A DNA stretch of 64,000 nucleotides from positions 1 through 64,000 of the forward strand of contig JASCPH010000005.1 in assembly GCA_029959545.1 (NCBI GenBank). Direction: 5' to 3'. The notes below the pieces were generated by a model. That model was not told the DNA's origin and made no database searches. It worked only from the letters and a program-made list of their open reading frames with translations. The stretch is from Microbacteriaceae bacterium PS02066 (GTDB lineage Bacteria; Actinomycetota; Actinomycetes; Actinomycetales; Microbacteriaceae). The first letter of the stretch is position 1. Each line of letters starts with the position of its first letter. Below, in pieces: positions 1-64,000 of this stretch. Made by a program: the position numbers and the translations under genes.

Positions 1-1
1 G

Positions 2-88
2 GATGCGGGGCGCCCAGTCCGACGCCGCATGCCCGCGGGCGCGGGCGCGGGCGCGGGAGCCGGAGCGGGGGCCGGAGCCGGCGTCTGA
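2..88 (+). CDS. Possible 3' end of a gene with an Ala-Gly tail (partial)
   Basis: One plus-strand frame is open from the window edge to a TGA at 86-88 and reads a basic stretch followed by about eight Ala-Gly pairs and a final Val. It may be the C-terminus of a protein that starts outside the window. The DNA is a GCGGGC-type simple repeat, so open frames arise easily and the reading is weak. A palindromic repeat follows 20 bases downstream, which would suit a gene end converging on the gene at 231-878. Confidence 0.25.
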   Translation, partial: DAGRPVRRRMPAGAGAGAGAGAGAGAGV

Positions 89-107
89 CCGGCCTGGGCG
101 CTCGCTC

Positions 108-176
108 GGTCGGAGATTCACGCGAATGTCGGAGGATGCGGCGCGGATCCTCCGACATTGCGCACATTCTCCGACC
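108..176. repeat. Palindromic intergenic repeat, copy A
   Basis: A double-nested palindrome. The outer arms are GGTCGGAGA and TCTCCGACC (108-116 and 168-176). The inner arms are AATGTCGGAGGAT and ATCCTCCGACATT (125-137 and 147-159). Two more copies with the same architecture and core words lie at 17896-17962 and 18924-18990. It sits at the 3' end of the gene at 231-878, so it could also act as a transcription stop. Confidence 0.85.
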
Positions 177-230
177 GGCGCGCGGCGCGAGCGCGCGGCG
201 CGGGGCGCGCACCCGAGCACGCGGCACGAC

Positions 231-878
231 TCAGCCCGGCAGGTGCTGGCAGATCCAGCCGCCGCCCTCCTCGCGCACGTACTCGAGGCGGCGGCTCGCG
301 GCGGCCGGGTGCGAGGTCCAGAACAGCATGCGCCGCGGGCGCACCGCGTAACCGATCCAGCCGTCGGGCTGCGGCGGATGCGGGTTCGCCGCGGCGAACG
401 CGGCCCACTGCCGCTCGCGGCGCGCACGCGACTGACGGGCATACTCGGCGGTGTTCAGCCACGCGAGCTGGCGCAGATAGTCGGAGCGACCGGCGTAGGC
501 GCGGGCGATCTCCTCCTCCTCCGCCACGGCGGCGGTCCCCTGCACGACGAGCTGGTGCGTGAAGCCGGGCCACAGCACGGTCAACGCGACCCGCGGATTG
601 AGGCTGAGGTCCCGCACCTTCCGGCTCGCCGCATCCGTGTGGAAGAAGAAGCGCTCCCCGTCGAACTCCGTGAGCATGACGGTGCGCGCGCGAGGGAAGC
701 CGTCCTCGTCGACCGTGGAGAGCGTCATCAACGCGCGCTCCTCTCCGTCGCCGGGCAGCCACGACGCCGCAAGTGCGAGCGGATCGCGCGGCGGATCGTC
801 GGCGTGCACCGGGTCGGTGGTCACGTCGATGCGCGGCACCCGGAGGGCGACGATGTCGGATGCGGGAGGGCCGGTCAT
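231..878 (-). CDS. Pyridoxamine 5'-phosphate oxidase-family flavoprotein
   Basis: A 215-residue protein with the split-barrel FMN fold of the PNPOx family. It has the N-terminal substrate and FMN strand (GFPRARTVML), the FMN loop (FFFHTDAASRK) and a C-terminal dimerisation segment ending RRLEYVREEGGGWICQHLPG, close to the PNPOx C-terminal domain. PdxH proper oxidises pyridoxamine or pyridoxine phosphate to pyridoxal phosphate. Length and domain order agree, but the C-terminal RLHDR signature is altered, so a related flavin oxidase is possible. The ATG at 878 overlaps the stop of the upstream creatininase gene as ATGA, which makes it the third gene of a coupled operon. Confidence 0.75.
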   Translation of the reverse strand: MTGPPASDIVALRVPRIDVTTDPVHADDPPRDPLALAASWLPGDGEERALMTLSTVDEDGFPRARTVMLTEFDGERFFFHTDAASRKVRDLSLNPRVALTVLWPGFTHQLVVQGTAAVAEEEEIARAYAGRSDYLRQLAWLNTAEYARQSRARRERQWAAFAAANPHPPQPDGWIGYAVRPRRMLFWTSHPAAASRRLEYVREEGGGWICQHLPG

Positions 879-1660
879 GAGAACTCGAATCCGTCGATCT
901 CGATGAGCGCCTCCGCCACGAAGTCCACGCCGGCCTCGAAGATCCGACGCCCGTCCTCGGCGTTCGCACCGGTGGGATCCCCGATCACGCCGTCGGCGCC
1001 GAAGTCGTCGCTCGTCCATCCGAACATCACGGGCTTGGCGTTGAAGCCGATGTGGGTCAGCCCCGCGACGCGCTCGGGCACATTGCGTGGCGGAAGCTCC
1101 TCCGCCACGAGGTGCGGCGCGAGGTGCATGACGACCGACGTCTCCCCCCAACCGGCATGGATGCCCTGACCGAGCTCGTCGGGCCGGCCGTCCCGCCCGT
1201 CGCCCGCGACGCCCGCACCCGAGCCCATGGAGAACGAGCGCAGACCGAATCGGCGGCGGAGCTCCCTGTTCACCCAGCCGAGCAGCATGACGTTTCCGCC
1301 GTGTCCGTTGACGAAGGCGACTGTACGCACGGGCGTCTGCGCGATGGAGCGGCCGATCTCGATGAGCTGCTGCAGCAGGGTCGTCCCCTCCATCCAGAGG
1401 GTTCCGGGCGCCCAGTAGTGCTCATCGGACTTCGCGTACGCGAGCGTCGGGAGCAGCCACGCATCCACCCCCTGCGCGGCGACGCGCGCGACGGCGGCGG
1501 TGGCGACCTCCTCGGCGATCAGGGTGTCGGTGCGTAGCGGCAGGTGCGGACCGTGGTGCTCGATCGCGCCGATGGGCACGACGGCGATCGATCGGTCGCT
1601 TGTGGCGGCAACCAGGGCAGGTCCCGACAGATCGTCCCAACGCCTCGTCGCCCCCGTCAT
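875..1660 (-). CDS. Creatininase-family amidohydrolase
   Basis: A 261-residue protein of the creatininase (creatinine amidohydrolase) fold, which opens cyclic or linear amides at a two-metal centre. The metal-binding signatures are visible: IEHHGPHLPLRTD (Glu, His and Asp ligands) near residue 33, the VNGHGGN loop near the middle, and HAGWGETS further on. The family includes creatininase, 3-dehydro-scyllo-inosose hydrolase and the mycofactocin peptidase MftE. The neighbours (FAD oxidase, amidohydrolases) suggest catabolism of a nitrogen ring compound, but the substrate cannot be read from sequence. Both ends overlap the neighbouring genes by the ATGA pattern, so translation is probably coupled. 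Confidence 0.8.
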   Translation of the reverse strand: MTGATRRWDDLSGPALVAATSDRSIAVVPIGAIEHHGPHLPLRTDTLIAEEVATAAVARVAAQGVDAWLLPTLAYAKSDEHYWAPGTLWMEGTTLLQQLIEIGRSIAQTPVRTVAFVNGHGGNVMLLGWVNRELRRRFGLRSFSMGSGAGVAGDGRDGRPDELGQGIHAGWGETSVVMHLAPHLVAEELPPRNVPERVAGLTHIGFNAKPVMFGWTSDDFGADGVIGDPTGANAEDGRRIFEAGVDFVAEALIEIDGFEFS

Positions 1661-2979
1661 CGGATCGCCCCCTTGGTCGGGCCGGCATAGTCGGGATTGA
1701 GTTTGCCCGGGTTCAGCAGGCCCTGCGGGTCGGTCTGCCGCGCGAGCTCCACCGTCTCGGCCAGGCGGAAGTCGACGTTCCACTGGTGCGGGTTGTGCAC
1801 GCCGACACCCAGTGCGCCGAGCCGTTCGATGCCGGCGTAGACGGCCTCCGGGCTCTCGTAGAGGCCCGCCAGCATCCCGATCGGAACGGTGTGGCCCGCC
1901 TCGATGTGCAGCTGACCGCCGGGGTAGACGGCGTGGACCTCGTCGATGCGCTCCACCAGCGCGTCACCGGACACCTCGACGTGGAAGTACACGCCCGGCT
2001 CGGACTTCTGCAGCCACTCGATCGGGTGGTTGTAGCTGAGCACGGAGATGGCGGCGCTGACGCCCGGCCCCTCGCGCACATCCTCGATCCGCCCGCCGGC
2101 CTGCTCGATGAGGGCGATCGCGTCATCGAGGATGCCGGCGTCGGCGATCATGCGCAGTGAGCTGCGCCCCGCGGGAAACGCCTCGTCGGGCGGCAGCTGG
2201 GCGGTGATGTGCGGAGTGTCCGCCGACACGAGTCGCGGCGCGGGCGTCATCCGACCGAGCGTTCGCAGCACGGAAAGGGCGCCGGAGAAGTCGGGGAACG
2301 AGGCGTAGAGGCCGCGCCAGTCCTGCAGCGGTTCGAGGCGCACGGTGGCGCGGGCGATGATGCCCGCGGTGCCGTAGTTGTGCACGAAGCCCTGCGCTTC
2401 GTCGCCCTCCACGTGTCGCAGGGCGCCGCCGGATGCGGGCGTGGCAACGTCGAGCGCGACCACGAACCCCATGTCGTTCGAGCCGTGGGCGATGGTTCCG
2501 GTTCCACCGGAGCCGCCAGCGAGGAATCCGCCGATCGTGGTGTGCACGGTCGACGGGTACATCCACAGCTGCTGGCCGGCCGCGCGGGCGGCGGCCTCGA
2601 GCGCGTTCATGGGCGCGCCCGCATCCGCCGTGATCCAGCCGTCGCCCACCTCGACGATCGTGCGGGCGCGCGAGGTGTCGAGCACGAGTCCACCCGGCAT
2701 GGGGATCGCCTGACCGTAGTTGCCGGTCCCTTTGCCGCGTGGCGTGATGGCCACACCGTGACGTGCGGCGAGGCCGACGACGTCCGCGATCTCCTGAGCG
2801 GTCGTCGGGAAAGCGACCAGGTCGGCGATCCCCAACGGCAGCAGCTCGGCGATGATCGGCGACATCCGCGCACCGTCGACAGATGCCTTCTCGCGCTGGC
2901 GCATGTCGCTGGAGACGCCGCGCGGACCCAGCAGGTCGCGTAGCTCCGCCTCGAGGGCGGCGTCATCGGGGGCGGTCAT
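1657..2979 (-). CDS. FAD-binding oxidase (PCMH/vanillyl-alcohol-oxidase type)
   Basis: A 440-residue flavoprotein. The N-terminal half is an FAD_binding_4 (PCMH) domain with the dinucleotide-binding stretch ITPRGKGTGNYGQ near residue 95 and a Gly-rich FLAGGSGGTG segment. The C-terminal half resembles FAD-oxidase_C, the substrate cap of glycolate and vanillyl-alcohol oxidases. It probably oxidises a hydroxy acid or phenolic alcohol. The start at 2979 follows a near-perfect AAGGAGG ribosome site and gives the normal family length. It is the first gene of the ATGA-linked trio with the creatininase and PNPOx-like genes. Confidence 0.8.
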   Translation of the reverse strand: MTAPDDAALEAELRDLLGPRGVSSDMRQREKASVDGARMSPIIAELLPLGIADLVAFPTTAQEIADVVGLAARHGVAITPRGKGTGNYGQAIPMPGGLVLDTSRARTIVEVGDGWITADAGAPMNALEAAARAAGQQLWMYPSTVHTTIGGFLAGGSGGTGTIAHGSNDMGFVVALDVATPASGGALRHVEGDEAQGFVHNYGTAGIIARATVRLEPLQDWRGLYASFPDFSGALSVLRTLGRMTPAPRLVSADTPHITAQLPPDEAFPAGRSSLRMIADAGILDDAIALIEQAGGRIEDVREGPGVSAAISVLSYNHPIEWLQKSEPGVYFHVEVSGDALVERIDEVHAVYPGGQLHIEAGHTVPIGMLAGLYESPEAVYAGIERLGALGVGVHNPHQWNVDFRLAETVELARQTDPQGLLNPGKLNPDYAGPTKGAIR

Positions 2980-3115
2980 AGGAATCCTCCTTCGCGTGCA
3001 TCTCCCGACGAAGGAGCGCGACGAGCCGGGTGATGAGTCACTCGCCGCGCAGAGGCCGTGGCCCGCGATCATCATGCGCCGCTCATGTTTCGCGCACGCA
3101 ACACGCGGTTTGCGA

Positions 3116-4330
3116 TCAGGGCGCGGCGACCCAGCCCTCGGTCGCGGTGGCCGCCACGAGGCGCCCACCGCGGATCACGAGGCGATCCGCCGGCGCTTCG
3201 GCGATCGCATGCACGAGTGAGTCCGCTCGCACGGCGAGCAGGTCTGCGCGGGCTCCGACGACGACTCCCGCTTCGGGCAGCCCCATGACCTCCCTCGCAC
3301 CCGTGGACACCGCGGTGTACGCCTCGTCGGCGGTGAGGTGCGCGGCGACGACGAGGAGCATCGCGGTCTCCAGCGCGTCACCGCGGCCGAGCGGGTTGAA
3401 CGGGTCGCGCACGTTGTCGGCGCCGGCGGCGAACCGCGCACCCGCGGCCAGCAGCGCCCGGGCAGGCGCGATGCCGCGGGGCGTCGCCACGGGGACGCCC
3501 CACCCCTGCAACGACAGGTTGGTGATGGGGTTGGCGATGATGCCCACGTCCGACGCGACGACCTCCGCGATGACCTGATCGCGCGCGGGCTCGTCCAGGG
3601 TGCCCAGTCGCACACAGTGCCCCGCGGAGCGGTTCTGCGGCCATCCGCGGGTGCGTCGGGCGTAGGCGTCGAGGGTGACGGCGGCCGCGAGCCCCTCATC
3701 CGTGTGCAGGTCGACGGGAACGCCTCGGCGCTCGGCGACATCGAGCAGGCGGTGGAGGTCCGCGATCGGATCATCGGCGAGGTGCGAGGCCCCTCCGACG
3801 GCATCGGCGCCCGCATCCAGCGCCGCCTCCAGGTGCGCGGTCGGCACGTCGGGGCCGGCGAGGGCGACGATCTCGATGTCCACGAGTGCGGCCAGCTCCT
3901 CCCGCACCGCCACGAGCGCCGCCACACCCCGCAGGGGCTCATCGCCCAGCAGCACGTCGACGTGCGTGCGGATGGCGGTGGTGCCGTTGCGGAGCATCCG
4001 GAGCACCTGCGCGCGAGCCCGCGCGGCTGCGTCCGCCACCGTCATCGTCTCGGCGTAGACCCGCCACGCCGAGATCGCGGCGCGGAGATCGCCCATGGGC
4101 GAGCGGATGGCGTCCCAGCTGAGCGCCTTGTCGAGGTGCGCGTGCGGCTCTGCGGCCGCGGGAAGGAGCATGTATCCGGAGAGGTCGCGCGCACCGGCTG
4201 CGGGCACGGGGGCCGCCGGCGTCACGGCGGCGACACGGCCGTCCTCGATTACGACATCGACGCGGGAACCGTCCGCGAGTGTGGCCCCCGCGATCCGATC
4301 GATCATCGTGGACTGCGGCGACTCGGTCAT
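3116..4330 (-). CDS. Amidohydrolase, cytosine-deaminase-like
   Basis: A 404-residue TIM-barrel amidohydrolase of the cytosine/isoguanine deaminase branch. The expected metal ligands are all present: PHAHLDK (His63, His65) after the first strand, the VDLHTDEG motif with the His and Glu of cytosine deaminases, the SAGHC His, and Asp in the GADNVRDPFNP loop that typifies this subfamily. It should deaminate or hydrolyse a ring amidine; the exact substrate is unknown. It lies upstream of the FAD oxidase on the same strand and diverges from the ferredoxin-reductase gene across a 118-bp intergenic region. A GGAGAGG ribosome site precedes the ATG. Confidence 0.8.
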   Translation of the reverse strand: MTESPQSTMIDRIAGATLADGSRVDVVIEDGRVAAVTPAAPVPAAGARDLSGYMLLPAAAEPHAHLDKALSWDAIRSPMGDLRAAISAWRVYAETMTVADAAARARAQVLRMLRNGTTAIRTHVDVLLGDEPLRGVAALVAVREELAALVDIEIVALAGPDVPTAHLEAALDAGADAVGGASHLADDPIADLHRLLDVAERRGVPVDLHTDEGLAAAVTLDAYARRTRGWPQNRSAGHCVRLGTLDEPARDQVIAEVVASDVGIIANPITNLSLQGWGVPVATPRGIAPARALLAAGARFAAGADNVRDPFNPLGRGDALETAMLLVVAAHLTADEAYTAVSTGAREVMGLPEAGVVVGARADLLAVRADSLVHAIAEAPADRLVIRGGRLVAATATEGWVAAP

Positions 4331-4448
4331 GGTGCTGCCTCTCCGGCGCCGTCCGGCACCAGCGCCGACCGTATCCGGCGCGCGTTTCCCGCCGGTAACG
4401 CGTCTCGCGTCATCTGCTCGTCACACGGGCCGATTAGCGTGGCGCGCT

Positions 4449-5426
4449 GTGAGTTACTTCAGCGACGTCGAACGCGATCTCGTCGTGGTGGAGCGCACAG
4501 CGCTCGCCGACGACATCGTCGCCTTCGACCTGGCGTCTCCGAACGGGCGCGATCTGCCCGCGTGGACCCCCGGATCCCACCTCGACGTGATCCTTCCGGA
4601 TGCCGACGGCACCGGCCCGGTGGAACGCCAGTACTCGCTGTGCGGCGACACGGCGGAGCGCGGGCGATGGCGCATCGCGGTGCTGCGCGAGACGGGCGGG
4701 CGCGGCGGATCCGTGCGCGTGCACGACGAGCTCGCGGTCGGCACGCGTGTGCGCGTGCGCGGCCCCCGCAATCACTTCCCGTTCGAGGTCTCCCCCGGCA
4801 CGCGCTATCGGTTCGTGGCGGGCGGGATCGGCATCACGGCGATCCGAGCGATGGCCGCCGCGGCCGAGACCGCCGGCGCGGAATGGGAGCTGGATTACGC
4901 GGGGCGCTCACGCGCCAACATGGCGTTCGCGGCGGAACTCTCTGAGACGTACGGCGACCGCGTACGCATCCACGCCGGCGACGAGGGCGCCCGCCTCGAC
5001 ATCGACGCGCTGGCCGCATCCGTCGACGAACGCACGGCCGTGTTCGCGTGCGGCCCGAAGCGGATGCTGGACGCGCTGGATGCGGGTGTGGACGAGCGTT
5101 GGCTGCACGTCGAGCGATTCGAGGCCAAGGAGTTCGGGGCGCCGGTGTGGCCGGACCCGTTCGAGGTGGAACTGGCCATGAGCGGCGATGTCGTCGTGGT
5201 CGCTCCCGAGCAATCGGTGCTCGACGCGATCCGCGAGCAGTCACCCGACACACTCGTGCTGTCGAGCTGCCGCCGCGGCACATGCGGCACGTGCGAAGTC
5301 CCGGTGCTCGAGGGCGACATCGAGCACCGGGACTCGGTGCTCACCCCGATCGAGCAGCGCGACTCGACCGTCATGATGGTCTGCGTCTCGCGGGCGGCGT
5401 GCGAACGGATCGTGCTCGATCTCTGA
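4449..5426 (+). CDS. PDR/VanB-type 2Fe-2S flavin reductase
   Basis: A 325-residue oxidoreductase built as flavin domain, NAD domain and C-terminal 2Fe-2S ferredoxin, the order of phthalate dioxygenase reductase and VanB. RQYSLCGD is the flavin-binding RxYS motif, FVAGGIGITAIRAM the NAD pocket, and the C-terminal SCRRGTCGTCEV plus a distal Cys the plant-type iron-sulphur ligands. It would pass electrons from NAD(P)H to a Rieske oxygenase; no oxygenase component is in the window. The GTG start lies eight bases after a TAGCGT -10 element with no ribosome site, so the mRNA may be leaderless. It converges with the gene at 5442. Confidence 0.8.
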   Translation: MSYFSDVERDLVVVERTALADDIVAFDLASPNGRDLPAWTPGSHLDVILPDADGTGPVERQYSLCGDTAERGRWRIAVLRETGGRGGSVRVHDELAVGTRVRVRGPRNHFPFEVSPGTRYRFVAGGIGITAIRAMAAAAETAGAEWELDYAGRSRANMAFAAELSETYGDRVRIHAGDEGARLDIDALAASVDERTAVFACGPKRMLDALDAGVDERWLHVERFEAKEFGAPVWPDPFEVELAMSGDVVVVAPEQSVLDAIREQSPDTLVLSSCRRGTCGTCEVPVLEGDIEHRDSVLTPIEQRDSTVMMVCVSRAACERIVLDL

Positions 5427-5441
5427 TCGCGCGGACGCTGC

Positions 5442-6752
5442 TCAGCGGCCGACCCGCGTGCGCAATCGCTCGACGATCACGCGCTCGTCGCCCTGCACGA
5501 GACGGTAGTCGCGCACGACCACACGTCCCGCGACGATCACGTGGCGGGGTCTGCGCCCGGGACTCGTCCAGAGCAGTCCCGCCACGGTGTCGGCGACACC
5601 CGCATCCGCCACCGAGTCCACGTCCCACACGCACACGTCCGCGGCCGCTCCCGGCCTCAGGTGACCGAGTTCGGGCCGGCCGAGCCCTGCCGCCGAGCCG
5701 GCGGTCGCCATCTCGAGCACGTCTCGCGCGTCGAGCTGCGGGCCGACGAGCGCCGACACCTGCAGGGCCAGCCGCGCGTCGGCCAGCAGGTGTCCCGCGT
5801 CGTTGGAGCCCCCGCCGGAGGTACCGAGTCCCACGCGGATGCCGGCTTGCCGCATCCGCGCGACGGGAGCGATGCCCCATCCCATCGGCACGTCGCAACC
5901 GGGGGCGTGCGTCGCGGTGACGCCCGCCGCGGCCAGGCGGTCGATCTCGGCGTCGGTCACATCGCAGAGGTGCGCGATGGTGACATCGGGTGCGACCCAG
6001 CCCCACTCCTCCAGGAGGTCCAGGGGCCGCCGGCCGTAGCGCTCCAGTGCGATCTGGGTGTCGACCTGCTCGTTCGCCTGCGTGCGACGGCGCAGGCCGT
6101 ACTCGCGCGCGACCGCACCCAGCGCCCGGAACGTGTCCTCACCATCGGAGTGCACGCCCGCGGGCCCCACCGCGAGCTGCAGCATGCCGTCGGCTCTCAC
6201 CCCGCCCGCATCCGGCGTGAGGAAGTGCTCGGCGATGGCGCGCGCGCTCGCCTCTGCCGCCTCCGGAGCGTCTCGGGCCGAGCCCCGCACGAAGACGAGC
6301 CTGGCGCCGAGCTCGGCGGCCGCATCCGCCACCGATCGGGCGATCGCGACCGTGTCGTCGACGGGATGCGGCGAGCGCGCCGGGTCCGGCCAGTTCAGCT
6401 GGTGATCCGCCACCGTCGTCACCCCGCTCAGCAGCGACTCCGCGACGCCCGCGGCCGCCGTGGCCCCCGTGAGAGACGCGTCGATGCCGGCGGCGGCGTA
6501 GGCGGCCGCCATCGCCGGCAGCCAGTCCCGCATCGGCACGCCGCGGGTTGCGGGCAGCGTGCGAAAGCCGGTCTGCAGGAGGTGGTGGTGTGCATTGATG
6601 AGCCCCGGCGTCACGACGCAGCCCGACACGTCGAGCTGCTCGCCCGGCGCTTCGGTCGACGCCGCCACCACCGCGCCGTCGAGCACGAGGTCGCCGTCCC
6701 GCTCGGTCTGGCGATCGACGAGGATGCGGCGTGCGCCGCGCAGGGTGAGCAT
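5442..6752 (-). CDS. 8-oxoguanine-deaminase/AtzB-like amidohydrolase with altered metal site
   Basis: A 436-residue amidohydrolase whose N-terminus (TPGLINAHHHLLQTG, HxH at His55 and His57) and GVTTVADH segment match the 8-oxoguanine deaminase and hydroxyatrazine hydrolase group. The strand-6 His is present (IAHLCD, His261). The strand-5 motif, normally THLAE, reads TQANE, so the expected His is Gln225. The strand-8 motif, normally GVDGSASND, reads GTSGGGSND, so the expected Asp is Ser312. Either chemistry or metal use differs, or it no longer catalyses the family reaction. The frame is intact and full length, so it does not look like a decaying gene. Confidence 0.7.
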   Translation of the reverse strand: MLTLRGARRILVDRQTERDGDLVLDGAVVAASTEAPGEQLDVSGCVVTPGLINAHHHLLQTGFRTLPATRGVPMRDWLPAMAAAYAAAGIDASLTGATAAAGVAESLLSGVTTVADHQLNWPDPARSPHPVDDTVAIARSVADAAAELGARLVFVRGSARDAPEAAEASARAIAEHFLTPDAGGVRADGMLQLAVGPAGVHSDGEDTFRALGAVAREYGLRRRTQANEQVDTQIALERYGRRPLDLLEEWGWVAPDVTIAHLCDVTDAEIDRLAAAGVTATHAPGCDVPMGWGIAPVARMRQAGIRVGLGTSGGGSNDAGHLLADARLALQVSALVGPQLDARDVLEMATAGSAAGLGRPELGHLRPGAAADVCVWDVDSVADAGVADTVAGLLWTSPGRRPRHVIVAGRVVVRDYRLVQGDERVIVERLRTRVGR

Positions 6753-6895
6753 GGCCCGATCGTCTCAGCCCGAGATCACGGGCACGTTACCGCGGGCGCG
6801 CGTGCACGGCTCCGCCGAGAACCGCTCCTGGACCGTCTCCATCCGCCGGAGCCCGCAGCATCGGCTGACTTACGTCGCGGCTGAGCCGTGGCGGG

Positions 6896-7780
6896 TCAGA
6901 GCCCCGCCGCGCGCTCCGCGGCCTCGACGACGTTCGTCAGCAGCAGGGCCACCGTCATCGGGCCCACGCCGCCGGGGTTCGGCGACACGTACCCAGCGAC
7001 CTCCACGACGTCGGGGTGCACATCGCCGTAGACGATGCTCTTGCCCGTCTCCGGATGCGTCTCGCGCGTGACGCCGACATCCAGCACCGCCACCCCCGCG
7101 CGCAGGTGCTCGGCGCGCACGAGGTGCTTGACGCCGGCGGCCGCGACGACGACGTCCGCCTGCGCGAGGTGGAACGGGAGATCCGTCGTGCCGGTGTGGG
7201 TCAGGGTCACCGTGGCATTGATGTCGCGGCGCGTCAGCAGGAGCCCGATCGAGCGGCCGATGGTGACGCCACGACCGACGACGACGACGTGCTTGCCGGC
7301 CAGGTCGTAGCCGTTGCGCTGCAGCAGCTCGATGACACCGCGCGGCGTGCACGGCAGCGGCGAGGTGATCGGCGTGTTCACGTTCAACACCAGGCGGCCG
7401 AGGTTGGTCGGGTGCAGGCCGTCCGCATCCTTGTCGGGGTCGATCCGCTCGAGGATGCGATCCGTGTCGAGGTGCTTGGGCAGCGGCAGCTGCACGATGT
7501 AGCCGTGGCAGGTCGGGTCGGCGTTGAGCTCGTCGATCAACGCTTCGACGTCTTCCTGCGTGGCATCCGCGGGTAGCTCACGCTGGATCGAGTTCATCCC
7601 GATCGCGACGGACTGCTTGTGCTTCATTCCCACATACAGCTGCGAGGCGGGGTCCGCGCCCACCAGCACCGTGGCGATGCCGGGGACCACTCCCCGCTCG
7701 GCGAGCGCCGCCACGCGCGCGGTGAGCTCTTCCTTGATCGCGGCCGCGGTGCGGACGCCGTCGAGTGTGATCGCGGTCAT
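6896..7780 (-). CDS. folD: Methylenetetrahydrofolate dehydrogenase/cyclohydrolase FolD
   Basis: A 294-residue bifunctional enzyme that converts 5,10-methylene-THF to 10-formyl-THF. The catalytic YVGMKHK lysine region lies near residue 53, followed by the folate-site QLPLPKHLD and the [12 protein letters not shown] motif. The [14 protein letters not shown] loop forms the NADP pocket, and [12 protein letters not shown] closes the protein. It is the second gene of glyA-folD, so both genes that make and oxidise methylene-THF are placed behind the ZTP riboswitch at about 9235-9304. The 10-formyl-THF produced feeds PurN and PurH, encoded at 28-30 kb. Confidence 0.95.
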
Positions 7781-7918
7781 TGTCGTCTCCTCTTCGAGCC
7801 CGCCCCGAACACGCGCCGATCTGCGCGAGGAGCGCAGCGTCGCGACCGAGGGTACTCAATCACTATGCACGTAGGGATACGGATGCGGCAACACCCGGTG
7901 CTGCCGCATCCGTTCCGA

Positions 7919-9193
7919 TCACTGCTGCAGGTCGGGGTACAGCGGGAACGCGGCGGTCAGAGCTGCGACGCGCGTGCGCAGCGCCTCGACGTCGGCGCCG
8001 GGCAGCAGCGCGAGCGCGATGATGTCGGCGACCTCGGTGAACTCGGCGTCGCCGAAACCGCGGGTCGCGAGCGCCGGCGTGCCGATGCGCAGACCCGAGG
8101 TGACCATCGGGGGACGCGGGTCGTTGGGCACCGCGTTGCGGTTGACCGTGATGTGGATGTCGTGCAGGAGGTCCTCGGCCTGCTTGCCGTCGATGGCCGC
8201 CTCGCGGAGATCGACGAGCACCAGGTGCACGTCGGTGCCGCCCGAGCGCACCGCGATGCCCGCATCCTTCACGTCCTGCTGCGCCAGCCGGTCGGCGAGG
8301 ATCGCCGCGCCGCGGACCGTGCGCTCCTGGCGCTCCTTGAACTCGGGGGTCGCCGCGAGCTTGAACGCGGTCGCCTTGGCGGCGATCACGTGCATGAGCG
8401 GACCGCCCTGCTGGCCGGGGAAGACCGCAGTGTTGATCTTCTTCGCGAGATCCTCGTCGTTCGTGAGGATGAAGCCCGAGCGGGGGCCACCGATCGTCTT
8501 GTGCACGGTCGAGGAGACGACGTGCGCGTACGGAACGGGGTTCGGGTGCACACCCGCGGCGACGAGGCCGGCGAAGTGCGCCATGTCGACCCAGAGGTAC
8601 GCACCGACCTCGTCGGCGATCTCGCGGAAGCGCGCGAAGTCGAGCTGGCGCGGGTACGCGGACCAGCCGGCGATGATGACCTTCGGCTTGTGCTCGACGG
8701 CGAGGCGGTGCACCTCGTCCATGTCGATGACACTGGTCTCGGGGTCGACGCCGTAGGCGACGATGTTGTAGAGCCGGCCGGAGAAGTTGATCTTCATGCC
8801 GTGCGTGAGGTGACCGCCCTGGTCGAGCGAGAGACCCAGCAGCGTGTCGCCGGGACGGGCGATCGCGTGCAGCACCGCCGCGTTTGCGGAGGCACCGGAG
8901 TGCGGCTGCACGTTGGCGAAGCCGGCACCGAAGAGGGACTTGGCGCGGGCGATCGCGAGCTCCTCGGCGACGTCCACCTCTTCGCAGCCACCGTAGTAGC
9001 GGCGGCCGGGGTAGCCTTCGGCGTACTTGTTGGTGAGCACGGAGCCCTGCGACTGCAGCACCGAGACGGGCACGAAGTTCTCGGACGCGATCATCTCGAG
9101 GTAGCCGCGCTGACGCTCGAGTTCGCGCTCGAGCACCTGGGCGATCTCGGGGTCGACCTCTGCGAGGGGGGCGTTGAAGTACGGGTCGGTCAT
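7919..9193 (-). CDS. glyA: Serine hydroxymethyltransferase
   Basis: A 424-residue PLP enzyme that splits serine to glycine and loads methylene-THF. IASENFVP near residue 35, the YGGCEEVD segment, HSGASAN, and the PLP-lysine motif [13 protein letters not shown] are all typical. Length is normal for the family. The ATG is preceded by a GGGAGAG ribosome site located 3' of the riboswitch aptamer, so ligand binding may act on translation or on a downstream structure. folD follows after a 138-bp gap on the same strand. Confidence 0.95.
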
Positions 9194-9229
9194 GACTCTC
9201 CCTGACGACGGTTTCGGACAGATGGGTTC

Positions 9230-9306
9230 CGTATCGGCCCAGGCGTACGGCCGAATACCGTGTCGGTCGCTCCCCGGTGGTCATCCACCTCAACGCCAGT
9301 CGCGAC
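9230..9306 (-). promoter_or_regulatory. ZTP (pfl) riboswitch upstream of glyA-folD
   Basis: Read on the minus strand, the leader carries the conserved ZTP-aptamer blocks in order and at usual spacing. First is GCGACTGGCG (9293-9302), then a short hairpin AGGTGGatgaCCACC directly followed by GGGGAGCG, then a variable linker, and finally CGCCTGGGCC (9236-9245). ZTP riboswitches sense ZMP/ZTP (AICAR nucleotides), which build up when 10-formyl-THF is short, and they switch on one-carbon genes such as glyA and folD. This fits the downstream operon exactly. Confidence 0.9.
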
Positions 9307-9396
9307 GGCATCGAGCATACCGGACGCGGACGCGCGGCACACCTGAACGCCCGGCACCGCCGCGGCGAACACGTGGTGCACCGGAGGCGGGTTTGT

Positions 9397-9408
9397 TAAG
9401 GTTCCTTA
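9397..9408. promoter_or_regulatory. Inverted repeat at the GH20 promoter (possible ROK operator)
   Basis: TAAGG-TT-CCTTA ends two bases before the ATG at 9410 and overlaps a TAAGGT -10-like hexamer. The GTTA...TTAC form resembles the operator core at the ROK repressor gene (13272-13308). A binding role is inference. Confidence 0.4.
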
Positions 9409-9409
9409 C

Positions 9410-10162
9410 ATGTCAACCGGCCTGGTTCCGCGACCGGCGTCCGTCACCCTCGGCGACGGCGCGTTCTCGGTCACGGATGCGGTTTCGATCACCGGCGAGG
9501 CGGATGCGGTCGCGCTCCTGACTTCAAGACTGCGCCGCCGCACGGGACTGTCGCCGGTCACCGCCTCGGACGGCGCCGTCAGCCTGCGCATCGACGGCGA
9601 GGGCGCCGCCGAGTCGTACCGGCTTCGGATCGATGCGGACGCGGTGGAGCTCACCGCATCCGATGCCGCGGGCCTGCAGCACGGCGTCCACACGCTGCTG
9701 CAGTTGCTGGCACCGACCCGGCAGGGCTGGGTATGGCCGGCCGTGGTGATCGACGACGCACCGCGGTTCGCCCACCGCGGGCTGATGCTCGACGTCGCCC
9801 GGCACTTCTTCGCCGTCGACGTCGTCGAGCGCCTCCTCGATCGGATGGCGGAGCTCAAGCTCAACGTGCTGCACCTGCACCTCAGCGACGACCAGGGGTG
9901 GCGACTCGCGCTCGATTCGCGACCGCGGCTGGCCGAGCACGCCTCGGATTCGGCGGCCCTGGGCGATGCGGGCGGCTGCTACTCGCGCGCCGATTGGCAG
10001 CGGATCCTGGATGCGGCGGCCTCGCATCACATCGCCTGGTCGGCGCGCGCATCCCGGTCGTGGGAGAGCTTCCGCGAGCGTCTGGCGGATCTCACGACGC
10101 GGTGGGATGCCGATGGGCTCGCGTATCGCCGGATCGATGACGTGCCGTGGCGGCGACCGTGA
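9410..10162 (+). pseudogene. GH20 beta-N-acetylhexosaminidase with the catalytic centre deleted
   Basis: The frame encodes 250 residues where GH20 enzymes have about 480-530. Residues 1-110 look like the GH20b N-terminal domain. Residues 115-207 are the first strands of the barrel (FAHRGLMLDVARHF, LHLHLSDDQGWR, YSRADWQRILDAAASHHI). Residues 208-250 jump straight to the family C-terminus (AWSARASRSWESFRERLA). The missing middle carries the catalytic Asp-Glu pair, so the protein cannot hydrolyse glycosides. The join near 10030-10036 is in frame. Its stop overlaps the nagA start, so it may persist to couple translation. Confidence 0.8.
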
Positions 10163-11307
10163 GCGTGATCGTCCACTCCGCGCGCATCGTCGACGCCGGC
10201 CGCGAGACGCCGGACGGCTGGGTGCGCTGGGAGGCCGATCGCATCACGCATCGAGGCACGGGCAACGGCTGGCGCGAGCACGACGCCGACGTGGTGGTCG
10301 ATGCGCACGCCGAGGCGGGCCCCGATGCCGTCCTCGCCCCGGGGTTCATCGACTTGCACGGGCACGGCGGTGGCGGCCACTCCTACGAAGACGGACCGGA
10401 TGCGGTGCGCGCCGCCCGCTCCCTGCACCTGGCGCACGGCACCACACGCGCCGTGCTGTCGCTCGCCACGGCGGCGCTCGGCGACCTCGTCAACCGGCTC
10501 GAGACGATCGCGGAGCTGGCGCGCACCGACCCCGACATCCTCGGCACCCATCTGGAGGGCCCCTTCCTCGCACCGAGTCACCGGGGGGCGCACGCCGGCG
10601 ACCTGCTGCGCGCCCCCGACCCCGAGACGCTCGACATGCTGTTGGCGGCCGGCGACGGCACCGTGCGCCAGGTGACGCTCGCGCCCGAGCTTCCCGGCGG
10701 TCTCGACGCCGTCCGGCGGATCGTCGCGGCGGGAGTCGTCGCCGCCGTCGGTCACACCGCAGCCGACGCCGCCCTCGCCGCCGAGGCGTTCGATGCGGGG
10801 GCGACGGTGCTCACCCACGCCTTCAACGCGATGCCCGGGCTCCACCACCGCGTCCCCGGGCCGGTGGGGGCGGCGCTCGCGGACGACCGCGTCGTGCTGG
10901 AGATCATCGCCGACGGCGTGCACCTGCATCCGGACATCGTGCGGATCGCCGCATCCGCCGCCGCGGGGCGCGTCGCGCTCGTGACCGACGCGATGGCCGC
11001 CGCCGGTGCCGCCGACGGCGCCTACCGCCTCGGCGCGCTGGACGTCGAGGTCGCCGACGGCGTCGCACACGTGGCCGGCACCGACACGATCGCCGGTTCC
11101 ACGCTGACGCAGGATGCGGCGCTGCGCGTCGCGGTGACGGCGGGGGTGGCGCTGCCCGCCGCGGTGCACGCGCTCACCGAGACGCCCGCGCGCGTGCTCG
11201 GCAGGGAGGACCTGGGAACCCTGGAGCCCGGCCGCCTCGCCGACGCGGTACTGCTGACCGCCGACCTGCGGGTCGCCGGGGTGTGGCTGGCCGGCGACCC
11301 GGTCTGA
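10159..11307 (+). CDS. nagA: N-acetylglucosamine-6-phosphate deacetylase
   Basis: A 382-residue amidohydrolase removing acetate from GlcNAc-6-phosphate. Motifs in order are GFIDLHGHGG (metal HxH), GTHLEGPFL (metal Glu), VGHTAAD and THAFNAM (metal His residues), and LVTDAMAAAG (catalytic Asp). The start is placed at the GTG at 10159 because it overlaps the preceding TGA as GTGA; an in-frame GTG at 10147 would add four residues. It follows the deleted GH20 gene, and no nagB or transporter is in view, so substrate supply must come from elsewhere. Confidence 0.9.
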   Translation: MSVIVHSARIVDAGRETPDGWVRWEADRITHRGTGNGWREHDADVVVDAHAEAGPDAVLAPGFIDLHGHGGGGHSYEDGPDAVRAARSLHLAHGTTRAVLSLATAALGDLVNRLETIAELARTDPDILGTHLEGPFLAPSHRGAHAGDLLRAPDPETLDMLLAAGDGTVRQVTLAPELPGGLDAVRRIVAAGVVAAVGHTAADAALAAEAFDAGATVLTHAFNAMPGLHHRVPGPVGAALADDRVVLEIIADGVHLHPDIVRIAASAAAGRVALVTDAMAAAGAADGAYRLGALDVEVADGVAHVAGTDTIAGSTLTQDAALRVAVTAGVALPAAVHALTETPARVLGREDLGTLEPGRLADAVLLTADLRVAGVWLAGDPV

Positions 11308-11337
11308 CCACCGCCGGACCCCCACCTCCCCTCCGCC

Positions 11338-11402
11338 GAGACTGCATCTTGGCCACGAGATCACGGTGTTTACCCGTGATCTCGTGCCCAAAGTGCAGTC
11401 TC
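11338..11402. repeat. 65-nt long hairpin, intergenic
   Basis: Outer arms GAGACTGCA and TGCAGTCTC (11338-11346, 11394-11402) enclose perfect 13-bp inner arms CACGAGATCACGG and CCGTGATCTCGTG (11354-11366, 11374-11386) with a 7-base loop. The internal bulges also partly pair. It lies after nagA and could be a terminator or a repeat element; no T-run follows. Confidence 0.75.
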
Positions 11403-11455
11403 GTGGGCGAAGTGACGGGAAGGGCTCGCGCCGGGCGCCCGCGTAGAATGGGCGG

Positions 11456-11830
11456 GTGAGCACTCCCTCGTCCGCGCCCCTGCCCGCCGGCACGCGCCCC
11501 GCACTGTCCGCCCTCGACGTGGTGGCGTTCCTGTGCGAGATCGGCGGCATCGTCGCCCTGGCGATCTGGGGCTTCGCGACGTGGCCGTTCCCGTGGAACC
11601 TCGTCGTCGGCATCCTGACCCCCGCCGCGGCCATCGTGCTGTGGGCGCTGTTCGTCTCCCCGCGCGCGGTGTTCGCCGTGCACCCCTTCGTGCGCGCCAT
11701 CGCCGAACTCCTGGTCTACGCCGCCGCGACGGCCGCCCTGTGGTCGCTCGGACTCACCTGGATCGGCATCGCCTACGCGATCGTCGCGGTCACGGTGGGC
11801 CTGGTCGTCGGACGCCGCCGCTTCGCGTGA
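11456..11830 (+). CDS. Small membrane protein, YrdB/DUF2568-like
   Basis: A 124-residue protein with about four hydrophobic helices and very short loops, ending in RRRFA. The layout matches the YrdB (DUF2568) family of unknown function. The GTG start lies exactly six bases after a TAGAAT -10 hexamer (11444-11449), which indicates a leaderless mRNA. There is no functional link to nagA; the long hairpin separates them. Confidence 0.7.
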   Translation: MSTPSSAPLPAGTRPALSALDVVAFLCEIGGIVALAIWGFATWPFPWNLVVGILTPAAAIVLWALFVSPRAVFAVHPFVRAIAELLVYAAATAALWSLGLTWIGIAYAIVAVTVGLVVGRRRFA

Positions 11831-11869
11831 CCGCATCGGTCGTCGACTGAGTCGGGCACGCCCCACTTT

Positions 11870-12013
11870 TCACCCAGTCATCTGCCGCAAGTGGGACCCG
11901 GTGTGCGGGAAGTGGCACACGCTGCGTTCAGAGCCGCCCCCTGTCCCCGCGCATCCGGCAAGCGCAATCGCCGATGCGCCCATCAGGGCGACGGCTGGGA
12001 GGAACTTCTTCAT
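11870..12013 (-). pseudogene. Lipoprotein stub, remnant of a solute-binding protein
   Basis: A 47-codon frame begins with a textbook lipoprotein signal: MKK, a hydrophobic core, and the lipobox LAGC with Cys at residue 21, followed by AGTGGGSE as in ABC sugar-binding proteins. An AGAGGA ribosome site precedes the ATG. After about 28 residues the frame runs into repeat-like intergenic DNA and stops. It lies just downstream of the ROK repressor on the same strand, where a sugar ABC transporter operon would normally sit. This suggests the transporter was deleted and left only the signal peptide. Confidence 0.6.
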
Positions 12014-12076
12014 GTGCTGTCCTCTGTTCTTGATGATGAGACCGTGAGCACCGGCGGCGCTGACGGGAAGGTCCTG

Positions 12077-13276
12077 TCAGGAGACGCCGAGCGTCGCCGA
12101 CAGGACCATGACGGCCGCACCGCGCAGGACGATGTCCTGGCCCTGCTCCGTCATCCGCACCCGGACGCCCTCGTGGAAGGGGGCGAGTGTCCGCGTGCGG
12201 AGGGCCTCGGCGGTGGCCTGCGCAAGCACACCGCCGAGGAGTTCAGGGGGGCCGGAGAGAACGATCTCCGACAGATCGAGGGCGCCGACGACCGGGGCGA
12301 GCGCAATGCCGAGCCGCTCCCCCGCATCCCGAAGGACCGTGTCGCGCTCGCCGGGGGCGGCCGCATCCGCTCTGGACGTCAACGCCGGCACGGACAGCCA
12401 CGCCTCGAGGCAGCCGACCTTGCCGCACGCGCAGAGCGGGCCGCCGTCGGTGCCGACGGTCACGTGACCGATCTCGCCCGCAGCGAAGCGGCTTCCGCGC
12501 ATGGGCTGCCCGCCGGCGAGCAGGCCCGATCCGACGCCGCTGCCGACCTTCACCAGCAGCACGTCGTCGCCGGAGCCGCCGAACGTGTACTCCGCCAGCA
12601 CCGCGGCGTTCGCGTCGTTGGCGACGAGCACCTCGAGACCGAGCGCCTCGCTCAGCACTCCCTCAAGATCGAAGCCGGCCCACCCCATGTTCGGCGCCGT
12701 GAGCACGATGCCGCGGTCGTCGATGACGCCGGGCGTGCCGACCCCGACGCCGAGCACCGGGGCCTTCGCGTCGGCCACGAGCCGCTCGGCGAGCGAGATG
12801 ACAGCCGCCAGAACCTCGGATGCGGCGGCCGGATGCGGCGTCTCGGCGCGCGCGACGATGTCGCCGTCGAGAGTCAGGACGGCACCGATGAAGGCATCGC
12901 TGCCCGACAGATCGAGCCCGATGATGCGGTGACCCGCCCGGTCGACGTCGACGAGCATGGCCGGCTTGCCGGGGCGGCTGCCCTCCCGCGTCCCCTTCTC
13001 GACCACGAATCCGTCACCGATCAGCTCGGCCACGAGGTCCGAGATCGTCACCCGGGTGAGTCCGGTCTCCCGCGACAGATCAGCGCGGCTCATCGCTCCC
13101 CGGTGGAACAGCGTCTGCAGCACGAGCGAGCGGTTGTGTCCGCGCGCGTGCTCGGGCAGGACCTTCACCCCGGCGCGCAGCGCGCGGCCGGGGGCGAAGG
13201 CGCCGGCACGAGAGGTCGTGTGGGTGTGCGCGGGCTCCGAGAGGGAAGCGCCGCGCTGTACTTCCGATGCAGTCAT
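12077..13276 (-). CDS. ROK-family transcriptional repressor
   Basis: A 399-residue regulator. An N-terminal winged helix (residues about 45-100, SRADLSRETGLTRVTISDLVAELI) is followed by the ROK/sugar-kinase-like domain with the ATPase-like GLDLSG and GVGVGTPG motifs. The structural zinc signature is GEIGHVTV followed by CACGKVGCLE. Members bind sugars or amino-sugar phosphates and repress uptake operons. The ATG at 13276 lies within a 37-bp palindrome, indicating autoregulation. The adjoining lipoprotein stub and the nearby nagA/GH20 genes suggest it once governed amino-sugar uptake. Confidence 0.85.
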   Translation of the reverse strand: MTASEVQRGASLSEPAHTHTTSRAGAFAPGRALRAGVKVLPEHARGHNRSLVLQTLFHRGAMSRADLSRETGLTRVTISDLVAELIGDGFVVEKGTREGSRPGKPAMLVDVDRAGHRIIGLDLSGSDAFIGAVLTLDGDIVARAETPHPAAASEVLAAVISLAERLVADAKAPVLGVGVGTPGVIDDRGIVLTAPNMGWAGFDLEGVLSEALGLEVLVANDANAAVLAEYTFGGSGDDVLLVKVGSGVGSGLLAGGQPMRGSRFAAGEIGHVTVGTDGGPLCACGKVGCLEAWLSVPALTSRADAAAPGERDTVLRDAGERLGIALAPVVGALDLSEIVLSGPPELLGGVLAQATAEALRTRTLAPFHEGVRVRMTEQGQDIVLRGAAVMVLSATLGVS

Positions 13277-13308
13277 GTTTGTTAGTACACTTTACGAACA
13301 AACATGAC
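13272..13308. promoter_or_regulatory. 37-bp near-perfect palindrome, ROK operator over the start codon
   Basis: Arms of 12 bases, GTCATGTTTGTT (13272-13283) and its exact complement (13297-13308), flank an inner imperfect palindrome AGTACACTTTACG. The whole is symmetric about 13290 with two mismatched pairs. The repressor's own ATG (13274-13276 on the minus strand) is inside the left arm. The inner GTTAGT...TTTACGAAC resembles ROK/NagC-type operators. Confidence 0.75.
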
Positions 13309-13452
13309 GCAAGCATTCGGAGCGCTCGTCACACGACTGTTACACGGCGCCGTGATCGGAACGTTGTCGGAGATCCGACTCTGACCACGCCTTTATCAGA
13401 CTTGCTCGCGTACCCTGGGTAGACACAGCACACGATGCACGGGGGTGATGGT

Positions 13453-14904
13453 GTGACGGATCTGGTGACCGGACCGCACGCACAGAACGACACGGCGGCC
13501 GACGAGACCGACGCCGGGTCCGGCGACGGCACGACGCCCGTCTACGCGTGGGCCCCCGAAGAGCCCAAGCCGCGCAAGCGCCACCTCGGTCTCTGGATCG
13601 GCATCCCCTCCGGCGTCCTCGCGGTGGCCGCCGTCACGGCGTCGCTCGTGCTCATCGCCCCCGGGACAGCCGTCGCCGGCGTTCCCATCGGCGGCATGAC
13701 CGTCGGCGGCGCCGCCGACGCACTGACCTCCCGCCTCGCCGGCGCCACCGTCGTGCTGAGCACCCCCGACGGCGATGTCACCGTCACCGGTGCGGAGCTC
13801 GGTGCGTCGATCGACGCGCGCACGATCGCCGAGCAGGCCTTCGACGCCCACCCCCTCTGGAACGTGGCCCAGTGGAACTCCGAGCCGCTCGTCGCCGACG
13901 TGACGCTCGATCCCGCGATCGCCACCGAGGCGCTTCGCGAGGCGGCTCCCGGCGCCTACACCGACCCCACCGACGCGACGGTGACGTTCGATGCGGCGAC
14001 CGCCTCCTACGCCTCCGCTCCCGCAGCGGCCGGAGAAGGCATCGACCTCGACCAGGTGCGCACCGCCCTCACCGAGGCCTTCTCATCCGGCGGGGATCGC
14101 ATCACGATCGACGCGTCCATCGTGCCGGTGGACGCCGCCATCACGACAGCGGATGCCGAGACGTCGGTCACGCGGCTGAACGGCATCCTCGACACGATCG
14201 GCTTCTACGTCGGCGACGAGCGCACCGTCCCCGTGGACCGCGCACTGGCCGCATCCTGGCTGAAGCTCGGTACCGAAGACGGAAAGCTCACCCTCTCGGC
14301 CGATGCCAACGCGATCCAGAAGACCGTCGACACGCTGGCTCCGCTCGTCGACCGCGCGCCCGTCGACGCCACCGTCGTCACGAACGCCGCGGGCGAGGTG
14401 CTCCGCGACCTCACGCCGGGCGCGGTGGGGCGCACGCTCGGCGACACCTCCCAGGTGGCCGACGACTTCGCCGCTCAGCTCGCCGCCGGCGACGCGGCGT
14501 ACCAGTTGCCCGTGACCGAAGCGCCGTTCACGACGACCGCCCTCCACCGCTACTCCGATGTCAACCTCAGCACGCAGCGGGCGACCTTCTACGAGAACGG
14601 TCAGGTCGTGAACAGCTGGCCGATCTCCTCGGGCCTCGGAGCGAACGCCACCCCGACGGGCGAGTTCACCGTGTTCGCCCACGTGCGCATGCAGGACATG
14701 GGCTGCACGCCCACGTCGACGTACTGCACGAAGGACGTCCCGTGGGTAACCTACTTCGCCCCTGACATCGGATTCCACGGCACGTACTGGCACAACAACT
14801 TCGGCCACCCGATGAGCCACGGCTGCATCAACATGCCCATCGACCAGGCAGCCTGGGCCTACGAGTTCCTGTCGAAGGGTTCCGAGGTCTCGGTCCACTA
14901 CTGA
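13453..14904 (+). CDS. L,D-transpeptidase (YkuD) with membrane anchor
   Basis: About 483 residues. A charged, Asp/Thr-rich cytoplasmic leader is followed by one transmembrane helix (LGLWIGIPSGVLAVAAVTASLVLIA), then extracellular VanW/PGDYG-type repeats. The C-terminal YkuD domain has its catalytic signature HGTYWHNNFGHPMSHGCINM with the active Cys. It would make 3-3 peptidoglycan cross-links or attach proteins to the wall. The GTG at 13453 is preferred because GGGGGTGA precedes it; the in-frame ATG at 13435 lacks a ribosome site. A strong terminator follows immediately. Confidence 0.85.
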   Translation: MTDLVTGPHAQNDTAADETDAGSGDGTTPVYAWAPEEPKPRKRHLGLWIGIPSGVLAVAAVTASLVLIAPGTAVAGVPIGGMTVGGAADALTSRLAGATVVLSTPDGDVTVTGAELGASIDARTIAEQAFDAHPLWNVAQWNSEPLVADVTLDPAIATEALREAAPGAYTDPTDATVTFDAATASYASAPAAAGEGIDLDQVRTALTEAFSSGGDRITIDASIVPVDAAITTADAETSVTRLNGILDTIGFYVGDERTVPVDRALAASWLKLGTEDGKLTLSADANAIQKTVDTLAPLVDRAPVDATVVTNAAGEVLRDLTPGAVGRTLGDTSQVADDFAAQLAAGDAAYQLPVTEAPFTTTALHRYSDVNLSTQRATFYENGQVVNSWPISSGLGANATPTGEFTVFAHVRMQDMGCTPTSTYCTKDVPWVTYFAPDIGFHGTYWHNNFGHPMSHGCINMPIDQAAWAYEFLSKGSEVSVHY

Positions 14905-14910
14905 GCCGCA

Positions 14911-14960
14911 CGCACGAAGAAGGGGCCGGATGCATCCGCATCCGGCCCCTTCTTCGTGCG
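14911..14960. terminator. Bidirectional intrinsic terminator
   Basis: A perfect 23-bp stem (arms 14911-14933 and 14938-14960) with a 4-base loop, beginning CGCACGAAGAAGGGG and ending with its complement. It lies between the convergent L,D-transpeptidase and icd genes and can serve both. Confidence 0.9.
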
Positions 14961-14963
14961 ATG

Positions 14964-17180
<2,217 letters not shown>

Positions 17181-17242
17181 GGATTTGTCTCTCCATAGAG
17201 GCGTCGAGGGTCAGCCGCCAGCCTATCGCACCCGGTCCGGTT

Positions 17243-17262
17243 ATCTCGATGTCGAGATATCT
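17243..17262. promoter_or_regulatory. TCA-type palindrome upstream of icd
   Basis: ATCTCGA-TG-TCGAGAT followed by ATC. The stretch TCTCGATGTCGAGATATC (17245-17262) differs by one base from TCTCGACGTCGAGATATC upstream of sucC (35907-35924). Two copies upstream of two citric-acid-cycle units suggest one shared regulator, which is not identified here. Confidence 0.65.
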
Positions 17263-17360
17263 TCCCGGCCGATGACCGGGCTCACGCCGCATCCGGACCC
17301 CGGAGTTCACACGGCCCGCATCCCTCCCCGCGGGCGGGCGGCAGGCGTTAGCCTGTGACC

Positions 17361-17813
17361 ATGACCGAACTGCGCCTCGAAGAGCTGTCGGCCGCGACGA
17401 TCGTCGCCGTGAACAACATGTCCCTCAAACCCGGGCAGGAACAGTTCCTCGCCCCCGTGAGCTACGGGGTCGCGGCGACCGTGATCGACCCGCGCACCAG
17501 CTGGCAGCGCGTCGTGCTCGCGGGCGACGACGTCGTCGGGTTCGTGAGCGCCAACTTCGACGAGCACGAGACGCAGGAATGGTTCCGCTCGGTTCTCTGG
17601 CGCATCAACGTCGACGCCGACGACCAGGGCCAGGGCATCGGCCGCTTCGCCATCGAGGGGCTCACGAACGAGGCGCGCGAGCGCGGGATGGACCACGTCG
17701 ACGTGATCTACGAGGCGGGCGAGGGCGGTCCCGAGGCGTTCTTCCGCCGCGTGGGCTTCGAACCCGTCGGCGAGACCGAGTTCGGCGAGGTCGTCGCCCG
17801 CATCGCGCTCTGA
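17361..17813 (+). CDS. GNAT-family N-acetyltransferase
   Basis: A 150-residue acetyltransferase with the acetyl-CoA motif DQGQGIGRFAIEGL (Q/RxxGxG/A) near residue 90 and the usual C-terminal strand FFRRVGFEPVG. It resembles the spermine/spermidine or diamine acetyltransferase branch, but the substrate is unknown. The ATG at 17361 lies exactly six bases after a TAGCCT -10 element; an in-frame GTG at 17355 is too close to that element to be the start. Confidence 0.75.
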   Translation: MTELRLEELSAATIVAVNNMSLKPGQEQFLAPVSYGVAATVIDPRTSWQRVVLAGDDVVGFVSANFDEHETQEWFRSVLWRINVDADDQGQGIGRFAIEGLTNEARERGMDHVDVIYEAGEGGPEAFFRRVGFEPVGETEFGEVVARIAL

Positions 17814-17895
17814 GGGCCGCCGCCGCCGCTCTGCGCGGTGGCCGCTGCACCCGGGTCGGCACCGCGCGCGTGGTGGCTGCGGGCGGTGCACGCGC

Positions 17896-17962
17896 GTCGG
17901 AGATCTGAGCGGATGTCGGAGGTACCGGCCAGGATCCTCCGACGCGAGGGGGAATCTCCGAC
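17896..17962. repeat. Palindromic intergenic repeat, copy B
   Basis: Outer arms GTCGGAGAT and ATCTCCGAC (17896-17904, 17954-17962) and inner arms GTCGGAGG and CCTCCGAC (17915-17922, 17936-17943). It has the same nested design as copies A and C. It lies 5' of the DUF559 gene. Confidence 0.8.
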
Positions 17963-18070
17963 CGGAGGCGTCGAGCCCCCTTCCCTCCCCCGCGGCCGCG
18001 TGCCCGCGTGTCGCGCACTTCCTGTGCGGAAGCCGCCCGCGCTGCGACGCACGCCGCGGATGCTGGCGGG

Positions 18071-18913
18071 ATGACGCTCGAGGACTGGCTGGGCACGCAG
18101 GGCGGCGTGGCGCACCGCGCCCTCGCCGCAGACGCAGGCTTTGACGCCCGGCAGGTGCGTGCGCATGCCGCGGCCGGCCGCATCCGGATTCTGCGCCGCG
18201 CGTGGATCGCGACGGATGCTGCGCCCGCCGATCTCGCGGCCGCCGCCGCGGCGGGAGGGCGGATGGCATGCGTGTCCGCCGCGCGCCATCGGGGATGGTG
18301 GCTGCCCCCGCTGGTCGACCCCGCCCTGCACCTGCATCTGCCGCCGCACGGGCGTTCCGGAGACGTTGCCGCCGGAACCATCGCGCACTGGAGCGTGCCC
18401 ATCGCCCCGGCAGGCCGCTTCGCCCTCGTCGAGTCCGCCGAGGATGCGCTGCGGCACGTGGCGGCGTGCCTCGCCCCGGAGGCCGCGCGCATCGTATGGG
18501 AGTCGGCCGTCCGGGCGGAGGGGCTGTCGGTCGAGGCGCTGCGACTCGTGCGATGGCGCTCGCCCGCCGCATCCGCCTTCGCGCGCGAGGTGACGGGGCT
18601 GTCGGACTCCGGGTTGGAGACCGTCTTCGTCGTCCGGCTGGGCCCCTGGGGACTGCCGATCCGGCAGCAGGCGATGATCGCCGGGCATCGGGTGGACGTG
18701 CTGATCGGCGACAGGCTGGTCATCCAGCTCGACGGGTTCGCCCATCATCAGAGCGCCGCCCAGCGAGGCCGCGACATCGCCCACGATGCCGAGCTGCGGC
18801 TGCGCGGGTACACCGTTCTGCGCTTCGGCTACGCCCAGGTCGTCTACGACTGGCCGGCCGTGGAGCGCACGGTCGCCCGCGCCGTCGCAGCCGGTCTGCA
18901 CCTCGCCCGCTGA
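18071..18913 (+). CDS. Protein with DUF559 (Vsr-like nuclease) C-terminal domain
   Basis: A 280-residue protein. Residues 1-60 look like the winged-helix, AbiEi-type N-terminus common to this actinobacterial family (AHRALAADAGFDARQVRAHAAAGRIRILRRAWIA). The C-terminal 100 residues are a DUF559 domain of the PD-(D/E)XK/Vsr fold: GLETVFVVRL, then HRVDVLIGDRLVIQLDGFAHH with the Asp and Q-x-D residues, then the RGYTVLRFGYAQV strand. Function is uncharacterised; a nuclease or toxin-like role is inferred. The gene is bracketed by repeat copies B and C. The start is at the ATG that begins MTLEDWLG. Confidence 0.65.
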   Translation: MTLEDWLGTQGGVAHRALAADAGFDARQVRAHAAAGRIRILRRAWIATDAAPADLAAAAAAGGRMACVSAARHRGWWLPPLVDPALHLHLPPHGRSGDVAAGTIAHWSVPIAPAGRFALVESAEDALRHVAACLAPEAARIVWESAVRAEGLSVEALRLVRWRSPAASAFAREVTGLSDSGLETVFVVRLGPWGLPIRQQAMIAGHRVDVLIGDRLVIQLDGFAHHQSAAQRGRDIAHDAELRLRGYTVLRFGYAQVVYDWPAVERTVARAVAAGLHLAR

Positions 18914-18923
18914 GCGCACGTGC

Positions 18924-18990
18924 GTCGGAGAATCGCCCCGATGTCGGAGGATGCGGGGCGAATCCTCCGACATTCGCGCAAATCTCCGAC
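18924..18990. repeat. Palindromic intergenic repeat, copy C
   Basis: Outer arms GTCGGAGA and TCTCCGAC (18924-18931, 18983-18990). Inner arms ATGTCGGAGGAT and ATCCTCCGACAT (18941-18952, 18962-18973). The inner core matches copy A. The leading flank GCACGTGCGTCGG resembles GCACGCGCGTCGG before copy B. Confidence 0.85.
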
Positions 18991-19092
18991 GCGCGGCGAC
19001 GGACGGCGGAGTACGGCCGGCGCCGGATCGCCGCCCGCATTCTCCGGCCGCGGTACGACGGACAGAACCCCGATGCCCCTATCGTGATGCTC

Positions 19093-20058
19093 ATGCCGCG
19101 CTTCGACATGGATCCCGACGCCCTCCGCGAGTACCGGCCCGAGGTGCGCGAGCCCGCCGACTTCGACGCCTTCTGGGCCGAGACGATCGCCTCGTCCCGC
19201 GCGGCGGGTGAGCAGGTGCGCTACGAGCGCGTCGCGTCGCCGTTCACCCTGGTCGACGTCTACGACGTCACCTTCAGCGGCTATGCGGGCGAGCCCGTTC
19301 GCGCCTGGTTGACCGTGCCGGCGGGCGCCGAAGAGCCGCTGCCCACGGTCGTGGAGTACAACGGCTACGGCGGCGGTCGCGGGCTCGCGGGCGAGCGTCT
19401 CGGGTGGGCCAACGCGGGCTACGCGCACCTGTTGATGGACACCCGCGGCCAGGGCTCGATGTGGGGCACCGGCGGCGATACGCCCGACCCGCACGGCACG
19501 GGGCCGTCCGTCAGCGGTTTCACGACGCGCGGCATCGAGGATCCCGCGCAGTACTACTACCGCCGTGTGTTCACGGATGCGGTGCGCCTGGTGGATGCGG
19601 CGCGCACGCTCGACATCGTCGACGCCGACCGCGTCGCGGTGTGCGGGGGCAGTCAGGGCGGCGGGATCGCGCTGGCGGCGGGAGCGTTGTCCGAGGGGCT
19701 GGTCGCGGTCATGCCCGACGTGCCGTTCCTCTGCCACTTCGAGCGGGCGGTGGGGCTCACGGACGCGGACCCGTACCAGGAGATCGTGCGTTACCTCGCC
19801 GTGCACCGCCACACCGAGGAGCGGGTGTTCACGACGCTCTCCTACTTCGACGGCGTCAACATGGCGCGCCGATCACACGCCCCCGCGCTGTTCTCCACCG
19901 CGCTGCACGATCAGACCTGCCCACCCTCCACGGTCTTCGCCGCCCGCAATCACTACGCGGGCGCGGCCGACATCGAGGTCTACCCCCACAACCAGCACGA
20001 GGGCGGTCTGATGTACCAGTGGCTGGTGCAGGCGGAGTTCCTCGCCGCACGCGTGTGA
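19093..20058 (+). CDS. Acetylxylan esterase / cephalosporin-C deacetylase (CE7)
   Basis: A 321-residue alpha/beta hydrolase that removes acetyl groups from xylo-oligosaccharides and from cephalosporin C. The nucleophile elbow is CGGSQGGGIAL with Ser, the acid is in HDQTCPPST, and the base His is in YPHNQHEGG, all in CE7 order. RGQGSMWG is the family's conserved RGQG motif. The start is at the ATG giving MPRFDMD; an in-frame ATG six bases upstream is possible. No signal peptide is seen, so it acts in the cytoplasm on imported substrate. Confidence 0.85.
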   Translation: MPRFDMDPDALREYRPEVREPADFDAFWAETIASSRAAGEQVRYERVASPFTLVDVYDVTFSGYAGEPVRAWLTVPAGAEEPLPTVVEYNGYGGGRGLAGERLGWANAGYAHLLMDTRGQGSMWGTGGDTPDPHGTGPSVSGFTTRGIEDPAQYYYRRVFTDAVRLVDAARTLDIVDADRVAVCGGSQGGGIALAAGALSEGLVAVMPDVPFLCHFERAVGLTDADPYQEIVRYLAVHRHTEERVFTTLSYFDGVNMARRSHAPALFSTALHDQTCPPSTVFAARNHYAGAADIEVYPHNQHEGGLMYQWLVQAEFLAARV

Positions 20059-20093
20059 GTTCGGGATGCGGCGGGCCGCCGCATCCCGAACCG

Positions 20094-21905
20094 TCACACG
20101 AGTGAGTCGCGCCAGGCGGCATGCAGCCGCGCGAACGTGCCGGAGCCGCCGATGAGCGCCTGGGGCGCGTCGTCCTCGACGATGCGGCCGTGCTCCATGA
20201 CGAGCACGCGGTCCGCGATCGCGACCGTGGAGAGGCGGTGCGCGATGATGATGGCGGTGCGATCTGCGAGGAGCGTCCCGAGAGCCGACTGGATCTGGCG
20301 TTCGCTCGGGATGTCGAGCGAGGCCGTCGCCTCGTCCAGAATCAGCACCGCCGGGTTCGCGAGGAACGCGCGTGCGAACGAGATCAGCTGACGCTGTCCC
20401 GCCGACACACGCCCGCCGCGCTTGTTCACGTCGGTGTCGTAGCCGTCGGGGAGCGCCTCGATGAACGCGTGCGCGCCGACGGCCATGGCCGCATCCCGCA
20501 CCTCGTCGAGGGTCGCATCGGGCTTGCCGAGCGCGATGTTGTCGGCGACGGTGCCGCTGAACAGGTACGCCTCCTGCGTGACCATCACGATCGCGCGGCG
20601 CAGGTCCGCCGAGCCGAGCGTCCGCAGATCCACACCGTCGAGCGTCACGGAGCCGCTTGTCGGGTCGTAGAAGCGGGAGACCAGCTTCGCCAACGTCGAC
20701 TTGCCCGCCCCCGTCGTGCCGACCAGGGCGATCGTCTGCCCCGCGGGTACGTCGAGCGAGAAGTCGGGCAGCACCACACGCCCGTCGCCGTAGCCGAACG
20801 CCACATCGTCGAAGCGGATCGCGCCGCGCGGCCGCGCCAGCGCCACCGGATGCGCGGGCTCGGGAACCGTGGGCTCCTCCTCCAGCACGCCCGACACCTT
20901 CTCGAGCGCCGCCGCGGCCGACTGGTAGGAGTTCAGGAACATCGCCACCTCCTGCAGCGGCGAGAAGAAGTTGCGCACGTACAGCACGGCCGCCAGCAGC
21001 ACACCGATCTCCAGCGCTCCGCCGGCGACGCGGATGCCACCCAGGAGCAGGATCGCGCCGAGACTGAGCGTCGAGATCGCCATCAGCCCGGGCTCGAACG
21101 TGCCGAACAGCCGGATGGAGCGCATGTTGACGTCGCGGTACTGCTCGCTCAGCTCGCCGAACTCCACGTCGCCGCGCTTCTCCTTGCGGAACGCCTTGAC
21201 CGCGCGGATGCCGGTCATGGTCTCCACGAAGTGCACGATGACTTTCGCGCTGATCACGCGCGACTCGCGATAGACCATCTGCGAGCGGCGGTAGAACCAC
21301 CGCATGAGCAGTGCGAGCGGGATGCCCATGACGATGAGCACGACGCCGCTCTGCCAGTCCAGCAGCAGCAGCGCGATGAGCGTGAAGGCACCGAACAGCA
21401 CCCCCGAGACGAGCTCGTTGAGCCCGCCGTCGAGCAGTTCCCGGATCGTGTCGAGGTCGCTCGTCTGGCGCGAGATGATCCGCCCAGACGTGTACGACTC
21501 GTGAAACTCCAGGCTGAGCCGCTGCGTGTGGCGGAAGATGCGGGTGCGAAGGTCGAGCATGACCGCCTGCGTGAGCCGCGCAGCGACGACGGCGTACCAC
21601 CCGATGAGAGCTGCTCCGAGCAGCCCGGACGCGAGATAGACGGCCACCACGCCGATCGTGGGCAGCCAGTCCATCTCGTTCAACACCGCCGGCAGCGCGT
21701 TGTCGATGCCGAACGCGATCAGCGCCGGTCCCACGACCCGCAGCGCCGTCGAGACCACGAGCACGACGGCCGCGAGCACGAGCTTCGCGCGCAGCGGGCG
21801 GATGAGGGAGCCGAGCAGGCGCATCGAGCGACGCCGGATCTCGCGGCTCTCCGCGCGCGTGTAGTCGGAGCGATCCTCGCCGCTGGTTCCCGTGACGGTA
21901 CTCAT
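20094..21905 (-). CDS. ABC exporter half-transporter B (canonical nucleotide site)
   Basis: A 603-residue protein with an N-terminal six-helix exporter domain and a C-terminal ATPase. Walker A is GTTGAGKST, the Q-loop MVTQEAYLF, the signature VSAGQRQ (one change from LSGGQ), Walker [11 protein letters not shown] with catalytic Glu, and the switch IIAHRLST. It pairs with the upstream protein (21902-23710), whose own site is degenerate, as in asymmetric heterodimeric exporters of the BmrCD/TM287-288 kind. The genes overlap by ATGA. The substrate is unknown; drug or peptide export is likely. Confidence 0.85.
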
Positions 21906-23710
21906 CGCACCTCCTCCTTCTCCTGCTCGTCCAGACTCGAGATCACGTGCCGGTAATGCGCCGAGGAGCGCATCAGCTCGCTGTGCGTGCCGACGGCGGT
22001 GACGCGACCCTCCTCCAGAAGCGCGACGCGATCCGCGAGGGCCACGGTCGAGGGCCGGTGGGCGACGATGAGGGCGGTCGTGTCCGCGAGCACCCGGCGC
22101 AGCCCCTCTTCCACGCGCGCTTCGGTGTCGACGTCGAGCGCCGACAGCGGGTCGTCGAGCACGAGCACAGATGGCCGCGCCGCGACCGCCCGCGCGAGCG
22201 CGAGACGCTGCCGCTGCCCTCCCGACAGGCTCAACCCCTCCTCGCCGATGACGGTGTCGACGCCGGCGGGCAGTCGTTCGACGAACTCCGCCTGGGCGAC
22301 GTCGAGGGCTTCACGCAACACGCGCTCGCCCTCCGGCGAGGCCGCATCCAGGTCGTCCCGACCGACCAGAACGTTCTCCCGCACGGACGAGGAGAAGAGT
22401 GTCGCCTCCTCGAACGCCATCGAGATGTGGGTGCGCAGTTCGTTCAGGGTGAGGTCCCTCACATCGACGCCGTCGAGCGTCACGCGTCCGCCGGTCACGT
22501 CGTACAGACGCGTCGGCAGGGTGGTGAGCGTGGTCTTGCCCGAGCCGGTGAGCCCGACGAGCGCCATCGTCTCCCCCGGCTCCAGGGCGAGCTCGATGCC
22601 GTCGAGCAGGTCGCGCTGCGCATCCGGCGCATCCTGGTATCGGAAGTGCACGTTCTCGAAGACGAGCCGCCCCCGCGGGCTCTCGAGCGAGACCGGCTTC
22701 TCCGGGTCGTCGATCGTGACCTGCTCGTCGAACACCTCGAACACGCGGTCGGTGGCGGTGCGCGCATCCAGGAGGAAGGAGAAGAGGAAGCCGATCGACT
22801 CCATGGGCCAGCGCAGCACCGTCGCCATCGCGAAGAACGCGAAGAGCTGAGCCACAGAGAGCTGGCCGAGCTGAGCGAGCACGATCCCGGCCGCCAGACA
22901 CAGCGCGAAGGCGATCTCGGGCAGCAGCACGAGCCAGAACCAGATCAGCCCGATGGCCGTGGCCTTTCGCAGCTCCGTCTGGCGCAGCGTCTCGGCCTGA
23001 CGCGCGAACTTCGCCAGCGCGTGGGATCCCCGACCGAACGCCTTCAGCACGCGGATGCCGTGCACGCTCTCCTCGACGGCGGTGGCGAGATCGCCGGCCT
23101 GGTCCTGGCTCTGGCGAGCGAGCACCCCGTACTGCTTCTCGAAGCGATATCCGGCGTACCAGAGAGGAGCGGAGCACAGCAGGAAGATCGTGCCGAGTGC
23201 CCAGTGCCACTGGAACAGCAGCACCGAGCCGAGCGCGATCGTCAGCACGTTGACGACGAGCAGGATCACGCCAAAGGCGAGCCAGCGGCGGATGAGGCTG
23301 ATGTCCTGCATCATGCGACTGAGCAGCTGACCCGACTGCCACCGGTCGTGGAAGGCGACCGGGAGCCGTTGCAGCCGCGCGGCGAAGCCGGTGCGCAGGG
23401 CGTACTCGACCTTGGTCGACGGCGCGAGCACGAACCACCGCCGACCCCAGACGAGGGCGGCTTCGGCGAGCCCGAGCCCGATGACGGCGAGCGTGCCCCA
23501 CAGGATCTGCGTCGGGTCCGCGGAGGCGATCGGACCTGCGACCACGGCCTCGAGCACGAGCGGGATCATCAGGGCGACGACGCTGGCAGCGAGCGCGCTG
23601 ACGGCGCCGAGGACCAGCGGACGCAGCACGGGGCGCACGAACGGCAGAAGCCTCGCGAGGGCGCGAAACGTGGACGGTTCGGTGGACGAACGAGAGGGTG
23701 TGGAACTCAT
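21902..23710 (-). CDS. ABC exporter half-transporter A (degenerate nucleotide site)
   Basis: A 602-residue exporter subunit with six transmembrane helices and an ATPase domain. Walker A (GLTGSGKTT) and the signature [10 protein letters not shown] are canonical. The Walker B glutamate is replaced by Asp ([11 protein letters not shown]), and the Q-loop glutamine is replaced ([10 protein letters not shown]). These changes mark the non-hydrolysing partner of a heterodimer with the next gene. Transcription starts upstream of a short leader ORF (23819-23884), so expression is probably controlled by translation of that peptide. Confidence 0.85.
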
Positions 23711-23818
23711 GATCCTCGAGGAGAGCGTGCGACGGCGAGGCCGCAGAAGGGTGAGCTCGCACGCAGAGGTGCGATGGCTGGGAGAGGCAGGGGGCCGCTC
23801 GGAGGCGGCAGGCGGCAG

Positions 23819-23884
23819 CTACGCGAAGCGCGCGGGCACCGCGAGGACGGCGGGGTGTTCCGCAATGGCGAATGCCTGAGTCAT
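23819..23884 (-). CDS. 21-codon leader ORF upstream of the ABC exporter
   Basis: It reads MTQAFAIAEHPAVLAVPARF then Ala and stop, with an excellent GAGGAGGA ribosome site six bases before its ATG. A 108-base leader separates its stop from the exporter ATG at 23710. In that stretch GCGTGCG can pair with CGCACGC just 5' of the exporter's ribosome site. It is too short to be a normal enzyme. The arrangement fits a regulatory peptide that senses ribosome stalling, as for many drug-inducible exporters. Confidence 0.6.
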   Translation of the reverse strand: MTQAFAIAEHPAVLAVPARFA

Positions 23885-24000
23885 ATCGTCCTCCTCGAGC
23901 GCACGGATGCCGCGGCGAGCGCTCGCGACAGCCCTCCAGCCTATGCTGTGTGTTCGCTGAGTTCAACGACCAATTCCACGCGGGCATTCCCGCGCGCGGA

Positions 24001-24492
24001 TCAGGCGGCTTCGCGGGCGAGCAGGCTGCGCTTGACCTCGATGCCCCACGCGAAGCCGCCCATCGCGCCGCCCGTGCGCAGCACGCGATGGCACGGCACG
24101 AACAGTGCCGGTGCGTTACGCGCGCAGACGGATGCGGCCGCGCGCACCGCCCGAGGGCTTCCCAGCGCCGCGGCGAACTCCGCATACGTGAGGGGCTGCC
24201 CCGGCTCGATGCGCCGCAGCATCCGCCAGCCGGCGAGCTGTCCCGCCGTGCCCGTCTGGTGCACCTCGACCGCGTCGATGGCCCGCACGTCTCCGCTGTA
24301 GTAGGCGGCGACCGCATCCAGGGCATCGACGGCACCCTCGACGATCTCGGTGGGCCGGTCCGCCGCGCGCAGGCGCGCGACGATCACCTCGTGGTCGTCG
24401 CTCCAGCCGGAGGCGAGCACACGCTGCCGATCGTCGACGAGCGCCGTGAAGGCTCCGTCGGGGGTGGTGATGGTGGCGATGTGCGCGGTCAT
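24001..24492 (-). CDS. ogt: Methylated-DNA-protein-cysteine methyltransferase
   Basis: A 163-residue O6-alkylguanine transferase that accepts the alkyl group on the Cys of its FVPCHRV motif. The helix-turn-helix ([21 protein letters not shown]) and the final segment [14 protein letters not shown] are typical. It is translationally coupled (ATGA) to the Ada/AlkA gene upstream, so the two direct-reversal and base-excision activities against alkylation are made together. Confidence 0.9.
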
Positions 24493-25994
24493 GCGATGCG
24501 GCTCTCGTTCGGGAGGCGGGTGGACTGGGGGATCTGCGCGGGCACGGCCGCGACGGCGGCCCAGAGGTGCGCGGTGAGGTAGCTGCGCCAGGGTGCGGCG
24601 CGGACAGACCAGGCGGTCAGGGCGCGGGGCTCCGCGGGGAGCCCGAGCCGGGCGGCGCCCGTGCGCACGGCGACGTCGCCGGGCAGGAACACGTCGGGAT
24701 CGCCCGTGACCCGCATCCGCACGTAGTCGGCGGTCCACGGGCCGATCCCGGGCATCGCGAGCAGGGCCGCACGCTGCTCGTGGGCATCGCCGCCGGCGTC
24801 GAGGATGAGTGAACCGTCGGCGAGCGCCGCGGCGGCGCCGACAATGGCGCGGATGCGGGCGGCGGGCCCGCGCAGCGCCTCCGCGCCGCGCTCGGCGATC
24901 GCCGCCATCGTCGGGAAGAGCAGGTCGGTGCCTTCGTGAGCGGGCACCCGCTCCCCCAGGTGCTGCGCGAGAGCGGCGAGGGCCGTGCGCGCGGCGGCAA
25001 CGGTGATCTGCTGGCCGACCATCGCGCGGATGAGCATCTCGTGCGGGTCGGCGGCGCCGGGGACGCGGATGCCGGGAAGAGCTCTCACCCGGGCGGCGAG
25101 CTCGGGGTGGACTGCGAGCGCCTGATCGACGGCGAGGGGGTCCGCATCCAGATCGAACAGTCGACGCACGCGCGTGACCAGCTGCGGCAGGTCGGCGAGC
25201 TGCGAGAGGCGGGCGCGGAGGCGCAGTGCGTCGCCGTCGCGGCGCAGCTCGAACCATGCGGAGCCGCCGGCCAGGCGCAGGGTGCGCGCGAAGGTGGTCG
25301 CCGTGAAGGACTCCACTCCCGGGAGCGCGCGGGCCGCCATCCACGCGAAGATGCCGCCGTCGTCGATGGGGCGCCGGTGCGCGAGGAGGAGGTCGATCTC
25401 GCCGGGAGCCGCACGGTTCTCGTTTCTCCGGCGCGCGCGCAGTGCGAGCGGCGTCATCCCGAACACCTCGCGGACGGTGTCGTTGAATTGCCGCACGCTC
25501 GCGAAACCGGCGGAGAAAGCGACGTCTGCAACGGGGAGCTCCGTGCCGACGAGGAGCATTCGCGCCGTGTGGGCACGGTGGGCGCGGGCGAGTGCGAGGG
25601 GCGACGCGCCGAGCTCGGCGGTGAGGATGCGGCCGAGCTGCCGGGTCGAGTAGCCGAGCCGGTGGGCGAGCCCCGGCACACCCTCGCGCTCGATGACGCC
25701 GTCGGCGATGAGTCGCATGGCGCGCCCGGCGACGTCGCCGCGAAGGTCCCATTCGGGCGACCCCGGCGCGGCCTCGGGCAGGCAGCGCTTGCAGGCGCGG
25801 TAGCCCGCCTCGTGGGCGGCGGCGCTCGTGGGGTAGAACGTGACGTTCTCCGGCCGCGGCGTGCGGGCGGGGCAGCTCGGACGACAGTAGATGCCGGTCG
25901 TGTGCACCGCGGTGACGAACTGACCGTCGAAGCGCGCGTCCCTGGCGTCGATCGCGCGGTAGCGCTCGTCGAAGGTCATCGCGGAGGTGGGCAC
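24489..25994 (-). CDS. alkA: Ada N-domain / AraC / AlkA glycosylase fusion
   Basis: A 501-residue fusion. Residues 1-85 are the Ada zinc domain ([13 protein letters not shown] and ACKRCLP Cys ligands; the first Cys accepts methyl from phosphotriesters). Then comes an AraC-type helix-turn-helix ([19 protein letters not shown] and [24 protein letters not shown]). The C-terminal half is an AlkA 3-methyladenine DNA glycosylase with the HhH-GPD motif [18 protein letters not shown]. It should sense methylation and excise alkylated bases. The GTG at 25994 lies six bases after CAGGCT; an ATG at 25979 is the alternative start. Confidence 0.9.
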
Positions 25995-26162
25995 GTCCCC
26001 AGCCTGTCACGCCTCCGCGACACCGGCTCGCGGTTTTCGGACACGGCAGCGCGGTGCCCCGCCGCGCCCGTTGCGTCGCGTTACCCCCTCCCCCGCTCCA
26101 ACGCCCCTTGCTGCCCGCTGCGCACTGCCCGCCGCCCGAGTGCCCGAGTTGCGGCGCGGTTG

Positions 26163-26216
26163 CGCAGATGCGACAGGTTTCCGCATCCGCGACAGATGCT
26201 CACTGTCGCATCTGCG
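26163..26216. repeat. Intergenic palindrome (GCAGATG type)
   Basis: Perfect 14-bp arms CGCAGATGCGACAG (26163-26176) and CTGTCGCATCTGCG (26203-26216). It lies in the roughly 520-bp gene-free stretch 25995-26516, which holds only this and the next palindrome plus the promoter of the gene at 26517. Confidence 0.75.
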
Positions 26217-26373
26217 TTAATGTGTAGCGGTTCCGGCAGGCCTGAACGGCGCACGTGGCAGATCGGGGCTCCCCGCGAGCCGCACAGGCACGGCCCGTCC
26301 GCGCAGCTGCGGATGCGGCGGGCCGCCGGACGCGGCGAGGGATCCAACTGCAGCGTCACGTGGTGCCACACTC

Positions 26374-26432
26374 TTGCGCAGATGCGCCAGTAATTTCCTG
26401 GCGCGCCTGCGCAAAAGTGGCGCATCTGCGCA
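26374..26432. repeat. Three-armed intergenic palindrome (GCAGATG type)
   Basis: The left arm TTGCGCAGATGCGCCAG (26374-26390) can pair with 26398-26414 (two mismatches) or perfectly over 15 bases with 26418-26432. Two alternative hairpins are therefore possible. It lies about 85 bases upstream of the flavoprotein gene at 26517. Confidence 0.65.
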
Positions 26433-26516
26433 TATGCGACGCAACTCGGGCACCCCACCCGGGCCGGGAACGCAAGCGGCGACCCCGGGGAGGATGTGAC
26501 GGAGTAGCGTCGCAGC

Positions 26517-27941
26517 ATGAGCGAGCAGACCTACGACCTCATCGTCATCGGCGCCGGCCCCGTGGGCGAGAACGTCGCCGACCGCGCCGTGCAGGGCGGG
26601 CTCTCCGCCGTCATCGTCGAGAGCGAACTCGTGGGGGGCGAATGTTCGTACTGGGCGTGCATGCCCTCGAAGGGACTGCTGCGCGCGGGGGCGGTGCTGC
26701 GCGAGGCCCGCGACGTCGACGGCGCGAAGCAGGCCGTGTCGGGCGCCCTCGACGTCGCCGGAGTCCTCCGCCGTCGCGACACGCTCACTCACGACTGGGA
26801 CGACTCCTCGCAGGTCGAGTGGCTCTCGAGCGCCGGCATCGATCTCGTGCGCGGCCACGGCCGCCTCGTCGGTGTCAAGCAGGTCGAGGTGACGGATGCG
26901 GACGGCAACACCACACGTCTGACCGCCCGTCACGCCGTCGCGGTCTGCACCGGCACCGCAGCCCTCCTCCCCGACACCCCGGGCCTTGCCGACATCGCGC
27001 CCTGGACGAGCCGCGAGGCGACCAGCGCCCAGGAGATCCCCGCATCCCTCGCCATCATCGGCGGCGGCGTGGTCGCCGCGGAGATGGCCACGGCCTACGC
27101 GGACCTCGGCGCCGAGGTCACCCTCGTCGTTCGAGGTGCACTGCTGGCCGCGAACGAACCCTTCGCGGGCGAGCTCGTCGGTCGTGCCCTCGAGGAGCGG
27201 GGCGTACGCATCCTCCGCCACACGAACGTCGTGTCGGCACAGCGCGTCGGCGACGAGAAGGAGCTCGAGCTGTCCGACGGGACCCGCATCCGCGCTGCCG
27301 AGGTGCTGGTCGCGACCGGGCGGGTGCCCCGCACCGAGGACCTCGGGCTGGATGCGGTGGGGCTGGTGCCGGGCGGGTGGCTCGCCGTCGACGACACCAT
27401 GCTCGTGACGGGGACCGACTGGCTGTACGGGGTCGGCGACGTCAATCACCGGGCCCTGCTCACGCACCAGGGCAAGTACCAGGCGCGCGCCGCGGGCGAC
27501 GTCATCGCCGCGCGCGCGACCGGCAACGCCGTCGACGACGCCCCCTGGGGGACGCATGTCGCGACGGCCGACCACGAGGCCGTTCCGCAGGTCACCTTCA
27601 CCGATCCCGAGGTGGCGTCGATCGGATTCACGGAGGCCTCTGCGAAAGCCGCGGGGCGCCGCATCCGGGTGCTCGACTACGACCTCTCATGGATTGCCGG
27701 CGCCGCCACCCGCGCCGATGACTACCGGGGTCAGGCGCGCGCGATCGTCGACGAGGATGCGGGCACGATCATCGGCGCGACGTTCGTCGGCGAGGATGTG
27801 GCCGAGCTGCTCCACTCGGCGACGATCGCCGTCGTGGGCCAAGTGCCGATCACCCGCCTCTGGCACGCTGTGCCGTCGTACCCGACGCTCAGCGAGGTGT
27901 GGCTGCGACTGCTCGAGGCGTACGGCCGTCCGAGCGCCTGA
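26517..27941 (+). CDS. Class I pyridine-nucleotide-disulfide oxidoreductase
   Basis: A 474-residue flavoprotein with the FAD motif VIGAGPVGENVA, redox-active disulfide CSYWAC (residues about 43-48), NAD(P) motif IIGGGVVAAEMA, second FAD motif YGVGDVN and a C-terminal dimerisation domain. It is related to dihydrolipoamide dehydrogenase and mercuric reductase, but lacks mercury-binding N- or C-terminal Cys pairs. The C-terminal His-Glu pair is replaced by AVPSYPTLSEV, so the disulfide substrate is unknown. A TAGCGT -10 lies exactly six bases before the ATG. A strong terminator follows. Confidence 0.8.
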   Translation: MSEQTYDLIVIGAGPVGENVADRAVQGGLSAVIVESELVGGECSYWACMPSKGLLRAGAVLREARDVDGAKQAVSGALDVAGVLRRRDTLTHDWDDSSQVEWLSSAGIDLVRGHGRLVGVKQVEVTDADGNTTRLTARHAVAVCTGTAALLPDTPGLADIAPWTSREATSAQEIPASLAIIGGGVVAAEMATAYADLGAEVTLVVRGALLAANEPFAGELVGRALEERGVRILRHTNVVSAQRVGDEKELELSDGTRIRAAEVLVATGRVPRTEDLGLDAVGLVPGGWLAVDDTMLVTGTDWLYGVGDVNHRALLTHQGKYQARAAGDVIAARATGNAVDDAPWGTHVATADHEAVPQVTFTDPEVASIGFTEASAKAAGRRIRVLDYDLSWIAGAATRADDYRGQARAIVDEDAGTIIGATFVGEDVAELLHSATIAVVGQVPITRLWHAVPSYPTLSEVWLRLLEAYGRPSA

Positions 27942-27960
27942 GCTTCCTCCCGCAGGAGAA

Positions 27961-28007
27961 CACCGCCCCGCAGGACGATCCGATCGGAATCGTCCTGCGG
28001 GGCGGTG
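27961..28007. terminator. Bidirectional intrinsic terminator
   Basis: A perfect 19-bp stem (27961-27979 with 27989-28007) and 9-base loop, starting CACCGCCCCGCAGGAC. It lies between the convergent flavoprotein gene and purH. Confidence 0.9.
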
Positions 28008-28030
28008 ATGTCCTGCGACAGCGGCGGGAC

Positions 28031-29638
28031 TCAGTGGCAGAAGTGGCGCTCGCCCGTGAAGAACATGGTCACGCCGCGCTCGCGCGCAAGCGCGATCGTC
28101 TCGTCATCGCGCACGGATCCGCCCGGCTGCACGATGGCGGACACTCCCGCATCCAGCAGAACCTGCGGTCCGTCCGAGAACGGGAAGAAGGCGTCGGATG
28201 CGGCGACGGAGCCGACCGCGCGGTCTCCCGCGCGCTCGACGGCGAGGCGGCACGAGTCGACGCGGTTGACCTGCCCCATGCCGATGCCGACGGTGGCGGA
28301 GTTCTTCGCCAGCACGATGGCGTTGGACTTGACCGCGCGACAGGCCTTCCACGCGAAGATGAGGTTCGTCATCTCCTCGCCGGCGGGGCGCTCGCCCGCG
28401 ACGAGCTCCCAGTCGGTCGCGACCGACTCGATGTCGTCGGGGAAGCGGTCGGCGTCCTGCAGCAGCAGACCTCCCGAGACGAGCCGCACGTCCATGCGCT
28501 CCTGCTGCCAGTCGGCCGGCAGCTGCAGCACACGCAGGTTCTTCTTCAGACGGAACAGCTCCAGCGCCTCCGGCTCGAAGGCCGGGGCGACGATCACCTC
28601 GGTGAAGATGTCGCGCAGGTTCTCCGCCATCTTCAGCGTGACGGTGCGGTTGGCGGCGATCACCCCGCCGAAGGCCGAGACGGGGTCGCACTCGTGAGCG
28701 CGCAGGTGTGCGCTGGCGATCTCGTCGAGCGCGTTGGGCGCCGACACGGCGATGCCGCACGGGTTCGCGTGCTTGATGATCGCCACCGCGGGCTTGACCA
28801 TGTCGAAGGCGGCGCGCAGTGCCGCATCCGCATCGACGTAGTTGTTGTACGACATCTCCTTGCCCTGCAGCTGCAGCGCCTGCGCGATGCCGTGCCCGCC
28901 GGTGCGGGTGTAGATGGCCGCGCGCTGATGGGAGTTCTCGCCGTAGCGCAGCGTCGCGAGCCGCTCGGCCTTGATCGTCAGGTGCGCGGGCAGCTGCTCG
29001 CCCTCCGCGAGGGTCTCATCGGCGAACCAGGTCGCTACCGCGCGGTCGTAGTTCGCGGTGTGGGCGAAGGCGCGCGCCGCGAGCTCCTTGCGCTGCGCGA
29101 GCGAGGTGCCGCCGGCGGCGATCGCCTCGATGATCGCCGGGTACGACTCGGGCGAGACGACGATCGCGACGTTGGCGTAGTTCTTCGCCGACGCACGCAC
29201 CATCGCGGGGCCGCCGATGTCGATCTGCTCGACCACGGCGTCACCGGATGCACCGGATGCCACCGTCTCGACGAACGGGTACAGGTTGACGACAACGAGC
29301 TCGAAAGGCGAGATGCCGAGATCGGTCAGCTGCTCCTCGTGGTGCGCGAGGCGAAGGTCCGCGAGAAGGCCCGCGTGCACGCCCGGGTGGAGGGTCTTCA
29401 CGCGCCCGTCGAGCGATTCGGGGAACCCGGTCACGCTCGACACGTCGACGACGTCGTACCCGGCGTCGCGGATGGTCTGCGCGGTCGAGCCCGTCGAGAC
29501 GATCTCGACGCCGGCGGCGACGAGCGCTTCGGCCAGACGCAGCAGGTCGGTCTTGTCGCTGACCGAGACGAGCGCGCGGCGGACGGGAACGACATCGCGG
29601 TCGCGGTAGAGGGACGGATCGTGGCTGGGCCCGGCCAT
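28031..29638 (-). CDS. purH: AICAR transformylase / IMP cyclohydrolase
   Basis: A 535-residue bifunctional enzyme for the last two steps of IMP synthesis. The N-terminal cyclohydrolase (methylglyoxal-synthase fold) includes [17 protein letters not shown] and GRVKTLHP. The C-terminal transformylase contains the catalytic KHANPCG and [11 protein letters not shown]. It consumes 10-formyl-THF. Its substrate AICAR (ZMP) is the signal read by the ZTP riboswitch controlling glyA-folD. The start at 29638 is supported by GAGGAG. purN lies immediately upstream on the same strand. Confidence 0.97.
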
Positions 29639-29670
29639 GGGACTCCTCGGGGTGGGGCGGTTGCGGTGGG

Positions 29671-30261
29671 TCAGACGGCGGATGCGGTGAGATCGAGCTC
29701 GCCGATCGCGATGCGGCGGACGACGTCGATGAGCAGGCGTCGTTCGACGGGCTTGATGCGTTCGTGAAGCGCGGACTCGTCGTCGCCCGGTCGCACCGCG
29801 ATGCGCTCCTGGGCGAGGATCGGACCGGTGTCGACGCCGTCGTCGACGACGATCACGCTCGCGCCGGTCTGGGTGGCGCCCGCCGCGATCGCGTCGCGCA
29901 CGGCGTGGGCACCGGGGAACTCCGGCAGGTAGGCGGGGTGGGTGTTGATCAGGCGCGGACTCCACGCGGCGACGACCGCGGGCGGCAGCAGGCGCATCAG
30001 ACCCGAGAGGACGACGAGATCGGGCTGCCAGACACGCAACTGCTGATCGAGCTCCTCCCCCCAGGCCTCGCGTCGCTCGGCGCCCTGCCAGGGGATAACG
30101 AAGCTCGGGATGGCGAACTCCTCGGCGTGGGCGAGGCCGGAGGCTTCGCGGTCGGCGCCCACCACGATCACTCGAGCGGGGAAATCGGCTTCCGCCGCGG
30201 CCTCGAGCAGGGCTCGGAGATTCGAGCCGGTGCCGGAGATGAGAACGGCGACCGTGAGCAC
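29671..30261 (-). CDS. purN: Phosphoribosylglycinamide formyltransferase
   Basis: A 196-residue enzyme that formylates GAR with 10-formyl-THF. [14 protein letters not shown] binds phosphate, [19 protein letters not shown] carries the catalytic His, and [11 protein letters not shown] the catalytic Asp. The GTG at 30261 is chosen because it lies exactly six bases after a TAGACT -10 (30268-30273); the upstream GTG at 30267 abuts that element. DUF6350-purN-purH is a conserved order in Actinobacteria. Confidence 0.95.
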
Positions 30262-30270
30262 CCGCACAGT

Positions 30271-31581
30271 CTAGTCGCGCGCCGCATCCGTCCGCGCGGG
30301 ATCCACGTCCCTCCCGCGGCGGGCATCCGTCAGGCGCGCGATCACACCCGCGCCTCCCTCGGGATCCACGTCACTGCGTCGGCGCGGTGAGAGCAGCAGG
30401 ATCGCCGCGCCGAGTCCCACTTCGACGCCCACGGCCACTCCCACCGCGAGAGCGTCCGGGCCGACAGCGGACAGCCGCCCGGGCCCCATGCTTCCGCTGG
30501 CCAGGACTGCCATCAGGGCTGTGGCGAGCCCGGCCAGGGCGGCGATCGACAGCGTGAGGGTCACGAGGATGCCGGTGCTCTCCGCATCCGCCGTCGAACC
30601 GCGCGGGTTCAGGCGCGATCGGGTGGCCCATCCCGCGACGGCTCCGACCGCGATCGGGAGCAGGGCGAACAGCAGGTACCAGCTGCTCGCTCCCTCCGGC
30701 AGCACGCCCAGGATGGGCACGCCCGGCAGCACGCCGAGCTGCGTGCCCGCGGGCGAGACCACGCTGCCCGCGCCGAGGCCGACGCCGGGTCCCGCGACGA
30801 ACGACAGCGCCCAGACGAGCAGAGTCGGCAGGTACAGCAGCTGGGCGAGCGCGAGGACGGCGGCGCCACCCGCATCCAGGTTTCCCGCCTGTGAGAGCGC
30901 GACGATGTTCGGAGCGCGCACGATGAGGGCGACCCCGAGGACGGCGGCCCCCACGGCGACCAGCCCCGTCACGGCGATCGCCCCGCCGCGCACGGCGAGC
31001 TCCGGCACCTCGGGCCAGGCGTCCCGGGAGCGATCGAGCCGGGCCCGCAGGGCGTCGACGGGCCCGTCATCGCCGTCGATCCACGCGCGGTGAAGGGCGC
31101 CCGCGAGCACGCCTACGGCGTAGTAGGCGGCGGGATAGCAAATCGCGCGCCACAGGTCGGTGCCCGCCAGCGGCGCCTGCGAGGTGAGGGCGATGCCGGT
31201 GGCGAGCGCGGCGAACACGAGCGTGCCGGTGAGCGCGCCGCTCCACGGCGCGCCTGCGCGCCCGGCGCGGGCGCCCGAGCGGCCACCGAACAGCAGCGTG
31301 AACGCGGCGAAGGCCAGCGGGGCGAGCGAGAGCGTGAAGCTCGCGAGGGAGGGATCGACGCCCAGTTCGGCGACGTAGACATCGGGGAGCGTGATCGCGA
31401 CGGGAACCGAGTGGCCGAACTGCCAGATGGTCGCGGCGCTCTGCCAGATCGCGGCGAGGTCCCCGGAGCCGAACGCGACGAACCAGAACACCGTCAGCGG
31501 GGCACCGGCGACGGCGAGGCCGACGGCCGCCGCCACGAGGGCGTCGAGGGCGGAGAGGAGAAGGACGAGGACGCGTTGCAT
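30271..31581 (-). CDS. DUF6350 integral membrane protein
   Basis: A 436-residue, very hydrophobic protein with about ten predicted transmembrane helices and a charged C-terminal tail ([11 protein letters not shown]...). Its size and place directly upstream of purN match the actinobacterial DUF6350 family (sometimes called cell-division protein PerM-like). The function is not established. The gap of nine bases to the purN start makes read-through likely, although purN also has its own -10 element. Confidence 0.75.
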
Positions 31582-31692
31582 GGCCCCCCGACCCTACCCA
31601 GCGGACCTTTGCGCGGCCGTCCCCCACGCCGCCGTGATCTGCCACGGCTGTTCCGCGTCGCGCAGCGGGCCGCATCCGACTACTCTCGTCGA

Positions 31693-33141
31693 GTGCACCA
31701 CCCCCGTACCACCAGCGCTTCGTCCTCCTCCCCCGGCCGTCTCGACCGCTTCTTCGGCATCACGGCGCGCGGCGCCACCGTGGGCGGCGAGATCCGCGGC
31801 GGCATCGTCACCTTCGTGGCGATGGCCTACATCGTCTTGCTCAACCCGATCATCCTGTCCGGCGGAACGGATGTGGCCGGCAACGCCCTCGGCTTCGCCC
31901 AGGTCGCCGCGACCACCGCGCTCACCGCCGGCGCCATGACGATCCTGTTCGGGCTCGTCGCCCGACTGCCGTTCGCGTTCGCCGCGGGCCTCGGCATCAA
32001 CTCGTTCCTCGCCGTCAGCGTGGTGGGCGAGGTCACCTGGCCCGAGGCCATGGGCCTCGTGCTCATCAATGGCCTGCTGATCGTGCTGCTGGCCGTGACC
32101 GGCCTGCGACGGCTCATCTTCGACGCCGTGCCGATGGCGCTGAAGACCGCCATCACGGTCGGCATCGGCCTGTTCATCGCCTTCATCGGGTTCGTCGACG
32201 GCGGATTCGTGCAGAGCACGGGCCTGGCCTCGCCTCCCGTCGGCCTCGGCGTGAACGGTTCGATCGCCACCGTCCCGACGCTCCTGTTCGTGCTCACCCT
32301 CGTGATCATCGCGATCCTCCTCGCTCGCAAGGTGAAGGGCGCGATCCTCATCGGTCTGGCGGGTGGCACCGTCGTCGCGGTCATCGTCGAGGCGATCTGG
32401 CATCTCGGTGCGCGCGCCGACGGCAATGCCGGAGGGTGGGGCCTCAGCGTGCCCGAGATCCCGGCATCCATCTTCAGCCTGCCCGACCTGAGCCTCGTGG
32501 GTCAGGTCAGCTTCGGCGCGTTCGATCGCATCGGGGTGCTGGCGGCCGCGATGCTCGTGTTCACGCTGCTGTTCACGAACTTCTTCGACGCGATGGGCAC
32601 CATGACGGGCCTCTCGCGCGAGGCGAACCTCGCCGATGAACGGGGCAACTTCCCGCGCCTGCGCTCCGCCCTTGTGGTCGAGGGCATCGGCGCCGTCGCC
32701 GGTGGACTCACCTCGTCGTCCTCCAACACGGTGTTCATCGAGTCCGGCACCGGCATCGGCGAGGGCGCCCGCACGGGACTCGCGAACCTCGTGACCGGCG
32801 CGCTCTTCCTGCTGGCGATGTTCGTGACCCCCCTCACTACCATCGTGCCGAGCGAGGTCGCGTCTGCCGCCCTGGTCGCCGTCGGCGCACTCATGATGAG
32901 CCAGATCCGCCACGTCGATCTCACCGACGTCTCTGTGCTGATCCCGGTGTTCTTGACCATCACGGTCATGCCGCTGACGTACTCGATCGCCAACGGCATC
33001 GGCGCGGGCTTCGTCAGCTGGGTCGTCATCCGCTCGCTGTCGGGGCACGCCCGCCGCATCAGCCCGCTGCTGTGGATCGTCGCTGCCGGCTTCGTCGTGT
33101 TCTTCGTGCGCGGTCCGATCGAGGCGGCCCTCGGCGGCTGA
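31693..33141 (+). CDS. NCS2-family (AzgA-type) purine permease
   Basis: A 482-residue transporter with 12-14 hydrophobic helices. The family marks are TFVAMAYIVLLNP near residue 40, GLGINSFLAV (substrate helix), LFTNFFDAMGTMTGLSREA (conserved FFDxxGT) and SSSSNTVFIESGTGIGEGARTGL. It imports hypoxanthine, guanine or adenine with protons. The GTG start lies exactly six bases after TACTCT, so translation is probably leaderless. Lying next to purN/purH, it could add salvage to the de novo supply. Confidence 0.88.
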   Translation: MHHPRTTSASSSSPGRLDRFFGITARGATVGGEIRGGIVTFVAMAYIVLLNPIILSGGTDVAGNALGFAQVAATTALTAGAMTILFGLVARLPFAFAAGLGINSFLAVSVVGEVTWPEAMGLVLINGLLIVLLAVTGLRRLIFDAVPMALKTAITVGIGLFIAFIGFVDGGFVQSTGLASPPVGLGVNGSIATVPTLLFVLTLVIIAILLARKVKGAILIGLAGGTVVAVIVEAIWHLGARADGNAGGWGLSVPEIPASIFSLPDLSLVGQVSFGAFDRIGVLAAAMLVFTLLFTNFFDAMGTMTGLSREANLADERGNFPRLRSALVVEGIGAVAGGLTSSSSNTVFIESGTGIGEGARTGLANLVTGALFLLAMFVTPLTTIVPSEVASAALVAVGALMMSQIRHVDLTDVSVLIPVFLTITVMPLTYSIANGIGAGFVSWVVIRSLSGHARRISPLLWIVAAGFVVFFVRGPIEAALGG

Positions 33142-33160
33142 ACGCCGAACCCCATTCCAC

Positions 33161-33213
33161 GCCGAGTGAGCATCCGTTCATCGAGTGAGCACCCGATCGA
33201 GTGCTCACTCGGC
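33161..33213. terminator. Nested hairpins between convergent genes
   Basis: GCCGAGTGAGCA (33161-33172) pairs with TGCTCACTCGGC (33202-33213). Within it, CGAGTGAGCAC (33182-33192) pairs with GTGCTCACTCG (33201-33211). The two pairings exclude each other. It sits between the permease and the DDN reductase, whose 3' ends face each other. Confidence 0.65.
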
Positions 33214-33245
33214 GATCGGATGCTCGCTCGCGTGCGTTCGGACGC

Positions 33246-33686
33246 TCAGACCTCCCGCGGCTCCAGCACGAAGATCGCGATCTGACGGTCGGTCTTGGTC
33301 TGGTAGACGGCGTAATCGGGCCATACGGCGACCGCGCGGTCCCACCACAGCTCGCGTTCCTCACCCTCGAGCTCGCGCGCGGTGTAGTCGCGCTTGACGG
33401 CGCCGTCCTGCAGCTCGACGTGCGGGTGCTTGCGGATGTTGTTTCCCCAGGCGGGCTCCTCGGGTGCCCCGCCCTTGGATGCCACGACGAGGTAGTCCCC
33501 GTCGTGCTCGACGCGCATGAGCGCGGTCTTACGCAGGCCACCGCTCTTGGCGCCGACGGTGGTCAGCACGATGATCGGAACACCGCGCAGCTCACCGCCC
33601 TCGGCCCCGTTGGTGGCCTCGTAGAGCTCGGCTTGCGACCGGGCCCACTCGGACGTGCTCGGCTTGTACTCCCCTGTCAGCGGCAT
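33246..33686 (-). CDS. Deazaflavin (F420)-dependent nitroreductase, DDN family
   Basis: A 146-residue split-barrel protein of the DDN family: [25 protein letters not shown], then [25 protein letters not shown] and the C-terminal [22 protein letters not shown]. Members use reduced F420 to reduce quinones, nitroaromatics or other ring compounds, which implies that this organism makes F420. TAGCCT lies exactly six bases before the ATG on the minus strand. Confidence 0.85.
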
Positions 33687-33713
33687 GCGTCCAGGCTACT
33701 GCGGCGAGATACG

Positions 33714-33760
33714 ACGAAGGGCGGATGCGGGGGCCTTGCTCGCCCGCATCCGCCCTTCGT
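33714..33760. terminator. Intrinsic terminator downstream of sucD
   Basis: A perfect 18-bp stem, ACGAAGGGCGGATGCGGG (33714-33731), pairing with 33743-33760, with an 11-base loop. It follows the sucD stop at 33768 in the minus direction. Confidence 0.85.
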
Positions 33761-33767
33761 GAGGGTC

Positions 33768-34670
33768 TTACAGACCCTGGATGATCTCGCGCATGAGCGC
33801 GGCGGTCTCGGACGGCGTCTTGCCGACCTTCACACCGGCCGCTTCGAGCGCTTCCTTCTTGGCCTGCGCGGTGCCCGCGGAGCCCGAGACGATGGCGCCG
33901 GCGTGGCCCATCGTCTTGCCCTCGGGGGCGGTGAAGCCGGCGACGTAGCCGACGACGGGCTTCGTGACGTTCGCGCGGATGTAATCGGCCGCACGCTCTT
34001 CGGCGTCGCCGCCGATCTCGCCGATCATCACGATCGCCTTGGTCTCGGGGTCGGCCTCGAACGCCTCGAGCGCGTCGATGTGCGTCGTGCCGATGATCGG
34101 GTCGCCGCCGATGCCGATGGCGGTCGAGAAGCCCAGGTCGCGCAGCTCGAACATCATCTGGTAGGTCAGCGTGCCCGACTTGGAGACGAGGCCGATCGGG
34201 CCCTTGCCGGTGATGTTGGCGGGCGTGATGCCCACGAGCGACTCACCGGGGGTGATGATGCCGGGGCAGTTCGGACCGATGATGCGGGTCTTGTTGCCCT
34301 TCTCGATCGCGTACGCCCATGCCTCGGCGGAGTCGCCGACCGGCACGCCCTCGGTGATGACCACGAGCAGCGGGATCTCGCTGTCGATGGCCTCGATCAT
34401 GGCGTCCTTCGTGAACGCCGGCGGCACGAAGGCGATCGAGACGTCGGCGCCCGTGGCCTCGATGGCCTCGGCGACGGTGGCGAAGACCGGCAGCTCGACC
34501 GGGTTGCCGTCCTTGTCGGTGTGCGAGACGGTCGTGCCGGCCTTGCGCGCGTTGACGCCGCCGACGACCTGGGTGCCCGCCTTCAGCATGAGGGCGGTGT
34601 GCTTGGTGCCCTCGCCGCCGGTGATGCCCTGGACGATGACCTTGGAGTCCTTGTTGAGGTAGATCGACAT
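33768..34670 (-). CDS. sucD: Succinyl-CoA synthetase alpha subunit
   Basis: A 300-residue subunit with the CoA-binding N-terminus ([15 protein letters not shown]), [12 protein letters not shown], and the phospho-histidine loop [13 protein letters not shown]. With SucC it makes ATP or GTP from succinyl-CoA in the citric acid cycle. It lies 27 bases after sucC on the same strand with a GGATAAGGA-type ribosome site. Confidence 0.97.
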
Positions 34671-34697
34671 GTCTGTGTCCTTATCCGATGCGGGCGA

Positions 34698-35939
<1,242 letters not shown>

Positions 35940-35965
35940 CTACTCCCCGCGCGGGAGTGCTCCGT

Positions 35966-37495
35966 TCACGCCTGTGCAGAGGAGGGCGACCGCACGCGCC
36001 GCAGATCCGATAGCGCGGGGCCCTCGATGCGGCGTCCGTCGGGCGCGAAGCGCGAGGCGTGCAACGGGCAGTCCCACGTGCACTCGGCGTCGTTCCAGTT
36101 CAGCACGCCACCCAGGTGCGGACAGACCGCCGAGACCGCGCGTACCTCGCCGTCGACCCGCGAGACGCCGACCGGGCGCCCCGCATGCGAGCCGACGACA
36201 CCTTTGCCCTCCGACGGGATGCGGGGCGGATGCCGGAGCGCACCCGCCCACCCCTGGACCGCGTGAGCGCCGACCTTGGCGTTCTCCGCCGCACCCTTCG
36301 CGAGATCAGCAGGCACGGTGATGCGGGTGCCGAGCCGCCGCATCCAGTCGGCACGCTCACTCGCGGCGATGCCGTCGATCTCCGCAGCGATCCGCAGCGC
36401 GGCCGCGGGGCCGTTGGTGAGGCCCCACTTCGCGTATCCCGTCGCGAAGCGCACGCGTCCGCCCGTGCGCGGCATGACACCCACGAACGGGATCAGGTTG
36501 TGGGAGGTGTAGTCCTGCGCCGACCAGCGGTGGGTCGGCACCGCGTCCGGCACGTGGCGCCTCGTCCACGCGATCAGCTCCGCCACCCGTGCGCGTTCGG
36601 ACGCGGCACGCCCGACCGGGTGTCCGCCGCCGCCGACGATGAGCCGCGTCTGCTCCCACCGCCCATCGCGTTCGGACACGGTGCGCACCGACCTGCTCGG
36701 CGCGTCCGCGGAGAGGAACATGCCCTCGGGCAGCGCCACCTCGTCCGGCACGGCGAACGCGACGGCGTACGAGCGCATCGCGGAGACCTTCGCGAAGTAC
36801 AGGCCGCGATCGAGCACGGCCGCACCCGTGGCCAGCACGATGTGCTCGGCCGTCATGTCGCCGCGCGCGGTGTGCACCGTCGGCCGACTCGAGGTGGAGA
36901 CCCCCGTCGCCCGCACGCCGGTGTGCAGCGTGCCGCCCGCGGCGAGGAAGGCGAGCGCGAGAGCGTGCGCGGTCGCATCCGGATCCATGCCCAATTGGCC
37001 GTCCAACGCGACGGCGGAGCGAGCGGGGAAAGGCAGATCGAGCTCGTCGGCCGTCGCCCACCGCACCGGCAGTCCGGCCTCGTGAGCTGCCTCGAACTCC
37101 TCGCGCACACGGGAGCGGCCGGCGTCGTGCTGTGCGTACGTGAACGCGGTGCGCGCCTCGTAGGGCAGGCCCGCACGATCGGCGAACGATCGCAGCCAGA
37201 GCTGCCCGTCGAGATTGGCCTGCGCATAGGCGCGGACGAGGGAGGGCGAGTGGTGGGCGCGGAGCGTCGACAGCTGCGTCCCCTGCAGCAGCGACACCTT
37301 GCCCGTGTTCGCGCCCGTGGCGAGCCCCGCGACCTCACGCGCCTCGAGCACCACGACCTCGTGCCCGGACTCGGCGAGCAGCAGCGCCGTGGCGAGCCCG
37401 GTGATGCCCGCCCCCACCACGACGACCTCGTGCTCACCGGGGACGAAGGGCGTCGAGGGGACGGGGCGAGCGTGCTGCTTCCAGAGGGGATCCAT
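35966..37495 (-). CDS. DAO-type FAD oxidoreductase fused to a Rieske domain
   Basis: A 509-residue protein. Residues 1-390 are a DadA/DAO-like flavoprotein starting with VVVVGAGITGLATALLLAESGHEVVVLEA and ending with GYAKWGLTNGPAAA. Residues about 430-500 are a Rieske 2Fe-2S domain with CPHLGG and CPLHAS (C-x-H...C-x2-H). The same fusion occurs in many Gram-positive bacteria; the substrate is unknown, possibly an amine or amino acid derivative. It diverges from the TetR gene at 37596, which may regulate it. Confidence 0.85.
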   Translation of the reverse strand: MDPLWKQHARPVPSTPFVPGEHEVVVVGAGITGLATALLLAESGHEVVVLEAREVAGLATGANTGKVSLLQGTQLSTLRAHHSPSLVRAYAQANLDGQLWLRSFADRAGLPYEARTAFTYAQHDAGRSRVREEFEAAHEAGLPVRWATADELDLPFPARSAVALDGQLGMDPDATAHALALAFLAAGGTLHTGVRATGVSTSSRPTVHTARGDMTAEHIVLATGAAVLDRGLYFAKVSAMRSYAVAFAVPDEVALPEGMFLSADAPSRSVRTVSERDGRWEQTRLIVGGGGHPVGRAASERARVAELIAWTRRHVPDAVPTHRWSAQDYTSHNLIPFVGVMPRTGGRVRFATGYAKWGLTNGPAAALRIAAEIDGIAASERADWMRRLGTRITVPADLAKGAAENAKVGAHAVQGWAGALRHPPRIPSEGKGVVGSHAGRPVGVSRVDGEVRAVSAVCPHLGGVLNWNDAECTWDCPLHASRFAPDGRRIEGPALSDLRRVRSPSSAQA

Positions 37496-37595
37496 GCGGC
37501 GCAGTCAACGCGCACCGCGCTCGGTGTCCTCGGGGCTTGACACGGCGACGGAGTCGACGGCCCGGCGCGGGAGCGGGTCTAGGCTTGCTCCGCAG

Positions 37596-38264
37596 ATGAG
37601 CGAGACAGCTTCCCCCTCAGCCGCGCGTGACGATGTCGTCGCCGCGGCCCTCGACCTGTTCGCACGGCAGGGTTTCGAGGCGACCTCGGTCGACCAGATC
37701 GCCCAGGCCGCCGGCATCTCGCGCTCCACGTTCTTCCGCCAGTTCGGCGGGAAGGACGACGTCGTCTTCGCCGATCACGAGCTCCTGCTCGACAAGCTCC
37801 GCACCTACCTCGCCCGACAGCACGAGAACCCGTGGGAGGCGGTCTGCGAGGCCTCGATGCAGGTCTACCGCCACTTCGCGGCAGACCCCGAGCTCGCTCG
37901 CCGGCGCTACACGGTCGTGCGCGACGTGCCCGCGCTGCGCGACCGCGAGATCGTCACCGTCTTCCGCTACGAGCGGCTCTTCGACGAGTACCTGCGCACG
38001 GCGCTTCCCGGCCTCGACCCGCTGGATGCGGTGAGCTTCGCGGCCCTCGTCACCGCCGTGCACAACCACGTGCTGCGCCGCCTCCTGCGCGGACCCAAGA
38101 AGGTCCCGGCCTCGGCGCTGCGCCGAGCCCTCGACGACTGCCTCGACAAGTTCGGGGTCGGCTCCCGCGCATCGCAGGCGCCCGATGACGTCGTGGTCGC
38201 CGTCTTCCCCCGCCGCATGCCGGCCGCGGAGGTCGCCCGACGCCTGGGCGACGACCTGCGCTGA
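37596..38264 (+). CDS. TetR-family transcriptional regulator
   Basis: A 222-residue regulator. Residues 10-58 are the TetR helix-turn-helix (AALDLFARQGFEATSVDQIAQAAGISRSTFFRQFGGKDDVVF). The rest is a helical ligand domain. A TAGGCT -10 lies ten bases before the ATG. It is placed divergently to the Rieske oxidoreductase and 1.4 kb from an acyl-CoA dehydrogenase; either may be its target. Confidence 0.85.
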   Translation: MSETASPSAARDDVVAAALDLFARQGFEATSVDQIAQAAGISRSTFFRQFGGKDDVVFADHELLLDKLRTYLARQHENPWEAVCEASMQVYRHFAADPELARRRYTVVRDVPALRDREIVTVFRYERLFDEYLRTALPGLDPLDAVSFAALVTAVHNHVLRRLLRGPKKVPASALRRALDDCLDKFGVGSRASQAPDDVVVAVFPRRMPAAEVARRLGDDLR

Positions 38265-38401
38265 GCACCCGCTCTCTCGTGCGCCGACCGGTGCGACATC
38301 TGCACGATCCGCGGTGCAGGAGTCACCTGACGTGACGGATGCGGCATCCCGCCGTGCATCCGCCGTGCACACGTCGCGTTACCCGCTGTGACATTGCCGG
38401 C

Positions 38402-39550
38402 TCAGGGAGCGGGCAGCAGGGACAGCCCGTGCAGGAGGTCGCCGCGCGAGGCGGCGGCGCACACGCGCACCCACCCCTCGCCCGAGGCACCGAACGCGGA
38501 GCCGGGCGCGAGAGCCACGCGCTCGGTGCGCAGGAACTCCTCCGCCCACGCGCCGACGTCGCCGTCGGTCACGTGGCGCAGATCGATCCACAGGTAGAAG
38601 GCGCCGTCGGGCACCCGGTAGGCGATGCCACGCTCATCCAGCAGCGCGGTCGCCGCATCCAGGTTCTGCCGGTAATGGGCACGGGCGAGGGCGATGTTGC
38701 TCTGGTCACCGGTGAGCGCCGCCACGCCCGCGCGCTGATCGGGTACCGCCACGCACGCGATCATGGCCTCCTGCACCGTGCGGAGGATCTGATCCATGCC
38801 GAGCGGCGTGATGAGAAAGCCCACCCGCACCCCCGTCATGGCGTACGACTTCGAGAGGGAGAACACGCCCAGCACCCTCGGCTCGTCGCTCAGCGCGTCG
38901 AGCGCTGTCAGGCTCACGTGCGGGTCGCCCCACGTCAGTTCCGCGTACACCTCGTCGCTGATGATCCAGAGGTCGCGGCGGCGGGCGAGTTCGAGGATCC
39001 CCCGCGCGAGCTCGCCGTCGATGACCGTGCCGAGCGGGTTCGATGGCGAGTTCACGACGATCGCGCGCGTGCGCGGCGTGATGAGCGCCTCGATCCGATC
39101 CAGCTCCAGCAGGAAGTCCACCTCCGGACGCAGCGCGTATGGCACCGGTACCGCGCTCAGCATCCGCGGGCTCATCGAGAACGTCGTGTACCCGGGATCG
39201 GGCACGAGCACCTCGTCGCCGGGGCCCAGCACCAGGCCCATCGCCTGGTGCAGCGCCTGCGTGCCGCCCACGGTGACCCAGACCCGCTCCGGCGACAGAT
39301 CGACGCCGTGGTTCGCGGTGAAGCGGTCGGCGAACGCCTGGCGCAGCGCCGGGATGCCGGCGTTGGCCACGTAGTCGGTCTCGTCCGCCTCCCAGGCGCG
39401 CGTGGCCGCGTCGATGATGTGCGCCGCGACGGGCACGTCGGGCTCGCCGACCGCGAGCATCGTGACGTCGTCGAGGGTGAGGGCGATCTCGAAGATGCGA
39501 CGGATGCCGCTGGGGGGAACGGATCGCAGGTGGTCGCTGAGGGCCGGCAC
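38402..39550 (-). CDS. PLP-dependent aminotransferase, class I/II
   Basis: A 382-residue fold-type I aminotransferase. GEPDVPV near residue 35 and VNSPSNPLGTVID bind substrate and PLP, ISDEVYAEL holds the Asp and Tyr, and SLSKSYAMTGVRVGFL provides the PLP lysine. It resembles aspartate and aromatic aminotransferases (AspC/PatA-like); donor and acceptor are not decidable. The GTG start follows TAGCCT by exactly six bases on the minus strand. It diverges from the acyl-CoA dehydrogenase. Confidence 0.85.
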   Translation of the reverse strand: MPALSDHLRSVPPSGIRRIFEIALTLDDVTMLAVGEPDVPVAAHIIDAATRAWEADETDYVANAGIPALRQAFADRFTANHGVDLSPERVWVTVGGTQALHQAMGLVLGPGDEVLVPDPGYTTFSMSPRMLSAVPVPYALRPEVDFLLELDRIEALITPRTRAIVVNSPSNPLGTVIDGELARGILELARRRDLWIISDEVYAELTWGDPHVSLTALDALSDEPRVLGVFSLSKSYAMTGVRVGFLITPLGMDQILRTVQEAMIACVAVPDQRAGVAALTGDQSNIALARAHYRQNLDAATALLDERGIAYRVPDGAFYLWIDLRHVTDGDVGAWAEEFLRTERVALAPGSAFGASGEGWVRVCAAASRGDLLHGLSLLPAP

Positions 39551-39644
39551 CCGCTCAGGCTAACGCGTGAGGGCCCCGCATTCGCGCCGTGGCACTGAGT
39601 GCCAGAGTTGGCGGCACAGCGTCCCACGCGACTATCGTGTGCGC

Positions 39645-40868
39645 ATGACCTCTCTGCCGGGCGACACCGCTGCCGCCTACGACGTGACCGCACGGCTGGA
39701 CACCGACTACTACGCCGTGTTCGCCGACATCCCCGCCGCCGACCGCGCCGTCTGGGAGCGCGCGAAGGGCTACGTCGACGAGGTGGGCGATCGCATGGTC
39801 GCCGCCTGGGACGACAGCTCCTACCCGCTGGATCTCGTCACCCGCCTGGGCGAGCTCGATCTGTACAACGACGGCATCGACCACCCCCGGCTCACGCACT
39901 TCTCCCCGCTGGCCGCGGGTCTGGTCAACATGGAGGTGTCGCGGGGCGACGGCTCACTCGGCACGGTGATCGCGGTGCAGGGCGGCCTCGCTCTGCGCAC
40001 CCTCGCCCTCTTCGGCTCCGCCGCGCAACAGGAGCGATGGCTCGAGCCGCTCGCCCGCGGCAAGGTGCTCGGCTCTTTCGCACTCACCGAGCCCGACCAC
40101 GGATCGGACTCGGTCTCGCTCGAGACCGTCGCCCGCCGCGACGGCGACGAGTGGGTCCTGCGAGGCGCGAAGAAGTGGATCGGCAACGGCGCGTCCGGCG
40201 GCATCACGTTCGTGTGGGCACGCGTGGACGACGCCACCGCGGAGGAGCACGGTGCGGTGCGGTGCTTCCTGGTCCCCCAGGACACCCCCGGCTACATCGG
40301 CACGGTGATCGCCGGCAAGGCGTCGCTGCGCGGCATCCACCAGGCGCAGATCGCGCTGGACGACGTGCGCCTGCCGGCGGATGCGGTGCTGCCCGGCACC
40401 CGCAGCTTCAAGGATGCGTCGACGGTGTTGTACTCCACCCGCTCCGGCGTGGCATGGTCGGCACTCGGGCATGCCACGGCCTGCTACGAGGCCGCGCTCT
40501 CGTACGCGCAGCAGCGGGTGCAGTTCGGCAAGCCCCTCGTGAAGTTCCAGATGGTGCAGGAGCGGCTCACGCAGATGCTCGACGAGCTGACGGCGATGCA
40601 GCTCTACTGCCGTCGCATGGCGGATCTCGAGACCTCGGGCGCGCTGCGGCCGACCCAGGCCTCCCTCGCGAAGTACCACAACACCCGCGCCGCACGTCGC
40701 ATCGCCCAGACCGCGCGCGATCTCATGGGCGGCAACGGCATCCTGTTGGAGAACCGGGTGATCCAGCACATGGCCGACATCGAGGCCATCCACACCTACG
40801 AGGGCACCGAGAGCGTGCAGGCCCTGCTCATCGGGCGCGACATCACGGGCACCGGCGCGTTCGTCTGA
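39645..40868 (+). CDS. Acyl-CoA dehydrogenase (glutaryl-CoA dehydrogenase-like)
   Basis: A 407-residue flavoprotein. FALTEPDHGSDSVSLET and WIGNGASGGITFVWAR bind FAD and substrate. RVQFGKPLVKFQMVQERLTQM and ARDLMGGNGILLENRVIQHMADIEAIHTYEGTESVQALLIGRDITG form the C-terminal domain, and the YEGT glutamate is the catalytic base. This last pattern is typical of glutaryl-CoA dehydrogenases. TATCGT lies exactly six bases before the ATG. Confidence 0.88.
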   Translation: MTSLPGDTAAAYDVTARLDTDYYAVFADIPAADRAVWERAKGYVDEVGDRMVAAWDDSSYPLDLVTRLGELDLYNDGIDHPRLTHFSPLAAGLVNMEVSRGDGSLGTVIAVQGGLALRTLALFGSAAQQERWLEPLARGKVLGSFALTEPDHGSDSVSLETVARRDGDEWVLRGAKKWIGNGASGGITFVWARVDDATAEEHGAVRCFLVPQDTPGYIGTVIAGKASLRGIHQAQIALDDVRLPADAVLPGTRSFKDASTVLYSTRSGVAWSALGHATACYEAALSYAQQRVQFGKPLVKFQMVQERLTQMLDELTAMQLYCRRMADLETSGALRPTQASLAKYHNTRAARRIAQTARDLMGGNGILLENRVIQHMADIEAIHTYEGTESVQALLIGRDITGTGAFV

Positions 40869-40939
40869 GCGCCCTGTCGCCCCGGCATCCGGGCGTCAAG
40901 ACGCAGACGCCGGTCGGATGCGGCCGATACGGTCGTCGC

Positions 40940-42115
40940 ATGGGACTGTTCCGCCGCGCACCGCAGGAGGTGACACTCACCTCCCACGAGGTCGAGCTCA
41001 CCGCACATCGGGCTCCGTGGAGCCTCTGGGGCGACGCCTTCGGACGCCTCGCGATCCGCGGGCTGCAGATCATCGTGATCGTCGCCATCCTGGCCGGAGC
41101 CATCTGGGGCATCCGCCAGGTCACGGTCGTCGTCATCCCCCTCATCCTGGCCCTCATCTTCGCGTCGGCCTTCGCACCGGTCATGACGTGGATGCGGCGC
41201 CGGGGCGTGCCGTCGATCCTGGCCACCCTCCTCGCCCTGCTCACCGTCGTCGTGCTGCTCACCGGGCTCGGGTGGATCATCGTGTGGGCAATCCGCGATC
41301 AGTGGGACGACCTGTCGTCACAGGCGCAGGGCGGCTTCCAGCAGCTGCTCGACTGGGTCAACACGCTGCCGTTCGCCCCGACATCGGCGCAGATCGACGA
41401 GTGGATGGGGCAGCTCGGCGACTTCGTGACGAGCGCGCAGTTCGGCAGCGGCGCCCTCGCCGGCGTGAGCGCCGTCGCGAACTTCGTCACGGGCCTCGTT
41501 CTGATGGTCGTGATCCTCTTCTTCTTCCTCAAGGACGGCCCGCGGATGTGGGAGTTCCTCCTGCGCCCGTTCCACGGCACGTCCTACGTGCGCGCACGCC
41601 GCATCGGCGACAAGTCGGTGCAGGTGCTCGGTTCCTACGTGCGCGGCACGGCGGCGGTGGCGTTCGTCGACGCGGTCGGGATTCTCATCGGGCTGCTCAT
41701 CCTGCAGGTCCCCCTGGCCATCCCGTTGGCGGTGCTGGTGTTCCTGCTCGCCTTCATCCCGATCGTCGGCGCCGTGACGGCAGGCGCGCTGGCCGCCCTG
41801 GTGGCACTCGTGGCCAACGGGCCGGTCATCGCCCTGATCGTCGTGGGAGTCGTCGTCGCCGTCAACCAGCTCGAGGGCAACTTCCTGCAGCCGGTGCTCA
41901 TGGGCAGGTCGATGAAGCTGCACTCGTTCGTCGTGCTGGTGGTGCTGGCCGGCGGCACCGCGATCGGCGGCATCCTCGGCACCCTGCTCGCCGTGCCGCT
42001 GACCGCCGTCGTCTGGGGCATCATCCAGGTCTGGGACGGCCCCGACACCCCGGCGAAGTGGGCGAGGCCCAAGAAGCGCGAGCAGCGGGTCGCCGCGGGC
42101 GACGCGACGGCCTGA
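40940..42115 (+). CDS. AI-2E family transporter (PerM/TqsA-like)
   Basis: A 391-residue membrane protein with about eight helices. VVIPLILALIFASAFAPVMTWMRRRGVPSILATLLALL is the conserved N-terminal part. LVVIPIVGA-like FIPIVGAVTAGALAALVALV and NQLEGNFLQPVLMGRSMKLHSFVVLVVLAGGTAIGGILGTLLAVPLTA are the diagnostic C-terminal motifs. Its substrate is not settled: efflux of AI-2 or ions. TACGGT lies exactly six bases before the ATG. The interrupted ligase gene begins 11 bases after its stop. Confidence 0.88.
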   Translation: MGLFRRAPQEVTLTSHEVELTAHRAPWSLWGDAFGRLAIRGLQIIVIVAILAGAIWGIRQVTVVVIPLILALIFASAFAPVMTWMRRRGVPSILATLLALLTVVVLLTGLGWIIVWAIRDQWDDLSSQAQGGFQQLLDWVNTLPFAPTSAQIDEWMGQLGDFVTSAQFGSGALAGVSAVANFVTGLVLMVVILFFFLKDGPRMWEFLLRPFHGTSYVRARRIGDKSVQVLGSYVRGTAAVAFVDAVGILIGLLILQVPLAIPLAVLVFLLAFIPIVGAVTAGALAALVALVANGPVIALIVVGVVVAVNQLEGNFLQPVLMGRSMKLHSFVVLVVLAGGTAIGGILGTLLAVPLTAVVWGIIQVWDGPDTPAKWARPKKREQRVAAGDATA

Positions 42116-42125
42116 GGAGCGCCCC

Positions 42126-42230
42126 GTGCGGTACGAGATCCCCGCTCCGATGCTCGCCAAAGCGGTCAAGGACGTTCCGGATGCGGCGGGCTGGAGCTTC
42201 GAGCCCAAGTGGGACGGCTTCCTTCACTGA
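42126..42230 (+). pseudogene. 5' fragment of chromosomal LigC-type DNA ligase (split by the element)
   Basis: A GTG start behind GAGGAG opens a frame reading an ATP-dependent ligase N-terminus: PAPMLAKAV, then SFEPKWDGF with the catalytic lysine at residue 28. The match ends after TTC C at 42222. From 42223 the codons read the terminal repeat of the inserted element and stop. The remainder of the gene resumes at 53243. Only 32 authentic codons remain here, so no ligase can be made from this part. Confidence 0.9.
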
Positions 42231-42232
42231 AC
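42223..42232 (+). repeat. Left terminal inverted repeat of the element
   Basis: TTCACTGAAC immediately follows the host GCTTCC core. It is the probable recombinase arm site and is inverse to 53229-53238. Confidence 0.7.
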
Positions 42233-42248
42233 CCGGGAGGGCCCGGTT
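42230..42248. terminator. Hairpin between the propeller gene and the element's left end
   Basis: AACC-(C)-GGG pairs with CCC-GGTT around an AGGG loop. There is no T-run, so it may only weaken transcription leaving the copper operon. Confidence 0.4.
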
Positions 42249-42253
42249 GGACG

Positions 42254-43153
42254 TCACGTGTGCGGCTCCGGGCGGAAGATCTCTTCCCAGGTGGTACCGA
42301 AGTCACGTGTCGTGACCACGCCACGTTGGTCGACGAGGGCGATCTCGTCGCCCGGCGTGACGGTGAGGGCCTGGGCGGCACCTTCGTACTCGCCTCCGGT
42401 GGCCCACTCGCCGCTGGGGAGCTGGTAGACGAGTGTGTTGTCGAAGCTGGTGCCGACCAGTAGCCCCAGGCTGTTCGTCGCGATCAGAACCATCCGCGGC
42501 GCAGTCTCGTCGAGCTCGAACGTCGCACCCGCGTCACGGCTGACATAGAGCCCTTCGGGAGTGGTCGCGTAGACGGTGTCGGAATCGTCGGGGTCGGCGA
42601 GCATGTCGCGTGCGTCGACGCCGACTCCGTCGTTCCAGGTGCGCCCGCCGTCGTCGGAGCGGTGGACGATGCCGAAGTTGTTCGCGTAGATGCGATTCGG
42701 ATCGGATTCGCTGATGGCGAGGTCGTGGAAGTCGGCCTCACCGGTGAATGCGACGTTCGTCCAGGTGCGGGCGTTGTCGTCGGAGCGGATGAGGCCGAGA
42801 TTCTGGCCGGCGAAGTGGTCGGGGCTGTTCGGCCCGGGGTGTCCGGAGGCATAGAGCTGACCGTCGACGGCGGTGAACCCCATGGCGTCGAAGTCGTTGC
42901 CGGCGACCGGTCCGCTGAGCTCCGCCGAGCGGGTGAGGGCGTCGAGTTGGTAGATGCCGCCGTGGCTGGCGATGAGCAGACCGCCCGTCTCGGGGTCGGA
43001 GGCGAGCCCGTGGATGTGCTCGAGGGCCACCTTGGTGTCGTGGTCGGGGTCCTCGGCTCGGATCAGAGCGCAGCCGGTGAAGAGGGGCGCAGTCAGGGCA
43101 AGGGCGGCGAAGGCGGCCAGGCGCCGTCGGGGAATGGCGGGGGTGAAAGGCAT
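42254..43153 (-). CDS. F510_1955-type beta-propeller lipoprotein (copper-island)
   Basis: A 299-residue secreted lipoprotein with signal AAFALALTAPLFTGC (lipobox LFTGC) and a body of sialidase/BNR-like repeats such as SDDNARTW, SDDGGRTWNDG, SRDAGATF and TRDFGTTW. Proteins of this F510_1955 group lie in actinobacterial copper islands; despite the name glycosylhydrolase no activity is known. A periplasm-side role in metal handling is inferred. It is the last gene of the minus-strand copper run and ends 31 bases from the element's left end. Confidence 0.75.
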   Translation of the reverse strand: MPFTPAIPRRRLAAFAALALTAPLFTGCALIRAEDPDHDTKVALEHIHGLASDPETGGLLIASHGGIYQLDALTRSAELSGPVAGNDFDAMGFTAVDGQLYASGHPGPNSPDHFAGQNLGLIRSDDNARTWTNVAFTGEADFHDLAISESDPNRIYANNFGIVHRSDDGGRTWNDGVGVDARDMLADPDDSDTVYATTPEGLYVSRDAGATFELDETAPRMVLIATNSLGLLVGTSFDNTLVYQLPSGEWATGGEYEGAAQALTVTPGDEIALVDQRGVVTTRDFGTTWEEIFRPEPHT

Positions 43154-43231
43154 GGGAGATCTCCGGGATGGTTTGGGCAGGGCGGAGCCGGTGACCCACC
43201 CGGACGGGGTGGCCACCGGCGTGGCGGGTGC

Positions 43232-43840
43232 TCACAGCTGGGCGAGCAGCTCCTGCATCTCGGTGATCTCGGCGGTCTGGTCCTCGACGATCTTCTGCGC
43301 GAGGGCGACGGCGTCGGGGTTCTGGCCGTTGTCGATCTGGGCCTGAGCCATGTCGATCGCGCCCTGGTGGTGCATGATCATCTGCTCCAGGAACAGGCTC
43401 GATGCGGTTTCGCCGTCGGCTTCCTCGAGGGCGGCCATCTCCTCTTCGGACATCATGCCGCCGCCGTGGTCCATCCCACCCATGTCGGTGTCCTGGCCCC
43501 AGTCTTCGAGCCACTGGTTCATGGTCTCGATCTCCGGGCCCTGAGCGGCCTTGATGCGCTCGGCAAGCGCGACGACGTCCGGGTGAACCCCGTCCTTGGC
43601 CAGCAGAGTGTCGGACATCTCTATGGCCTGCTGGTGGTGCATGACCATCTCCATCGCGAACGTCACGTCCGCGTCGTTGAACACCGCGCCACTGGCCTCA
43701 GCGGAGGCGCTGGGCGAGCTGCTGGTGCCGTTGCCGTGGTCCATGCCTTCCATATCGGAGCCACCGGTGTCGCTGCAACCGGTCAGGACGAGCGCGGTCG
43801 CGAGGATGCCGGCGTGGAATGCAATCGTGCGGATCTTCAT
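43232..43840 (-). CDS. DUF305 lipoprotein
   Basis: A 202-residue lipoprotein (ATALVLTGCSD lipobox) with two DUF305 repeats: FAMEMVMHHQQAIEM and FLEQMIMHHQGAIDMA. It also has a Met/His-rich linker DMGGMDHGGGMMSEEEM. DUF305 helical bundles with MxMHHQ motifs are linked to copper and other metals outside the cell. It lies between the DUF6153 and propeller genes in the same operon. The ATG at 43840 gives the proper signal peptide. Confidence 0.85.
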   Translation of the reverse strand: MKIRTIAFHAGILATALVLTGCSDTGGSDMEGMDHGNGTSSSPSASAEASGAVFNDADVTFAMEMVMHHQQAIEMSDTLLAKDGVHPDVVALAERIKAAQGPEIETMNQWLEDWGQDTDMGGMDHGGGMMSEEEMAALEEADGETASSLFLEQMIMHHQGAIDMAQAQIDNGQNPDAVALAQKIVEDQTAEITEMQELLAQL

Positions 43841-43909
43841 GAGGGTCTGTCTCCTAAGTCGTTGTTGAGGGGCGTGCCGAAGCACGGGATCTGCGACAGC
43901 AGATGACCC

Positions 43910-44371
43910 TCAGGTGCGACTGATGGAGAGGACGTTCAGATCGGGAGGAACCGGCGGCGCCTCCGTGAGCGTCGCCGTGGCATGTGGCGGCGCCTGAGCG
44001 CGCGCAATGGTGACGACCCGGCCGGGGCGAATGGCGAGGACGATGCTGACGGCGAGCAGGGCGAGCACGCACGCAATGAACGCCATCGCGTCCATGCCGC
44101 CCCCGCAGTCGCCCTCAGCGCAGGGATCCGCCGCGGAATGGTCACCGGCTGTAGCCGCGTCCGGGCTCGCGACGTCAACCATCGCGGGCTCACCGCCATG
44201 GTGCGTGCTCTCGCTGATCACCACGGGAGCGTGGTGGGTGCTGCCGCTGCTGAGCACGTGCATGCCGACTAGGCCAATCAGCACCCCGATGACGGCCGCG
44301 GCGGTGAGTAGGAAGGTGCGCGCCAGTGTGGCGCTCGGACGCATCGCCTGGCGCAGCGTCATCACGCTCAT
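43910..44371 (-). CDS. DUF6153-like membrane protein
   Basis: A 153-residue protein with two transmembrane helices (LLTAAAVIGVLIGLVGMHVL and AFIACVLALLAVSIVLAI). Between them is an extracytoplasmic loop rich in His, Asp and Cys (STHHAPVVISESTHHGG, DPCAEGDCGGGMDAM). Size, topology and copper context fit DUF6153. Function is unknown; metal binding in the loop is inferred. GGGAGG precedes the ATG at 44371. Confidence 0.65.
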   Translation of the reverse strand: MSVMTLRQAMRPSATLARTFLLTAAAVIGVLIGLVGMHVLSSGSTHHAPVVISESTHHGGEPAMVDVASPDAATAGDHSAADPCAEGDCGGGMDAMAFIACVLALLAVSIVLAIRPGRVVTIARAQAPPHATATLTEAPPVPPDLNVLSISRT

Positions 44372-44414
44372 CAGCGCACCTCCCTTCCCGCTCACAATCT
44401 ACGAAACCCGCCTG

Positions 44415-46652
44415 TCAGGCACCACGCAAGACCGCTGCAGCGGTGATCTCGGGGCGCATGTCCAGCCGGCGCAACAGCTGCGCGTTCAGCGCGACGACGA
44501 TCGTCGACAGCGACATCAGGATCGCCCCGACCGACATCGGGAGCACGAACCCGAACGGGGCGAGCACCCCGGCGGCGAGCGGGACGGCGATCAGGTTGTA
44601 ACCGGCAGCCCACCACAGGTTCTGCTTCATCTTCCGGTAGCTTGCCCGCGACAGCTCCATCACCGACAGCACCGATCGCGGGTCGTCGCTGGCGAGGATG
44701 ACACCGGCGGAGGCGATCGCGACGTCGGTGCCCGCACCGATCGCTATACCCACGTCGGCCTGGGCGAGGGCGGGAGCGTCGTTGACGCCGTCGCCGACCA
44801 TCACGACCTTGCGGCCCTCCTCCTGCAGCTGCTTGACCTTGGAGGCCTTGTCCTCGGGACGCACGCCGGCGAAGAACCGGTCGATGCCAAGCTCCTCGGC
44901 CACGGAGGCGGCGACCGCTTCCGCATCGCCGGTGATCATCACGACCTGGACGCCGCAGACGTGGAGCGCCTCGATCGCCTCCCGGGACTCGCTGCGGATC
45001 TCATCGGCCAAGCGAAGCGCCCCGGCGACCTGACCGTCGATCAGGATGTGCAGGATGATCGCCCCCTCGCGGCGCCACTCGTCCGCGACGGGCAACTCGG
45101 CGGATCCCTCCTGCTCGAGCAGGTAGGGGCCGCCGACCTGTACCAGGTGCCCGTCGACGGTGGCGCGCACGCCGACCGCCGGTGAGGACTCGAAGCCGGA
45201 GGATCCCGGCACCGCCAGTCGCTTCTCGCTCGCGCCGTTCACGATCGCGCGTGCCAGGGGGTGCTCAGAGTCCGCCTCGGCCGCCGCAGCGAGGGCGAGC
45301 AGCCGATCGGCGCCGATCCCGCCGGCGGGGTGCACCGCGGTGACCGCCGGAGCGCCCTTCGTCAGGGTGCCGGTCTTGTCGAACAGGACCGTGTCGATGG
45401 TGCGCATACTCTCCAGCGCCAACCGGTCCTTGATGAGCACTCCGCCGCGCGCGGCCCGCTCGGTGGCGATGGACACCACCAGCGGGATCGCCAGGCCCAG
45501 AGCGTGGGGGCAGGCGATCACGAGGACGGTGATGGTGCGGACCACGGCCTGATCTGGGAGGCCCAGCAGCGTCCATACCAGCGCGGTGATGACGCCTGCG
45601 ATCAGGGCGAACCAGAACAGCAGCGCCGCGGCGCGGTCAGCGATTCGCTGCGCGCGGGACGAGGAGTTCTGCGCTTCGGCAACCAGCCGCTGGATGCCGG
45701 CGAGGGTGGTGTTCTCTCCGATCGCGGTGATCTCCACGCGCAGGCCCGAATCGGTCGCGACGGTGCCGGCGACGACCTGGTCGCCCTCGGAGCGGCGGAC
45801 CGGGCGGGATTCGCCGGTGATCATGGCCTCGTCCATGCTCGCGGAGCCCTGCACGACCCGCCCGTCTGCGGGCACGCGGCCGCCCGGGCGGACCACCACG
45901 ACGTCCCCGACACGCAGGTCGGCGGGGGCGACGGTGACGGTGGTGTCGCCCTCGATGCGCTCGGCCTCGTCCGGCAGCAGCGCGGCGAGGGAGTCCAGCG
46001 CGGACGTCGTCTGGGCAAGGGAGCGCATCTCGATCCAGTGCCCCAGCAGCATGATGACGATCAGCAGCGCGAGCTCCCACCAGAAGTCGAGCTCATGGTG
46101 CAGGACGCCCAGGCTCGCGCCCCACGAAGCCAGGAACGCGACCGTGATGGCCAGACCGATCAGCAGCATCATCCCGGGCTTGCGGGTGCGCAGCTCGCTG
46201 ACCGCGCCGGTGAGGAAGGGCGCACCGCCCCACACGTACATCACCGTGCCGAGCACGGGTGAGATCCAGCTCACCCATGCGGCGTCGGGCAGCGCGTACC
46301 CGAGCAGCATGGCGAACATGCTCGAGAACGCCACCACCGGCACGGCGAGGGCGAGCATGATCCAGAACAGGCGGCGGAACTGCCCCACGTGATCACCGTG
46401 ACCGGCATGCCCGCCATGGCCGACGTGCCCGCCATGACCAGCGTGCGCGGCTTGACCGGGGTGCGCGCCGTGATTGTGCTCCGCTTGATCGTGACCGCTG
46501 TGGTCCTGGCTGCCGTGCGCTGCCGGTTCGGTCGCGACGGCTTCGCGCATACCCTCGGCGGTTGCCTCGGGATCCGTGTGCTCCGTGGTGCTGTCGTGTC
46601 CGGCGCGGTTGTGGCCGGTGTGCCCGTGCATGGTGTGATCGTGCTGGCTCAT
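44415..46652 (-). CDS. copB: Copper-exporting P1B-type ATPase, CopB-like
   Basis: A 745-residue pump. Residues 1-90 are a His/Gly-rich metal-binding tail (HGGHVGHGGHAGHGDH). Two platform helices precede the actuator TGES (279-282). The membrane metal site is CPH (381-383), marking the P1B-3 class. The phosphorylation site is DKTGT (Asp425), followed by SEHPLA and GDGVNDAP. It exports copper (Cu2+ or Cu+) from the cytoplasm. copZ lies 70 bases upstream and csoR before that, all on one strand. Confidence 0.93.
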   Translation of the reverse strand: MSQHDHTMHGHTGHNRAGHDSTTEHTDPEATAEGMREAVATEPAAHGSQDHSGHDQAEHNHGAHPGQAAHAGHGGHVGHGGHAGHGDHVGQFRRLFWIMLALAVPVVAFSSMFAMLLGYALPDAAWVSWISPVLGTVMYVWGGAPFLTGAVSELRTRKPGMMLLIGLAITVAFLASWGASLGVLHHELDFWWELALLIVIMLLGHWIEMRSLAQTTSALDSLAALLPDEAERIEGDTTVTVAPADLRVGDVVVVRPGGRVPADGRVVQGSASMDEAMITGESRPVRRSEGDQVVAGTVATDSGLRVEITAIGENTTLAGIQRLVAEAQNSSSRAQRIADRAAALLFWFALIAGVITALVWTLLGLPDQAVVRTITVLVIACPHALGLAIPLVVSIATERAARGGVLIKDRLALESMRTIDTVLFDKTGTLTKGAPAVTAVHPAGGIGADRLLALAAAAEADSEHPLARAIVNGASEKRLAVPGSSGFESSPAVGVRATVDGHLVQVGGPYLLEQEGSAELPVADEWRREGAIILHILIDGQVAGALRLADEIRSESREAIEALHVCGVQVVMITGDAEAVAASVAEELGIDRFFAGVRPEDKASKVKQLQEEGRKVVMVGDGVNDAPALAQADVGIAIGAGTDVAIASAGVILASDDPRSVLSVMELSRASYRKMKQNLWWAAGYNLIAVPLAAGVLAPFGFVLPMSVGAILMSLSTIVVALNAQLLRRLDMRPEITAAAVLRGA

Positions 46653-46722
46653 CGGAGCCTCCTCTGCGAGTTGCCGCCGCTGGACGGCCGGGAGGGCAGG
46701 AGTGGGTGGATGCTCGGCCGTG

Positions 46723-47046
46723 TCAGGCGTCGCTGACGGTGTAGCCGGCCTCAGCGACGGCGACGCGCAGCGCATCGGCGTCGACGGGAGCGGAGCTTCG
46801 GACCGTGACGGTCGAGGTGCCGCCCGCGGTGAGCGCGACCGACACGTCGTCCACGCCGGGAACCGCGGACAGCTCTTCGGTGACGCTGGCAATGCAGTGC
46901 GCGCACGTCATCCCCTCCACCAGCAGCGTGGCCGACAGTCCCGCTTCCACGGGCAGCTGTTGCGTCGTCGAGGCGCTCGGGGCGGCGCAGCAGGCGCATC
47001 CGACGCCGGCGTCCTTGAGACCCAGCTCGACTCGTTCGATCGTCAT
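46723..47046 (-). CDS. copZ: CopZ-like heavy-metal-associated chaperone
   Basis: A 107-residue protein. The C-terminal 70 residues are an HMA ferredoxin-like fold with GMTCAHC, which binds Cu+. The N-terminal extension carries CACCAAP, a second Cys cluster of the type seen in actinobacterial CopZ variants. It should deliver copper to the CopB pump. It lies 25 bases after csoR and is co-transcribed with it. Confidence 0.85.
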   Translation of the reverse strand: MTIERVELGLKDAGVGCACCAAPSASTTQQLPVEAGLSATLLVEGMTCAHCIASVTEELSAVPGVDDVSVALTAGGTSTVTVRSSAPVDADALRVAVAEAGYTVSDA

Positions 47047-47071
47047 GATGATGTCCTTCCGGTGACGTGGT

Positions 47072-47353
47072 TCACGAGCGCACCAGGCGCGCGATGGCGG
47101 CGTTGGCTTCGCGGATCTTCTCCTCCGCGACCGGCCCGCCCTGCGCGGTCGCCTCGGCCACGCAGTGGCTGAGGTGGTCGCCGAGCAGCGACAGTGCCAC
47201 CGCTTCGAGGGCCTTCGTCGCTGCGGAGACCTGCGTGAGGATGTCGATGCAGTAGTCGTCGTTCTCGACCATCCGCGCGATCCCCGCGACCTGTCCCTCC
47301 GCGCGGCGCAGCCTCTTCAGCAGCGCTTCCTTGTTGTCCGCGTACCCGTGCAC
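47072..47353 (-). CDS. csoR: CsoR-family copper-sensing repressor
   Basis: A 93-residue four-helix repressor. The Cu+ ligands are Cys35, His60 and Cys64 (YCIDILTQ and HLSHC), and LLKRLRRAEGQVAGIARM is the DNA-binding helix. Copper binding releases the operator. The GTG at 47353 is taken as start because it lies six bases after a TATTAT -10; an ATG at 47368 overlaps the promoter. It heads csoR-copZ-copB and the three downstream genes. Confidence 0.88.
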   Translation of the reverse strand: MHGYADNKEALLKRLRRAEGQVAGIARMVENDDYCIDILTQVSAATKALEAVALSLLGDHLSHCVAEATAQGGPVAEEKIREANAAIARLVRS

Positions 47354-47359
47354 GCGCCA

Positions 47360-47387
47360 ATAATACATACCCCCACGGGGTATGCAA
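47360..47387. promoter_or_regulatory. csoR promoter with embedded CsoR operator
   Basis: On the minus strand TTGCAT, 16 bases, TATTAT, six bases and GTG form a promoter plus leaderless start. The spacer is the G/C palindrome ACCCC-GTG-GGGGT, of the type bound by CsoR. Repressor binding would cover both promoter boxes. Confidence 0.75.
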
Positions 47388-47466
47388 CCCGGTGGGGGAA
47401 TATGTGCCGAGGCCCTACCGTGCCGAGGGTCGGGGAAGCGCCCCGATCGAGGAGAAGGAGGACGAT

Positions 47467-47871
47467 ATGACTGTTGCAGAGCAGATGCTGACCACTCACC
47501 CCCGGGCGGGCGCCGGCGCCGACACCGCGGCCTTGGTGCGCTGTATCGAGGCGTGCGTGGAGTGCGCCCAGGCGTGCACCGCGTGCGCAGATGCCTGCCT
47601 GAGCGAAGAGATGGTGGCTGACCTGACCGCGTGCATCCGCAAGAACCTCGACTGCGCCGACGTCTGCGCGACGACCGCCGCGGTCCTGTCGCGCCAGACC
47701 GGCTCGAACACCGACGTCCTGCGCGCCCAGCTCGAGGCATGCCGCGCGGCCTGTGCGTCGTGCGCGGCCGAGTGCGAGACGCACGCCCAGATGCACGAGC
47801 ACTGCCGGGTGTGCGCCGAGGCCTGCCGCCGCTGCGAGCAGGCGTGCGCGGAGCTGTTGGGGGCACTGTGA
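47467..47871 (+). CDS. Four-helix-bundle Cys-rich copper-storage protein (DUF326/Csp-like)
   Basis: A 134-residue protein with 18 cysteines placed at CxxxC and CxxC spacing along its helices (RCIEACVECAQACTACADAC, and CRAACASCAAEC, CRVCAEACRRCEQAC). This is the Csp pattern, in which Cys residues line a bundle that stores many Cu+ ions. No signal peptide, so cytosolic. An AAGGAGG ribosome site precedes the ATG. The gene diverges from csoR and shares its operator region. Its stop overlaps the next start (GTGA). Confidence 0.88.
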   Translation: MTVAEQMLTTHPRAGAGADTAALVRCIEACVECAQACTACADACLSEEMVADLTACIRKNLDCADVCATTAAVLSRQTGSNTDVLRAQLEACRAACASCAAECETHAQMHEHCRVCAEACRRCEQACAELLGAL

Positions 47872-48389
47872 GCCAGGCCGGGCACCACTCCGAGCACGAG
47901 GGCATACCGCACTCGAAGCAGGGCGAGATGCAGCACGGGGGGATGGCGAGCTACGGCAAGCTCGCCATCTCCCTCGCACTCAGCTTCATCGTGATGTACC
48001 TGCTCACCTTCGCGATGATCAACGTCTTCGCCGACTTCCTGCCCAACATCAGCAACCTCTACATGGCGCTGATGATGGTGTTCCCGATGGGGATCATCAT
48101 GATCGCCGTGATGTGGAAGATGTTCCCCAACAAGCCACTCAACATCGGACTGCTCGTCGGCTTCGCCGCGCTGTTCGTGGTGGCGTTCCTCATGGGCCGA
48201 TCAGAAGCATTCGTCGGGGATGACCAGTTCCTGCGGTCGATGATCCCGCACCACTCCCGCGCGATCCTCGTCTGCGAGCAGTCCAACATCACCGACTCCG
48301 AGATCGTCACGCTGTGTGAGCAGATCGTTCAGTCCCAGCAGGAGGAGATCGACCAGATGAAGGACATCCTCGAGCGGCTCAACGATTAG
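47868..48389 (+). CDS. Membrane DUF305 protein
   Basis: A 173-residue protein: a His-rich start (HHSEHEGIPHSKQGEMQHGG), three transmembrane helices, then a DUF305-like tail with FLRSMIPHHSRAILVCEQSN and a final helix. It is translationally coupled to the copper-storage gene. A metal role is inferred from its neighbours and from the MIPHH motif. Its 3' end overlaps the convergent ligase gene by 11 bases. Confidence 0.75.
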   Translation: MSQAGHHSEHEGIPHSKQGEMQHGGMASYGKLAISLALSFIVMYLLTFAMINVFADFLPNISNLYMALMMVFPMGIIMIAVMWKMFPNKPLNIGLLVGFAALFVVAFLMGRSEAFVGDDQFLRSMIPHHSRAILVCEQSNITDSEIVTLCEQIVQSQQEEIDQMKDILERLND

Positions 48390-49458
48390 GGGTGGTGTTA
48401 AGCACCTCCGTGAGGCGAAAATCGACCGGCTTCTCGAGCTGCTCGTACGTGCATGTCGTCGGGTCTCGGTCCGGACGCCACCGCCGGAACCTGGCCGTGT
48501 GTCGGAACCGGTCTCCCTGCATGTGGTCGTACGCCACTTCGGCGACCAGTTCGGGGCGAAGCGGGACGAAGGAGAGGTCTTTGCCCTGGCTCCACCGGCT
48601 TTGAGTGCCCGGCATCCGGTCTTCCGTCGCAGTTCCAGCAGCGCCGGGCTGCACCCACGGATGGTCGTCCGTGCCGGCCTCCAGGTGCTTCAGTTCCTCG
48701 ATCAGCGCCGCCCGCCGCGCTGTCGTGAACGAAGCGGAGACGCCAACATGCTGGAGTCGCCCGCCGTCGTACAGTCCGAGCAGGAGTGACCCGAGGAGCG
48801 GCTTGCTCGGTGTCGAGCTCTTGTGAAGCCTGTAACCGGCGACCACGCAGTCGGCTGTGCGCTCGTGCTTCACCTTGAACATCACTCGCTTATCCGGCTG
48901 GTACACGGCATCGAGCGGCTTGGCGACGACACCATCCAATCCAGCGCCCTCGAACCGGGTGAACCAGTCCTGCGCGCGGGAGAGCTCGGACGTCTTCGGA
49001 GTCAGGTGGATGGGAGCGTCGGCATCGACGAGCGCATCCTCGAGCCGCTGACGGCGCTCTCCAAAAGGAAGCGCCATGAGGTCGTCGTCCTCCTCGGCGA
49101 GGAGGTCGAACGCGATGAAGGATGCCGGCGATTGCGCAGCGAGAAGCTTGACGCGGCTGGCTGCAGGGTGAATGCGTTGCTGCAGCAGATCGAAGTCCAA
49201 CCGCTCACCGCGGATGATGACGATCTCTCCGTCCAGCACGCACCGTTCGGGCGTCGTATTCTTCAGTGCCTCGACCAGCTCGGGGAAATAGCGGGTCATG
49301 GGCTTCTCGTTGCGGCTGCCAAGGATGATCTCGTCGCCGTCGCGGAAGACTATGGTCCTGAATCCATCCCATTTGGGCTCGACGTGCCCCAGATCGGGGA
49401 TCGACGAGACCGCTTTAGCGAGCATCGGCGCTACGGGCGGCATCACTGGCAGGTCCAT
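48379..49458 (-). CDS. ligC: Cargo ATP-dependent DNA ligase (LigC type)
   Basis: A 359-residue, complete ligase: EPKWDGFR with adenylated Lys29, CVLDGEIVI, FDLLAEE, GLDGVVAKP and MFKVKHERTADCV motifs, and the OB-fold C-terminus (FRHTARFRRWRPDR). It aligns end to end with the two halves of the split host ligase. It lies 40 bases after the second recombinase on the same strand, so it is part of the recombinase unit rather than the copper set. The codons for PKWDGFR are AAA, GAT, GGA and AGG where the host has AAG, GAC, GGC and C(GG). Confidence 0.92.
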   Translation of the reverse strand: MDLPVMPPVAPMLAKAVSSIPDLGHVEPKWDGFRTIVFRDGDEIILGSRNEKPMTRYFPELVEALKNTTPERCVLDGEIVIIRGERLDFDLLQQRIHPAASRVKLLAAQSPASFIAFDLLAEEDDDLMALPFGERRQRLEDALVDADAPIHLTPKTSELSRAQDWFTRFEGAGLDGVVAKPLDAVYQPDKRVMFKVKHERTADCVVAGYRLHKSSTPSKPLLGSLLLGLYDGGRLQHVGVSASFTTARRAALIEELKHLEAGTDDHPWVQPGAAGTATEDRMPGTQSRWSQGKDLSFVPLRPELVAEVAYDHMQGDRFRHTARFRRWRPDRDPTTCTYEQLEKPVDFRLTEVLNTTPNR

Positions 49459-49498
49459 GGAAACATCCTGGCCGCATCTGCAGCTTTCGTCGCGATAC

Positions 49499-52003
49499 TC
49501 AGCTGCCCGGAACCGCTTCGCTGGCGCGCTGCTTGGCAAGAGCCTCGTCTCGGCGTCGACGGATGTGCACCAAGCTCTCCTCGAGGGCGGCTACCTCGCC
49601 GAGCCAGACGTGCCGTCTGGCTTCCTCGAGACGTCCCTCGGCGTTGACCGCCATCTCTTCAAGGCGCGGGCTCTGTCGCGGGTCCACGTCCAGGAAGCGA
49701 CATCTCGCGCACGCGCTTTCGTGCACGCACGGCGTCGCGTACGGCCGGTGACAGTCGCCGAGCGCGACCGTGCGCAGCAGGAAGTGCTGCTCGAAGTCGC
49801 CCCACTCCGCCTCCGTCGCCTGTCGGAACTCGCCCTCGGGTCGCGCGCCCCGACGCCGTTCGATGAAGGCCTGGTGCGCTTGAACGACTTCTTCCGGGAA
49901 GACTGCGGTGTATCCGCGGGTCGTTTCGAGGTTGAGGTGCCCGAGGAGTGAGGCGACGATGTGCATCGGGAGCCCGCTGCCGACGAGGTCGGTGCTGAAC
50001 AGGCGGCGGAAGTCGTGCGGAGTGAAGTGCACAGGCGCGCCAGCGTCTGAGGCGCCCGCGCGAGTCGCGATTTGGTGCAGGATCTTGCGGATGTATGCCA
50101 TCGACAGCACCTCCTGCCTGGCACCGACGAGGCGGGCGAACAGATGGGGCAGGGGGTCGCTGAAGACCTTCTCGGTGGGGTCGTACCGCACGGACAGCGG
50201 AATGGTGCTGCCCTCGCCTCTTGCGCGTCGCTGGACGGCGAGGAGGACCTTCACCAGATCCGGGCTCATCGGGATGAGGCGTTCCGCGTCGGTCTTGGAA
50301 GGGACGATGTGCAGCAACGGAATGATGGTGTTCGTTGTCGGCGCAACGTAGTGGCGCAGCGAGAGCTGGGTCGTCTCCACCAGCTCTTCGATGCGCACGC
50401 CTGTCTCGCTCAGAGTCTCGGTCACGGCCCAGCCCCAGAAGCCGTCCGCTTCGATCCGGCTGACATTCGCACGGCCGCCCTCGAGAGTTGGCGGGACGGC
50501 GCCGGGGCTGACTTTGAGGACGTTGGCCCAGACCATCGCTCGGGGGACGGCAGAGGGGGTGCGCGGCGCCGGGTCGTGGCGTTCGTATGTCACGCCATCG
50601 ACCTCGTAGCGGTCGCCATGCGACGCCGCGTGGGTCGCTTCCAGGAGCCTGCGCCCATGGTCGCGCGCCTCCGCGGCGGCGGCACGGAACGAGGGCAGCA
50701 GCGGGGTCAGCATCCGCGTTCGGGCGTGCATCTTCGCGCGATTCGGACGTTTGGCTTTCGAGAACGACTTGGATGCGCTCTTGGGGATCGGACATGGCGC
50801 CACCCACACCGCCCAACGCTCGGGTTCTTCGTACGACCACTCCGAGATGTCCCGGTAGAGGGCACGAACACCGAAGATCGTCGAATGCATCTCCTGGCGG
50901 GGCTGCCCATCGAGGGTGACGGCGAGACTTTCACGCCACGCGAGGGCGACTTCCTTGCTCAGGTTCAGGTCGGCCTGGTCGGGATTGATTTCGAGAACCC
51001 CGACCCAGAAGAGCCGCACCAGCCGGTAGGCGAGGCTCGATAATGAGCCGTAGTCCATCCCGTCCTTGATCTCGGTGAAGTAGTCCACGAGCAGGTCCCG
51101 CACCGGCGACGCTGGAATGCCATAGCGATCAACCAGTGTGGCGACACTGTGCTGGCGGGAGCGAGTGGACGCCCCCCATGCGGCGCGAAGGGTCGGCTGC
51201 TCACCTGCGAGGGGACCCAGGGCGACAAGCACTTCCCAGGCCAGATGTTCGTGGTGGCTGCGTCGGGAGGTGGGGACGATGTCGGCGTATGCAAGCAGAT
51301 CGTCGCCGCGAAGCTGCTCGAGCCGCTTGCCCGTCCGGATCAGCAGCCGCACGAGGCACATCTCCGTGTTCCTACGGGACCACTCGTTCGCCGCCTGGTA
51401 CGCGGGCAGCGCCCGGATCCGCTGCAGGGCTTCGGGCTCGTTCACGACAAGGGAGAGAGCCCCCGTCTTGATGAACTGCTTCGTCGCGAGCAGCCACGAG
51501 CAGGACGGGCGAATCACCCCGGCGAGCAGCAGCGCCGTCATCGCCGCGGTCAGCACCTCACCGCGTACTCCCACCTGCGGGGCGAGCGTGTCTTTCCACG
51601 TCCTCGGAGCGGAGTCCAGGCCGCTGAGGATCCAGCGCTCCTCCCAGGTGTCGCCGGGGAATCCCGACAGCCACTTCAGCATCGCTCGCGCGCCGCGGCG
51701 ACGCGCTCTGCCGATCTTCGTCGCCATCGACAACCAGTCGCCGACAACACCGTCGACTGCCTCGAGGGTTTCCTCGATGCCGAGACTCTGCATTCCGGCG
51801 CCAGTCGCCCCTTCGCTCCACGCAGGAGCAGAACGTCCCGCGTCGTACGCAGGTCGAGGCATGATCCGCCCCACACTGTTCGTCAGCGGGTCCGGCGGCA
51901 GCGGAGCGCACTGGAGCTCGGCGGCGCGGCGGCGCGTCTGCATGGCTACGGTCCGCGAAGCGCGTCGACCGAGAAGGTCGTCGGTATCGGGATCGTTCCT
52001 CAT
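49499..52003 (-). CDS. Tyrosine recombinase, large (Tn554 TnpB-like)
   Basis: An 834-residue recombinase. The catalytic domain is in the C-terminal third: TGVRIEELVE (Arg), FTPHDFRRLFSTDL (His-x-x-Arg), and LGHLNLETTRGYT (His and nucleophile Tyr). A Cys-rich segment (ATPCVHESACARCRFLD) and a coiled-coil tail follow, as in TnpB-type proteins. The long N-terminal region is of unknown function. It overlaps the smaller recombinase by ATGA, so the two are made together, as TnpA and TnpB of Tn554. Confidence 0.85.
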   Translation of the reverse strand: MRNDPDTDDLLGRRASRTVAMQTRRRAAELQCAPLPPDPLTNSVGRIMPRPAYDAGRSAPAWSEGATGAGMQSLGIEETLEAVDGVVGDWLSMATKIGRARRRGARAMLKWLSGFPGDTWEERWILSGLDSAPRTWKDTLAPQVGVRGEVLTAAMTALLLAGVIRPSCSWLLATKQFIKTGALSLVVNEPEALQRIRALPAYQAANEWSRRNTEMCLVRLLIRTGKRLEQLRGDDLLAYADIVPTSRRSHHEHLAWEVLVALGPLAGEQPTLRAAWGASTRSRQHSVATLVDRYGIPASPVRDLLVDYFTEIKDGMDYGSLSSLAYRLVRLFWVGVLEINPDQADLNLSKEVALAWRESLAVTLDGQPRQEMHSTIFGVRALYRDISEWSYEEPERWAVWVAPCPIPKSASKSFSKAKRPNRAKMHARTRMLTPLLPSFRAAAAEARDHGRRLLEATHAASHGDRYEVDGVTYERHDPAPRTPSAVPRAMVWANVLKVSPGAVPPTLEGGRANVSRIEADGFWGWAVTETLSETGVRIEELVETTQLSLRHYVAPTTNTIIPLLHIVPSKTDAERLIPMSPDLVKVLLAVQRRARGEGSTIPLSVRYDPTEKVFSDPLPHLFARLVGARQEVLSMAYIRKILHQIATRAGASDAGAPVHFTPHDFRRLFSTDLVGSGLPMHIVASLLGHLNLETTRGYTAVFPEEVVQAHQAFIERRRGARPEGEFRQATEAEWGDFEQHFLLRTVALGDCHRPYATPCVHESACARCRFLDVDPRQSPRLEEMAVNAEGRLEEARRHVWLGEVAALEESLVHIRRRRDEALAKQRASEAVPGS

Positions 52004-53238
52004 CTCAGCCCCAGCAACTCACGCACAGCAGCCTCGTCATAGTCCGGCTCGATCGTCGCCTTGGGCACTTTCGGCCTCGCGCAGTGCTCAGCGACTTTCG
52101 CGATGATGTCTTCCATCCGAGGTTGTGTGTAGATGGTCGTCGTGTTGATGTTGGCGTGGCGAAGGATGCTCTGCACGTCCACCAACGTGAATGCGGGGTC
52201 TGCGAGAAACCGCTCGGCCGCGGTGTGGCGCAGGTCATGCAGCGTCCAGTTTGACCCGAGAGCGCGCTGTGCACGTTGGAACATCGCGCGCGCTGCGTGG
52301 TAGGTGAGCGGTTTTCGCGGCGACCCCTGCAGCGTCCACCACACCCGGTCCCCCGGATCACCCGGCTGCGATTCGCGCATGTAAAGAGCCAGCCACACGA
52401 ATGCGTCCGCGCTGGCCGGGATGACCTCCCGAGCTCGACTGTCCTTGCTCGTCACCGTGATGGTGGACCGGCCGAAGTCATAGTCCGAGCCTTGACAGAG
52501 CTCGAGCAGTTCGGTAGCTCGCGCGCCGCTGGACAGCCACAGCGAAAGCAGGGCTCGATCCCGGTTGGAGGTAAGGGCATCGAAGATTCGATCGACCGCG
52601 TCGTCAGGAATAGCTCGCCAGGCAGGCCTCGGCTCCTTCTGGCGATACACCGCCCGCCGGCGAGGCGAGAAGTCGTACATCGGGTTGTGATGAGCATTCG
52701 CTCGGCCGCGACGCCCCTGGTGACTCGCGGGCACTGGGTTCACAAGCGGACCGAGATCGGCGTCGATCGCGAACTCGTAGAACGCCGACAGCACCGTGAG
52801 CTGGTGGTTGATCGTCCGCGGAGCGAACGTGACGTTTGGGCTGCTCTTATGGGTGACCGTATTGATCGTCTGCGGCGCCAGGTCACGCCTCAGCGCCGTC
52901 GCGGTCGGCTGTGCCCGCATGTGCTCCACCAGTGCCCGCACGTCGACCCTCTCGGCACGATGCCAGTCGACGAACCTGTCATGTAGGAAACGGAACCAGC
53001 GAAGCAGATCGTACGCGTAGCTCCGCAGCGTGGTGGGCTGGCAGTTGGACGCCGCCAAGTCGCGCAGGAACAGGCTCGCCGCGCGGTGTTCGTTGTCCGG
53101 GAACACCACCCGAAAGGGCAAGCCGACGTCCGACTCGACAACCCGACCCAGCCTGCTCGTCACTAGGGCACAGTCCCACAGGAACCGCGCCAACTCCAGC
53201 ACGACTTGGTCGCCACGACCGTCAAAGAGTTCAGTCAA
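52000..53238 (-). CDS. Tyrosine recombinase, small (Tn554 TnpA-like)
   Basis: A 412-residue site-specific recombinase with an N-terminal SAM-like core-binding domain and catalytic residues SGARATEL (Arg, about 230), HDLRHT (His334, Arg337), LRHANINTTTIYT (His361, Tyr370). The longest frame starts at a TTG that is the first three bases of the right terminal repeat; a GTG further in may be used instead. In the integrated state any promoter must lie in the host ligase sequence; in a circular form it would be fed from the left end. Confidence 0.85.
   Translation of the reverse strand: MTELFDGRGDQVVLELARFLWDCALVTSRLGRVVESDVGLPFRVVFPDNEHRAASLFLRDLAASNCQPTTLRSYAYDLLRWFRFLHDRFVDWHRAERVDVRALVEHMRAQPTATALRRDLAPQTINTVTHKSSPNVTFAPRTINHQLTVLSAFYEFAIDADLGPLVNPVPASHQGRRGRANAHHNPMYDFSPRRRAVYRQKEPRPAWRAIPDDAVDRIFDALTSNRDRALLSLWLSSGARATELLELCQGSDYDFGRSTITVTSKDSRAREVIPASADAFVWLALYMRESQPGDPGDRVWWTLQGSPRKPLTYHAARAMFQRAQRALGSNWTLHDLRHTAAERFLADPAFTLVDVQSILRHANINTTTIYTQPRMEDIIAKVAEHCARPKVPKATIEPDYDEAAVRELLGLR
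53229..53238 (-). repeat. Right terminal inverted repeat of the element
   Basis: On the minus strand TTGACTGAAC, matching the left end at nine of ten bases. It is followed outward by the 6-bp CGTACC and then the host ligase. Confidence 0.7.
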
Positions 53239-53242
53239 CGTA

Positions 53243-54179
53243 CCGGGTGCTCGCGGCGTGGGACGGGGAGAGCGTGGAGCTGGGATCGCGCGGCGCGAAG
53301 CCGCTCACCCGGTACTTCCCCGAACTGGTCGAGGCGCTGCCGCGGGTGCTGCCGGAGCCGTGCCTCATCGACGGCGAGATCGTCATTCCAACGGGGCCTC
53401 GGGGCGCGCAGCGGCTGGACTGGGAGGCGCTCAGCCAGCGCATCCACCCCGCCGCCTCCCGCGTCACGAAGTTGGCGAACGAGACGCCCGCCCTGCTCAT
53501 CGTCTTCGACCTGCTGGCTCGCGGCGACCGCGATCTGCGCGAGGCATCGTTCGCCGCGCGCCGCGCCGAGCTCGAGGATCTTTTGGCGGGCGTCGAGCCT
53601 CCCGTGCACGTGACCCGGACGACCGAAGATCCCGCGACCGCGCGACGCTGGCTCGCCGAGTTCGAGGGAGCGGGTCTGGACGGCGTCGTCGCCAAGCGCC
53701 TCGACGACGCCTACCAGCCGAACAAGCGCACGATGCTGAAGATCAAGCACGCCCGCACCGCCGACGTCGTCGCGCTCGGCTACCGCGTCCACAAGAGCGG
53801 CGCCGGCGTGGGCTCGCTGCTGGTGGGGCTCTACGACCGCGAGGGACGCCTGCGCAATGTGGGAGGCGTGTCGGCGTTCACGGACGCGCGGCGCCGGGAA
53901 CTCGTCGACGAGCTGGCACCGCTGGTCGAGCGCGATGAGACGGGCGAGGCGATCACAGGCGAGACCGAGCGCTCTCGATTCGCCGCATCCAAGGACGTGT
54001 CGTTCGTGCGGCTGCGCCCGGAGCGGGTGCTCGAGGTGCGCTACGACCAGCTCGAGGGGATGCGGTTCCGTCACACCGTGCAGTTCGAGCGCTGGCGTCC
54101 CGACCGCGAAGCGTCATCCTGCACCTTCTCGCAGCTCGAGCAGGTCTCGGCCTACGACCTCGGTGACGTGCTGGACTGA
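53243..54179 (+). pseudogene. 3' fragment of chromosomal LigC-type DNA ligase
   Basis: The frame resumes at the Arg codon after the catalytic KWDGF and runs to the natural C-terminus: RVLAAWDGE, CLIDGEIVI, GLDGVVAKRLDD, MLKIKHARTADVV, and FRHTVQFERWRPDR. It holds about 311 of the roughly 343 residues of the intact gene but lacks the adenylated lysine, so it cannot ligate alone. Joined to 42126-42221 it gives one uninterrupted ligase. It converges with the LigD polymerase gene. Confidence 0.9.
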
Positions 54180-54183
54180 CGGA

Positions 54184-55206
54184 TCACTCTTCCGAACGCG
54201 CGCGGCTGGGCTGCACGCGCGGCGGCTCCCCGGGCATCTTCGGGAACTCGGGCGGGAAGGGCAGCTCGCCCAGGCCGTCGTCGAGGTCGCGCTGCCACCA
54301 CTCGAGCAGCGTGTCGATGCGTCCGGGGTGACGGGCGATGTGCTCCCACGGGTCACCGATCTCCGCGAGGCGGCGTGGCACGGTGCGCACGGTGAAGGCG
54401 TGAGGATCGACGGTCGGTAGTTCGTCCCATGTGATGGGGGTGGCCACCGTGGCATCGGGCAGCGCCCGCGGGCTGTAGGCGCCCGCCATCGTACGATCGC
54501 GGTTGGTCTGGTTGAAGTCCACGAAGATGCGCTGTCCGCGCTCCTCCTTCCACCAGTTCATCGTCACCCGCTCCGGCTCGCGCCGGGCGAGCTCCCGGCC
54601 CGCGGCGATCGCCGCATGGCGCACGTCGAGGAACTCATGCGTCGGCTCGATCGGACAGAAGAGGTGGATGCCGCGGTTCCCGCTCGTCTTGATCCAGGAG
54701 TCGAGGCCCGCCTCCGCGAGGACGTCGCGCATGAGTGGCGCGACGGCGGCCGCATCCGAGAAGTCCGTGCCCGGTTGCGGGTCGAGGTCGATACGCAGCT
54801 CGACGGGGCGATCGGGGTCGGCGGCGAGCGAGGCCCACGGATGGAAGACGACCGTGTTCATCTGCACGGCCCACACCAGCGCCGCGGGCTCGGTGAGCAC
54901 GACCTGCGGATGACTGCGCCCGCTGTTGTAGGTCACGGTCACCGCATCCACGTAGTCCAGGGTGCCCTTGGGCGGGTTCTTCGAGAAGAACGCCTCGCCG
55001 TCGATGCCGTCACGGAAACGCTCGAGCGACACCGGTCGATGCCCGTTGTGGCGCAGGAACGGCTCGGATACGGCCAGGATGTAGTCGACGAGCTCGCGCT
55101 TCGTGATCCCGACGGCCGGCCACACCTCACGGGACGGACTGGAGACGGAGATCTCCCGGTCGCCATCGGGCCCCGGGACGATCACCGTGGTGCGTTCGCT
55201 CGCCAT
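54184..55206 (-). CDS. LigD-type DNA polymerase/primase domain protein
   Basis: A 340-residue stand-alone polymerase of the LigD/PrimPol (AEP) family, used in end joining or gap filling. LRIDLDPQPG contains the metal-binding D-x-D, and KTSGNRGIHLFCPI the nucleotide-binding SGxRGxH. KPLVSLERFRDG-like VSLERFRDGIDGEAFFSKNPPKG is the N-terminal signature. It sits tail to tail with the split ligase, forming a LigC-polymerase pair as in Mycobacterium LigC/PolD. No Ku gene is in the window. TAGGGT lies six bases before the ATG. Confidence 0.88.
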   Translation of the reverse strand: MASERTTVIVPGPDGDREISVSSPSREVWPAVGITKRELVDYILAVSEPFLRHNGHRPVSLERFRDGIDGEAFFSKNPPKGTLDYVDAVTVTYNSGRSHPQVVLTEPAALVWAVQMNTVVFHPWASLAADPDRPVELRIDLDPQPGTDFSDAAAVAPLMRDVLAEAGLDSWIKTSGNRGIHLFCPIEPTHEFLDVRHAAIAAGRELARREPERVTMNWWKEERGQRIFVDFNQTNRDRTMAGAYSPRALPDATVATPITWDELPTVDPHAFTVRTVPRRLAEIGDPWEHIARHPGRIDTLLEWWQRDLDDGLGELPFPPEFPKMPGEPPRVQPSRARSEE

Positions 55207-55280
55207 GACCCGACCCTAGGGGCGACAGCTCGCGCCCCGCATCCCCTTGCGCGAGGGACCCTTGCCCCTCGATACGGGCG

Positions 55281-56309
55281 TCAGGCGCCGAGGGCGAGCA
55301 CCGGCGCGAGCTGCGCGCGGCTGAGGCGGATCCAGGGGCCGGCGGGATTCACGATGACGCCCGAGATGCCGTCGTCCGAGCGCAGCGCCCGGGCGAGCTG
55401 TTCGGGAGTGACCTTCGCGGGCTGATCCCCTCGGCCCAGAGCGACGAGCTCCAGCGGGTGGGAGAAGAGCTCGAGGATGCGCTCGCCCTCGATCGTGCGG
55501 AGCTCGGCGATGCCGATGCGGTCGCCTTCACCGCGGCGGGCGGCGACCCACACGGGCGCGTAGGTCAGCGCGTCGGCGATGTCGCCGGCCGTCTCCTCGG
55601 TGCGATCGGCGGCGAGCAGCGTCTTGACCGCCAGGTGAGGGTCGAGGTCGGCGAGGGCCTTCTCGATCAGAGGCTTCGGCAGGATGGCGGAGCCGGGGCG
55701 CGACGCGTGGTCGACGGCGATGCCGCCGAAGTCGCCCGCGACGATCTGACGCAGGAGGCTGATGACGGGCTGTGCCAGCGCGGAGGTCGACGCGTCGCCG
55801 TCGGCACGCACCGCATCCTGCAGCGCCCGGCCGCTGGAGTACACGAGCATGTACTTCTGCTCCTGGTACGTGATGACCGAGGTCGGCAGATTGTCGCCCT
55901 TGGCGAGGAGTTCGCGGGCGTCGCCCTGCACGCGGATGTAGACGTGGCCCTGCAGCAGCTGACGTGCGACGTTCATGAGTTCGACCGGCTGCGCATTCTC
56001 GGGGAGCGCCGCGAGGGCGTCGCGCAACAGGACGTTGTCGCGCAGCCCCGGCACGGTCTCGAGGTCTTTCGACGCCTCTGCGGCGGGAGAGGCGAGGTGC
56101 GGCGGCCTGGCGGCGGCCATGGCCGAGACGCCATCCGGCAGAGCCGGGGCGGCGTCCGGCGTGCGGTTCTCACCGAAGGTGCTGACCGAGATCGGCACGT
56201 GGGGGACGTTCTCGGTCGGCGCCTCCGGCGTCGCCTCGGCGGCAGCGGACGCGGCCGCATCCCGTTCGGGTTCTTCGGAGGGCTTGGGTCGGCGCGAGAA
56301 GAGTGCCAT
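55281..56309 (-). CDS. SseB-family protein
   Basis: A 342-residue protein. The first 100 residues are Ala/Pro/Glu-rich and probably disordered. The remainder contains an SseB-like N-domain (LPTSVITYQEQKYMLVYSSGRALQDA) and a C-terminal half that may be the SseB C domain. Its function in Actinobacteria is unknown. TAGGCT lies exactly six bases before the ATG. It lies upstream of the LigD polymerase and downstream of pcrA on the same strand. Confidence 0.65.
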   Translation of the reverse strand: MALFSRRPKPSEEPERDAAASAAAEATPEAPTENVPHVPISVSTFGENRTPDAAPALPDGVSAMAAARPPHLASPAAEASKDLETVPGLRDNVLLRDALAALPENAQPVELMNVARQLLQGHVYIRVQGDARELLAKGDNLPTSVITYQEQKYMLVYSSGRALQDAVRADGDASTSALAQPVISLLRQIVAGDFGGIAVDHASRPGSAILPKPLIEKALADLDPHLAVKTLLAADRTEETAGDIADALTYAPVWVAARRGEGDRIGIAELRTIEGERILELFSHPLELVALGRGDQPAKVTPEQLARALRSDDGISGVIVNPAGPWIRLSRAQLAPVLALGA

Positions 56310-56353
56310 CGGGCCAGCCTAACCGCGCGACGCGGGGCGCGCCGGGGCGTGAC

Positions 56354-58780
56354 TCAGATCTTCTCGATCGGCGCGATCTTGATCAGCAGCTTCTTGGCCC
56401 CGGCGCTGTCGAAGCGCACATGCGCGATGCGCTTGGCACCTTCGCCGGTGACCGCATCGATGCGCCCCTCACCGAAGTCCTCGTGCCGGATGCGGTCGCC
56501 CGCGGCGAGCTCGAGGTCGCTGTTGTCGCGCACCTTCGCGGGGATCTTGTTCGCGAAACGCTCGAGCGAGGTCGACTTCGGCAGCAGCGGCGGGTTGTCG
56601 TCACGACGCGAGCCCCACCCGCCGGGCCGGCGGGCGTTGAGGGCGCGCGACTGTGAGCCGCCGCGCGAGTTGACGTCGCCGGGCGACTGGCGCCAGTCGA
56701 TGAGCTCCGCGGGAATCTCCTGCAGGAAGCGACTCGGCATCGCCACCGTGACCTCGCCGAACTGGGCGCGGGTCATCGCGAGGGTGAGGTGCAGGAGCTT
56801 GCGCGCCCGGGTGACGCCCACGTAGAAGAGGCGGCGCTCTTCGGCGGGGCCGCCGGGCTCGTTGGCCGAGATGCGGTGCGGAATGAGGTCTTCTTCGACG
56901 CCCGTGAGGAACACCGCGTCGAACTCGAGGCCCTTCGCGGTGTGCAGGGTCATGAGCGAAACGGAGCCCGATGCGTCATCGAGGTCGTCCGCGTCGGCGA
57001 CGAGTGCGACCTCGGTGAGGAAGTCGCTGATGGTGCCCTGGGGGTTGTTGCGGGCGAACTCTCGCGCCACGGCGACGAACTCGTCGAGGTTCTCGAGGCG
57101 GGCTTCGTCCTGCGGGTCACGGCTGGCACGCAGCGCGTCCGAGTAGCCGCTCTTGCTCAGCAGCAGCGACAGCGCCTCGGCGACCGCGGTGGGCGGCGCA
57201 TCTTGCCCTTCCGGGAGCAGCAGCGCGGTCGCCTCGGTGAGCACCCTGTCGAGCTGTGTGATCGCCGCCTGGATCTTGGGCCCGACGCCCAGAGCCTCCG
57301 GCGAGGCGAGCGCCTCGCGGAAGGTGATCTGGTTGTCTTCCGCGAAACGGGCGATGGCCGTCTCCGTGACGTCGCCGATGCCGCGACGCGGCTTGTTCAG
57401 GATGCGGCGCACCGCCATCTCGTCGGCGGGGTTGGCCACGGCGATCAGGTAGGCCAGCGCATCCTTGATCTCGGCGCGCTCGTAGAACTTCGTGCCGCCC
57501 ATGATCTTGTAGGGCAGGGCCGAGCGGATGAAGATCTCTTCCAGCGCACGGGACTGCGAGTTCGTGCGGTAGAAGACGGCGATGTCGGAGTACGCCGTGC
57601 CGGCCCGGTGGATCTTCTCGATCTCGTCGGCGACGAATTGCGCCTCGTCGTGCTGCGAGTAGCCGGTGAAGCCGACGATGAGCTCGCCCGCGCCGACATC
57701 TGTCCAGAGCTTCTTGTCCTGCCGGTCGAAGTTGTTGCGGATGACCGCGTTCGCCGCCGAGAGGATGTTCTGCGTCGAGCGATAGTTCTGCTCGAGAAGC
57801 ACGACCTTGGCACCCGGGAAGTCGCGCTCGAACTCGCTGATGTTGCGGATGTCGGCGCCGCGGAACGCGTAGATCGACTGGTCGGAATCGCCGACGACGG
57901 TGAGGGATGCGGCCTCGACCTCGGGCGCCTTGTCGGGCTCGAAGATCATCATGCCGCCCGCGGAATACGACTCCCCCTCGCCCGACACCGGGCGGGTGAG
58001 CTCGCGGATGAGCGAGTACTGGGCGTGGTTGGTGTCCTGGTACTCGTCGACGAGGATGTGGCGGAACCGGCGACGGTAGGTGTCGGCCACCTGCGGGAAG
58101 GCACGGAAGAGGAAGACCGTCTGGGCGATCAGGTCGTCGAAGTCGAAGGCGTTCGCGCGACGCAGCGCCCGCTGGTAGTCACCGAAGACCTCCACGAACA
58201 CCCGCTCCGCGGGGTCGCTCATGTTCGCCTGGCGTGCGTAGCCCTCCGCATCCTGCAGCTCGTTCTTGAGCTTGGAGATGCGGCTCTGAACGGCGGCGGG
58301 CGTGAGACCGAACGCGTCGGCCTCGTGCTCCTTCACGAGTCGCTTGATGAGCGCCCGCGAGTCGCCGGAGTCGTAGATGGTGAACGAGCTCGTGAACCCG
58401 AACTGCTGCGCCTCTCGGCGGAGGATGCGGACGCACGCGGAGTGGAAGGTCGAGATCCACATGCCGCGCGCACTGTCGCCCACGAGCTGCTCGACACGCT
58501 CGCGCATCTCGCCGGCGGCCTTGTTGGTGAAGGTGATGGCGAGGATCTGGCTCGGCCATGCCTCGCGCGAGCGCAACAGCGAGGCGATCCGATGGGTCAG
58601 CACGCGGGTCTTGCCGGACCCGGCGCCGGCGACGATGAGCAGCGCCGGCCCACGGTAGATGACGGCCTCGCGCTGTGGGCCGTTGAGGCCGACGAGGAGG
58701 TCGGCGTCGGGACGTGCGGAATCGCCGGCGGGGCGAGCGCCGTCACCGCCGATGATGAGGGGCGTGGAGGCGTCGGTCAT
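56354..58780 (-). CDS. pcrA: ATP-dependent DNA helicase PcrA/UvrD
   Basis: An 808-residue superfamily 1A helicase (3' to 5') for repair and replication-transcription conflicts. Motifs in order are LNGPQREAV (Q), AGAGSGKT (I), TFTNKAAGEM (Ia), VDEYQDTN (II), VVGDSDQSIYAFRGA (III), LEQNYRST (IV), LMTLHTAKGLEFDAVFL (V) and GVTRARKLL (VI). The C-terminal GDRIRHEDFGEGRIDAV is the PcrA Tudor-like RNA-polymerase contact domain. Length is normal. Confidence 0.95.
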   Translation of the reverse strand: MTDASTPLIIGGDGARPAGDSARPDADLLVGLNGPQREAVIYRGPALLIVAGAGSGKTRVLTHRIASLLRSREAWPSQILAITFTNKAAGEMRERVEQLVGDSARGMWISTFHSACVRILRREAQQFGFTSSFTIYDSGDSRALIKRLVKEHEADAFGLTPAAVQSRISKLKNELQDAEGYARQANMSDPAERVFVEVFGDYQRALRRANAFDFDDLIAQTVFLFRAFPQVADTYRRRFRHILVDEYQDTNHAQYSLIRELTRPVSGEGESYSAGGMMIFEPDKAPEVEAASLTVVGDSDQSIYAFRGADIRNISEFERDFPGAKVVLLEQNYRSTQNILSAANAVIRNNFDRQDKKLWTDVGAGELIVGFTGYSQHDEAQFVADEIEKIHRAGTAYSDIAVFYRTNSQSRALEEIFIRSALPYKIMGGTKFYERAEIKDALAYLIAVANPADEMAVRRILNKPRRGIGDVTETAIARFAEDNQITFREALASPEALGVGPKIQAAITQLDRVLTEATALLLPEGQDAPPTAVAEALSLLLSKSGYSDALRASRDPQDEARLENLDEFVAVAREFARNNPQGTISDFLTEVALVADADDLDDASGSVSLMTLHTAKGLEFDAVFLTGVEEDLIPHRISANEPGGPAEERRLFYVGVTRARKLLHLTLAMTRAQFGEVTVAMPSRFLQEIPAELIDWRQSPGDVNSRGGSQSRALNARRPGGWGSRRDDNPPLLPKSTSLERFANKIPAKVRDNSDLELAAGDRIRHEDFGEGRIDAVTGEGAKRIAHVRFDSAGAKKLLIKIAPIEKI

Positions 58781-58868
58781 GTCCCGTCAAGTCTAGGCGC
58801 GACCGCCGACACCCGCCCGGGTCGGCGGTCGCGCCCATCCCCTGGGGCTCACTCCCAACGCTGATGCC

Positions 58869-58953
58869 GCGACATCTGCACGGCCGATGGTCAGCGGGTC
58901 GCGACATCCGCCTCACCCGGCCGCATCAGTCCCACCGATCGTGCAGATGTCGC
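58869..58953. repeat. Intergenic palindrome (GCAGATG type)
   Basis: Perfect 14-bp arms GCGACATCTGCACG (58869-58882) and CGTGCAGATGTCGC (58940-58953), with CTGATGC and GCATCAG as an additional crossing pair. It lies in the gene-free 58781-59071 upstream of pcrA. No gene is seen in that stretch. Confidence 0.65.
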
Positions 58954-59071
58954 AGCGCGGTGCCGCGCACAGGCCGTGTCGCACCGCGCGGGCGCGTGAC
59001 GCGGTGACGCACACGGTCATCTTGCGACATGCACTGGCGCGGGTCGGACCCCCGGGTTAGCGTCGATGCAT

Positions 59072-59147
59072 CGCGGCGATCCGGGTGGTCCCGGGCTCCG
59101 GTTCATACCCGGAAGCGTTGCGGGTTCGACTCCCGCCGTCGCGTCCA
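59072..59147 (+). tRNA. tRNA-Met(CAT)-like gene
   Basis: 76 nt with encoded CCA. The acceptor CGCGGCG pairs with CGTCGCG (one G-T). The anticodon arm TCCGG-TTCATAC-CCGGA has anticodon CAT. The T-arm is GCGGG-TTCGACT-CCCGC. The D-arm is abnormal (CCGG-GTGGTC-CCGG, no A14/A21, A at position 8), and the variable loop has six bases. It is not an initiator tRNA (no GGG/CCC stem, 1-72 paired). A tyrosine integrase gene ends 46 bases downstream, so its 3' half may be an att site. Confidence 0.55.
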
Positions 59148-59156
59148 CTCCCAAGG

Positions 59157-59191
59157 GGCCGCGATCCCAGTGTTTTCAAGGGATCGCGGCC
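59157..59191. terminator. Hairpin terminator after the tRNA / integrase
   Basis: GGCCGCGATCCC (59157-59168) pairs perfectly with GGGATCGCGGCC (59180-59191), with an 11-base loop rich in T. It serves the tRNA-like gene and the convergent integrase. Confidence 0.75.
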
Positions 59192-59193
59192 GC

Positions 59194-60390
59194 TCAGTCA
59201 GCGCCAGAATGCGCTAGTGGACGCGGTTTGGACACAATCGCGGTCGTACGAGCCTGGTCGAGCGCGGCCGAAACGGCATCGACATCATCGTCGAAGAGGT
59301 CTGCGTACACGTCCAGCGTCATGGCTGCGGAGGCGTGCCCGAGCATTCGCTGGACCGCTTTCACGTTCGCTCCCGACGCGATCGCGAGCGACGCGGCCGT
59401 GTGTCTCAGATCGTGCACCGTCATCCGGGGCAAGCCGGCATTGGCGAGCGCACGCATGAACCACGAACGTGACGCACCCGAAGATCGCGGGCGCTGCAAG
59501 TGCACGTCGCCTTCGCCAACCAGCAGCCCGCGCGGCTCCTTGCCTGCGGTGAGCTCGCGAAGTGGCTCTGCGAGGAAGTTGGGATAGCCGACGGAGCGCA
59601 GCTCGTGGGTCTTCGGAGTGCCGACGTGCAGCTCGGAGCCGACGCGCACAGCGTTTTCGTTGACGGACAGTCTGCGTCGCTCCAGGTCGAGATCACGCAC
59701 GCGGAGCGCCGAAAGCTCACCCCAGCGCAGGCCTGTGTATGCCGCTGCATAGACGATCGTCGCGTGCGCCGGCCGGGCGGCGCGGGCAAGTCGGTCGACG
59801 TCGTCGTGGCTGAGGTACACATGGCGCTTCTTGCTCTTTCTCGGGAGGTCGAAGCCGCGGGCTGGGTTGCGCGCGATTCGACGATCACGAACCGCTACGT
59901 CGAGGACTGCGGCGAGAACGCCGTACACGCGAATCACCACCGTTGCGCTCTTCGGCCGTTTCGCCAATTCGGTCGTCCGGGCGTGATAGCGGCGGACAGT
60001 GCGGGCCGTCCGCGCGCTCACCCGAGTGATCCACTTCTGCACGTCGCTGTGTGTGACGGCCCCGATCGGCACAGAGCCCCACCGAGGCTCAACGCAGACG
60101 CGCCAGGCGTCGTCCAGCAGCTTGTAACTGGACGGCTTGAGCTTCATGCGTTTCACATCGAGCCAGTCGGGACCGAGCTCACCCACCGTCACGCGCGAGC
60201 CTGCGGGGTCGATGAAATCTCCCGTCTGCATCTGGGACTCGACCGAGATCAGATATCGCTCGGCCTCACGCTTCGTCCGGAACCCGCGCTTCGCGCCGTG
60301 CCGATGGTCGGGGCGCCGATAGCGGACGCGATAGCGACGTGAAGCGAATGCTGGCTGGAGCTCCCGGCGAGCGGCGTTTGTCCCAACCAC
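59194..60390 (-). CDS. Tyrosine integrase of a tRNA-associated island
   Basis: A 398-residue phage-type integrase: an N-terminal arm-binding region (RYRVRYRRPDHRHGAKRGFRTKREAERYL), a SAM-like core-binding domain, and catalytic residues TGLRWGELSAL (Arg), VHDLRHTAAS (His, Arg), LGHASAAMTLDVYADL (His, Tyr). Its 3' end faces the tRNA-like gene, the usual attL layout. The GTG at 60390 is chosen; longer starts would run into the divergent gene's promoter. Confidence 0.85.
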   Translation of the reverse strand: MVGTNAARRELQPAFASRRYRVRYRRPDHRHGAKRGFRTKREAERYLISVESQMQTGDFIDPAGSRVTVGELGPDWLDVKRMKLKPSSYKLLDDAWRVCVEPRWGSVPIGAVTHSDVQKWITRVSARTARTVRRYHARTTELAKRPKSATVVIRVYGVLAAVLDVAVRDRRIARNPARGFDLPRKSKKRHVYLSHDDVDRLARAARPAHATIVYAAAYTGLRWGELSALRVRDLDLERRRLSVNENAVRVGSELHVGTPKTHELRSVGYPNFLAEPLRELTAGKEPRGLLVGEGDVHLQRPRSSGASRSWFMRALANAGLPRMTVHDLRHTAASLAIASGANVKAVQRMLGHASAAMTLDVYADLFDDDVDAVSAALDQARTTAIVSKPRPLAHSGAD

Positions 60391-60478
60391 TGATCGCCGG
60401 CGGGCACCGCCTCCGAGGCGCCTCAGGGTGCACCACGGATAGGATCGCGACAAGCTCAGATGATTGCGGAGAGTGCAA

Positions 60479-62287
60479 GTGATTAAGTCCCTCAGCAACG
60501 ACGCTGTCCACGCGTTGCTCAGCCCCGAGAACAACGTCGTCTACACCGTTCCGAAGTATCAGAGGGAGTATTCCTGGGGCCGGGATCAGTGGGATGAGCT
60601 CGTCGACGACCTCCTCGATCATGCCGATGTCGACGGGCATTTTCTCGGCACCATAATCTGCGTCAACAACACGGCGAACACAACCAGCGAGTCGGTTCTC
60701 GAGGTCATTGATGGGCAGCAGCGGCTCACGACGATCTCGCTGATGCTCGCTGCGATTCACTCGCTGCTCCAGGACCACCGTGCCGACCTCAGCGACGACG
60801 ACGCAGTCGATCTCGTCAACCTCCGCCGGATGCTGATCTTGCGTGAGCCGGTGCGTGCGCGCCTGCGCCCGCAAACGCAGAACGACAACGCCGAGGATTT
60901 CCTTCACGTTCTCGCCGAAGCGGGCCTCGGGGTTGCGGACCCCAAGCCTCGATGGGCCGGCGTTCGGCGTGTCAAGAAGGCCTACACCCACTTCCGCTCT
61001 CGGATCACTTCACGTGCGGCCGAGACACAGTCATCTATCGCTGCGACCGCGCTCGATCTGCTCGGACGGGTTAAGCGCGCGAACATCGTGAAGCTCGAGG
61101 TTGCTACCCACGCGGATGCCTTCACTCTCTTCGAGTCGCTGAACAACCGCGGCATGCCGCTGACTCCTATCGACCTCATCAAGAACACGCTCTTGGGTCG
61201 GGCGGATCACCGCAGCGACGTATCGCTCGATGGCGCCTATGCGCGCTGGCGCGAATGGCTCGCGATCCTCGGGGACGATTACGGGACTCAGGAGCGCTTC
61301 TTCCGCTACTTCTACAACGCAATGAAGGACGAGTTCGACATCGGGTTGCAGGGCGTCCCCGTGGCAACTCGCACGAACCTCATCAAGATTTACGAGACGC
61401 TTATCGACCGTGACCTCGTCAAGCTCCTCGACGACGTCACAGTGGGCGTCGAGGCCTTCGGGCAGCTGATCGGATCCGGAGAGCCGGAGGGGCGAACGAG
61501 ACTGGCACGTGCCTTCCAGCGACTGCGTCGAGCGCAGGGCGTGCCGGCGCACGTCTTGCTTCTCTACCTCGTCATTCAGAGGACGGAGATCAACCTCGGA
61601 GAGGACGAACTCGTCGACATCGTTGATCTCCTCACGGCGTTCTTCGTCCGCCGCAACCTGACCGGAACGCCGGCGACGTACGGCCTAGTCCGTCTGTTCA
61701 TGGACCTGGTCGCGCGGTTGCGCACGAGTCCGCCGCAAGACCGCAAGCAACTGATCTTGGACGCCCTCACCGCGGTGTCGGAGAGCGACGAGGGGTTCCA
61801 CCGAGTTCTCTCGGGACCCGTTTACGAGGTCAACTCCGACGTCGTTCGCTTCATCCTCGCCTCGCTTGCGGAGCGGAGAATGACCGCTGAGACCGAACAG
61901 GATCTGTGGCATCGCATCGAGACCAAAGGCAAGCCCGTCTACCGATGGTCAATCGAGCACATCCTGCCTCAGGGAGAGAACCTGCCGTCCGGTTGGGTCT
62001 CGATGCTGGGTGGGGCCGAGGCCGCCGCTGAAGCGCGCGAGCGGTTTGCGCACCATCTCGGCAACCTGACGATTACTGGGTTCAACAGCTCCCTGGGGAA
62101 CCGTAGCTTCATCGAGAAGCGTGATCGGGTCGACTCGAACGGCAACTCGATCGGATACCGGAACGGCTTGAGCCTCAATGCTGATCTCGCCGTTCGGGAC
62201 TCCTGGGGAGTCGACGCGATCGCCGCGCGCACTGAGCAGCTCGCCGGTGAAGCGATGGCGGCATTCCCACTTAGCTACCGGAGGTAG
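60479..62287 (+). CDS. GmrSD-type DUF262/DUF1524 restriction-like protein
   Basis: A 602-residue fusion. The N-terminal DUF262 domain has VPKYQREYSWGRDQWDEL and the DGQQRLTT nucleotide motif (residues about 78-85). The C-terminal DUF1524 domain has WSIEHILPQ and HHLGNLTITGFNSSLGNRSFIEKR, the His-Asn nuclease motif. GmrSD proteins cleave modified phage DNA using nucleotide hydrolysis. Codon use is lower in GC than the chromosome, and it lies beside an integrase, which supports a defence role on an island. GGAGAG precedes the GTG by five bases. Confidence 0.85.
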   Translation: MIKSLSNDAVHALLSPENNVVYTVPKYQREYSWGRDQWDELVDDLLDHADVDGHFLGTIICVNNTANTTSESVLEVIDGQQRLTTISLMLAAIHSLLQDHRADLSDDDAVDLVNLRRMLILREPVRARLRPQTQNDNAEDFLHVLAEAGLGVADPKPRWAGVRRVKKAYTHFRSRITSRAAETQSSIAATALDLLGRVKRANIVKLEVATHADAFTLFESLNNRGMPLTPIDLIKNTLLGRADHRSDVSLDGAYARWREWLAILGDDYGTQERFFRYFYNAMKDEFDIGLQGVPVATRTNLIKIYETLIDRDLVKLLDDVTVGVEAFGQLIGSGEPEGRTRLARAFQRLRRAQGVPAHVLLLYLVIQRTEINLGEDELVDIVDLLTAFFVRRNLTGTPATYGLVRLFMDLVARLRTSPPQDRKQLILDALTAVSESDEGFHRVLSGPVYEVNSDVVRFILASLAERRMTAETEQDLWHRIETKGKPVYRWSIEHILPQGENLPSGWVSMLGGAEAAAEARERFAHHLGNLTITGFNSSLGNRSFIEKRDRVDSNGNSIGYRNGLSLNADLAVRDSWGVDAIAARTEQLAGEAMAAFPLSYRR

Positions 62288-62456
62288 GTAGGTCGGCGAC
62301 GAGGCAAGGTGCGTCGGGTCTGGTGCGGGTCGAGTGTCGTGGCGACCTCACGTGGCAGCGGACACGATCAGCTCGCGGACTGTCGGACCCCTGTGCCATC
62401 ATGGCGTCGGGGCTGATTCTGGGGATTCATCCGCGAAGCGCTTCTTTACGCATCCG

Positions 62457-62732
62457 ATGACGCTTGCGGTGATTGTTTTCGGTGGGATCTTTTGGGCGGT
62501 AAGTGGCTTCCCTCCATTCGGGTTCCCCGAGGGTGAGTACGAGTGCGTGGCCCGTTCGGGTGCGCAGGAGTATCCAATCTCGCTCTTCCACGTCAACGGC
62601 GAGCCCATGACGGTCATCGAGTACCGCCCGGGCGAGTCCGTGGATGTATTACGCGGTATGACGTACTCGCAGTTCGAACGCGAACTGACACTGCATCTCG
62701 CAGGCGAGACGTACCGCTGTACGCACGGTTAG
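62457..62732 (+). CDS. Small membrane-anchored hypothetical protein
   Basis: A 91-residue protein from the ATG at 62457: one N-terminal helix (TLAVIVFGGIFWAVSGFPPFGF) then a hydrophilic domain with two cysteines (YECVARSG and YRCTHG) that could form a disulfide. The frame is open further upstream to 62334, but no better start or ribosome site is seen. I do not recognise the family. The 169 bases between it and the GmrSD gene hold nothing I can name. Confidence 0.4.
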   Translation: MTLAVIVFGGIFWAVSGFPPFGFPEGEYECVARSGAQEYPISLFHVNGEPMTVIEYRPGESVDVLRGMTYSQFERELTLHLAGETYRCTHG

Positions 62733-62818
62733 CTAGCGCTCTGCCGATCGAACCCGCGGTGTTGGCGTTGCACACGCCTCGCAACCCAACGCAAGTACTG
62801 CGAGGGCTGTCGGACGCG

Positions 62819-62856
62819 AGAGCGGCGCGGGAGTACGATGACTCCCACGCCGCTCT
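62819..62856. terminator. Hairpin terminator candidate
   Basis: Arms AGAGCGGCGCGGGAGT and ACTCCCACGCCGCTCT (one mismatch) around ACGATG, located after the small membrane gene and before the IS3 left end. Confidence 0.6.
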
Positions 62857-63036
62857 CCTATTGCGATGGGTCAGCGAGCAACCCCGACGCCAGCGTGTGA
62901 ATCGGCCTGACTTTCGTTCCTATCGGGAGCCTTGTCCGGCGGAGGCCGGTTGGCCTGATTCTTGGTCAGCGTAATACGCGTCCTCGACCTCTGCGGGGGT
63001 GCGCATGTCGAGCTCGCCGTGGAGCGGTGAGTTGTT

Positions 63037-63387
63037 CTACCACCACACCCACTCGAGGGTCGCAAGTTCGACTTGCTCGACCGTTCGCCACGGCCCGCGC
63101 TGGCGGATCAGCTCGGTCTTGTAGAGGTTGTTCACGGCCTCGGCCATCGCGTTATCGAACGAGTCGCCGACCGTTCCCGTCGAAGGGGCGGCGCCGAGTT
63201 CGACGATGCGGTCGGTGTAGACCATCGCCATGTAGTTCGAGTCGCGCAGCTGCCGGGCCGAGGGGGCGCGACCGACCGCGGCGCGATACCCGCGCGCGGT
63301 GAGGAAGCCCTGCACTGCCGGTCGGAGGACGCGGCAGATGAGCTCGACCCCGAAACGATTCCGGTACTCGTTGATGAACCGGATCAT
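63037..63387 (-). pseudogene. IS3 OrfB transposase, internally deleted and stopped
   Basis: The frame starts with the usual OrfB N-terminus (MIRFINEYRNRFGVELICRVLRP, GFLTARGYRAA, PSARQLRD), then jumps directly to SNYMAMVYTDR and VGDSFDNAMAEAVNNLYKTELI. Roughly 150 residues with the first two acidic residues of the DDE triad are gone; the last Glu remains. It ends at WVWW followed by TAG, where relatives have Tyr-Asn-Asn. The codons beyond the stop still read the normal C-terminus (NNSPLHGELDMRTPAEVE). Confidence 0.85.
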
Positions 63388-63392
63388 CTCGG

Positions 63393-63698
63393 TCAGGGGC
63401 GGTCGAGCTCCTTCGCGAAAAACACGCTCGCAGCCTTGAGGATCTCATTCGCTTTGCGCAGCTCGGCGTTCTCGTTCTCGAGCTGCTTGATCCGCTGCGC
63501 GGCCTCGGTCGTGACGCCGGGCTTGGCACCGGCGTCGACCTCGAGGCGCCGCTGCCAGAGTCGCAGCGTCTCGGGGCTCATCCCGAGCAGACCGGCCACG
63601 TGACAGACCGCGTTCATCATCGTCGGGTGCGACGGCCGCGTCTCCGCGAGCATCCGCAGCGCCCGCTCACGCATCTCCGGCGAGTACTTCCTGTTCAT
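63393..63698 (-). CDS. IS3 OrfA
   Basis: A 101-residue protein with an N-terminal helix-turn-helix (YSPEMRERALRML, GLLGMSPETLRLWQRR) and the leucine-zipper RIKQLENENAELRKANEILKAASVFFAKELDRP typical of IS3/IS51-group OrfA. It is intact, but without OrfB it cannot form transposase; it might act as a repressor. Confidence 0.88.
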   Translation of the reverse strand: MNRKYSPEMRERALRMLAETRPSHPTMMNAVCHVAGLLGMSPETLRLWQRRLEVDAGAKPGVTTEAAQRIKQLENENAELRKANEILKAASVFFAKELDRP

Positions 63699-63825
63699 CG
63701 AGTTCCATCCTTGCTTGAAGAACGGAACGAAAGTCAGGCCGATTCAGTTTCTTTACCGGCGAGTCTGCCGGCGCGGGAAGAGCCGGGGGTGGCGCGAACA
63801 GCGCGACCCTGCCGATTGAATAAGC

Positions 63826-63858
63826 AACCGGGGCCGCCGACGGTGGGCGACCCCGGTT
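63826..63858. terminator. Hairpin between IS3 and the right-edge ORF
   Basis: AACCGGGG (63826-63833) pairs with CCCCGGTT (63851-63858). Nothing else is recognised in the stretch 63747-63945. Confidence 0.5.
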
Positions 63859-63945
63859 GAGGCGGGACACAGTTTGGGCAGCACGCCTATGACGGGGCCG
63901 GGCGGTGTGCCTTTGCCCGTTGTCGAGTGCGCTGCGGGGTGGTGA

Positions 63946-64000
63946 TCAGGCCTGGGTGGCGGGGCGCATCAAGATCTCGTTGAGCACGAAATGTTGCGGC
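63946..64000 (-). CDS. 3' end of an unidentified gene (partial)
   Basis: The minus strand carries 17 codons and a TGA, reading PQHFVLNEILMRPATQA. The remainder lies beyond the window. The fragment is too short to assign; the stop and the hairpin downstream make a gene end plausible. Confidence 0.35.
   Translation of the reverse strand, partial: PQHFVLNEILMRPATQA

Follow-up and report, generated by a model that had tools for sequence, protein, structure and literature searches.

The locus considered here lies on the minus strand of a 64 kb stretch of DNA, which we call the window and by which we always mean the whole of that stretch. It consists of a two-gene ABC exporter, of a short leader ORF that precedes it, and of a spacer that separates the two. 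The features of the locus are the following, going from the exporter to the putative promoter.

20094..21905, minus strand: ABC exporter half 2, 603 aa, which overlaps half 1 by 4 nt
21902..23710, minus strand: ABC exporter half 1, 602 aa, assigned from Pfam and from its structure relatives, with the motifs taken from the translation
23711..23818, minus strand: spacer, C-rich and G-poor (49% C, 24% G), a possible Rho-loading region according to its composition
23819..23884, minus strand: leader ORF of 21 codons, MTQAFAIAEHPAVLAVPARFA, running from ATG to TAG, identified from its translation and its conservation
23890..23895, minus strand: leader ribosome site (RBS) AGGAGG, which matches the anti-SD consensus over 6 bases
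23938..23966, minus strand: putative leader promoter, picked by eye, with TTGAAC (23961-23966), 17 nt, and TAGGCT (23938-23943)

The exporter and its surroundings

Each half of the exporter carries one ABC_membrane and one ABC_tran domain in Pfam. These are the only families that gave adequate scores, and no peptidase domain was found in either half by this search. The initial annotation described the exporter as asymmetric, and the translations bear this out. In half 1, the Walker B motif ends in Asp (VLVLDD) and the signature is LSGGQ, whereas in half 2 the Walker B motif carries the catalytic Glu (VLILDE) and the signature is degenerate (VSAGQ). These differences make the pair asymmetric, a heterodimer with one degenerate site. 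The solved structures related to the two halves include TM287/288, TmrAB-like chains and BmrD (YheH), the BmrD structures (YheH entries) being found among the relatives of half 2. At E<=1e-120, 359 of 366 Microbacterium genomes encode the exporter, and in the family (Microbacteriaceae) 214 of 249 genomes have it, so that it is core to both the genus and the family and is not an acquired resistance gene.

The leader also corresponds to what had been annotated, namely a 21-codon frame with a ribosome site stronger than that of most genes, followed by a 108-base stretch that leads to the exporter. Indeed, 108 bases separate the leader stop from the exporter ATG (23710), and the SD match is shorter than the 6 bases of the leader in 28 of the 33 window genes, which are rough script calls that were each given the best start within their first 150 nt. 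The RBS of the exporter itself, GAGG at 23714..23717 on the minus strand, matches the anti-SD consensus over 4 bases only.

As for the putative promoter, TAGGCT and the GGAGGGCTGTCGCG that follows it recur in many relatives, and the TTGAAC of the window reads TTGCAC or TTGCGC in all 4 close relatives. A stricter sigma-70 scan did not report a promoter at 23938..23966. The 5' untranslated region would extend over 23885-23931; across the genus, GGAGGGCTGTCGCG is widespread after a -10-like hexamer, and by eye a complementary segment, with which it would form a 5' hairpin, is often seen ahead of the leader SD. This arrangement is seen in some leaderless loci too. CTGGAGGGCTGTCG has a single exact occurrence in its own genome, at the leader locus.

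The gene that lies 5' of the leader (24001-24492, minus strand) encodes an ogt-type O6-alkylguanine methyltransferase, and the next one (24489-25994, minus strand) looks by eye like an Ada/AlkA-like fusion. Similar ogt ends, also recognized by eye, sit 5' of the leader in many relatives, and a purH-like gene takes the place of ogt in two loci without a leader (L078 and L079). Further upstream, the intergenic region 26150-26450 contains several GCGCAGATGCG-like copies together with inverted GCATCTGCG sequences.

A leader dedicated to the exporter

To describe the occurrence of the leader among relatives, 139 upstream regions were fetched in the genus, of which three (L055, L081 and L150) were dropped because their exporter start was unusable. 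A strict scan, which called for an SD with GGAGG in front of 15-34 codons and for 15-265 nt between the ORF and the exporter, found the leader in 118 of the 136 remaining Microbacterium exporter loci, a sample that takes in one exporter similarity listing and most of a second one and that leans toward window-like exporters. Three more leaders were added by eye (L135, L147 and L030), which brings the count to 121 of 136 and leaves 15 leaderless loci. A near-identical scan used for the controls (GGAGG SD, ATG ORF of 15-34 codons, gap of 15-265 nt) retained 115 of the 136 true regions, whereas 7 of their 136 reverse complements passed, and among 4080 dinucleotide shuffles 23 did. The leaders of the genus have a median of 25 codons, and the gap that follows them has a median of 134.5 nt (range 19-260).

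The linkage to the exporter was addressed with a profile of 27 leader peptides from window-like groups, some of which come from genomes that were later searched. In 79 genomes of the genus, 25 matches reached E<=0.003 and all of them precede the exporter; ten weaker matches lie mostly elsewhere or were unchecked. As judged from these comparisons, the leader ORF is real, well conserved, and dedicated to the exporter. Outside of the genus, 36 loci from the rest of the family were scored, and 24 of them have a diverged leader, in other words a short ORF with an SD in the corresponding position; the 36 remain from 40 after removal of L179, L191 and L198, which had no match to the trimmed query, and of L197, which had no start. 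The peptides of these other genera no longer resemble that of the window, from which they differ at most positions. By the strict criterion, the leader is absent from 11 loci taken from other families of the order. At the other end of the scale, two genomes (G136 and G035) encode leader peptides that are 90% identical to that of the window. The bare 21-aa peptide is too weak a query for finding relatives: it matched in 21 of 198 genomes at E<=10, and at E<=1e-5 only its own genome, G136 and G035 were left. A protein family search gave no family match for the peptide, and no report of the leader was found in the open PMC literature among the matches listed.

Since a conserved leader with a strong RBS precedes the exporter and is dedicated to it, control of the exporter by the leader would be the natural reading of this arrangement.

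A second promoter-like element is seen in the spacers of some relatives. The motif GGCATA-N15-(A/C/G)CGTT occurs in 52 of the 136 loci (for instance L031, L033, L049 and L098), none of them in the lineage of the window. When spacings of 8 to 24 were examined, the distance between GGCATA and CGTT was 14 in two loci and otherwise fixed at 15, and in 51 of the 52 loci, which include the leaderless L045 and L155, the motif lies about 85-165 nt before the exporter. We take it to resemble an ECF-type promoter, which would bypass the leader. As the mark of a sigma-factor regulon, it found no clear support: with one mismatch allowed, 5 genomes gave 69 sites, mostly GGCATC variants, and the reversed control gave 37. 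In L030 (genome G003), the region upstream of the exporter holds tandem CGCGAACCAATCCCAC copies and a run of N.

Spacer composition and a possible gating by Rho

C exceeds G in all 118 spacers of the leader loci, with a mean of 46% C and 25% G. Within the 64 kb, the C bias of the window spacer (+0.25) stands at the 99.86th percentile of 108-nt windows on both strands. In the window, 22 genes are preceded by an intergenic stretch of 100 nt or more, and the spacer is the most C-biased of these stretches (+0.24, for a mean of -0.006 and an sd of 0.093). Such an excess of C over G resembles Rho-loading sites, and Rho is encoded in the genome. The best 78 nt of the spacer have a C/G of 2.5, which is the 99.90th percentile for composition only, and there are 7 or more further peaks in the 64 kb, most of them overlapping genes, with a ratio as high; composition is a proxy only for Rho action.

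The C bias is not confined to the spacer, as it starts inside the leader ORF and continues into the first codons of the exporter. In the leaders, C is used rather than G as the third codon base 1259 times out of 1817, where the window genes would predict 1008.5, a preference (C3) that is strongest for Val, Leu and Ser, reversed for Gly, and absent for Pro and Thr. Just before the exporter, the C bias amounts to 0.232 in 116 leader loci and to 0.077 in the 15 leaderless ones. This link between leader and C bias corresponds to 7 changes on the best tree, only 2 of which are forced by well-supported branches, and so it rests on few independent events; in the other genera of the family, the difference between 24 and 12 loci is not significant (p 0.06). 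In a sample of 59 loci, the spacers fold at -0.327 kcal/mol/nt as compared with -0.436 in coding RNA. Their folding is nevertheless slightly more stable than that of their shuffled versions (mean z -0.67), which means that they are not structure-free.

We propose, with a confidence that stops just short of even, that the 21-codon ORF may be a ribosome-gated attenuator of the core heterodimeric ABC exporter, acting most likely via Rho. The leader, its strong RBS, its dedication to the exporter, the C-over-G bias of spacer and codons, the lack of an intrinsic terminator and the Rho gene can all be read in the DNA; to these, the proposal would add cotranscription, translation of the leader, termination by Rho, and stalling with its trigger. 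The leader would be cotranscribed with the exporter pair, and the ribosome on the leader would decide whether the RNA polymerase gets to the exporter. When translation is fast and normal, the ribosome would exit at the leader stop and leave a naked C-rich, G-poor spacer open to Rho, which would then end transcription before the exporter or early in it. Slowed or stalled ribosomes on the leader would block the loading of Rho or the termination, so that the pump would be made.

RNA structure and the exporter ribosome site

The initial annotation also pointed to a possible GCGTGCG/CGCACGC hairpin at the ribosome site of the exporter. The letters are there, as GCGTGCG (23758-23764) and CGCACGC (23725-23731) are both present in the spacer, but the rest of this claim does not stand. 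Of 1000 shuffles of the spacer, 233 contain a perfect 7-bp stem with a loop of 3-40, as do 208 of the 592 tiles of 108 nt cut from one strand of the window. Moreover, the stem ends 7 nt before the exporter GAGG, which it does not cover, and one of its pairs is broken (C-A) in 2 of the 4 close relatives. The hairpin was thus rejected as a control element, being at chance level and not conserved. More generally, the predicted fold of the 253-nt leader region is not more stable than that of its shuffles (z -0.31), and Rfam gave no match with E<=1 in 23600-24100.

Two pairings that involve the ribosome sites remain to be described, and their segments are the following.

23843..23849, minus strand: CGTCCTC in the leader ORF, complementary over 7 bp to GAGGACG of its own SD region in the predicted fold
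23891..23899, minus strand: CTCGAGGAG over the leader RBS, 5' arm of a possible 9-bp long-range pairing, from complementarity
23715..23723, minus strand: CTCCTCGAG overlapping the exporter RBS, 3' arm of the same possible pairing, from complementarity

The CGTCCTC positions are identical in all five sequences of the window and its close relatives, so that covariation is absent; across the genus, the pairing of the SD with the ORF is somewhat stronger than with codon-shuffled ORFs (mean z -0.92).

The long-range pairing would provide the window with a translational attenuation, in which the leader (CTCGAGGAG) pairs with the exporter RBS (CTCCTCGAG) until a held ribosome frees it, in the manner of ermC or toiL; a polarity due to Rho may or may not be added further downstream. 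Such a sequestration of the RBS is the main and a serious rival in the window's own lineage, although we regard it as rather unlikely. The 9-bp complementarity arises in 18 of 2000 shuffles and the pairing is possible in all 5 close sequences, two of which have a C to T change that leaves one G-U each; the weakness of the exporter's own SD speaks in the same direction. However, the palindrome CTCGAG is common to both ribosome sites and makes part of the 9-bp match trivial, and the whole leader, as seen above, folds no better than its shuffles. Over the genus, the real leaders show no advantage over shuffled ones in their pairing with the exporter RBS (mean z +0.37), which argues against a general role of this pairing.

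A fast-evolving peptide with a reversed stop usage

Gating of Rho by the ribosome would involve the leader as a translated frame, and the initial annotation had named conservation of the peptide in related genomes as a check of its control function. The outcome is mixed: the ORF and a loose core of the peptide are kept across the genus, but the peptide diverges fast. In 56 independent pairs, 120 of the 347 codons with a single difference are synonymous, against 97.7 expected, while two control frames of the same pairs gave 95 against 97.8 expected and 126 against 110.5 expected. Strong conservation of the peptide was thus rejected, as the synonymous excess is mild and one of the control frames is also above expectation. 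The peptide seems to evolve fast under weak conservation and, with the ORF and the loose core being kept, it appears to matter more that the leader is translated than which exact sequence it has.

At a closer range, when the window is aligned with its 4 closest relatives, 5 of the 66 columns of the leader ORF are variable, as compared with 31 of 109 for the spacer (Fisher p 0.0009). Third positions vary in 1 of 22 cases in the leader vs 18 of 65 in the exporter (p 0.03), and these few changes suggest a constraint on the RNA besides the peptide. Indels that are multiples of three account for 13 of 32 in the ORF and 29 of 167 in the spacer in 41 close pairs, and for 27 of 94 and 69 of 324, respectively, in an earlier version with 56 pairs; this test, which relies on free alignment, is noisy.

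Some traits of the peptide do recur among the 114 distinct peptides of the genus, whose mean net charge is +2.2. Lys is found at residue 9 with a frequency of 0.41, and Arg is found near the C-terminus in 104 of the 114 alignment rows, with five codons used, a number to which the aligner may contribute. An alignment-free count gives an Arg in the last ten residues of 106 of the 114 peptides against 79.9 expected. R-x-R is in excess (39 of 114 peptides, 20.6 expected) and Pro-Pro is absent (0 of 114, where 15.6 are expected by permutation), both statistics ignoring relatedness. The macrolide-stall motif R/K-x-R/K is carried by 42 of the 114 peptides, against 31.2 expected, and is absent from the peptide of the window, as can be read directly. 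The initial annotation had seen in the layout a drug-sensing attenuation that would make the exporter an inducible resistance pump, for which neither the core status of the exporter nor this peptide speaks; a sensing of drugs, if it occurs in the window, would do without that motif.

The stop codons are the other trait. The leaders of the genus end with TAG in 75 cases, TAA in 18 and TGA in 25 (n=118), and those of the other genera of the family with TAG in 14, TAA in 3 and TGA in 7 (n=24). TAG and TAA thus terminate 93 of the 118 leaders but only 3 of the 33 window genes, of which 30 use TGA (p 2e-13, ignoring relatedness). The stop usage of the leaders is reversed toward RF1 codons with respect to the window genes. 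Taken with the absence of Pro-Pro, it is as if the stop, and an unaided translation up to it, mattered.

These traits bear on another explanation, in which the leader is translated without specific sensing and either damps or insulates the exporter or couples it to the general translation state, with no drug-specific stalling. The fast divergence of the peptide, which goes as far as differences at most positions in other genera while the ORF, the SD and the spacer persist, speaks for this explanation, and the core nature of the exporter and the leaderless state of 15 of the 136 loci fit with it as well. We nonetheless find it unlikely, given the near-constant C-terminal Arg with its five codons, the R-x-R excess and the lack of Pro-Pro, which together suggest a selection on the nascent chain.

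Weighing the possible mechanisms

In favor of a gating by Rho, we counted the occurrence of the leader and its dedication to the exporter, the spacer and C3 bias, the contrast with the leaderless loci, the lack of a terminator, the weak per-base folding of the spacers and the presence of the Rho gene, to which the TAG/TAA stops and the absence of Pro-Pro were added. Against it, we counted the other C/G peaks, the spacer z of -0.67, the few independent events, the p of 0.06, the weak conservation of the peptide and the C3 exceptions.

An attenuation by an intrinsic terminator and antiterminator, as for BmrBCD of Bacillus subtilis or the actinobacterial ilvB leaders, would be another way to connect translation of the leader to transcription of the exporter, and we hold it to be improbable. 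The kind of gene that is regulated and the layout of the ORF do match BmrCD as it is described in the excerpts of PMC4191407. Relatives also have small spacer hairpins: in 20 related spacers, which do not belong to the window's group, one precedes the exporter RBS, and changes on its two sides keep the pairing at 3 of the 13 predicted pairs, in at least one sequence each. The consensus structure of these 20 spacers is however weak (-11.6 kcal/mol over 13 pairs), and at least 5 T in 8 nt are found in only 26 of the 118 genus spacers, with or without a preceding hairpin. Intrinsic termination was rejected in the window, as no terminator-like site is found in 23600-24200.

It is very improbable that the short ORF encodes a functional small peptide, such as a substrate of the exporter (a secreted signal or a bacteriocin), rather than a cis regulator. 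The positive charge of the peptides and their strict linkage to the exporter would suit this role, but neither exporter half has a peptidase in Pfam, the peptide matches no family and its divergence is faster than a conserved product would show, and the C bias of the RNA would stay unexplained. Finally, a chance ORF, which would account for a short frame without a family match, is refuted by the shuffle and reverse-complement controls and its probability is negligible.

Gating by Rho, the mechanism that we favor, can be extended into a joint reading that we find possible but, taken as a whole, somewhat unlikely. Throughout the family, fast-evolving leader peptides would be dedicated to one core heterodimeric ABC exporter, and the passage of the ribosome would gate Rho termination in the C-rich spacer. 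Termination at RF1-type stops (TAG/TAA) would be part of the sensor, and the peptide would act as a general sensor of translation stress without a fixed sequence. This would constitute a Rho-gated, uORF-controlled exporter of the multidrug type in Actinobacteria, some lineages having in their spacer a promoter-like element that bypasses the leader.

Known leaders and significance for the family

One comparable system is TnaC, the leader of the tryptophanase operon of Escherichia coli, which has about two dozen residues. Rho acts in the spacer that follows it, and the outcome depends on the ribosome at the stop codon of the leader. The leaders described here are of about the same length and precede a spacer that is a candidate for Rho from its composition only. 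They differ from TnaC in signal, in peptide sequence and in the genes regulated, and they mostly end with TAG or TAA, whereas the stop codon of TnaC is TGA.

Actinobacteria possess another uORF, that of whiB7/wblC, whose mechanism involves a terminator. According to the excerpts of PMC12121999 and PMC13236596, it senses several ribosome drugs and controls intrinsic resistance. The exporter leader is likewise an actinobacterial uORF; unlike it, the uORF of whiB7/wblC controls a transcription factor in these excerpts.

The BmrB leader of the bmrBCD operon of Bacillus subtilis has an intrinsic terminator inside its coding region and responds to 50S drugs, as the excerpts of PMC4191407 have it. 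The two systems are alike in that a short ORF lies directly 5' of a two-gene heterodimeric ABC exporter, with a ribosome-mediated layout. As far as these excerpts go, they differ in that no terminator was found here and that a C-rich spacer follows the ORF (PMC4191407). In Escherichia coli, the excerpts of PMC12121999 describe the toiL uORF of topAI-yjhQ as responding to several ribosome drugs, with a stalled ribosome that relieves repression and a Rho-dependent termination if the downstream gene is untranslated. The possible pairing of the leader with the exporter RBS would bring the window close to this system; toiL, however, pairs over its whole length with the RBS that lies downstream and controls a toxin-antitoxin in the same excerpts, while such a pairing is not general in the genus here.

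If the gating proposed here is true, translation of a tiny peptide is the means by which an entire bacterial family controls a core pump, and the naturally leaderless loci (15 of 136) offer a ready comparison. It would also show what such sensors keep when the peptide changes, namely the ORF, the strong RBS, the C-rich track and the stop codon, and it would amount to an intrinsic, translation-coupled control of efflux in environmental Actinobacteria.
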